Of a stretch of 32,773 nt of DNA, positions 1 through 32,773 are shown one piece after another; within the stretch, counting starts at the first letter, position 1, and each line of letters starts with the position of its first letter. The position numbers and the translations under genes are program-made. The notes under the pieces were generated by a model, which saw nothing but the letters and a program-made list of their open reading frames with translations, was not told the origin of the DNA and ran no database searches. This DNA comes from a virus, in IMG/VR virus record IMGVR_UViG_3300028835_001974, positions 1 through 32,773 of that record. One strand, given 5' to 3'.

Positions 1-285
1 GATTTCCCGCAAGTCCGTCAATACCCAGGCGAACAATTTCTGATACTCAAAAAATTCACATCTTGCCCCGGCTTCATCGTGCAGGGCCATGGGCCTGCAA
101 TTTTTCAGATTAACAACGCACAGGGCAAACCCGCACTTGAAACCCGGCAGGTCCGGAGACAAGGTCGAACAGATAAGCAGATCCCCCCTGTAATCCGTGT
201 ACCATGTTCGGGTTTCAATATTCTTCGAGCCTTGGGCTATCATCGAAGCCCAGGGCTGATGGACAGATATCGCTTTGATTATCAT
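1..285 (-). CDS. ASCH-domain protein, C-terminus cut by window edge
   Basis: The frame starts at ATG 285..283 and is open for 95 codons to position 1, with no stop in the window. The start overlaps the stop of the upstream radical SAM gene as ATGA, and AGAAGGG lies just before it, so the two are translationally coupled. The N-terminus (ISVHQPWASMI, then KNIETRTW) is the signature of ASCH domains, small beta-barrel folds related to PUA domains and thought to bind RNA or modified nucleotides. The later FALCVVNL and FAWVLTDLR strands also fit the family. If the window is circular, the frame continues at 32773..32744 with nine more residues and a TAA, giving a 104-residue protein. Its role in the phage is unknown. 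The family call rests on motif recognition, not on a search. Confidence 0.75.
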   Translation of the reverse strand, partial: MIIKAISVHQPWASMIAQGSKNIETRTWYTDYRGDLLICSTLSPDLPGFKCGFALCVVNLKNCRPMALHDEAGARCEFFEYQKLFAWVLTDLREI

Positions 286-1193
286 TTCGCCCTTCTTTTC
301 CAGCCGCGGCCGGCTTTCTCCATCTTTAGGACCCGCCCCCAATAGTCCGGCCACGTTGCCTTTTTGAATATCTTCTTATTATTTACATACCGGGCCAAGG
401 CCCGCTGATACAGGTCCTGTTTGTCGAACGGCATGACATACGGATCGATGCCCAGCCCACGCAAAGTTTTTATTCGATGCAAATCTTCATGCCGGGTCGA
501 TGCGAATCCAATGAGAACATAGCACATCAGCCGATAGGCCCTTAGATATTTGAGCATTCGTCCGATGCCGGCCATGACCTTTTCCTCGTCGGACGGGACA
601 TCCCAGGCAAACTTAATACGCTTGTGATGTCGGAGCCGGGCCAGGACCAGGGCCTGAGCTTTTGTGATGGTCCGGACATCGATGCCCTGAAAGTCCAGGG
701 GCTGATTCAAGGTCTGCAAACAGATTGCCGCTTGTTCCCATTCCGGATTGGCAAAAAAGCTATTATCACAGACAACGATATACTCACCTTTCGGATTCAG
801 GTTCTTTATCGGAACCGGGTGGATCATACCTTCCTTTTCAGGCACCACGCACCAAGGACACTTCCGATAGCATCCCCTGGAGAACCATAAAAAAGATTTG
901 CGGCAATCATGATAGAGGCTGTAGTCCAGGTCGCAATCTTCAATCTCCTTCGGCAGCCGGGACTTAACATCATAACCGGTGCCGCCACAAGTCACGCCCA
1001 GGGGGACATACGATTTATCGGTGTAGGTAAAAAGGCAGCTGCAGAATATCTTATCGAACAGCCCAAAGGCCAGGGGGTATTTTTTCGGGTCCCAAAATTC
1101 GACTACATGACCCGAGCGCTTATAAAATCTTGCAATCTGCATGTAAGCCGTGTTGAAAATCCTCGGTTCGATTTTGATTAGTGCGATTCGCAT
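282..1193 (-). CDS. radical SAM protein, B12-binding-like N-terminus
   Basis: The 303-residue protein carries SRGCYRKCPWC with Cys108, Cys112 and Cys115 in the CxxxCxxC spacing that binds the [4Fe-4S] cluster of radical SAM enzymes. The N-terminal 100 residues (MRIALIKIEP, HVVEFWDP, FDKIFCSCLF) resemble the Rossmann-like layer seen before the cluster in B12-binding-type radical SAM proteins. No cobalamin DxHxxG motif is evident. The C-terminal third is basic. It is the penultimate gene of the early operon, overlaps the ASCH gene by ATGA and follows small unknown genes. Substrate cannot be assigned: nucleic-acid base modification or peptide modification are both possible. The cluster motif makes the superfamily call secure; the rest is inference. 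Confidence 0.82.
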   Translation of the reverse strand: MRIALIKIEPRIFNTAYMQIARFYKRSGHVVEFWDPKKYPLAFGLFDKIFCSCLFTYTDKSYVPLGVTCGGTGYDVKSRLPKEIEDCDLDYSLYHDCRKSFLWFSRGCYRKCPWCVVPEKEGMIHPVPIKNLNPKGEYIVVCDNSFFANPEWEQAAICLQTLNQPLDFQGIDVRTITKAQALVLARLRHHKRIKFAWDVPSDEEKVMAGIGRMLKYLRAYRLMCYVLIGFASTRHEDLHRIKTLRGLGIDPYVMPFDKQDLYQRALARYVNNKKIFKKATWPDYWGRVLKMEKAGRGWKRRAK

Positions 1194-1211
1194 TTCAGCA
1201 TCCGTGCCTTT

Positions 1212-1688
1212 TTATTCATCTTCATTTTTTGGGGATTTCACCCTTGGCATTGGTGGACAATCACCTGAAGCCGGCAAGCCCGTACAGCTCTGGTCTTTAG
1301 ACTTGGGGTTGGTGACCCGCATCTGTTCGGTCGTGGCTATTTTTTGCCGGCCTAAAGTTGCGGTCCCCATTGCCGGCCGGCTCAGCTTTTGAGTCTCCTC
1401 CGAATCATGCGGCACCGGGTCCAGCTGCCACCGGGTCGAACCGGGTGATAGGTATTCGGTGACTTCCCTTTTGAAGCCGGCAAAACAATCATTCTTAAAT
1501 AGTCGATAATATACCGGATTTTTCATTTCGCTCCTTTCCAAGTATCCCCACAGCCGTTCCTTCCGGCAAAGATTACGCCGTTCGGCAGTGAGTACCTGAT
1601 ATCGTGACGTTCTGCTTATGCCTTTCTTGTCTCCCATCTCTCCACCGTCTTCAATTTCCAATTCAGAATTCATTTCTTTTCCGTGCAT
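1212..1688 (-). CDS. hypothetical early protein with uncertain start
   Basis: This frame is not recognised. It can start at Met1, Met6, Met18 or Met55. The strongest ribosome site, AAAGGAG followed by CGAA, precedes Met55 (ATG at 1526), which would give a 104-residue protein ending at 1212. The section after Met55 (NPVYYRLFKNDCFAGFKREVTEYL) looks like a folded domain. The last 60 residues are rich in Pro, Ser, Lys and Thr and are likely disordered. The section before Met55 is polar and Arg-rich, and is either a genuine N-terminus or a separate small reading. It sits between the zinc-site protein and the radical SAM gene, 18 bases from the latter. Confidence 0.5.
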   Translation of the reverse strand: MHGKEMNSELEIEDGGEMGDKKGISRTSRYQVLTAERRNLCRKERLWGYLERSEMKNPVYYRLFKNDCFAGFKREVTEYLSPGSTRWQLDPVPHDSEETQKLSRPAMGTATLGRQKIATTEQMRVTNPKSKDQSCTGLPASGDCPPMPRVKSPKNEDE

Positions 1689-1711
1689 ATACCCGGGCGG
1701 CGGCTGGACCC

Positions 1712-1728
1712 GCCGGCTACGAGCCGGC
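1712..1728. repeat. GC-rich perfect hairpin (REP-like)
   Basis: The arms GCCGGCT and AGCCGGC pair perfectly around an ACG loop, and the flanks CCG and CAGG extend the pairing imperfectly. It lies in the 112-base gap between the 127-residue gene and the 158-residue gene. No T-run follows on the minus strand, so it is not a classic intrinsic terminator. It could slow a ribosome or polymerase, protect a 3' end, or be a REP-type palindrome. I saw no second exact copy in the window. Confidence 0.45.
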
Positions 1729-1800
1729 AGGCCCGGATACGTTCAAGCGAAAATTTGATATTCACAAAAAAGCCGCCGTTGGCTCTCAGCAAAACCAGAT

Positions 1801-2184
1801 TCAATTTACCGTTACATTCCCAGCCGCTTTCCTCAACAGTTGTTGCCGCCTGAATAACCTGCCGAAATAATAATCTATTTGACTCATGGTATTGCAGTCC
1901 TTAAGACCATCGACATCGTGATATATTATTTGACGGGGTGTCCCTTCCCACTCGATGCAGTGCCGAATCTTTACTTTATTCGCCAGGCATTTGTCACAGA
2001 TGACTGCCAACGCCCGGGGTTCAAAACCCGGGACATCAACACTGCCGAAAACGGGAAATTTCCAGGTCGCCACTTTCTTTAATTCAACCACGTTGACGCT
2101 TTTCGCATTCTCGGTTCCCAGCTTGTCACCGCAAGCGCAACAGTTAACGTTCTCATTAACCCACTTTTCAAGTTCTTCAAACAT
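1801..2184 (-). CDS. hypothetical protein with a Cys4 (zinc-ribbon-like) site
   Basis: The protein has 127 residues. Cys15 and Cys18 (NCCACGDKL) and Cys63 and Cys66 (VICDKCL) form two CxxC knuckles about 45 residues apart, which is the spacing of a treble-clef or zinc-ribbon site. The second half (CIEWEGTPRQIIYHDVDGL, then the basic FRRQQLLRKA) has no family I can name. It follows the DUF6166-like gene by two bases and belongs to the early operon. A nucleic-acid-binding or regulatory role is possible but is only inferred from the metal site. Confidence 0.6.
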   Translation of the reverse strand: MFEELEKWVNENVNCCACGDKLGTENAKSVNVVELKKVATWKFPVFGSVDVPGFEPRALAVICDKCLANKVKIRHCIEWEGTPRQIIYHDVDGLKDCNTMSQIDYYFGRLFRRQQLLRKAAGNVTVN

Positions 2185-2186
2185 AC

Positions 2187-2576
2187 TTATTCCTTGGTTA
2201 GGGATTTGATTTGATCCTTGGTCATTTCGGCACCGGTCAACTTACCCAGCACTTGTGCCCCCTTCAGCCATTCCCCGATTCGTTCACCGGACACGCTCAA
2301 GTCCTTGGTCTGCGTTGCAATAAAACCCCACTTGAATGCCTGATGTAAATCCAGGGCCAGGCGGCGGGCACCTTTGGTCTTGGTGCGGAGCAAATAATCA
2401 AACAGCATATTGAGGGCCAGGTCCGCCGGTCCGCTGCCACCATACCCCCAACCGAATCCGGTCGGGCTGTGCAGCTCAATCCTCTGCTTAAGAAACGTCA
2501 CGTTTCCGTTGGCATGCCGGATGCTGACCACTTGCCGGTCCGGTCCTTCGTTCGTTCCGAAATAGGTGATATCCAT
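2187..2576 (-). CDS. DUF6166-like protein
   Basis: The 129-residue protein contains SPTGFGWGYGGSGPADLALN at about residues 37-56. This is the conserved core of the DUF6166 family, common in phages and mobile elements and of unknown function. The N-terminal part (NGNVTFLKQRIELHSP) forms the usual preceding beta strands. The C-terminal 60 residues (KWGFIATQTKDLSVSGERIGEWL) are helical. It starts 14 bases after the ParB-like gene, within the same operon. I am confident of the family pattern and cannot give a biochemical role. Confidence 0.72.
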   Translation of the reverse strand: MDITYFGTNEGPDRQVVSIRHANGNVTFLKQRIELHSPTGFGWGYGGSGPADLALNMLFDYLLRTKTKGARRLALDLHQAFKWGFIATQTKDLSVSGERIGEWLKGAQVLGKLTGAEMTKDQIKSLTKE

Positions 2577-2590
2577 AACAGCTCCCCTGG

Positions 2591-4369
2591 TTATTTCTTT
2601 TTCGATTTCTGACTAAAATCAACCTTGACCGTATTGTCTGACTTCCTTACCACCTTCGTTTTCTTGGCGGCCTTCTTTTCCTCGATAGAAACCTGTTCGG
2701 CCATCGATTTATTGCCGGCCGCGGCCGTCTTAATCATTCCTCTTTTTACCGGTTTCCTGGCGGCCTTCGCCGGCTTAGCTTTTTTCGCGGCTTTCTTTTT
2801 CTTCACAGAGCCGTCCTCATTCAGACCCGCCCATGACTTCGGAACGCCGAAACCCTTTGACTTCGAGACTTCCGTGAACATCTTGTCGATATCTACCCCG
2901 AGCAGTTTTGCTAACCACCGGGCCGTCGCGACATAATGCCCCCCGATTTGTGTCACCGGTCCGCCATAAGCTATCATATTTCTCAACGTCGGCTTGACGC
3001 TAACCCATAGCAGCTCCAGGACCTTTTTGCATGCGTCCTTAGACGGCCGCACCGGATTGACCAGGGATGCAAAAAGTTTTCTGCCTTCCATAACAGAGAA
3101 ACCAGTTTGATTTCCGTAAATCGCAGCCAGGGCCATGACCGCCGTGACCTTATCTTTGCAAGTGAGGCAGTCCAGCTTTGCCGCATCAACCTTTTCACCG
3201 AGCAGCAGCAGGACCTGAGCCCAGCGCTTGCCCTTCAATTGTTCCCGGCGTTCCTTGAGCGGGGTCGCCCTGCCTTTTTGCTTGGGGGCACCGCCCCCAG
3301 GACGGGCGAAACTTTTCTCCCGGACAAAAACAATCGACCCCGCACCCTTGCCGCCTACCACCAGGGACGGAATAGCATTCTTCGCGCCCTTGGTCGATTT
3401 GTTGACATCCTCCGGATCATACACACGGCCGAATTTCTTCGTAAGGTTTTCCTTTTCTTCCGTCGATAGATGCTCGGTGGAACAAAAGGTCAGGTTTGAA
3501 TATTTCTCACTGAAATGCTTGGCCTGCTGCTGCAGGTAAATCATCATTTTGTTGTTCCAGCAAAGCGGGTCCAGGCAGCGGTCCTTGGTGTCGATTTGGT
3601 TTTCCAGAGCACCGAACCATAACAACGGTTGGGCACCGCTCCGATGTTTGCAATCCGTACAGGCCCCGGCCTTCGGTAACAACAGCGCATCATCCAGGTT
3701 CCAGCTGGCCTTATTTAGAAGCATCAACGAATCGCTGAGCCTGCGGTCCAGGTCCTTAACCGAAACGTTCTCCCATTGCCACGGTCGTTTTTGGATGCCT
3801 TTCAGCAATTCCTTCTGGGCATCGGCCGGCAGCCGGGCAATCAAAGTGAGATGCCCTACCGACCAGTCGTACAAAGAAAACGACCGGCGCCATCCCGGAA
3901 CGAGATTTCTGTGAATGTTCGCCCGTAACATTACCCACTGAGGGGTTTGGCCAATCAAACTACCTATGAGCCTGGCATCGCCCTTGAGATTTTCCATGCA
4001 CCGGGAAATTTCCTCGACTTCCTCGAGGGGCAAAAGTTTCTCGTGGAACTTGTTCTCGGTAATGGTCAAAAGCATAGCGACCTGATAATCAATCCCCCGG
4101 TGAACGATAGCCGGGATTGTTTGGTGTTTGAGAAGTTTGCTGGCCAGCCACCGCCGCTCACCACAACGAATCTCAAAAATCTCGTAAGGTCCCTTCTTTT
4201 TTTGCCCTGGCTGAGGCCAGACATGAATCGGAATCTGTACCCCGCTTGCCTTTATGCTTTCCTTCAGCTCAATAAAGCTGGCCGACTTGGTGTCGATGTG
4301 CCGGGCATTGTCCTTACTCGGGACGATTTTGGCAATCGGCATTTCATGATTTAAAAGATGACTACTCAT
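2591..4369 (-). CDS. ParB/Spo0J-like protein, long, with Cys4 site and Lys-rich tail
   Basis: The 592-residue protein begins with a ParB N-terminal domain. GERRWLASKLL (residues 70-80) matches the GERR nucleotide-binding box and ENKFHEKLLPLEE (105-117) the ENxxR-type box of ParB CTPases. A helical DNA-binding segment follows (about 130-215). CTDCKHRSG with Cys237/Cys240 and DRCLDPLCW with Cys265/Cys270 form a probable metal site, a feature of phage and plasmid ParB-like proteins. The last 80 residues are Lys/Ala repeats and probably bind DNA nonspecifically. AAAGGAG lies 11 bases before ATG 4369. There is no ParA gene in the window. Its position next to the putative origin suggests replication, segregation or early regulation; canonical partitioning is not shown. 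Confidence 0.8.
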   Translation of the reverse strand: MSSHLLNHEMPIAKIVPSKDNARHIDTKSASFIELKESIKASGVQIPIHVWPQPGQKKKGPYEIFEIRCGERRWLASKLLKHQTIPAIVHRGIDYQVAMLLTITENKFHEKLLPLEEVEEISRCMENLKGDARLIGSLIGQTPQWVMLRANIHRNLVPGWRRSFSLYDWSVGHLTLIARLPADAQKELLKGIQKRPWQWENVSVKDLDRRLSDSLMLLNKASWNLDDALLLPKAGACTDCKHRSGAQPLLWFGALENQIDTKDRCLDPLCWNNKMMIYLQQQAKHFSEKYSNLTFCSTEHLSTEEKENLTKKFGRVYDPEDVNKSTKGAKNAIPSLVVGGKGAGSIVFVREKSFARPGGGAPKQKGRATPLKERREQLKGKRWAQVLLLLGEKVDAAKLDCLTCKDKVTAVMALAAIYGNQTGFSVMEGRKLFASLVNPVRPSKDACKKVLELLWVSVKPTLRNMIAYGGPVTQIGGHYVATARWLAKLLGVDIDKMFTEVSKSKGFGVPKSWAGLNEDGSVKKKKAAKKAKPAKAARKPVKRGMIKTAAAGNKSMAEQVSIEEKKAAKKTKVVRKSDNTVKVDFSQKSKKK

Positions 4370-4407
4370 TTTTGCACGCTCCTTTCATTGAACAGCATTT
4401 TTAGTTA

Positions 4408-4785
4408 TTAGCCGGCAAACATATCGTCCGCCGTTTGTTTGATAAGAGCCTTGACCGCTTTTTTTCGTTTTTCCGCCTGGGAGCTTTCAGATTTCTGGGT
4501 ATATTCGAACAGCGGACCAAGCGGCGGTTCCTTCGGAGTGGCATAGAGGATCCGCAGCTGTTTTTCTTTGTCAGGAAGAATAGTAACCCAGCCGCGCTTC
4601 CGAAGTGATTTAAGACATCGATTAATATAGCGCTTATCAGTTCCCAGCAAATCCGCAAGCCGCTGGGAACTTTTGTAACAACCTTCAGGCCAGCGCATAA
4701 TTTCGCAGACCAGCAAGGCCTCAAAACGCGAGAGTTCAGGATGTCGCAAAATCCATTCATAAACTTTTATGTATTGTTCGACCAT
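4408..4785 (-). CDS. winged-helix DNA-binding protein, candidate replication initiator
   Basis: The 125-residue protein has an N-terminal winged helix-turn-helix. The helix LSRFEALLVCEIMRWP (18-33) precedes the helix-turn-helix SSQRLADLLGTDKRYINRCLKSL (39-61) and the wing RGWVTILP (64-71). The rest is Lys/Glu-rich and ends in DDMFAG. This build resembles MarR-like regulators and the DNA-binding halves of phage O-like or RepA-like initiators. The gene is the first after the origin-like region, with its start about 45 bases from a perfect DnaA box, and is followed by the ParB-like gene. Binding to the 23-bp palindromic repeats is an inference from position. Confidence 0.7.
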   Translation of the reverse strand: MVEQYIKVYEWILRHPELSRFEALLVCEIMRWPEGCYKSSQRLADLLGTDKRYINRCLKSLRKRGWVTILPDKEKQLRILYATPKEPPLGPLFEYTQKSESSQAEKRKKAVKALIKQTADDMFAG

Positions 4786-4829
4786 TAACTAACAAGGCCT
4801 CCGTGCCACGGTCAAAAAAAAGGCCCCGG

Positions 4830-5010
4830 TTATCCACAAGTCCCGACGGCGAAAAAAGAGCCTTTTTTCCTTTTCTCTTAATTTTCTTTAACTTTAATCT
4901 ATGGGGGGGGTCTCAGACCCCCGGTGCCGAGGTAATCAGACCCCCACCCGGGGGTCTCAGACCCCCGGTGCCCGATAGAAAACTCACAGATATTTCACAG
5001 TTTACCCACA
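4830..5010. other. putative replication origin
   Basis: A perfect DnaA box TTATCCACA sits at 4830-4838 and a one-mismatch box TTACCCACA at 5002-5010. Between them lie a pyrimidine- and AT-rich tract (4858-4902), suitable as an unwinding element, and palindromic direct repeats (4906-4972). Just beyond is a run of 10-bp repeats (5066-5115). A winged-helix gene and a ParB-like gene follow immediately. Together these are the parts expected of an origin. The 540-base gap 4786-5323 has no convincing gene; the frames in it are low-complexity Gly/Arg/Pro translations of the repeats. Confidence 0.55.
4906..4972. repeat. two 23-bp palindromic direct repeats with a third inverted stem
   Basis: The palindrome GGGGGTCTCAGACCCCC, followed by GGTGCC, occurs at 4906-4928 and again at 4950-4972, exactly 44 bp apart (about four helical turns). 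Between them AGACCCCC at 4938-4945 pairs with GGGGGTCT at 4950-4957, so the region can form alternative hairpins. The spacing and symmetry suggest dimer-binding sites (iterons or operators), most simply for the adjacent winged-helix or ParB-like protein. Confidence 0.7.
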
Positions 5011-5065
5011 TTAACATTCTCCCGGCCCGGCCCGCCATATCCGCGGCCCCGGGCCATGCCTTTGC

Positions 5066-5115
5066 TTCGCCGAGCTTCGCCGAGCATCGCCGAGCAACGC
5101 CGAGCATCGCCGAGC
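5066..5115. repeat. five tandem 10-bp repeats (NNCGCCGAGC)
   Basis: Five head-to-tail copies of a 10-base unit, NNCGCCGAGC, where the first two bases are TT, TT, AT, AA and AT. The array is flanked by related GCCATGCCTTTGC (5053-5065) and GCCATGCTTTGC (5133-5144). The helical-period spacing would put the same face of each unit on one side of the DNA. It lies upstream of the early operon and downstream of the DnaA-box region, so it may be an iteron cluster or a DNA-bending site. Confidence 0.7.
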
Positions 5116-5323
5116 CTTTGCCCTGCCGGGCGGGGCCATGCTTTGCACCGCCCCGACGAGCCCCGCTTTTGCTTTTCAATTTTCAATCCCGGCGATAACC
5201 GCCCCCACACCCTCAACTCCATTAGGGATGCGAACCGTCGCGGCCGGCCCCAAACCCACAAACAAAAAATCGCCGGAAATCTGACCTCAAGATGCGAATC
5301 AAGATGAGCGTTAGCCAACATTT

Positions 5324-5491
5324 TTACTCGAGCATGTCGGCAATGAAATATATCACCGCCCCCAGGTCCTCACCAGAATAGCTCCCCGGTTCCAAATGAC
5401 ATTCATTAGCCGGGATATTGACGTGCAAGTTTCCTTCCTTGACAGCTTCAGCACACTCCCTTAATTTCTGGAGCACTTCCAACTTGGTCAT
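5324..5491 (-). CDS. small hypothetical early protein (55 aa)
   Basis: ATG at 5491..5489 follows AAAGGATAGATT, a good ribosome site, and the frame ends with TAA at 5326..5324. The product is a 55-residue acidic protein starting MTKLEVLQKLRECAEAV and ending VIYFIADMLE, predicted to be two helices around a short strand (NLHVNIP). It follows the 68-residue gene by 11 bases and is the last gene before the origin region. I do not recognise a family. The ribosome site, operon position and normal composition make it more likely real than random. Confidence 0.6.
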   Translation of the reverse strand: MTKLEVLQKLRECAEAVKEGNLHVNIPANECHLEPGSYSGEDLGAVIYFIADMLE

Positions 5492-5502
5492 AATCTATCC
5501 TT

Positions 5503-5709
5503 TCAAGTCACAATTTCTTCCAACAAATCTTTCGCCTCATTCAGATTATCAAGCCCTTCCTCAACGGCCTGGCCTTTTTCGGCAGCCTGGAGATTTTCAG
5601 GCATATTATCAAACGCCTCTTGTTCCCCGTCGATGACCTCGCCAAGGATATCGATGCCTTCCTGTAACCTGGACCGCCGCTTCGAATTCACAACCTTGCC
5701 GCCTTTCAC
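5503..5709 (-). CDS. small acidic coiled-coil protein (68 aa)
   Basis: The protein begins with a basic patch (MKGGKVVNSKRRSRLQ) followed by a strongly acidic helical body (GIDILGEVIDGEQEAFDNM, AVEEGLDNLNEAKDLLEEI) with heptad-like Leu/Ile spacing. It has no Cys, no signal and no membrane segment. It overlaps the small Cys protein upstream by a few bases at most and is followed after 11 bases by the 55-residue gene. Function unknown; a protein-binding or DNA-mimic role would be speculation. Confidence 0.6.
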   Translation of the reverse strand: MKGGKVVNSKRRSRLQEGIDILGEVIDGEQEAFDNMPENLQAAEKGQAVEEGLDNLNEAKDLLEEIVT

Positions 5710-5712
5710 TTT

Positions 5713-5844
5713 TCAATTTGCAGGTCGGGATTTTGTCTTGAGCTCCCGACCACAACAATAACGAATCGGTTCAGCACCTTTCTCAACTTTACCCGTTCGC
5801 ACGCTATGGCAGTGACTGCAGACTGATTCATAAATTACCTTCAT
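5713..5844 (-). CDS. small Cys-rich (zinc-knuckle-like) protein, 43 aa
   Basis: The frame runs from tandem ATG ATG at 5847..5842 to TGA at 5715..5713. GGGAG lies three bases before the first ATG and six before the second, so the second is preferred. The product has CSHCHS near its N-terminus and YCCGRELK about 20 residues later, giving a possible four-ligand metal site. The 43-residue size is typical of phage zinc knuckles. It lies directly after the Topo VI-A-like gene. A 17-codon frame (5897..5844) bridges the two and may couple their translation. Confidence 0.55.
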   Translation of the reverse strand: MKVIYESVCSHCHSVRTGKVEKGAEPIRYCCGRELKTKSRPAN

Positions 5845-5893
5845 CATAATCTCCCTGGTACCGGGGTACCTTTCAAATAACCGCTGATTACAT

Positions 5894-6796
5894 TCATAAC
5901 GATTCTGCTACTTTACGGAGCCGGCCCCGACATTCCTCTTGTTCCTGCAGGATAACATCCCGCTTTTCTTGGTCGGTAATCTCTGCGACTTTTTCCGTGA
6001 TGAGTTTAACTAACGTCCGCGGGTCCAGGGCATCCAGCTCCCAGGCCTGGTCACCATATAATCTCTGGTAACTTTCATAACGGCTGTCAGTTATTTTGGC
6101 CGGACTTGGCGGCGGCTGATGTTCCCGGATTTGCTCCATGCTCAAAGCTATCTTCTGGACCACCGTGCTCTCACAGCCAAACATGTCGAGCCGGTGCTGG
6201 ATGTCCCTTACCATATCAATCCCGCTCGGGTCATGGTCCCCCAGGTACAGCACAACAACCTCCCGGGATTCTTCCTCTTGCTTGAACCTCATGGCCGCCC
6301 GCCATATCATGCTCAAACTATCATAACCCTTGCAGGCAAAGTAAGGCACGTCCAGCCCGGGGCAAACGGATTGAAGCACACCGCCCATGGCCTCTTTTTC
6401 CACCCACACCTCGATGTAAATATACTGGTCTTTTCTGGAGTCGAGACGGAACTGTTTGGCACATGCCCTTATTAACTCCGCCGGCGTTTCCCAGTGAGAA
6501 TTCCTGTTTAACTTCCGGGTTCGATCGACAATACTATCCCAGTCGACCAGGCCCCCCAGCCGGCCGTTACCAATAATCGCCTTAAACTTGCTGTACGATT
6601 TCGGATTATTCTTGTTGCCCTCATCGTCCTTCCATTCATCAGGGAACAAGTCGCGAGCTATCATTTGATAGTACAGCTGCCTTAAAGTGACATCGAAACT
6701 GTCCGCTTGAAACTCCTCGATGATTGAATTCGAACACCCCAATATCCGGGCGTTCGCTGATTGGGGTTGATAATTTTTGTAAGCAATCTTCGCCAT
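5894..6796 (-). CDS. Spo11/Topoisomerase VI subunit A-like protein (Mini-A type)
   Basis: The 300-residue protein has the two hallmarks of type IIB topoisomerase A subunits. TLRQLYYQM at 37-45 corresponds to the motif holding the catalytic tyrosine (candidate Tyr43, or Tyr42). The Toprim fold follows with EVWVEKEAM (Glu134 as the acidic metal ligand) and YLGDHDPSG (Asp187-x-Asp189). At 300 residues it is shorter than Topo VI-A, and no ATPase B subunit is present in the window. Such stand-alone A proteins of mobile elements have been called Mini-A. It is the first gene of the early operon, next to small genes and the putative origin, so DNA cleavage during replication or recombination is plausible. 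The family assignment is strong; nicking or double-strand cleavage is untested. Confidence 0.82.
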   Translation of the reverse strand: MAKIAYKNYQPQSANARILGCSNSIIEEFQADSFDVTLRQLYYQMIARDLFPDEWKDDEGNKNNPKSYSKFKAIIGNGRLGGLVDWDSIVDRTRKLNRNSHWETPAELIRACAKQFRLDSRKDQYIYIEVWVEKEAMGGVLQSVCPGLDVPYFACKGYDSLSMIWRAAMRFKQEEESREVVVLYLGDHDPSGIDMVRDIQHRLDMFGCESTVVQKIALSMEQIREHQPPPSPAKITDSRYESYQRLYGDQAWELDALDPRTLVKLITEKVAEITDQEKRDVILQEQEECRGRLRKVAESL

Positions 6797-6798
6797 TT

Positions 6799-6818
6799 AT
6801 GTCACCAGGTAATGACAT
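6799..6818. promoter_or_regulatory. inverted repeat ATGTCA-N8-TGACAT before the early operon
   Basis: A perfect 6-bp inverted repeat with an 8-base spacer lies three bases upstream of the first early gene. The same half-sites, in the other order (TGACAT-TAG-ATGTCA), occur at 32658-32672 upstream of the late operon. The shared half-sites at the heads of the two main transcription units suggest binding by one phage regulator. A weak promoter candidate (TTTAGG, 17 bases, CATAAT) lies further upstream at about 6855-6885. Confidence 0.4.
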
Positions 6819-6991
6819 TCGATGCGGAAATGGGCGAAGGGGGGCAACGTAACATATATTATGGGACGTTGGCCGCCCAGCCTAAACCCAAACCACTCAA
6901 ATGTCAATATTTCCTTCTTACGATTCATTAACAGAATCTTCTAAATATTCACGTATTTGAGCCATGTTCGATACCACTAACATCCGGGATT

Positions 6992-7058
6992 AAAAAAAGT
7001 GAGGGGCCGGTTGACCCGCACGCTTCGAGCAGAATACTCGCAGAACACGCCCGGCCCC
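6992..7058 (-). terminator. putative terminator closing the late operon
   Basis: GGGGCCGG and CCGGCCCC pair around a loop of about 40 bases that itself holds a CGAG/CTCG stem. On the minus strand the structure is followed by TCAC and seven T residues (the A-run at 6992-6998). The arrangement fits an intrinsic terminator with a branched loop between the late genes and the early operon. The long loop makes it weaker than a textbook case. The surrounding gap 6797-7428 holds no convincing gene. Confidence 0.45.
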
Positions 7059-7346
7059 ATAATTGCTGGTGAAGTTTTCGCACGCGGGTCATTGCCATAT
7101 TCTGATTCCTATCCAAATCCCGATAAGGCCCGGCCAAGGCCGGACCAACAAAGACTCAATCAAACAAAGCACACCGAACTTACACCATTCAAACCCGTCA
7201 AACAAGGGAATTCTGGGAAAAATCTGCTTAAAGTGCATAAAACCGACCAAATCGGCGATGGTGAGCGCCGATCGAACAAAATATTTTCCCCGGCCCCCAA
7301 GTCCCACACCCCACAGCTTACCCCCAGAAGGCCCCAGATTGACCAG

Positions 7347-7380
7347 GGGTCGATTTTTCACCCCACCTGCCACCAATAAC
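7347..7380 (-). repeat. 34-bp conserved intergenic element, copy A
   Basis: This stretch matches 28035-28068 at 33 of 34 positions. Read on the minus strand it begins GTTATTGGTGGCAGG and ends AAAAATCGACCC. In this copy GGGGT and ACCCC pair around GAAAAATCG. The other copy pairs GTGGG with CCCAC instead, so the sequence changes still allow a hairpin. Both copies lie in non-coding gaps in the same orientation. A regulatory RNA, a protein-binding site or a recombination site are all possible. Confidence 0.7.
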
Positions 7381-7428
7381 GCCCGCTGTAGTGATTTAGG
7401 CGGTCCCAGGCCCAATTTCCGTATTCTC

Positions 7429-7457
7429 TTGACTACCCTCCATAAAAATGTTACCAT
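7429..7457 (+). promoter_or_regulatory. sigma70-type promoter of the plus-strand unit
   Basis: TTGACT (7429-7434) and TACCAT (7452-7457) are separated by exactly 17 bases, close to the consensus -35 and -10 boxes. The predicted transcript starts near 7464, about 50 bases before the lipoprotein ATG. It is oriented against all the neighbouring phage genes and would transcribe only the two small plus-strand genes, as expected for a moron expressed independently of the lytic programme. Confidence 0.65.
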
Positions 7458-7512
7458 GAATCATAATGATATAGAACAAACAAACCGAACAGATTTTTGA
7501 AAGGACAGGACG

Positions 7513-7644
7513 ATGAAAAAAATAATGAGAATTGTGATGTTGATATTGCTGTTAGTTCTGCTCAGTGGATGTTCCGGATCTTCAGACGAAAAAATATCTG
7601 TTGAACCAAAACCCGAATCAATCAAAGGCCATTATAACTTTTAG
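7513..7644 (+). CDS. small lipoprotein (43 aa)
   Basis: The frame starts at ATG 7513 after AAAGGACAGGACG and stops with TAG at 7644. The N-terminus is MKKIMRIVMLI followed by a Leu-rich stretch and the lipobox LLSGC at residues 16-20, so Cys20 is the predicted lipid-modified residue after signal peptidase II cleavage. The mature part is only 24 residues (SGSSDEKIS..., ending GHYNF). Ser21 after the Cys is compatible with outer-membrane sorting in Gram-negative hosts. It is the first gene of a two-gene plus-strand unit with its own promoter. Small phage lipoproteins include superinfection-exclusion factors and Rz1-type spanins, but neither can be assigned: there is no Rz partner and no Pro-rich region. 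Confidence 0.72.
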   Translation: MKKIMRIVMLILLLVLLSGCSGSSDEKISVEPKPESIKGHYNF

Positions 7645-7655
7645 GAGGTTGAAAA

Positions 7656-7823
7656 ATGTCATCAGAAATAACACGGAAAGGTGGTAAGTTTGAAGCTATC
7701 GGGTTCATGCTTATTATATGCAGCATAGCCAGTTTCTGTGCAAAATCTTCATTAGGAACTCTGCTGGGATTTCTGCTATTATTATTTGGTTTTATTATTT
7801 TCTTGATAGGCAGATTCTTATAA
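7656..7823 (+). CDS. small membrane protein (55 aa, two TM segments)
   Basis: ATG 7656 is preceded by TAGGAGG at ideal distance, and the frame ends with TAA at 7823. The basic N-terminus (MSSEITRKGGKFE) leads into two hydrophobic segments, about residues 14-29 (AIGFMLIICSIASFCA) and 34-53 (GTLLGFLLLLFGFIIFLI). The lipoprotein stop is 11 bases upstream, so both are made from one message. It converges on the late-operon gene ending at 7827. The protein could be a holin-like or exclusion-type membrane protein, but there is no sequence evidence for either. Confidence 0.7.
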   Translation: MSSEITRKGGKFEAIGFMLIICSIASFCAKSSLGTLLGFLLLLFGFIIFLIGRFL

Positions 7824-7826
7824 CGA

Positions 7827-8141
7827 TCATCTATTCTCCAATTTATCAAGTCTCTTCAACACCGCTTGCCATTGCTCATTGGTAATATGAGCGGGACGTT
7901 TTCCTTCCAGTATCTTGACAGGTTTTTTTTTATATTTGTCAAACGATTTTCTGGTAAGTTTTGGATTAACAGCCCTTTTTTTCTTATTTATTTTGTCACA
8001 AATTACAGCGTTATATCTTGGGTCTGCACGGATCAATGCAATAGCATTTGATCGCCTTGGTGTAGGCACACGTTGAGCTTGACATTTACCACGCCGAATA
8101 ATTCGACCGGTTTCAATATCAAACTCAGCATAGTATGCCAT
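7827..8141 (-). CDS. hypothetical basic protein after the tail tip gene (104 aa)
   Basis: The start ATG overlaps the stop of the J-like gene as TAATG, so translation is coupled to the tail tip protein. The N-terminal 20 residues (MAYYAEFDIETGRIIRRG) look like the short beta-hairpin starts of phage tail-fibre-associated proteins. The rest is Lys/Arg-rich (KINKKKRAVNPKLTRKSFDKYKKKP) and ends in the helix ITNEQWQAVLKRLDKL. It is the last gene of the late operon. No function can be assigned. Confidence 0.6.
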   Translation of the reverse strand: MAYYAEFDIETGRIIRRGKCQAQRVPTPRRSNAIALIRADPRYNAVICDKINKKKRAVNPKLTRKSFDKYKKKPVKILEGKRPAHITNEQWQAVLKRLDKLENR

Positions 8142-11100
8142 TATTTTTTTATCTCCAATGCTATTATGGTGGAGCCTTCGTTGATGAATCCGTACTCTGA
8201 AGTATTACGATTACGTGCCGCTCCGATATATTGATACCCCTTGCCCGCTTCCAGATACTCATCAAATAAGGAAATGTGAACTGGCGTATCGTGCCCAGGA
8301 TATAAATACCCATATCGTAAACCCCACACATTAACTTGTCTCACTGTGCCACCAGACGTATATGCTGTGAACCAATCACTACGAGTAAGCTGTAAAGTAA
8401 ATTCTGTACTGCTAACCAAAGTGACTTTACAAATAGCATCGTTCAATTCGATAGTTCCACCAATATCCCAAAGCCATACAAAATCATCTGTACTGAGACC
8501 ATGCGCAGCCGTTGTTGTAATTTTTACAGTATTTGAACCAGATAGCGTAATTGCACTAATCGAAAAATCAGCATAATCATCAACGGCACGAAAAATTGCG
8601 TGCATTGATTTTGAAACAGAAGTCAAATTCACACCATCCACAGAAGTATCAAAAACAATTTGACAAGGGAATCCTGTTGAAGTAAATTCAGATGTCCATA
8701 CTGCCACGCGATACAGACCAAAGCCAGCCTGGCTCATAGGACTGGGGTCCAAATACCACCATGTATCATCTTGTGCTGCCGTCAAGATTGTAACAGCCTC
8801 ATCCTTAATTTGAGCTGTGCTGATTGTGTCACCTTGTGCCATATCGACAGGGCACTCAACACCGTCCTTGTTAGTACATACCAGATACATACCAGCTGCC
8901 AAAGCTGTATCACCCGCTGCAGTTGCGAGAAATACTGTTGGCGTTTCCGGGTCCCAATAGATAAATTCCAAGGTGGTACTGTCTGGATCAATTTCATGGG
9001 TAGTACCAGCCAACCTAAACAATATAGGCTCGTCTGGATTACGTTTTGACCAACTAACAGTGTCAACGTCATCGCCTACAAATTTACAATTAGAGAGTGT
9101 CGGTCTATCTATACTTGGCAGCGGTACTGCTGCTATTAAACCCATAACCTCATGACGTGTTATTGGAGCTGGTATCGCAGCCGGACTCCATAGATAATCC
9201 GGGTTAGTTAATCCCGGATCTGTATCATCACTACCATACAACGTCCCGTCATAGGTCTCGAATTCAACATCAAAGTAATTCTGTTGTGAATGTCCCATCT
9301 TGACAATACGCCGTTTTACAATGTCCCCGTCAACGCCTATCGCTGTGCTATCATTAAGAACTGGTGTACACCCGGCATCCCAGGTCTCCTTGATTGTAAT
9401 GACCTTGCCTGCACTTGATTCTACGGTGTAGCTTTTCACCACTACCTTTTTCTCTATGGTATCATAGCTTCGTACAAAGATTATGTCGTCTTCCACGACA
9501 CCCGTCACGACACGATCAAACTCTACGGTGTCATTAGTTTCACTTTTCACGACCCTAAATGCCTGGCCCCAGCCCGGCACAGTTGCTTGCAACCTTACAA
9601 CCTTGCCCAATTTATAACGTAAAGCGGCTTTATACATTCTCGTGGAGTTAATATTCTTTATCAGTTCATTGCGCTTGAGTGCGAAGTTGCCGACCCTGGC
9701 CGCCAACGCAGCGCCTGTAACCCCGACCGCTTCCAATTGGATTACCCTGGTATACAAACCGGCATTCTCGTTTGACGCAGGACGGCTCTTGCGTTCATAA
9801 CCTTGAAGGGCATCTTTATAGAAAACCTCTGCATTACCGGCCATTTCACCGTAGCCGGCATAGCTGCTCTTCCAGGAACGGAGCATTATATTATCAAACG
9901 TTACAAGGTCAAAAGTCTCGGCTTCCGGCACTGCCTCGTCAATCCATCCCGTTAAGATAGTACCTCGCCAATAGGGTGTCATCCGTCCTATACGTGCCAC
10001 CTCGTAGGTGATTGACCAAACGCTTGTCAATTGATCACAAATGATATCGCAGGGCATTCTGTTTTCAGTCTCTTCGCCAACACCACTGGGCACTTGAGCA
10101 TCGCACCACTGGGCCCAGGTGTAGATAAAATCCAAATCGACCCGGGAGGGATCGAGTCCCTCGAATCTCTCTATTTCAAAGGGTTCACCGTCACCATCGC
10201 CGGTGATAATAGGTTGTGTGAGCTGCGCAAGATAAATCCAAGCCCTGTTACGAGTAAACTTTATCACCCACTCACCTTCCTCAAATACATTACAAAGTTT
10301 ATCATCGGATATCCATTTGACATCAACGTGACCCGACAACCGCTCGGTCGCATGTACCGTTACTCCCAGCAAAGCTCTGCCTGGACGGGTGAAAGCCTCG
10401 TCAACAACTTCTCTCAAACTACGCAGCTTCAATTCATCGCCGTAACGTGTTGCAGCTTTGTCTGCTGTTGTCTTGGTGTAGCGTAGGTCGTATTGTTTAC
10501 CGTGCTCAAGTAGCGGTTCCGCAAGTGCTGCCAGCTGAGTGTTGACGCTATAGGCTTTATAAAGTGGTTGCAGCTGGGCAGCGCTCACTGTTGTGTTAAG
10601 AATCTCAGTCCAACTATCAGCATCGCGTTCGCTTACCTCTACCTTTACACCAATACCGTGTGTCCGAACTTTGCCTTCCTTGTCATAATAAAAAAGACCG
10701 CGTGGCCAGGACAATGTATATTCTATGTCATCAAAGAAATTATTCGGGGAGGTCCATCTTACAGGTTCACCATTGACAATCAGTGTCCTGGGACGGCTCT
10801 GAAGTTTATTTTTCTCAAAACCTTTCATGCAGGTTTGGTTAAGTGTACCCACACGACTTTGGACGGTAGCTTCCGTAAAGTTATGTGCAGGTTGCCCGTT
10901 AAGATATACAGGCACATCCCCTAAACTCCATGCGCGAAGTTCGTACAGTCTATAATCAATTATTGCGGGTGTTTTCCATGAACGAAACCAAAAAGATAAC
11001 CCGGATAGTTCCACTTCAATCTTAACTTTGGTCACGCCGGCCCAGGGTCCACCAGCCTCCACTACGACAGTATCCGTATTGTACCCTTCAGTAGTAAAAC

Positions 11101-11752
11101 TTTTGGTGGCTACGAGATGATACGCACCCTCGTAATATAAATAGATTTTCTCATAACCACTGTGTGTTTGGTCACCTAATATGCGCCAATACCGGCGATA
11201 ATCAACCCTATCTATTGTCACACTGTCAAACTCAACGATTGCCTCGAATCTGCCTTTTATAGTATGACCGTAACCTTCCTCACCTTTGAAACCGACATAC
11301 GTTGTCTTGTCATCATCATTCACGTTCGCAGCTGTTTGCCACCAATTGTCGATATAGTTATCGAGCAGCTTATTGAACGTGGGTGTTCCATCAAGACAAT
11401 AATTTTCATCCGATACCACACCTCCTTCCACACCTTGTATCGGACCGCCACCATAGTCTAATATTTTATACAGAATCTCATTGCCACTGACCGGGTCCAC
11501 GTCAGTCCAATCGGCAACCACATTGCCATAATGCAAATTACGACCAAAACACAGAGGTCGCACGATACCCTCTTGCATGGTCGTATGTGGGTTCCATGCA
11601 AAGGACTGACCTCTCGGCTCATCCTGACTTTCCTTTATGTCCCCACCAAGTAACAAGCCGCCGAGATAGGACAGGCAGTATGCAACTGCCATCGCTGGAA
11701 TAGCCGTGGTTATGACCCATGCGTATATTGCTTCGAATTGTGCAAGTATCAT
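8141..11752 (-). CDS. J: tail tip / host-specificity protein, lambda J-like
   Basis: At 1203 residues this is the largest protein and has the size and position of lambda gpJ, which caps the distal tail and binds the receptor. A hydrophobic stretch (about 12-37, VITTAIPAMAVAYCLSYL) resembles the I-like segment fused to J in many phages. It is followed by the characteristic QEGIVRPLCFGRNLHYGNVV and DYGGGPIQGVEG region of the phage tail tip domain. The middle contains the beta-rich hub domains. The C-terminal 250 residues (SISAITLSGSNTVKITTTAAHGLSTDDFVWL) look like repeated fibronectin-like or ubiquitin-fold modules that often carry specificity. Start ATG overlaps the upstream stop as ATGA. Separate K and I genes of lambda are absent. 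Confidence 0.85.
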   Translation of the reverse strand: MILAQFEAIYAWVITTAIPAMAVAYCLSYLGGLLLGGDIKESQDEPRGQSFAWNPHTTMQEGIVRPLCFGRNLHYGNVVADWTDVDPVSGNEILYKILDYGGGPIQGVEGGVVSDENYCLDGTPTFNKLLDNYIDNWWQTAANVNDDDKTTYVGFKGEEGYGHTIKGRFEAIVEFDSVTIDRVDYRRYWRILGDQTHSGYEKIYLYYEGAYHLVATKSFTTEGYNTDTVVVEAGGPWAGVTKVKIEVELSGLSFWFRSWKTPAIIDYRLYELRAWSLGDVPVYLNGQPAHNFTEATVQSRVGTLNQTCMKGFEKNKLQSRPRTLIVNGEPVRWTSPNNFFDDIEYTLSWPRGLFYYDKEGKVRTHGIGVKVEVSERDADSWTEILNTTVSAAQLQPLYKAYSVNTQLAALAEPLLEHGKQYDLRYTKTTADKAATRYGDELKLRSLREVVDEAFTRPGRALLGVTVHATERLSGHVDVKWISDDKLCNVFEEGEWVIKFTRNRAWIYLAQLTQPIITGDGDGEPFEIERFEGLDPSRVDLDFIYTWAQWCDAQVPSGVGEETENRMPCDIICDQLTSVWSITYEVARIGRMTPYWRGTILTGWIDEAVPEAETFDLVTFDNIMLRSWKSSYAGYGEMAGNAEVFYKDALQGYERKSRPASNENAGLYTRVIQLEAVGVTGAALAARVGNFALKRNELIKNINSTRMYKAALRYKLGKVVRLQATVPGWGQAFRVVKSETNDTVEFDRVVTGVVEDDIIFVRSYDTIEKKVVVKSYTVESSAGKVITIKETWDAGCTPVLNDSTAIGVDGDIVKRRIVKMGHSQQNYFDVEFETYDGTLYGSDDTDPGLTNPDYLWSPAAIPAPITRHEVMGLIAAVPLPSIDRPTLSNCKFVGDDVDTVSWSKRNPDEPILFRLAGTTHEIDPDSTTLEFIYWDPETPTVFLATAAGDTALAAGMYLVCTNKDGVECPVDMAQGDTISTAQIKDEAVTILTAAQDDTWWYLDPSPMSQAGFGLYRVAVWTSEFTSTGFPCQIVFDTSVDGVNLTSVSKSMHAIFRAVDDYADFSISAITLSGSNTVKITTTAAHGLSTDDFVWLWDIGGTIELNDAICKVTLVSSTEFTLQLTRSDWFTAYTSGGTVRQVNVWGLRYGYLYPGHDTPVHISLFDEYLEAGKGYQYIGAARNRNTSEYGFINEGSTIIALEIKK

Positions 11753-13539
11753 AAATACACCTTTTCCACTACCGATGGGTCCAACCCTAATTCACCGCCC
11801 CAGTGAACGGCATTTCCTTTACCGTAACAATCTTCGAAAGTACCCGTGCATACCTGGTCCGCTTCTGGTGCACTTTTGTCATACTGACATCTTGGTCCTC
11901 CGAACAATGAAGGTGTCGCTTCAGGACACATGCTTGAACTAAACATTTGTAACGGGAACCGTTGTGTAAGTGGATTCGGGACGCCGAGTGTAAATGTTAC
12001 CCATTCGGTGTCACTTTCCGATGCAAGATTTTCATAGTCGAACTCAAGTGCTTTGACAGTTGAAGAGAGATACTTTTCGTTGACCCTTATCAGTCTAACC
12101 GCCGCACCGAGTGCACCTTCTGTTTCATTAACCAGATTCTCTATTTTACGGTTCACATCCTGGGCCACCCGCATTGTCACACGCGGGATGGAGCCATCTC
12201 CACTAAAGATTTGTTCGCCTATCTGGAGATTGAACTTGTCAAAATCATTCCCGTCGTAAGGTACATCTTCAGTATTGCGTGCAATCCTTACAGTTGCCTG
12301 TCCAGGTATCGCGATCTGGACTAACCATAACCATGCACCCCCGCTGTAAGGGTCAATCAAATGCTGTTGCATGAACGGCGGAATTTCAATGTAAATTATA
12401 TAACCTACATCTGTTGCGATCGCTGCTTCAATAATTGAACCGGTTAGAATCCTCATACCGTTAACTAAATCAGCCGCATTGACACTCTCTGAAATGATGA
12501 CTGGAAAGATACCAGCACAGCTTTGTAAATCAAAAGCAGTTGCAGATTCGGTTAGATTCGCTACGAGAACTCTCAAAGAATCTTGTACTTCTGAAACATT
12601 TGTGTTTTCAGCTATGCTCGCCAGTAGTAAGAGCGACCTATCTACCAAATCAGCGGCGTTCGTTGTTTCAGCCAGACCCGCTACTAATACTCGTAGACCG
12701 TTAACCACGTCTTCGGCACTCGCACTCTCAGAGATAGCGGTATTAAAATTGGCTATACAGCTTTGTGTATCAGTGGCACCGGCGTCCTCAGAAATAGCAG
12801 CAAGAAAATTACCCGCACAACTCTGTGTATCCTCTGCTTGGGTGGTTTCTTCCGGTACCGAGCATAAGACGTCTGGATGTTGTGCCCAGCTCGGTGTGTT
12901 AATAGGCGTTAAATCATACCCGCCTCTTTTATCATCATCATCACTAACCAAATCCCAATATGCGATAAGACCATTAGGATAAACTGAAGGCCGCTCTTCA
13001 GCTACCAAACCTGGTAAAATATTCGCTTCAAAATAATCAGCTTGGTCACTTGCAGTTGCTCCAGGCAAATACCACAGGTCCCAGATGGCCGCCTCTGCTA
13101 TCTGTCCGGTCAAATGGGCTTCTACAGGATCACGGCCAAAAGCGCCTAAAATAAATCTATCAAGATTAACCAGCGTTAAGTTACCTGAATTGGTATTCTT
13201 GTTTGCAGCGTTTATCAAAATACGTCTATCAGTTGCAGATACAAATAATCCACAGATGTGATACCAAGTGACATCTGCAATGACTTGAGCACATTTAGCA
13301 TAATTTCTATTTGCATTGTTACGAGTTTCGATATAACACTTATCTTCCGTTGTACTAAACCATAAGGAATGCACATATTTAGTTGCAGACTTATCACGTA
13401 CCTCCATAATACCGCTTGTTGAAGAAGTGACATTTACCTCGATGCGAAACCTACAAGCCATCACAAACGGATACTCTGTAACGGGAGCCTCTTCTCTAAT
13501 TAAGTATTCAGATTGTGTATGGTCTAATGCCCGAGCCAT
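11749..13539 (-). CDS. minor tail protein, LamG-like domain fused to lambda L-like protein
   Basis: The 596-residue protein has three parts. Residues 1-220 look like a concanavalin/LamG fold (FVMACRFRIEV, DVTWYHICGLFV, LTGQIAEAAIWD, NGLIAYWDL). Residues 230-377 are a 20-residue repeat. Residues 385-596 resemble lambda minor tail protein L: a DPYSGGAWLWLVQIAIPG start and a C-terminal Cys cluster (Cys538, Cys551, Cys564, Cys571). In lambda gpL four C-terminal Cys hold a [4Fe-4S] cluster, so the same is likely here. It sits between the M-like and J-like genes, the lambda L slot. The extra N-terminal 385 residues are unusual and may display a sugar-binding module at the tail tip. Confidence 0.78.
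   Translation of the reverse strand: MARALDHTQSEYLIREEAPVTEYPFVMACRFRIEVNVTSSTSGIMEVRDKSATKYVHSLWFSTTEDKCYIETRNNANRNYAKCAQVIADVTWYHICGLFVSATDRRILINAANKNTNSGNLTLVNLDRFILGAFGRDPVEAHLTGQIAEAAIWDLWYLPGATASDQADYFEANILPGLVAEERPSVYPNGLIAYWDLVSDDDDKRGGYDLTPINTPSWAQHPDVLCSVPEETTQAEDTQSCAGNFLAAISEDAGATDTQSCIANFNTAISESASAEDVVNGLRVLVAGLAETTNAADLVDRSLLLLASIAENTNVSEVQDSLRVLVANLTESATAFDLQSCAGIFPVIISESVNAADLVNGMRILTGSIIEAAIATDVGYIIYIEIPPFMQQHLIDPYSGGAWLWLVQIAIPGQATVRIARNTEDVPYDGNDFDKFNLQIGEQIFSGDGSIPRVTMRVAQDVNRKIENLVNETEGALGAAVRLIRVNEKYLSSTVKALEFDYENLASESDTEWVTFTLGVPNPLTQRFPLQMFSSSMCPEATPSLFGGPRCQYDKSAPEADQVCTGTFEDCYGKGNAVHWGGELGLDPSVVEKVYL
12433..12852 (-). repeat. seven exact-length 20-residue (60-bp) coding repeats in the L-like gene
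   Basis: Residues 230-369 form seven units of exactly 20 amino acids, with a partial eighth (370-377). The pattern is [S/A/T]-E-x3-A-x-D-x11-[I/L], with units such as SESVNAADLVNGMRILTGSI. Similar Ala/Ser/Asp repeats occur in tail and fibre proteins and probably form a rigid spacer. The units differ considerably at DNA level, showing age or selection rather than recent duplication. Confidence 0.8.
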
Positions 13540-13560
13540 TATAATTTTCCTCTATACGAA

Positions 13561-14145
13561 TTACAGGCTCGCAGTATAAGTGACATTCAATGTGTCGGTA
13601 TTTGCCACTACCTTGTCACCGCCGGTGAACAATCCTGCCGAGTAAAGTGTACCACTTGTATTATCAATCGTGTTGACAGCACCGGTATGAAATACAAGGA
13701 AACAACCCTTCACAGTTCCCGCTCCGGTGAAGACGAAAGCAAGTGCCGCTGAAAGTGCTTTGGAACCAGCCGCCGCTGCGTCCCAGGCACAGGTTTTTCT
13801 CGGTGCTGTATAAGTGGGAGCATTTGTATCGCCGGCTTCTTTCCATCCAGCATGAGAAGTCATTGTATCACCCGCTGCCACTTCCGACCAGTCAACCGAA
13901 CTAATCAGACCCATAAACGGCCCGGTCACTGTATAGGCGGCTCCAGCAAGATACTCGTCTAATGCTTTGTTCATGCCTATCGTACAGACCACGTTCTCAA
14001 TGGTGTCACGCCATTTGAGATTGCCGTCCTTGTCAAAGCACTCGGCGACAAATCTTCCATGAGCTTTTGCACCTTCCGTCATGTCTGATTTACGTACCAG
14101 GGCAGCACTACATCTACTGTTTGCATTTGCTTTTTCGGTGTTCAT
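13561..14145 (-). CDS. phage structural protein of unknown role, probably tail-associated (194 aa)
   Basis: The start at ATG 14145 is chosen because AAGGAG lies eight bases upstream. Longer readings would overlap the M-like gene. The protein has a pattern I have seen in many phage structural modules: RFVAECFDKDGNLKWRDTIEN, then FMGLISSVDW, GDTMTSHAGW, and a C-terminal GTLYSAGLFTGGDKVV. It is beta-rich and probably part of the virion, but the family has no firm role. It lies between the M-like and L-like genes, where lambda has no gene, so it may be a tip or decoration component. Confidence 0.65.
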   Translation of the reverse strand: MNTEKANANSRCSAALVRKSDMTEGAKAHGRFVAECFDKDGNLKWRDTIENVVCTIGMNKALDEYLAGAAYTVTGPFMGLISSVDWSEVAAGDTMTSHAGWKEAGDTNAPTYTAPRKTCAWDAAAAGSKALSAALAFVFTGAGTVKGCFLVFHTGAVNTIDNTSGTLYSAGLFTGGDKVVANTDTLNVTYTASL

Positions 14146-14164
14146 TTTTGTTTCTCCTTTTACT

Positions 14165-14512
14165 TTATGGTGAACTCTGTCGAAAATTAAATCCCATTCT
14201 CCAAAGGTCCCCGCGGCCTTCAAGCCTACAGCTGGGCTTACTGATAAAAATGACTTCGTAAGTCACCTTGTCTTGTTTGTTGAGCCAATAAAAAGGTACT
14301 TCCTTGTTATCCTCGTAAAATTCCATTATCCACAGTTTGTCCGCGTTCGGAACACAGGGCTTTTCAAAGGTAAACGTCCTCGCGTCAAAGGTAACCACTT
14401 TGTTGAGCACCGGATAACCGCTCGCTGTTTTGCCAATCAGGACCGCGTCATCAGACGGCTCGTCTCTGAAAGTTAGATTCGGTTTACGTTCTATGTCCGG
14501 GAATGTTTCCAT
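14165..14512 (-). CDS. M: minor tail protein, lambda M-like
   Basis: The 115-residue protein is encoded directly after the tape measure gene, which is the slot of lambda M, a tail tip component. It has the small beta-sandwich look of that family: AVLIGKTASGYPVLNKVVTFDARTF, then KLWIMEFYEDNKEVPF, and a C-terminal LWRMGFNFRQ strand. The ribosome site AGGAG is 13 bases before the ATG and lies inside the end of the tape measure gene. The assignment leans on gene order as well as sequence. Confidence 0.62.
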   Translation of the reverse strand: METFPDIERKPNLTFRDEPSDDAVLIGKTASGYPVLNKVVTFDARTFTFEKPCVPNADKLWIMEFYEDNKEVPFYWLNKQDKVTYEVIFISKPSCRLEGRGDLWRMGFNFRQSSP

Positions 14513-14515
14513 TGG

Positions 14516-16477
14516 TTATTTCGCCGCTCCTTTAATTGCCCTTCGAAGACCTCCGTCTGTTTGTGCTTTTGCTATAAAAATATCAACAACCCGCTGGTCA
14601 CCGGCCCAGTATAGTTCTGCCCGGCTGATTTCTAATTTCTCCTGACCTTCATTATGAATGTGCACATCGAAACTTCCCGCTCCTCTTCCACCTCTCATCT
14701 CAACGGGTATGCGACCTCCGCTTAGCGGGACGAAAGCTTCCGGCACGTCACCTACCATTGCCAGGTGCGGGCTTGTAGCAATACCACCATGTTGATACTT
14801 AGCTAAAGTCGCACCCGCTTGAGGTGTCACAGCACCCACAGTTGGCATTCCACCTCCAAACAATCCACCGATGCCACCCGCAAGCGCGGACAATGCGGGC
14901 TGAAACCAGTCGGCAAGCGCTTTAGCTGCAGGCCGCCACATCATTATTCTCATCATTTCCAAGAGAATTTCACGCAAAACCCCCTTGGCAACTTCGCCGT
15001 AATTCTTCCAGTCCTGGCTGAGCCGCTCCAGGGCACCCGCAAAAGATCGCTCCATTGTTTTCGCCACCTCCGCCCATTTTTGTGCCTCTTCGAGCTCCCC
15101 AAGCTTATCTCGAAAAACATCGACGGCCGCCGCGGCCTTTTGGGTATTGCCGGCAAATTCCTCCATCGCGGCCGCCTCATAATCAATGAGCATCTTCGCA
15201 TGCTGCCGTGGCTCATTAAGCCTGCCCAACATCTTGATTTCTTCATCAACCCTTTTCTCAAGTGCCTTCATCTTCTTGATCTCAGCAGATTCGATTTCCT
15301 TGGTATCGTCCGTGGGGTCAACCGGACCTGCAACCGCCCGCTTTTTCGCCCTTTCCTCTAACTCCGTCCGCCGGCCGGCAGCTTTTGTGCGCAGATCATT
15401 AAAAAACTTTTCAATAGCCGTGCTTCTTTGCTTGGTTTCCTTTTCGAGATCTGCCAGTTCTTCCTTCCAGTCCTTTGCGCTTTCACGCAACGCAGCTGCA
15501 AACTCACCAAAGCCCACGCCATATTGTCGTTTGAATAAATACTCCATCCCCTTCAAAGCGGGTATGAAATCCATCTTTTCTAAAAGTTCAAAATATTTTG
15601 ACAGCCCTTCCATGGCGATGGCATTCAGCTGCTTATGCCGGACCCCAAGCATCTGAATCGTTTCACCAAAAGACACAGCCCCCAGGGACATAAGCTCAAA
15701 GACCTTGGTCACATTTGCCCCCATGCCCTCGCCTGCAGTTGAGACGTCCACAAACTTGTCCGCCAAAACTTCGATATACGGTGCCAGCTCAATAGTAGCC
15801 TGCCTGAATAATCCGGCCAGGACGGCCCGGGCCCTGGTCAGGGCATCGTTGGCCGCCTCTACCTGTGCAGCATCGATTCGTGAAAATGACAAACCTAATT
15901 TCTCAACTTCTTTTTGAAACTCTCTAAGACCTTCACTTCCCACTTCAAGCATATTGAGCATCTTAGAACCGGCCCGGCCAAAAAGAAAATATGCGGCGGC
16001 CGTCTTTTCGGCCTGGGTTCCAAGTAGTTTAATTTTATCCGCAGCCATGCCGAAAGCCTCTGCCGGACTTACGTGTATAAGTTGCTCCGCTGTCAGTCCA
16101 AGCATATCCAAACCGCGCTTGGCTTCCCCCGAACCCTGTGTCATTTCACCTAACCGCCTGGTAAATATCTCAAGCGATTTATTCAGTGTTTCAGCATCCG
16201 TACCAGTTATCGCCGCGGCATGCTGCAGCCCTATGAGTTTTTCTGTTGTTATGCCAAGTCGATCCGAAAGTTTCGCAGTCGCATCGATGACCTCCATCTG
16301 CTTCTTGAGCATATAGCCCAGACCGCCGATGCCGGCCACGGCCAGGGCACCCATCGCCATACGTCTCAACGCCCGTCCGGTCGAATCCATATCACGGCGA
16401 AACCCGGACATGACACCCTTGGCCCTGTTCTTCGCGGAGAACTCCGCCACGATCCTGCGTTTCAAATCCTTAGCCAT
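14516..16477 (-). CDS. H: tail tape measure protein
   Basis: The 653-residue protein lies after the tail assembly chaperones and is the longest tail gene before the tip genes, as expected for a tape measure. The N-terminus is basic and then hydrophobic (ALAVAGIGGLGYML, about 43-56). A helical domain follows with FLFGRAGSKMLNMLEVGSEG, common in tape measures, then long charged coiled-coil helices (about 340-490). The C-terminus has Gly-rich ALAGGIGGLFGGG and HGGIATSPHLAMVGDVPEAFVPL, the latter typical of such proteins. If extended as a helix, 653 residues correspond to a tail of roughly 100 nm. AGGTGAGAA precedes the ATG. Confidence 0.88.
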   Translation of the reverse strand: MAKDLKRRIVAEFSAKNRAKGVMSGFRRDMDSTGRALRRMAMGALAVAGIGGLGYMLKKQMEVIDATAKLSDRLGITTEKLIGLQHAAAITGTDAETLNKSLEIFTRRLGEMTQGSGEAKRGLDMLGLTAEQLIHVSPAEAFGMAADKIKLLGTQAEKTAAAYFLFGRAGSKMLNMLEVGSEGLREFQKEVEKLGLSFSRIDAAQVEAANDALTRARAVLAGLFRQATIELAPYIEVLADKFVDVSTAGEGMGANVTKVFELMSLGAVSFGETIQMLGVRHKQLNAIAMEGLSKYFELLEKMDFIPALKGMEYLFKRQYGVGFGEFAAALRESAKDWKEELADLEKETKQRSTAIEKFFNDLRTKAAGRRTELEERAKKRAVAGPVDPTDDTKEIESAEIKKMKALEKRVDEEIKMLGRLNEPRQHAKMLIDYEAAAMEEFAGNTQKAAAAVDVFRDKLGELEEAQKWAEVAKTMERSFAGALERLSQDWKNYGEVAKGVLREILLEMMRIMMWRPAAKALADWFQPALSALAGGIGGLFGGGMPTVGAVTPQAGATLAKYQHGGIATSPHLAMVGDVPEAFVPLSGGRIPVEMRGGRGAGSFDVHIHNEGQEKLEISRAELYWAGDQRVVDIFIAKAQTDGGLRRAIKGAAK

Positions 16478-16590
16478 TTCTCACCTGATGATCAAAAAAG
16501 ACGAACCAGGCCCTGACGAGCCCGCCAAAGCCGCTGTCCGCCCACAGGGGCGATAGTTTCTCGATGCCGCACCCTTTACCGCCCGCCAGG

Positions 16591-17121
16591 CTAATCGAGC
16601 CCCATGGCCACCACGTCGATGATTGCCTCGCCGCTACCAGAAGCCACAAGAAACTTCAGATTCTTTTTGGTTGTCGTGACTATTCCGGCTATCGACGGAT
16701 CAGCCCACATGAAAAATCCTTCAGGTTTAATCTTCAGCTTATCGACATTCTCAGCTCCATCAGGGACCATGAGAAGTAAATCATCGGACCCGCCGCCAAA
16801 GATTTCCACATAAAGATCTTCAGACCGGTTCTGGACATATAAGAACTTGATGGCCTCCATCGTCAAGTCATTGCCGAACGCATCCTGCAGGGCCGAACCC
16901 GCGGTGTCAAACAGGTTCAAAGTCTGACCTTGAGCCTGAGTAATAGTGAGCTTCTCGTGCAAGAGGACATTGCACTGCTTGGCCTGGTCCCCAAACGACC
17001 ACTTGATGCTGGTGCTGATGTTCAGCTCATCAAGGACCTCCTTCAGTTTCGTTGCCAGGTTCTCGACATTTTTCAAATCGATGACTACACCTGTCCGTCC
17101 CGTTAAATTTGTTGACGCCAT
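16591..17121 (-). CDS. hypothetical structural protein between chaperones and tape measure (176 aa)
   Basis: The start is supported by TTTGGAG nine bases before the ATG. The protein has a beta-sandwich pattern (IKFLYVQNRSEDLYVEIFGG, then LKIKPEGFFMW, then KFLVASGSGEAIIDVVAMGL). This recalls small jelly-roll proteins found in phage structural modules, where conserved phrases on neighbouring strands hold a surface domain. I know of no assigned function. Lambda has no gene at this place. It may be a tail-surface or tail-tip protein. Confidence 0.6.
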   Translation of the reverse strand: MASTNLTGRTGVVIDLKNVENLATKLKEVLDELNISTSIKWSFGDQAKQCNVLLHEKLTITQAQGQTLNLFDTAGSALQDAFGNDLTMEAIKFLYVQNRSEDLYVEIFGGGSDDLLLMVPDGAENVDKLKIKPEGFFMWADPSIAGIVTTTKKNLKFLVASGSGEAIIDVVAMGLD

Positions 17122-17143
17122 TAGAAAATCTCCAAAAAAAATA

Positions 17144-17844
17144 TTATGTGAGCCCGTCCATCGCCTTCTTTATTTCCTCTGGACTCATTCCTTTTTTATC
17201 TGCCAGGGCGGGATTGGCTTCGCCGCGCAATTTCCGCCATATCTTTACAGCATACCTGGCAGCCTCTTTATTGCCCTGGCTGGCTGCAAGCACCGAGCCC
17301 ATTAACAAGGCACGCAACGAATCAGCCGGCTCTCCAGTCGGCCAGTATTTTTCGGCAACGTAAAGCTCCATTACCTCCCAGCCCGTATGCCGGCTAAGAA
17401 ACTCATTTACTGAACACTTGTACTCGCGGGCTGTTCTGACAAGCCAACGTCTCCAAGTGTCTTCAATAAGTTTTTTAGTACGGCCGCCTCAGCCTCTGGT
17501 CCGAACCCGCTGAGTTTCAAAATCACCCTCGACAAAGGCTCGATATCCAGTGCCGGCCGGCCCGCTATTATGGCAAGCTCTTTTTCCTTGAACACCGGGG
17601 CGCCGGACTCATCACGCAACGCAAGCTGAATGAGCTTGGCCGTCGTTAGATTGGCATCAAGGCCCTCCGGATTGTTTTTCAACTGGCGCCAGTCCTCCAG
17701 CTGATAAGAGGTCAGACCATGGACCCAAGCCTTAACCCCCGCGATCTGGACCTCTTCTTTTGGGACTTTTAATTCCATGATCGCGGATTTGATTTGCTTC
17801 GACGTGACTTTCGCCGGTTCCTCTGCTACTGGTTCGTTGGCCAT
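17144..17844 (-). CDS. tail assembly chaperone GT fusion, made by -1 frameshift
   Basis: The product joins residues 1-125 of the G-like protein to 108 residues of the -1 frame, giving 233 residues. After AAC (codon 125) the shifted frame reads LIEDTWRRWLVRTAREYKC, then SVNEFLSRHTGWEVMELYVA. The REYKxSVxEFL box is the T-domain pattern of tail chaperones such as lambda GT. The T frame is open upstream of its first ATG (17371) back to the slippery site, which would be needless if it were translated alone. GT proteins bind the tape measure and recruit tail tube subunits. Confidence 0.78.
17407..17844 (-). CDS. G: tail assembly chaperone G-like (0-frame product)
   Basis: The 145-residue protein starts at ATG 17844 after AAAGGAG and ends with TAA at 17407. 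It is acidic and helical, with VHGLTSYQLEDWRQLK and LIQLALRDESGAPVF, a pattern found in phage tail chaperones of the gpG class. It is expected to coat the tape measure before tube assembly. A canonical A AAA AAC heptamer at codons 123-125 allows a fraction of ribosomes to make the GT form. It overlaps the preceding 126-residue frame by 113 bases. Confidence 0.78.
   Translation of the reverse strand: MANEPVAEEPAKVTSKQIKSAIMELKVPKEEVQIAGVKAWVHGLTSYQLEDWRQLKNNPEGLDANLTTAKLIQLALRDESGAPVFKEKELAIIAGRPALDIEPLSRVILKLSGFGPEAEAAVLKNLLKTLGDVGLSEQPASTSVQ
17470..17476 (-). promoter_or_regulatory. -1 ribosomal frameshift slippery site A AAA AAC
   Basis: Read on the minus strand in the G frame, codons CTA AAA AAC contain the heptamer A-AAA-AAC, one of the most efficient -1 slippery sequences in bacteria. 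It lies 20 codons before the G stop. The -1 frame entered here is open through the whole T domain to 17144. This mirrors the conserved frameshift of G and GT proteins in long-tailed phages. Confidence 0.82.
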
Positions 17845-18112
17845 TGGTGGTTCTCCTTTCTTTTTTTACTTTAGTGCTTGCCGGCCCGGCTGCCTCTGCC
17901 GGACCATCCGGACCCTTCTTGGTTTCTTCCTCTTCGAGCTGCAGCGGTGAAGCCGGATCAAACAGCCTGATCAGGCCGCCGCGTAAAAGAAACCTTGCGG
18001 TCCACATCGGTATTTCCCGGTCGATGATTTTCGTCTGGCCCCTGATTCCCTTCTGATTGGGTGGACTACTCACATCGGCCAGGTACTCAATCTTATCGCC
18101 TGGTCTTAACAT
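17732..18112 (-). CDS. hypothetical protein with long overlap onto the G-like gene (126 aa)
   Basis: The first 55 residues (MLRPGDKIEYLADV, then REIPMWTARFLLRGGLIRLF) form a compact beta-rich domain. A Glu/Lys/Ala linker follows. From about residue 90 the sequence is basic (RRTTNGQRTSSRG, KSPKRRGPDRGG) and is read out of frame across the first 113 bases of the G-like gene. Either the overlap is genuine, or the protein naturally ends earlier and the tail is an accident of a missing stop or a sequencing frameshift. AAGGAG precedes the ATG well. It follows the tail tube gene. Function unknown. Confidence 0.58.
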   Translation of the reverse strand: MLRPGDKIEYLADVSSPPNQKGIRGQTKIIDREIPMWTARFLLRGGLIRLFDPASPLQLEEEETKKGPDGPAEAAGPASTKVKKERRTTNGQRTSSRGTGESHVEANQIRDHGIKSPKRRGPDRGG

Positions 18113-18123
18113 GATTCGACTCC

Positions 18124-18552
18124 TTAAGCTCCTGGGATATCGGTGAAAATTGCCTTTCCGCTAAAGGCGATGGTGACATCAACCGAGATTTCACCATCCG
18201 CTTCGCTGAATGAGGGTATGCTCAGCGACGAGATAATCCCGTCGCAGGAATGGGTGCCGGCAGTGGGATAGGTAATCAAACAGGTGGCTTTCACTGGCGG
18301 AACAGCCTGGAAGTCCGTATTCAGATCATTGTACACACCTCCATCGGTGGGGTCATAAATACAATGAAACGTTACCTCACCTTCATTCAAAGCCCCGGCA
18401 ATCTTTTCGATCGCTTGGTTGGTAGAATCGCAGCTCAGAATATCGATGATTCGACGGGACCGGGTGCCGCTGAGATTCTGTATTTCACCGATAGTATTGT
18501 CATTGAAAGTCAACACCGTCCCGAGCGCTACTCTTGCGTTGGTTGCTGTCAT
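18124..18552 (-). CDS. V: major tail tube protein, lambda V-like
   Basis: The 142-residue protein has the beta-sandwich pattern of tail tube proteins: an N-terminal GTVLTFNDNTIGEIQNLSG, a central VTFHCIYDPTDGGVYNDL and a C-terminal SFSEADGEISVDVTIAFSGKA. These are the strands that close the hexameric ring in the gpV family. It is followed by the G/GT chaperones as in lambda. AGAAGGAG lies about eight bases before the ATG. The C-terminal Ig-like domain present in lambda V is missing, so it is the core tube only. Confidence 0.82.
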   Translation of the reverse strand: MTATNARVALGTVLTFNDNTIGEIQNLSGTRSRRIIDILSCDSTNQAIEKIAGALNEGEVTFHCIYDPTDGGVYNDLNTDFQAVPPVKATCLITYPTAGTHSCDGIISSLSIPSFSEADGEISVDVTIAFSGKAIFTDIPGA

Positions 18553-18589
18553 TTTAATTCTCCTTCTAAAAGAATAATTTTACACTTTC

Positions 18590-19030
18590 TTAAAACCTGA
18601 CATTAACAGTCATCTCAGTCACCACGCCGCCCGCCATGCTGCCGTAACTGATATCGGGGCAACTGATATTCAGGGCCAGGCCTCCGCAGGCCCGGCCATG
18701 CCTGTTACCGCTTAAAAGCTTACTTTGAATCAGCTCAGACATGAGGTCCAGCAAATCATCTGCATTTTTATTATCCGGCACCGTCGTGATAATTCCGTAG
18801 AGCTTCCATTCGCCCAGCCACAAGCGTGACGATGTCGTAATGTCATACGGCTCGCGATTTCCGAACTCAATGATAACATCGCCGTGTTTGAAGTCACTGA
18901 CCTGCCAATCGACAATTTTCGGACGGACCACCCGCAGCGTCAATATTCCACCCGCCCAGCCAACCGGTTCCTTCAGACCGTCAATCTCCTCCGCGATCCA
19001 ATCTGAAATTTGTTCGACTATTTTTTCCAC
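18590..19030 (-). CDS. U: tail terminator, lambda U-like
   Basis: The 146-residue protein starts with GTG at 19030, overlapping the Z-like gene by 13 bases, with GGAG eight bases before. It sits between the Z-like and V-like genes, the U slot of lambda. The sequence has an N-terminal helix (EKIVEQISDWIAEEI), a beta core (TLRVVRPKIVDW, DVIIEFGNREPYD, WKLYGIITTVPDN) and a helix (DDLLDLMSELIQSKL), compatible with tail terminator or neck folds. No sequence motif is diagnostic, so the call depends mainly on position. Confidence 0.55.
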   Translation of the reverse strand: MEKIVEQISDWIAEEIDGLKEPVGWAGGILTLRVVRPKIVDWQVSDFKHGDVIIEFGNREPYDITTSSRLWLGEWKLYGIITTVPDNKNADDLLDLMSELIQSKLLSGNRHGRACGGLALNISCPDISYGSMAGGVVTEMTVNVRF

Positions 19031-19572
19031 CGTCTGAACTCCACACCGATCTGATCATCGATAAATTTTCCCAACAGATTACCCGCCTTGTCGATGGCCG
19101 CCCGTAACAGGCCGGCCGTTCCGGTGATTATCTGCCAAACGGACGGACCCCGTTTTTCTTGAATCGGTAATCTGATTTCCCGTTCTCTTTTGAATACGCC
19201 CCGGTGGCCGCTTTGCATCCGGGCGATAAAACCATGTTCGATCAGCCCTCGTTTCCCGCCTTTGACAATGCGATATCTAACACCGCGGGCACCCTGGGTG
19301 GTCCCCTTAAATTCCAGCAGCCCGGTTCGGGTATACTTCGCCGAAATGGACCCATAGTCTGAGGACCATCTTTTCTTAAGAGCCCGGCCGATGTCCCCCT
19401 TTTTCATATTGACTACCCGGGCAATCCTCTCCTTAAAATCCGTTACCGCCTTATCAACCGTCCGCTTGATCGCCCGGCGCATCACCCGGGGCATCGCCCT
19501 CGGGATTGCTCGCAAAATACGGTCCGCCTCTTTAAGACTTCGCTCGTCAATTTTTACTCTGACATCCAGCAT
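19018..19572 (-). CDS. Z: minor tail protein Z-like (tail completion)
   Basis: The preferred start is ATG 19572, which overlaps the FII-like stop as TGATG and follows GAGG. The basic 184-residue protein has the N-terminal features of the gpZ family: AIPRAMPRVMRRAIKRTVDKAVTDFKERIARVVNM, then a middle with repeated Arg/Gly loops (RVKIDERSL, GHRGVFKRE) and a hydrophobic helix (PSVWQIITGTAGLL). The family acts at head-tail joining. The Z call is well supported by sequence and by its position between FII and U. Confidence 0.72.
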   Translation of the reverse strand: MLDVRVKIDERSLKEADRILRAIPRAMPRVMRRAIKRTVDKAVTDFKERIARVVNMKKGDIGRALKKRWSSDYGSISAKYTRTGLLEFKGTTQGARGVRYRIVKGGKRGLIEHGFIARMQSGHRGVFKREREIRLPIQEKRGPSVWQIITGTAGLLRAAIDKAGNLLGKFIDDQIGVEFRRWKK

Positions 19573-19916
19573 CAATGCACCTCGTAAACAATGAACCCCG
19601 CATCCTGACTGACGATCCTGGCCATTTGAAACTCCCTGGCGTCGGCGCCCTTACGCGGCGGGATGCTGACCACCTGGCCCTGCTCAAATTCACCGGCCGA
19701 TATTCCGGTTACAGAATCATTGGCAACCTTGAGATTAATCAACGGACTGCGGTGCCGGACCACCGGCGAAACCGTGGCATCATCCTGGACGTGCCGGATG
19801 ATCCCCCGGATCGCCCGGTCCAGAACGCCCGGACGATAAACACCCGCCTCTCCAAAGATATCCAAAAGAAGCGGGGCGTTTTCAATCAGAATTTCGTCGA
19901 AGTTTTTTACCGCCAT
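19572..19916 (-). CDS. head-tail joining protein, lambda FII-like
   Basis: The start at ATG 19916 is preferred over an upstream reading, because GCAGGG lies about seven bases before it and the longer frame would overlap the membrane protein gene. The protein (114 residues) has the pattern of small head-completion proteins: APLLLDIFGEAGVYRPG, ITGIS-like turns and a C-terminal AREFQMARIVSQDAGFIVYEV strand set. Proteins such as lambda gpFII bind the portal complex and form the tail attachment site. It is placed between the capsid and Z-like genes, the FII slot. Confidence 0.68.
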   Translation of the reverse strand: MAVKNFDEILIENAPLLLDIFGEAGVYRPGVLDRAIRGIIRHVQDDATVSPVVRHRSPLINLKVANDSVTGISAGEFEQGQVVSIPPRKGADAREFQMARIVSQDAGFIVYEVH

Positions 19917-19920
19917 CGGA

Positions 19921-20148
19921 TTACCCTGCAAAGATTCTTATTAACACGGCAGCTACGCCGCCACCGCTTACGCCCGAGCCAATACACCACCCAATCAAAC
20001 CCCACTTCGAAGCCTGTATAGACTTGCCATGCGGGCATGCCTCGGTGTGCCATTTGAGCATGTTTTCGATGACCCTTTGGCTGACTTCACTGGCACAATT
20101 GATCGCGACCTCGCGGATATATTCCCGGTCCGGATCTGATAACGCCAT
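19921..20148 (-). CDS. small membrane-anchored protein (75 aa) after the capsid gene
   Basis: Start ATG 20148 is chosen because GGGAG lies eight bases upstream; the longer reading lacks a ribosome site. The first 48 residues are soluble and helical (MALSDPDREYIREVAINCAS, ending ACPHGKSIQ). Residues 52-74 form one hydrophobic, Gly-rich segment (WGLIGWCIGSGVSGGG, then VAAVLIRIF). It occupies the FI slot between major capsid and FII but resembles neither. Membrane insertion is predicted from hydrophobicity. Roles such as holin-like activity or injection-related function cannot be decided. Confidence 0.62.
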   Translation of the reverse strand: MALSDPDREYIREVAINCASEVSQRVIENMLKWHTEACPHGKSIQASKWGLIGWCIGSGVSGGGVAAVLIRIFAG

Positions 20149-20251
20149 AGCAACTCCCTGAAAAGTAACAGGTGACAAGTGAGCATAGCCCGGCCCGGGC
20201 ACGGCCATGCCCAGGTCCAGGTCAAATCTCACAAGGAAAAGGTAAAATCTA

Positions 20252-21202
20252 TCAAGAGAACGTCGCGTGTGCAGCGTACTGCCAGTACCCGTAACCGACA
20301 TTGCGGCTGGCCTTGAGCCCGTACTGATACTGATCATTGTCAAATGCGTAGTCGCTGCCTTCAGCCTTCGAATCCACTGACAGCTTTTCTTCCTCTTGGC
20401 GGATCATTGATTTGGCCGGGGCATCCGTTCGGAAACAAGCGAACTGCGTCGTATAAGTCAAACGCGGGTTACCGATAACGCTAACCTCAAAGCCTTGTTT
20501 CTTGAGCTCCTTCAGGACATTGGATTCGTCGGATGGTTCGCCCAGGACGGCATGGACCAGATAAGGCCAAAGCGTTATGCTGGTCATAACCATAAATTTC
20601 TTGGCCTCTGAATTCATCGGCTCATGTTGGTCATCCTTGTAGCCCAGCATATAAGCGATCACTCCGAGAATTGCCGCAATGGCCTCCGTGATGGTTGGCC
20701 GTGCAGGGGTCACAACACTCAGCCCGGCAACTTCCGATGCGGTCAGCAGGTTCTTTTGAGCGCCGCTAAGCCCTTCCTCGTGATCATCATCAAAGAAATA
20801 CTGGTCATCATAACAAAGCCCGCTGCTACCCCCGGTGCCGTTTTGAATGAGGGTGCTGAGCAGACTGCCATAATGCCCGACCGCCCTTTGAGCCATCTCG
20901 TTAATTCGAATATTCAGCTGACCGGTTTTGTCTCGCCTTAACCAATCGATAGGAACATCCAAAGTGGCCTCGAATTTCTTGTTGACGATAGTGATTCCGT
21001 TTTCGCGGAAACCCTTCGCATGCCGGCCGCCGATCCATTCACGCAGGACCGGTGATTGTCCCAGCCATTTGTAGGTTTCGGATGCCTGGTCTGAATCGAA
21101 AAGAACCGACACTAAGTCGATCCACGACTGACCTGTGTACTGCTGGAGGGCAGCAAAAAATCTGCCGATTATCCCTCGACTGCCTAACATTGCAGCTCCC
21201 AT
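20252..21202 (-). CDS. major capsid protein, Mu gpT-like
   Basis: The 316-residue protein starts MGAAMLGSRGIIGRFFAALQQ, with TAGGAG before the ATG. The family signature of Mu-type major head subunits is seen in ITIVNKKFEATLDVPIDWLRRDKTG (about 68-93) and in FDDDHEEGLSGAQKNL and the C-terminal region GSDYAFDNDQYQYGLKASRNVGYGYWQYAAHA. The last of these is a hallmark of gpT-like proteins. It is the capsid subunit of HK97 fold by family knowledge. It lies downstream of an intrinsic terminator, so its expression may be set separately from the decoration-like gene. The position corresponds to lambda E, although the sequence is not E-like. Confidence 0.85.
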   Translation of the reverse strand: MGAAMLGSRGIIGRFFAALQQYTGQSWIDLVSVLFDSDQASETYKWLGQSPVLREWIGGRHAKGFRENGITIVNKKFEATLDVPIDWLRRDKTGQLNIRINEMAQRAVGHYGSLLSTLIQNGTGGSSGLCYDDQYFFDDDHEEGLSGAQKNLLTASEVAGLSVVTPARPTITEAIAAILGVIAYMLGYKDDQHEPMNSEAKKFMVMTSITLWPYLVHAVLGEPSDESNVLKELKKQGFEVSVIGNPRLTYTTQFACFRTDAPAKSMIRQEEEKLSVDSKAEGSDYAFDNDQYQYGLKASRNVGYGYWQYAAHATFS

Positions 21203-21241
21203 AATTAATCTCCTAAAAAAACACTATTGACTTTTGCCGGG

Positions 21242-21284
21242 AAAAAAAAAACGGCAGATATTCGGATAGGCTCCTATCTGCCGT
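21242..21284 (-). terminator. intrinsic terminator between decoration-like and capsid genes
   Basis: ACGGCAGATA and TATCTGCCGT form a perfect 10-bp stem with a 14-base loop, and on the minus strand nine or ten T residues follow directly. This is a textbook rho-independent terminator oriented to stop late transcription 40 bases before the major capsid gene. On the plus strand the stem is followed by only a short T-run. Read-through or antitermination must be assumed for the capsid and tail genes. Confidence 0.85.
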
Positions 21285-21361
21285 CTTCGTTTTTACACCT
21301 TCCAGCTGGCCGGCTGAAAGGAGAACCCGCTCTATAATTTTCTCACTGACAATTGGTCTGC

Positions 21362-22579
21362 TTACCGATTAATCGTAAGCTGGATCAGGGGTGGCCCGGA
21401 AACCCCACTGGCACTTCGGTCAATGATATGCCCGGCAAGCTGATGCTCATCGCCGTCCACACCCGGACCATGGGCCACATCATCTTCGATGCAAATCGAG
21501 CCTTCAGCATCAAAGACCAATTTACGTTCGCCGCCGGTTATGCCGGCATTTTGCAAACTATCGCCGTGCGGATTGGTCCACATCGGGCCCCAGGTCTTAA
21601 TCCAAAGATGCCGATTGTTTTGGGTCGTCATAACATTCGGCATCCCGGCAACTGACGTGAATGGATTCCCTGCCATTCCGCCACTTGGCCCGGCCATTAA
21701 CCGCAAATTGCCGTACGGATTTTGAAGGACTTCCGTGTAGTCGGCATTGGTGACATCCACTTCAAGTCCATGATCCAAAGTTAGCGTGACATTTCCGCCA
21801 TTAGTAGCAGTACTGCTCAAGATACGCCGGAACTGCTGGCCCGCGGCGCCGTGAATTATGACATAACCACCACGGAAATCATTGGCACTAAACCCGGCGC
21901 CTACAATCGTAAGGGTCTTATCGCCGGCGTTTTGGCTCTGGTACAAGTTCGTCGCTATTCCATCACCAATACGGCCATAAAATTTCAGGCCAAATTTGGT
22001 AGTGGAAATGATATTCCTTGCCCTAGAGTAATAAAACATACTACCGTCCTGACGAGTTTCCCTTCTGGCCCCGATGGGATAATTCTGCGCTTCGGTCTGT
22101 TCGTACAAGCCCTGGTATGAACAGCCCGGTTCGATATCGGCATAGGTGATTTCGCCGTCAAGGCTCTCAGCATACGGTTCGTTTGTTTGGAACTCCACCA
22201 CGGCCCGGTTCGCCGAGTCATAACGGATGACCACACCAACGCGACTATTGCCGGTCGATGATAACGAGTACGTTGCATCATCGCTGGCATAGACTTCTTT
22301 TAAGACATCCGTGATCAGCAAGCCGGCAATCGTAACGATCCCACGATACCTTCCCGTTCTCAAACGGATTTCTTTGGCCCCGGCCAGGCCATCTTCGTTA
22401 TCGACATTCAAAAGTGAATGCCCCAGGAACACGTCACCCGCCACCAGGGGCCGGCCGTAACCGGAAGCATTATCGCCGACCATCGCACCTTCGAATACGA
22501 TATCGTTGGCGATAATACCAATCGAATTAAAATCGCCCGTCACTATGGTCAACGGACTGTCCACCAATAAAGTAGCCAT
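21362..22579 (-). CDS. capsid-associated (decoration/fibre-like) structural protein, 405 aa
   Basis: The start is preceded by TAGGAG eight bases upstream. Residues 30-150 resemble small decoration proteins: GYGRPLVAGDVFLGHSL, then KEIRLRTGRYRGIVTI, then VVIRYDSANRAVVEFQT. The second half is a beta-rich domain (GDKTLTIVGAGFSANDFRGGYVIIHG) of unknown family, ending in LIQLTINR. Lambda D, the capsid decoration protein, sits in this slot but is much smaller. So a decoration-type N-terminal part with an added C-terminal module is the best reading. It lies between the scaffold genes and the major capsid gene. Confidence 0.62.
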   Translation of the reverse strand: MATLLVDSPLTIVTGDFNSIGIIANDIVFEGAMVGDNASGYGRPLVAGDVFLGHSLLNVDNEDGLAGAKEIRLRTGRYRGIVTIAGLLITDVLKEVYASDDATYSLSSTGNSRVGVVIRYDSANRAVVEFQTNEPYAESLDGEITYADIEPGCSYQGLYEQTEAQNYPIGARRETRQDGSMFYYSRARNIISTTKFGLKFYGRIGDGIATNLYQSQNAGDKTLTIVGAGFSANDFRGGYVIIHGAAGQQFRRILSSTATNGGNVTLTLDHGLEVDVTNADYTEVLQNPYGNLRLMAGPSGGMAGNPFTSVAGMPNVMTTQNNRHLWIKTWGPMWTNPHGDSLQNAGITGGERKLVFDAEGSICIEDDVAHGPGVDGDEHQLAGHIIDRSASGVSGPPLIQLTINR

Positions 22580-22651
22580 TTGACTATCTCCTACAAAACA
22601 TTATTTCGCTTTCTTGTTTCAAACCTCGACACCGTTTCCGGGATTCAAGAT

Positions 22652-23206
22652 TTACTTTATCTTTTCCATTGCCCGGCGGGCCGCGTCCGCCCTGACCTTA
22701 TCGCCGCCGCCGGCCGCACGCAGGGCGTAGTTTTCCAGGGCCGCTCTCGTCTTTTTGTCCTTGTAGGGCAGAACATGCGGCAAGCGCAATCCACCGATCC
22801 CTTTGAGTTTCTGATAAGTCCGCAACGTACCCTCGGCAAACGGATCATCAGACTCGAGCAAAAAGCCCGGCACGTTCAGTTTTAGCCCGCTCTTGTTTTG
22901 AACATCCATGACCAGCCTCTCATAGAATTCGGGCATATTCTTTTTGACCTGATCGAGCGAACAATTGCTAATTTGCCTAATCACTTCATCCCTGACCGCC
23001 GAAACCAGCTTCGGATAAACAATCTCCAGCTCCTCCACCGTTTCAATTTCCGCCGTGGCCGCACCCTGATCAGTCTCAGGTTCGACCTGATCATTAAATT
23101 TGCCCCGGCCAATCTCAGGATCGACCTGATCTTCCGGTTCGTGGACCAGGGCGGCATCATCAGTTTTGCCGGCATCTTTTGTGCCGGCTTCCTTTTTTTT
23201 CGTCAT
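22652..23206 (-). CDS. hypothetical acidic protein of the head module (184 aa)
   Basis: The ATG at 23206, preceded by GAGG, is preferred over an in-frame TTG at 23227. The N-terminal 60 residues are Lys/Asp/Glu/Gln-rich and probably disordered. The rest is folded (VYPKLVSAVRDEVIRQISN, YERLVMDVQNKSGLKLNVP) and ends in a helical basic stretch (RAALENYALRAAGGGDK). It lies between the scaffold and the decoration-like gene. A head-accessory or scaffold-partner role fits the place, but no family is recognised. Confidence 0.58.
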   Translation of the reverse strand: MTKKKEAGTKDAGKTDDAALVHEPEDQVDPEIGRGKFNDQVEPETDQGAATAEIETVEELEIVYPKLVSAVRDEVIRQISNCSLDQVKKNMPEFYERLVMDVQNKSGLKLNVPGFLLESDDPFAEGTLRTYQKLKGIGGLRLPHVLPYKDKKTRAALENYALRAAGGGDKVRADAARRAMEKIK

Positions 23207-23282
23207 TTGATTACCTCGTCGATTCAATTGTTAATTACATTGTTTTTGATTACGCATAAAAATCGACATCACCCGGCCGCGG

Positions 23283-23816
23283 TTAATTGTTAGTTGAGCC
23301 GGCCATTTGAACCCGACCTCGAACCTGACCATTCGCATTGGCTTGCTGGAACGCAATATACGCCTCGACATCTCCGTATTCGGCCCGCTCATCTGCCGAC
23401 AAAGCGGCAAAAGCCTTTTTCATGGTCTCCTCATCAGCATCGCCCGATTCGGTTTGTTCGCCGGGCGCTGTAGCCTTATCGGAAAACTCTGCCTGGGCCG
23501 GGTCAACTGCAGGCTTGTCCTTCTTGAGCTCCTTGACCTGTTCGGCCAGCTTGATATTTTCCTGCCCGAGCTTATCAGCGTGAAGTTTCACGGCTTCGGT
23601 TGCCGTTTTACCTTCGCTGAAACACAGGGCCAGCAGCTCATGGTCATCGCCACAGGACTCCTTGAGCTCGGCAAACAAAGCCCGCTCAGCATTCTTGCCT
23701 TCGGTAATCCCCTCCGCGACTCCTTCGGTTGTGCCGGCCGCAAAAACTTCCGAATGCAGCTCCGGATACAGGGCGGCAAATTGTTCGACACTTTCGATTT
23801 GTTTTTCGGTTGCCAT
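23283..23816 (-). CDS. nested scaffold protein, internal start in the protease gene (Nu3-like)
   Basis: An in-frame ATG at 23816 (residue 292 of the protease) begins MATEKQIESVEQFAALYP and is preceded by GGAGAACCATATT, a good ribosome site. The 177-residue product is helical and charged (VKLHADKLGQENIKLAEQVKELKKD) and fits a scaffold that is removed before packaging. The same nested arrangement is known for lambda Nu3 in C and for Mu Z in I. The internal site is read directly from sequence; that it is used is inferred. Confidence 0.68.
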   Translation of the reverse strand: MATEKQIESVEQFAALYPELHSEVFAAGTTEGVAEGITEGKNAERALFAELKESCGDDHELLALCFSEGKTATEAVKLHADKLGQENIKLAEQVKELKKDKPAVDPAQAEFSDKATAPGEQTESGDADEETMKKAFAALSADERAEYGDVEAYIAFQQANANGQVRGRVQMAGSTNN

Positions 23817-24689
23817 AATATGGTTCTCCATTAGACTAAACTCAATTTCTTGTTTTTCATCAGCAGCATTCGCTGACGATTTCGTATTGGCATCCAAACC
23901 AAAAACACACATGCTAATTTCTTTAATGACGGCCTCGCGGAAAACCGCACCCGGCCCCTTCATCACGTGGCCGTTCACCTTGACACTCGAACCTTCCATG
24001 ACCCGTTCGATTATCGACGGCGGGCAAAACAAGCTGGCTTCCATCGGAAAACCCGCCTTGATATCTTTCCTCATTTGCTGAGCGTTTTCATTGTCCAGGA
24101 ATTCACCTTCGAACCTGACGGAGCCGTTTATATCCTGTTTGGTCGTAAAGCCGATTCGGTTAAATTTAGAATGTGATTCGAGCACCGCCAAACGTTTCTT
24201 GTAAAATTTGAGCCCCTTCAAATCAATGGCCAGGGCACCCCAGTACCAGTGATTTTTTATGATCTTTCCCGAATACCCGAGTATTATGAAACTATTCCCG
24301 GCGCCTCCTTCATCCGCAAAAGACACTTCGGAATCTTCATTAAAGATACACGCTTTCCTTGGAGCTTTATTATCTGCCATGGCTTGTTTCTCCTTTGCCT
24401 TTGCCGGCTCAAATTTCCGATAGCTAACATTATTTTTCTTGAGCCAGGCTTTTGCCTTCTGGGCCGTCCAGTTTTTCGTCGGGAACCTCAAGGCTACCGG
24501 GAAGATATGGTCCGCGGGTTTGCTCTTGCCTTTGAGCTTGGCCCATATAATTGCAACCGTCTTGGGCACCTTGGTTTTGCCATAGATCGTTCCACCTTTC
24601 GTCCGCCGAAAACTATCCGGTTCGTATTTCTTCGAGTCCTGCAGGACCGCTGAATGTTCATTGGGATAGGGTATAGCTTCACCTCTCAA
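23283..24689 (-). CDS. prohead protease with C-terminal scaffold (C-like)
   Basis: The 468-residue frame starts with TTG 24689, overlapping the portal stop (TTGA). Residues 8-103 form the PNEH...LRFPTKNWT accessory domain often found before phage head proteases. The protease core includes ESH (His173) and MEASLF (Ser219), candidate catalytic residues of S78-like proteases, and KEISMCVFGLDANTK (257-271), the usual motif at the end of the domain. From about 292 the protein is a helical, Gln/Glu/Lys-rich scaffold. A further ATG at 24380, with AAAGGAG before it, could give a version without the accessory domain. Head protease cuts the scaffold and itself during maturation. Confidence 0.78.
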   Translation of the reverse strand: MRGEAIPYPNEHSAVLQDSKKYEPDSFRRTKGGTIYGKTKVPKTVAIIWAKLKGKSKPADHIFPVALRFPTKNWTAQKAKAWLKKNNVSYRKFEPAKAKEKQAMADNKAPRKACIFNEDSEVSFADEGGAGNSFIILGYSGKIIKNHWYWGALAIDLKGLKFYKKRLAVLESHSKFNRIGFTTKQDINGSVRFEGEFLDNENAQQMRKDIKAGFPMEASLFCPPSIIERVMEGSSVKVNGHVMKGPGAVFREAVIKEISMCVFGLDANTKSSANAADEKQEIEFSLMENHIMATEKQIESVEQFAALYPELHSEVFAAGTTEGVAEGITEGKNAERALFAELKESCGDDHELLALCFSEGKTATEAVKLHADKLGQENIKLAEQVKELKKDKPAVDPAQAEFSDKATAPGEQTESGDADEETMKKAFAALSADERAEYGDVEAYIAFQQANANGQVRGRVQMAGSTNN

Positions 24690-26158
24690 GCCGCCGGCAC
24701 TGGTTTCTTTTCAGGGACCAGGACCACGCCGTGCTCCTCAAGATACTCATCTTCCTTCGCCCGCTGGTCGGTGACATCCTTGAAATCCTGTCCTTGCCTG
24801 GCATTAATTATCGTGCGATTCGTAGCTCCGTTTTTCAATTGCTGCTCATCTGCCTTTGATTCCTTCCAGGGGTCCACGTATGGCCAGCGCTTGCATAAGA
24901 TTTCATGCCGGCCTGAGTCATCGCGTGCTTTCAAATCCTTCCGTGCAATCCACTGCTGCACTTTCAGAAGATAAAGCCGTCTGACAAACGGTTTGATAAC
25001 CAGCTCTTGCTCATCATGCCAGTTATACCGTGCTTCCTCATACGCCACCCGGGTGTTCATATAAGTCGCACCCGAAAAATCCCCGGTCACCAACATGAGC
25101 GGAAGATTTACAGGTTGACCGATTAGCATCATGACCCGCAAAATAAAATTATCGAAAGTTGCGGCCGGCCGTTGCGAACCTATTGCTTCAGCCTTTTCAC
25201 CCGGCCGTCCCTCCCAGATCATTCCGGGATCAACCTTCTGGAGCGTTCGACCAGCATCATCTTTGCCGGTCGAACTAATGCCCTTGGTAAATGGCGGCGG
25301 CAAACTGCTCGAGTCCTTGGTCGTGACCATCATCGGAAAGCATGCGTTGATTTTCGCAGCTACCAGCTCGGCATCGATATAACCGAAAAGTTTATCGATG
25401 ATATCGACCGCACTTATTAAGGCCGGTTCGCCGCGGGAACTGCTGAACCGGTCCGAGTTAAAAGTATGGTGGACATCGACGGCATTGTATTTCTGCGTGG
25501 TTTCATTTGCTATATAGCCCCACTTATTCGGCTGGCCGATATAATAACCGAGAATCTTTTTCGATTTTTTGCTTACCGCGATGCCGTTCACCACGTCGAA
25601 ATGGTTAGCTTTAACACTGCCATAGGGCGTGCCAACCTGGTCCCCTTCGATGGCCTGGATGCCTTCATCGGCAAAGACCGTAAACATGTCCCCGTCCCGG
25701 CAATAAGTGAAATACATTTTTTTGAGATACGCGTGAATATTGAATCGCCCGGTGACATCACATGGCCTATTAACCATTTCTTCCTTCCAGAGCTCCTCGG
25801 CTTCCGTGTTCCAACCTTCATCTTCAGTCTTAGCCTGGATTTTCGTTTGGGTCCCGACAACACTGGTGGCCAGCTTGCGGAATATCCCTTTGACCAGCGG
25901 ATTGTTTCTGCCCAAATCCCGGCAGATTTCCCGCAACTCGTCAAGTTTTTCCTGGGTCAAATGCCAGTCACCGGTACCGCCCATGTCCGTGCGTTTCTTC
26001 TGGAGCCGGTGCTTGTCGAGAATCTCATAGCCGAACCGGTACGATCTCCTCAGCATGGCCGCCCTCGGTGACAATACCCCGATGACATCATCCAGCCGCA
26101 TCGATAAGCGGCGGAGAAACGGATTGTCCGGATCTGATTGTCTGCGACTTTTTCTCAT
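24686..26158 (-). CDS. B: portal protein, lambda B-like
   Basis: The 490-residue protein has the lambda portal family pattern: RNNPLVKGIFRKLATSVVG (about 79-97), DGDMFTVFADEGIQAIEGDQV, the Pro-rich PASLPL-type turn LIGQPVNLPLMLVTGDFSGATY, and ARYNWHDEQELVIKPFVRRLYLL before the C-terminal helices. The portal is the dodecameric ring at the packaging vertex. The ATG overlaps the upstream gpW-like stop as TAATG, and its stop overlaps the protease start. The place right after a gpW-like gene is that of lambda B. Confidence 0.88.
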   Translation of the reverse strand: MRKSRRQSDPDNPFLRRLSMRLDDVIGVLSPRAAMLRRSYRFGYEILDKHRLQKKRTDMGGTGDWHLTQEKLDELREICRDLGRNNPLVKGIFRKLATSVVGTQTKIQAKTEDEGWNTEAEELWKEEMVNRPCDVTGRFNIHAYLKKMYFTYCRDGDMFTVFADEGIQAIEGDQVGTPYGSVKANHFDVVNGIAVSKKSKKILGYYIGQPNKWGYIANETTQKYNAVDVHHTFNSDRFSSSRGEPALISAVDIIDKLFGYIDAELVAAKINACFPMMVTTKDSSSLPPPFTKGISSTGKDDAGRTLQKVDPGMIWEGRPGEKAEAIGSQRPAATFDNFILRVMMLIGQPVNLPLMLVTGDFSGATYMNTRVAYEEARYNWHDEQELVIKPFVRRLYLLKVQQWIARKDLKARDDSGRHEILCKRWPYVDPWKESKADEQQLKNGATNRTIINARQGQDFKDVTDQRAKEDEYLEEHGVVLVPEKKPVPAA

Positions 26159-26358
26159 TAGGTTTCCGCCACTACAAAGTGGCCCCCTCGAGCACGCTGG
26201 TCGATCTTACTTAGCAGAGATTCCTCTCGCTTATAAAGAACTTCCAAAGACGGCCGGGTCAAGGACCCGCCCTCATTCGATGCCGACTGAGCGCCACTTT
26301 CAATCGCCGCGATCATATCTTGCACGCTTGTCAGTTGTTCCGATAACGTAGCAGCTAT
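26158..26358 (-). CDS. W: gpW-like head-tail joining protein with non-ATG start
   Basis: The frame ends with TAA 26160..26158, overlapping the portal ATG. It is open back through TLSEQLTSVQDMIAAIES, followed by RPSLEVLYKREESLLSKI and the C-terminal RARGGHFVVAET. This helix-hairpin-helix layout with a basic Gly-rich tail is that of lambda W (about 68 residues), which seals the portal before the tail joins. The only in-frame ATG (26316) would remove the first helix. GGAAGGA lies six bases before ATA at 26358, or three before ATC at 26361, so a rare start codon or coupling to the previous gene is likely. The start is the weak point of this call. Confidence 0.68.
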   Translation of the reverse strand: MAATLSEQLTSVQDMIAAIESGAQSASNEGGSLTRPSLEVLYKREESLLSKIDQRARGGHFVVAET

Positions 26359-26373
26359 GATTAATCCTTCCGA

Positions 26374-26529
26374 TTACCGACATCCATGGCAGCCGGAACA
26401 CTGAACACAGAACCGTCCGCCGTTAAACTTTGCGATGATATCCATGGGAAAGGTCATCTTCGTCTGCCTGATAATCACCGGTTTGACATAACGCCTGGGA
26501 GCCCGCTTTTTTAGTTTTTCCTTTTCCAT
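26374..26529 (-). CDS. Cys-rich 51-residue peptide (CxxCxxCxxC tail)
   Basis: The ATG at 26529 overlaps the stop of the upstream gene as TAATG. The product is basic in its first half (MEKEKLKKRAPRRYVKP), then KMTFPMDIIAKFNGG, and ends with RFCVQCSGCHGCR: four Cys at strict three-residue spacing after a Gly-Gly. The last residues are the C-terminus. The layout of a leader-like part, a GG and a short Cys core recalls RiPP precursors, and the spacing also suits a metal site. No modification enzyme lies beside it; a radical SAM gene occurs elsewhere in the window. The gene sits just before gpW-like and portal genes and is clearly expressed with them. Confidence 0.62.
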   Translation of the reverse strand: MEKEKLKKRAPRRYVKPVIIRQTKMTFPMDIIAKFNGGRFCVQCSGCHGCR

Positions 26530-26729
26530 TAATTCACCACTGCAAATATCTTTCCCAATTCTCCAAGCTCCCAGCTCCGCCATCCAAGCAAACCCTTTTG
26601 AGCCTGGTCAATCGCATCCTGCTGTTTTTCACTGATGGTTTCACCCACGCCTGGCAAGGTTAATAATTTCCGCTGCAGGGCCGATGCATCACTTTGAATT
26701 TCCTCAATTATCTGTATGGACGATTGCAT
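26529..26729 (-). CDS. small hypothetical helical protein (66 aa)
   Basis: The frame can start with TTG at 26753 or ATG at 26729; the ATG is given here, with AAGGGG 11 bases upstream. The product is mostly helical (SSIQIIEEIQSDASALQRKLL, EKQQDAIDQAQKGLLG) and ends in WRSWELGELGKIFAVVN. It is the first gene after the promoter and palindrome at 26778-26836, and its stop overlaps the start of the Cys-rich peptide. No family recognised. Confidence 0.52.
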   Translation of the reverse strand: MQSSIQIIEEIQSDASALQRKLLTLPGVGETISEKQQDAIDQAQKGLLGWRSWELGELGKIFAVVN

Positions 26730-26777
26730 TTCATGACGAGCCCCTTTCTTCAATTACGCAAATAAATGAATCATCAA

Positions 26778-26836
26778 ATAACAAACTACAAGATGAGCAC
26801 TGACAAAAAAAGAGGGTGGTTGCTAATAATTAGCAA
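26778..26836 (-). promoter_or_regulatory. promoter with an upstream perfect palindrome (operator candidate)
   Basis: On the minus strand TTGTCA (26806-26801) and TGTTAT (26783-26778) are separated by 17 bases and match five and four of six consensus positions. Directly upstream is the perfect palindrome TTGCTAATAATTAGCAA (26820-26836). It is followed on the minus strand by a T-run, so the palindrome could alternatively act as a weak terminator for the upstream genes. This unit would allow the Cys-rich peptide and head genes to be controlled separately from the terminase genes. Confidence 0.5.
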
Positions 26837-26927
26837 AGAGCTGAATATTTTTTTAGGCCGAAATCCTGCTTAACGGTTCAAAAACGATGTTTTCGATTTT
26901 CCAGCTGATTTAAATCTTTTCTTCCGG

Positions 26928-27161
26928 TTAATAATTTTCCTCAACACTCTTGAAGTTGAGCCCGCAATCAGCACACTTATGATACCTGGTTGGCAGATGG
27001 TCGCTATTATAAACCGGACAATTAGTACTTCTACATTCCGAGTTCGGGCATCGCAATCTTATATAGCGCACCACCTGGTCCGCCGGTTCCGGGGGTTTCT
27101 TTTTCCTTCGCCGGCCAGGCAGATTCAGGTCTGGCAGATCATCCAAAAAACCGTTAGTCAT
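26928..27161 (-). CDS. zinc-ribbon protein (77 aa)
   Basis: The ATG overlaps the methyltransferase stop as TAATG. The N-terminus (MTNGFLDDLPDLNLPGRRRKKKPPEP) is a basic tail. The second half has RCPNSECRSTNC and YHKCADCGLNF, giving two CxxC-type knuckles separated by about 20 residues, as in a zinc ribbon or Ogr/Com-like finger. Proteins of this size next to phage DNA methyltransferases can regulate translation or transcription (the Mu Com protein is an example), but the similarity is only of layout. Nucleic-acid binding is likely. Confidence 0.68.
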   Translation of the reverse strand: MTNGFLDDLPDLNLPGRRRKKKPPEPADQVVRYIRLRCPNSECRSTNCPVYNSDHLPTRYHKCADCGLNFKSVEENY

Positions 27162-27727
27162 TAGGGATTGGCCTCAAAAAATGCTTTGGCAAAACAGGGT
27201 GGGGTCTTTGCTCTTACCTCCGCCCTTGATAAATTCTGTACACTTTTGACACTTTTGATTGAATTGATTTTTTCCCATTCCTGGAAAAGACCAGGTGGCT
27301 CTGTGTATATTATTTTTGGTGGATTATAATAACCCCACAAGTCAGTTGGCTTTCCAAGATTATCTCCGAATTGCCAGTACCAAATAGTCAGGGGCGGCTT
27401 GCCTAAAAATTGCCTCAAGAAACCTCTGGGATTCTCAAGACACCAAAAAGCCGGATGGCATTGCCAGATAATATTTAGACAAGACTTAACTATTTCCATC
27501 GACCCGTCAAAGTCTCTTGGCTTATTGCCTTTTGCCAAGCTGAATTCCGTACAGGGTGGAGCTGCAAGAATACCATAGACATTATCCGGTGGCTCGTAAG
27601 TCCGCACGTCATAATTGGGCAAAGTGATATTCCGCACATCATATCCCGCAGCTGCATACCAAGCAGACCAAGCCCCTGTACCCCCGCATAAATCCAAAAT
27701 TTTCTTACCAGCATTATTTTTTGCCAT
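27161..27727 (-). CDS. compact C5-cytosine DNA methyltransferase-like protein
   Basis: At 188 residues this is much shorter than a standard Dcm-type enzyme (about 300-450). It has motif I (LDLCGGTGAWSAWYAAAGY, 11-29), the motif IV loop APPCTEFS (56-63) with Cys59 as the expected nucleophile, and motif VI LENPRG (97-102). No target recognition domain is seen, and the C-terminal 50 residues are short. Similar compact proteins are common in phages. It could protect phage DNA from restriction, modify another pyrimidine position, or be a methyltransferase-like enzyme with a different substrate. It is in an insert between terminase and gpW-like genes, alongside the zinc ribbon. Confidence 0.78.
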   Translation of the reverse strand: MAKNNAGKKILDLCGGTGAWSAWYAAAGYDVRNITLPNYDVRTYEPPDNVYGILAAPPCTEFSLAKGNKPRDFDGSMEIVKSCLNIIWQCHPAFWCLENPRGFLRQFLGKPPLTIWYWQFGDNLGKPTDLWGYYNPPKIIYTEPPGLFQEWEKINSIKSVKSVQNLSRAEVRAKTPPCFAKAFFEANP

Positions 27728-27974
27728 AGCGTGACTTCCGGTCCCAGCTCAAGCCCCGGGCCTCTGACATGAAGCCCGACCAGACACCCAGCCGGCCCAA
27801 TCGCAAAACTTGTGATAACCGATCAATCAAAAACGAAATGTTCAATTGGCTAAATAGATATTTAAGCACATGACAACCCACAAAAAAATCATACACCCAA
27901 CTGAAAACGATGGCCCTGTACCCGTGAATCCTAATAAACTGCCATGGCCTGATATTTGACTTTTTACTTGTCAT
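27714..27974 (-). CDS. hypothetical protein upstream of the methyltransferase (86 aa)
   Basis: The ATG at 27974 is preceded by AAAGG, and is preferred to an in-frame GTG two codons upstream. The protein has one hydrophobic aromatic stretch (YRAIVFSWVYDFFVGCHVLKYLF, shown here in part) and a basic C-terminus ending DRKSRYGKK. Its last 14 bases overlap the methyltransferase start, so the genes are coupled. No family is recognised. It might be a small membrane-associated or DNA-binding partner. Confidence 0.5.
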   Translation of the reverse strand: MTSKKSNIRPWQFIRIHGYRAIVFSWVYDFFVGCHVLKYLFSQLNISFLIDRLSQVLRLGRLGVWSGFMSEARGLSWDRKSRYGKK

Positions 27975-28021
27975 TTCCACTCACCTTTCAAAATAACCCC
28001 ATATTAGCCCGATTCGGTTCC

Positions 28022-28075
28022 ACAGGGTGCCCGTGGGTCGATTTTTCAGCCCACCTGCCACCAATAACACCCTGT
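28022..28075 (-). repeat. 34-bp conserved intergenic element, copy B, within a larger hairpin
   Basis: The core at 28035-28068 matches copy A (7347-7380) at 33 of 34 bases. It is enclosed by the perfect inverted repeat ACAGGGTG (28022-28029) and CACCCTGT (28068-28075). Inside, GTGGG and CCCAC form a second stem around the CTGAAAAATCGA loop. The element lies in the 170-base gap after the large terminase gene, in the same minus-strand orientation as copy A. The structured, conserved core and its absence from coding regions suggest an RNA or protein-binding signal. Confidence 0.72.
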
Positions 28076-28144
28076 TTTTCAATCCTGCCAGTTTTCTCAC
28101 CTTTCTGCGCAAATATGCCCGATTTTTCCCCATTTTTATTCCGG

Positions 28145-30049
28145 TCACAGTTTCGGCAGATCATCCAGCCATCCAGACCCCCGGGACCTTTCTTTTTTTG
28201 GCGGTTCCTGTTTTACCGCCTCCAGGTCCGGCAACGAATGAGCGCCGAGCTGCTCAGCGGCAAAAGACGAATACACTTTGCAGTCCCAGACGTGATTTGC
28301 CCGATGTTCTTTTTTAAGAGCCCAGACCAGATCGTACCGTTGCCTTCGTGGATGGCGAATAGTGCGCTGTTCCTCGGCGGTCAAGTGACTTAATACCTCA
28401 TCATCCGTATCGGCATGAAGATGCCAATAACCAGGACCCGGGACGGCCGATTCGAACAACAGCCTATGCAGCCGGTTTTTATAATCGTTCACGTTCAGAT
28501 CATACCGGATCATCGTGCCCCCGGCGATTTTGACCGCCCGATACGGCCGGGTCCGGACGCTGGGGTCACCACGCACCGGGATGACATAGAGCTCCTTACA
28601 TTGGGCACAAAAATCCTTCGCCACTTCCGGCCGGTACCCGGTATCGATTGCCGATAAGTTAATCCAGAACTTCAGCTCTTTATCGACCGCTGATACCCAG
28701 GTCGTTTTGAGAAACCTTCTGAGAACATCGAGATTTTCCAGCTCCTTCGTATCGCCGGTCTCCAGCCGGCCCTCAAAAATGGACCAGACCTCGGACAGAT
28801 ATCCCCAGCCGTCCACGCTTACCCAAACGTGGTCGATTTGAATATCGATACCGCAACTCAAAAGTTGAACGCCGGCCGGCACTGTTCTTTTTCTATACGT
28901 TCCTATGTGGGAACGCAGAACTATTTTGCTTGTCACCTTTTCGGTTTCTCTCCAGGGCTCCGCCAATTGAGAATTGATGTAATCCTGCAGGGGCTTAATA
29001 TTGCCAACCTTTTTGGCCATTACCGCATTCGCCCAATCGCCGGCCAAATCATCCATCGTTTGAAAAACCGGATGCAGCATGAGCGCCGAGACCCTGCAGC
29101 TGTGATGGCTGGTCACCGGTATTTTTCCGACAATCAAACCGGCCGGGTTCACCTTGCATCCCCACGGAGCATACAGGCCGCTGCTTACCGCATCCCACCT
29201 TTGATATTCGTCCCAGGGATTGCTGCACGCCGGGCAAACGTATCTCGCGTGACCCCCGGCCCGGTAAACTTCCGGATGGAGCCAATTCCCCGACTTGGTT
29301 TTATCGCACTTCAAATTGACCTGTTTCATAATATGATAGACGCCACAGCACGGACACCTCACAAACCATTCGTTCTTATCACCCTTCATAAACTCCGCAT
29401 CGAATATATCACCCTGGCCCACCGGCGATGACATGATAAGCAGCTTCGAACGGGTGCGAAAGGTCCGCTGTCGTTTCTTGGCCAGGCTATACGGGTCGGC
29501 TTCCTTCCCGGTGGACTGCGGAAACTTGGCCGCCTCATCAAGGATCACGATACAAACCGGATTGTCAGACAGGGCGGCCGGGCTGTTGGCCCAGGCGATA
29601 TACAAAATCATATTGTCGAGAACTGTTTCCTTGCCGATGTTCAGATTATCGAGCTTGCCGCCCAGGTGAGTTAACAGGGACGGGGTCGATTTGAACATCG
29701 GCCGCAAGCGCGTGGCAATTCTCCGATTTGCATCGTCCTCTCGCGGCATGGCAATCAGAAGCGGTGCGGGATTCACATCGATGGTCCGGCCGATCAAGAT
29801 ATTGCTCAGTTCGGTTTTTGCCGATTGGCTGCAGGCACACAATGTCACCTGCCGGGTAGCCATATCCGAAAGCCAACGCATCGGAGCCATGAGATACGGG
29901 ACATAATCATTGGACCAGGGACCCGCCAGCTCGGCGGTTTCCTTTGGCAAGATGTACCGGTCCTCCGCCCATTCAGACAACGATGGGATTTCGTGACTGA
30001 CCTGTACATCCATCATTTCTCCCTGGGGCCCCATCCCATTAAGTACCAT
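28145..30049 (-). CDS. A: terminase large subunit, lambda A-like (GpA family)
   Basis: The 634-residue packaging motor has the GpA ATPase: a Walker A-like CSQSAKTE (73-80), the coupling loop AMPREDDANRR (100-110), Walker B IVILDEAAK (167-175) and SSPVGQGDIFD (208-217). Two CxxC knuckles (Cys232/Cys235 and Cys272/Cys275) are typical of the family. The C-terminal nuclease starts LSCGIDIQIDHVWVSVDGWG with Asp402 and Asp406 as likely metal ligands, and IDTGYRP follows. The start at 30049 overlaps the small subunit by 11 bases; ATG at 30016 or 30013, with GGGAG before it, is more likely. It translocates DNA and cuts it at the packaging site. Confidence 0.92.
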   Translation of the reverse strand: MVLNGMGPQGEMMDVQVSHEIPSLSEWAEDRYILPKETAELAGPWSNDYVPYLMAPMRWLSDMATRQVTLCACSQSAKTELSNILIGRTIDVNPAPLLIAMPREDDANRRIATRLRPMFKSTPSLLTHLGGKLDNLNIGKETVLDNMILYIAWANSPAALSDNPVCIVILDEAAKFPQSTGKEADPYSLAKKRQRTFRTRSKLLIMSSPVGQGDIFDAEFMKGDKNEWFVRCPCCGVYHIMKQVNLKCDKTKSGNWLHPEVYRAGGHARYVCPACSNPWDEYQRWDAVSSGLYAPWGCKVNPAGLIVGKIPVTSHHSCRVSALMLHPVFQTMDDLAGDWANAVMAKKVGNIKPLQDYINSQLAEPWRETEKVTSKIVLRSHIGTYRKRTVPAGVQLLSCGIDIQIDHVWVSVDGWGYLSEVWSIFEGRLETGDTKELENLDVLRRFLKTTWVSAVDKELKFWINLSAIDTGYRPEVAKDFCAQCKELYVIPVRGDPSVRTRPYRAVKIAGGTMIRYDLNVNDYKNRLHRLLFESAVPGPGYWHLHADTDDEVLSHLTAEEQRTIRHPRRQRYDLVWALKKEHRANHVWDCKVYSSFAAEQLGAHSLPDLEAVKQEPPKKERSRGSGWLDDLPKL

Positions 30050-31250
30050 GGCCAGGCCCCCCTTTCTTTGGCTTCAAACTATTCATAAAGTCGACCAGTT
30101 CCTTTTCCTTATCGGCAGGCAAATGCAACTCTTTTGGGACCCTTGCAGTCGAGGCGTGTAAATCCTGAAAAAACCGCTTATGAATCTCGATAATCTTTTC
30201 GCGGGGCTGACCAACGCAAAGCCTCGATAGCTCAACGTTGCCGCGTTCACAAAACGAAATGATATGCTGAGCCCAAGCCACCAGTGATATCATGACCTCG
30301 TTTCGATCGAGTACTTCATTTCGATGGCGGGCCAGCTCTACCCTCAGCTTTTCGGCCTTCATCGCTTTAAGCGGGTCCAGGTGAATTTCCGGTCCCTCCG
30401 CCTTTTCAAACCCCTTCAGCAAAAATTCTTCGAACCACGCCAGGAAAATACTGATGTCAAAAGTCTTGTCTGCATTTCGCGGCAATCCGTATTTGGTAAA
30501 CCAGTTATGAATTGTGGCCCTGGTCCTGCCCGTTATCTCAGTGATTTGTAGAATCGATATCCGGGATAGATCGGTCCCGCCCTTGGTTTTTTCGTCCTGC
30601 AGGAAACTCTCCACCGCCCGGACCGCATCCGGCTTTCCTTCCCGGGCGGCCTCAATAATGGCCTGTTTGATCTCGAGCATAATTCCGAGCTGTGTCTGAT
30701 CCCACAAGTCTGCGACTTCCACATCTTCGTCCAGCATCGCCTGCAGGCCCCGGGCGCTGGCAAAGCCTAATCTCTTGGCCGCTTCCGGAACACTTGCCCC
30801 GTTCTTTGCCAGGTCCCTGAGATTTCGCAGGAACCGGCCGCGGTCCCAGGCCTCTCTGAGCCTTGGATGTTTCTTGAATATTTCAGCCAAAGATATGCGG
30901 ATTTTGATTGCGGCATCCGCCTCGGTCAGATTCTCACATTCGAGTCCCAGTCTCCGGATTTCCGCCACGTCGACAGGCGGCCTGGGAGCCCGCTTTTTTT
31001 TGGTCTTTTCTTTTTTCTTTGCCTTTTTTTTTCTATGCCCCGCCGGCGGAGCTCCTTTCGGTTTTTTCTTTTTCGTCCGGGCCTCCGAAGGCAGCTTGGC
31101 CTTTGCAAGTACTTTGCCGGCCGCCTTCCGTTCGTACCTTTTCAACTCGAGCAGCTCCGCCCGGGATAGTGGCTTGTTTTCCTTGACCTTCCCCAGCAAA
31201 AACAAATGCCTTTGTTTCGCCGCAATCTCTATGGTCGAAAGTTTAGCCAA
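30039..31250 (-). CDS. terminase small subunit-like, Nu1-type HTH, long
   Basis: The 403-residue protein precedes the large terminase, as the lambda Nu1 gene does. It is longer than Nu1 (181 residues). A Lys/Arg-rich tail (about 48-92) precedes helical DNA-binding segments (SVPEAAKRLGFASARGLQAML, about 153-173). A second helix-turn-helix (ISILQITEITGRTRATIHNWF, then KYGLPRN) resembles the Nu1 winged helix. The last part (MKAEKLRVELARHRNEVLDRNEV) is the oligomerisation-type helix seen in Nu1. Start is TTG 31250, nine bases after the methyltransferase stop. Recognition of the packaging site is inferred from family and place. Confidence 0.78.
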   Translation of the reverse strand: MAKLSTIEIAAKQRHLFLLGKVKENKPLSRAELLELKRYERKAAGKVLAKAKLPSEARTKKKKPKGAPPAGHRKKKAKKKEKTKKKRAPRPPVDVAEIRRLGLECENLTEADAAIKIRISLAEIFKKHPRLREAWDRGRFLRNLRDLAKNGASVPEAAKRLGFASARGLQAMLDEDVEVADLWDQTQLGIMLEIKQAIIEAAREGKPDAVRAVESFLQDEKTKGGTDLSRISILQITEITGRTRATIHNWFTKYGLPRNADKTFDISIFLAWFEEFLLKGFEKAEGPEIHLDPLKAMKAEKLRVELARHRNEVLDRNEVMISLVAWAQHIISFCERGNVELSRLCVGQPREKIIEIHKRFFQDLHASTARVPKELHLPADKEKELVDFMNSLKPKKGGPGHGT

Positions 31251-31258
31251 AACTCAAC

Positions 31259-32638
31259 TCACTTTCCTTGCAACTTTGCTTTTTTGCCGGTCCACCGCTC
31301 CCAGCGTTCGACCGCCACATCCACAAAGACCGGCTCCTTTTCCAAAGCAAAACATACCCGGTCCAGTTTCTCGGCAGCTATAATTTGAGAGCCTGATCCA
31401 CAGAACGGCTCATAGCAGAGGTCCCCGGTCCTGGTGTGGACCCGCATAGGAATGCCAAAGATTTCGACCGGCTTAACGGTCGGATGCTGGATGCCAGCCG
31501 GCCTTCTTTTGCCGTCATAATCCAATTGCCATACATCCGTATAATATTCAGGCTTGGTCGGATCTCCGGACTTGATAAATCCTACCGGCCAAACAGTTCC
31601 AATCGTTTTGCCATCGATTTTATGTGCCCGCCAGATCGGCTTATTTCCTTTTACCCACATCAACAGGCAAGGTTCGTGCTGCCACATAAAAACAGAGTAA
31701 TTCTGCATGACACAGGGCTTAACCCAGATAATTTGCTGGTGGATCCAAATACCGAGTTTTTTACAGACATCTTCGATGTCCCGCCTTTGGGTGCTGGCAT
31801 GCCATAAATACAATGCCGTATATTTTTTTGCGTATCTTAAGCCGATAGAATAAAACCTCTCATAAAATTCGCTTACTTTGGCCACATCGATATCATGATA
31901 CGTTGCCGACCAATCCCGTCCTCGATGCGGCCGGTCATCTCCTCTGTCACCGACACCATACGGCGGGTCGGTCGCAAACAGTGACAACTTTTTTCCGCTC
32001 ATCAACCGGCTGACATCATCTTCCTTCGTACAGTCCCCACACAACAAACGGTGTTTACCGAGTAGCCATAACTCACCTCGCTTGGTCTTGGCCTTCTTTT
32101 GAACCTTTGGGATATCATCATCGGGAATCAGACCTTTTTTACCCCGGCCCAAATCTATCTGCAGCTCAGCGATCCTCAGATTCAAAAAATCGGTATCGTC
32201 CGGCATTTCCAGTCTCAGCTTTTCGATATAGTCCAAAATATTTTTATCAAATATCCCCTGGATTTCCGGATTATTCAAGGTCAAATTCAGCAGCTTTTCA
32301 TCGGCCTTGCTGCAGTCGACGGTCACACACAAACACTCAATGACCCCCAGATTTTGAAGTGCTTTGAATCTCTGATTGCCCCCGACAATAACATTTTTTC
32401 CTCCCCTGGTATTGATAACGATCGGTTCCACACAACCGAATCTGTCCAGTGAATTCGCCAGCCCTTCCAAAGCCCCAGGTTCTATCTCTCGCGGATTGTA
32501 ATCAGCCGGGGCCAGGTCCTTCATTTTGAACATACCTACCCCCGGACATCCGATGCGCCGGCCGGCTGCAACCTGCCTGGCAGGACCCGTTCGTTTTTGT
32601 TTAATCGACTTTTTTGTTTGTTGTTTTTTTGCTGTCAT
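31259..32638 (-). CDS. ParB-domain / DNA methyltransferase fusion (N4-cytosine or N6-adenine type)
   Basis: The 459-residue protein begins with a basic tail and a ParB/Srx-like domain (KDLAPADYNPREIEPGALEGL, 40-60; VGGNQRFKAL, 85-94). The catalytic domain starts with WLLGKHRLLCGDCTKEDDVSRL. Motif IV is TDPPYGVG (223-230) and motif I EPFCGSGSQ (410-418) comes after it, the beta-group order. HPTVKPVEIF precedes motif I. DPPY is found in N4-cytosine and N6-adenine enzymes. GGAAAGG precedes the ATG. It is the first late gene, beside the terminase genes, so it may mark phage DNA before packaging and evade restriction. Confidence 0.88.
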   Translation of the reverse strand: MTAKKQQTKKSIKQKRTGPARQVAAGRRIGCPGVGMFKMKDLAPADYNPREIEPGALEGLANSLDRFGCVEPIVINTRGGKNVIVGGNQRFKALQNLGVIECLCVTVDCSKADEKLLNLTLNNPEIQGIFDKNILDYIEKLRLEMPDDTDFLNLRIAELQIDLGRGKKGLIPDDDIPKVQKKAKTKRGELWLLGKHRLLCGDCTKEDDVSRLMSGKKLSLFATDPPYGVGDRGDDRPHRGRDWSATYHDIDVAKVSEFYERFYSIGLRYAKKYTALYLWHASTQRRDIEDVCKKLGIWIHQQIIWVKPCVMQNYSVFMWQHEPCLLMWVKGNKPIWRAHKIDGKTIGTVWPVGFIKSGDPTKPEYYTDVWQLDYDGKRRPAGIQHPTVKPVEIFGIPMRVHTRTGDLCYEPFCGSGSQIIAAEKLDRVCFALEKEPVFVDVAVERWERWTGKKAKLQGK

Positions 32639-32657
32639 TTTTTCCTTTCCGACCCGG

Positions 32658-32672
32658 TGACATTAGATGTCA
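32658..32672. promoter_or_regulatory. inverted repeat TGACAT-TAG-ATGTCA before the late operon
   Basis: The perfect 6-bp inverted repeat with a 3-base spacer lies 20 bases before the first late gene. It shares both half-sites with the repeat at 6799-6818, where they appear in the opposite order. The 135-base stretch 32639-32773 also has an A/T-rich run (32731-32745) but no clear promoter. The element could be a regulator-binding site. Confidence 0.4.
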
Positions 32673-32773
32673 TTGGACCAATTCTTTAACCATAAACTTC
32701 ATAGCAGATTTTGGATGTATGTATAATCGATTTAAAAAAAAGTTTAAGCAGCCCCTTTTCGCAAGCTATGACC

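Follow-up and report, generated by a model that had tools for sequence, protein, structure and literature searches.

The systems closest to the element described here differ in form. In HK022 put and lambda nut, early operons begin with a structured RNA. The late-promoter sites of P2 Ogr and Mu C are dyads of ~20 bp beside the promoter. The stoperators of mycobacteriophage L5 and the SAS/ESAS sequences of cluster K are 13-17 bp long and present in many copies. The element resembles each of these in part. Like put and nut, it occurs in two copies per phage genome, is sense-oriented to transcription and exists in phage-specific variants that are matched within a genome; unlike them, it has no conserved structure or boxA, and its copy B lies inside the structural gene region. 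It resembles the Ogr and C sites, in which the same short sequence precedes separate late units and is read by a phage activator, but it is ~100 bp long, asymmetric and devoid of a recognisable -10/-35. With the stoperators and SAS/ESAS it shares the character of an asymmetric intergenic repeat kept in a single orientation relative to transcription, the difference being that here there are two copies of ~100 bp. Finally, RfaH ops/JUMPstart, found where long operons begin, is a linear signal as the element is, and its GGyGGyAG resembles GGCGGTAG, a likeness of 6-8 bases that lies within chance.

The window (the whole stretch of DNA analysed) is an IMG/VR virus record, linear and 32,773 bp long, with its main genes on the minus strand. 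It encodes a GpA-type terminase, a portal protein, a tail protein similar to lambda J, a ParB-like protein (2591-4369) and a ParB_N-methylase fusion, and an HTH protein (30039-31250) is, with the ParB-like protein, a DNA-binding candidate. The combination of terminase, portal, J-like tail and ParB genes identifies the virus as a lambda-type siphophage. Its TerL shows at most 28% identity to isolate phages among the matches listed, and a search of isolate phages and plasmids with the element DNA gave no match; the phage has no close cultured relative.

An earlier note, made from the sequence of the window, had reported a 34-bp repeat at two intergenic sites on the same strand, about 20.7 kb apart and differing at one base. 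This was confirmed: 33 of the 34 bases are identical, the start-to-start spacing is 20,688 bp and both copies lie in gaps of a mostly minus-strand gene layout. By our own arithmetic, the chance of a 33/34 match in 33 kb is ~1e-10. In the window, the likeness between the two sites extends over 53 nt (85% identity), while that of site B to the B sites of relatives spans 27963-28113. The 34-bp repeat is the core of a larger non-coding element of ~90-110 nt. The features of the window referred to below are as follows.

7347-7380, strand not assigned: 34-bp repeat, copy A, GGGTCGATTTTTCACCCCACCTGCCACCAATAAC
28035-28068, strand not assigned: 34-bp repeat, copy B, GGGTCGATTTTTCAGCCCACCTGCCACCAATAAC
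7307..7389, minus strand: element copy A (site A), HMM E 7e-17, contains 7347-7380
27990..28079, minus strand: element copy B (site B), HMM E 2.5e-21, contains 28035-28068
28145..30049, minus strand: terminase large subunit (GpA type), PF05876 4.7e-51, PF20454 3.1e-42
27714..27974, minus strand: small gene of ~85 aa with no family match, directly downstream of B
7513..7644, plus strand: small lipoprotein-like gene, reading away from A
6988-7095, minus strand: structured RNA candidate (H-type pseudoknot, inner hairpin and U-tract) downstream of A, with covariation

Relatives were gathered by exact-pattern, terminase and integrase searches, and the element was found in ~18 related loci, nearly all of them phage contigs, Sedimentisphaerales MAGs included. 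The relatives comprise a named MAG, Sedimentisphaerales bacterium (L035/L059, Planctomycetota), as well as G064, a further genome from that order with a 39.6-kb phage contig; the phages carrying the element are apparently phages of Planctomycetota (Sedimentisphaerales MAGs). The earlier suggestion that the element is host-derived was not borne out, as the 161 genomes searched from the order of the MAG and the 397 from its class gave convincing matches only in G006 and G064 (both in phage contigs) and in G089. A dispersed host repeat (REP-like) was rejected, given that there are one or two copies, placed in phage contigs or in one apparently mobile region. Weak host matches near uvrB (G189) and tuf/secE (G197) were judged to be chance after correction for 397 genomes. 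In G089 (L084 19525-19623, minus strand), a B-type copy is located on a bacterial contig beside a phage-like zinc-ribbon gene, with an outer-membrane-protein-like gene in the neighbourhood and, at a distance of 7 kb, an integrase-like ORF; this locus was read as a mobile region and is possibly an unrecognised mobile element.

The two sites have fixed positions. Site B lies between the TerL gene and the head genes: in the window it is flanked by TerL, whose stop codon adjoins it, and by the small gene 27714..27974, homologues of which come after B in G005 and G006, while in G064 a zinc-ribbon gene separates the terminase from B. Site A lies past the tail genes, towards the integrase and upstream (in the minus direction) of the pseudoknot RNA, at 230-560 nt from the 3' end of the convergent integrase gene (G004, G005 and G064). 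A promoter-like TTGACT was seen by eye ~45 nt from A, near the lipoprotein-like gene, and G004 has a 42-aa gene resembling the latter. A and B bracket the capsid-and-tail (structural) block of ~20 kb, and both are always in the sense orientation of the structural genes. Three near-complete genomes (window, G005 and G064) carry exactly one A and one B, and an HMM scan of these three found no further degenerate copies. The fourth, G004, has A, a shortened copy A' 1 kb off, and no B. Moreover, B is absent from many related terminase loci (e.g. L051, L052, L054, L104-L122), so the wider group can do without the site and the element is patchy. In G004 (L055 760-1873), an insert of ~1 kb with three small genes (one HTH) is situated between two core copies of ~50 nt, in the second of which a promoter-like TTGACA hexamer replaces TCGAAC.

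In gene orientation, the canonical core, GTTATTGGTGGCAGG-N7-AAAATCGAACACAGGGCATCCTGGGG, precedes a third block, and the three stand at constant spacing, GTTATTGGTGGCAGG-N7-AAAATCGAACACAGGGCATCCTGGGG-N~9-GGCGAATATGGGGTT. The third block is site-specific (GGCGAATATGGGGTT at B sites and GGAAGCTGTGGGGTGTG at A sites), and the conserved flanks outside the core are particular to each class of site. In an ungapped comparison of 49 core bases, the B site of G064 shares 84% identity with those of L012, L053 and G006, compared with ~35% (saturated) at the TerL 4-fold sites of G064 versus the others, which indicates that this DNA is under selection or laterally exchanged. Inspection of the blocks by eye found no conserved -35/-10, and sigma54, ECF and sigma70 promoter patterns, parS-like dyads, G-quadruplexes and Chi/ops resemblance, also sought by eye, were not consistent across copies.

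Ungapped comparisons between sites revealed private variants common to A and B of one phage in three of the four testable pairs. The two window sites, winA and winB, are mutual best matches (86%) with TGGGnTGAAAAATCGACCC common to both. While agreeing with winA, winB has diverged from its nearest relative, L014B, faster in the core (71% identity) than silent sites have (81%). L100A and L048B, on two contigs taken as one phage only from their same sample and similar composition, have a very different core in common; they too are mutual best matches (82%, no other site exceeding 61%), with 24 nt exactly alike (AATCGCTCTACGAGGCTTCTGGGG). G005B is closest to G005A (92%), and G064 is the exception, its A and B being 53% alike. 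The core types are TCGACCC in the window, CGCTCTACGAGGCTT in L048/L100 and, as the canonical form, CGAACACAGGGCATCC. Private variants common to A and B point to a cognate trans-acting factor or to gene conversion, which the data cannot separate.

The pseudoknot RNA, located between site A and the 3' end of int, was identified in the window, G004, G005, G064 and L100, at the following positions in the relatives.

L055 521-626, minus strand: pseudoknot RNA
L058 5915-6020, plus strand: pseudoknot RNA
L086 11125-11230, minus strand: pseudoknot RNA
L100 1645-1766, minus strand: pseudoknot RNA

It comprises stems of 12 and 8 bp with a 5-bp hairpin inside, and at least four of the five phages have a U-rich tract after it. 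Pairs are formed in 96% of 125 cells, against ~36% after sliding by one, and 0 of 500 shuffles did as well; the percentage is somewhat favoured because the helices were drawn by eye from the same sequences, and the 18 double-change cells are stronger evidence. Matches in a search with the pseudoknot model were confined to these five phages, and the window RNA had no match in Rfam. This RNA is a conserved neighbour of A; with strong covariation in five phages behind it, it is possibly a more surprising object than the paired element. An RBS-like sequence and an ATG precede it in several phages.

The preferred reading, to which we assign a probability of roughly 0.4, is that the element is a cis-acting recognition site, linear (unstructured) and phage-specific, that measures ~90-110 bp and controls the structural/late region. 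Site B occurs once between the terminase and head genes, and site A once between the tail genes and the pseudoknot-RNA/integrase region. Both would be read by one phage-specific factor (a protein or an antisense-type RNA), which presumably touches DNA rather than RNA and may act on how the structural/late region is transcribed; for example, the morphogenesis operon could have its promoter-activator or antitermination-loading site at B, and the RNA/terminal unit could have such a site at A. This reading draws on the fixed location, the two copies per genome, the constraint, the lack of a frame or fold, the persistence without int/attP and the co-variation of A and B. Against it stand the 53% likeness of A and B in G064, G004 without B, the many relatives in which B is missing and the lack of a conserved -35/-10, as well as the fact that gene conversion could yield the same co-variation. 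More tentatively, the recognition site may be part of a two-site specificity system, in which a phage-encoded factor would read a ~100-bp asymmetric site flanking the morphogenesis operon, and factor and sites would switch specificity together. Exchanging the natural specificity variants of the core would be a way to identify the factor that reads them. A literature search on gene regulation in these phages, apparently of Planctomycetota, found nothing, and the element offers a defined, testable control point in them.

It is doubtful that the element is instead a linear signal at the RNA level, serving processing, put/nut-type antitermination or RNA pairing in the structural-gene transcript. 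Both copies are always sense to the structural genes and lie in untranslated gaps, and a true structured RNA is found downstream of A, but no more pairing than expected was seen between the pseudoknot RNA and either site (z -0.8 to +1.0). The hairpin around GAAAAATCG, described earlier as preserved between the copies, survives only in the sense that pairing is possible in the window; it uses two different registers (GGGGT/ACCCC in A, GTGGG/CCCAC in B) and is kept in no relative. Single-sequence folding gave z -2.8 for copy B (plus strand) and ~0 for copy A, whereas the family means are -0.24 and -0.31 on the two strands and the RNAalifold consensus reaches only -2.15 kcal/mol. A 9-pair consensus, derived from the same alignment on which it was scored, is paired in 88.9% of cells versus 63% when slid by one column, which favours an RNA signal, but in our reading of the alignment L047 and G089 have a broken helix 2 with no compensating change. 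In view of the weak consensus fold, the mean z of ~-0.3 and the uncompensated breaks, a conserved structured regulatory RNA (put-like) was rejected. No Rfam covariance model matched the element above its gathering score, the matches at E<=5 being spurious lncRNA fragments. A small protein gene or decayed coding sequence is highly improbable. In a few B copies a 32-aa frame (VAELKNRALLVAGG...) has some changes at third positions, but it is hit by stops or frameshifts in G004A, L047, L062, L049 and G005B; the column entropy by codon phase (0.54/0.41/0.50) shows no periodicity, and there is no above-threshold Pfam match or isolate match. The earlier impression that translations of similar sequence appear as spurious proteins was weakly checked here: several frames are open owing to a strand rich in G and poor in T, but none stays open in every copy and no Pfam match is credible. 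The earlier interpretation is supported in part, the element being real, conserved, non-coding and devoid of an Rfam match or isolate relative.

A recombination site or module boundary, with direct repeats exchanging or inserting accessory genes or the structural module, is unlikely. The sites lie on either side of the ~20-kb structural block, next to variable genes, and the insert of G004, including an HTH gene, is bracketed by two copies; however, A' of G004 is shortened, attP lies elsewhere, the flanks outside the core remain A-type or B-type, and no A/B hybrid, A x B junction or 20-kb deletion product was seen. We consider it quite unlikely that gene conversion keeps A and B alike with just one site functional: the shared private variants and the limitation of the matched tract to the core speak for it, but G064A and G064B still differ though both are clearly conserved elements, and each site class retains its own conserved flank. 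Least probable, to the point of being hardly credible, is a packaging (cos) or integration (attP) site, in spite of B adjoining the terminase and of the short distance from A to the 3' end of int in relatives, since cos ends and attP map elsewhere.

Window 32773: coinciding contig end
L057 1 and L058 19356: coinciding contig ends
L086 1 and L087 19581: coinciding contig ends
L059 15382: coinciding contig end
L058 6971, minus strand: 5' half of tRNA-Gly
L086 9885, plus strand: 5' half of tRNA-Gly
L100 199, plus strand: 5' half of tRNA-Gly

In the window, G005, G006 and G064, a contig end lies 85-171 bp upstream of the ParB-methylase gene. As these ends coincide and the two G064 ends share an 11-nt terminal repeat (GTTAAAAAAAT), they look like cos cohesive ends; the element as cos was rejected because these ends lie upstream of the methylase gene. 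The 5' half of tRNA-Gly just upstream of int in G005, G064 and L100 is the probable attP. In the window (6797-7000), both int and this attP are lost, the best tblastn match to int having an E of 0.016 over 35 aa. The element as attP/attB was likewise rejected, since the tRNA-Gly half is the probable attP and the window keeps A and B without int or attP.

Two further sequence motifs were noted. Downstream of B, a palindrome CTTACCAGATTCTGGTAAG (CTTACCAATGTTTGGTAAG in L061) occurs just 5' of a TTGACA promoter-like site (L087 ~13480-13580, L061 ~2760-2830) and is a possible operator of an accessory operon. In the window, the regions 4906-4972 and 5064-5113 contain a perfect 23-nt repeat, GGGGGTCTCAGACCCCCGGTGCC, in two copies 44 nt apart, together with tandem 10-nt units, GCTTCGCCGA.
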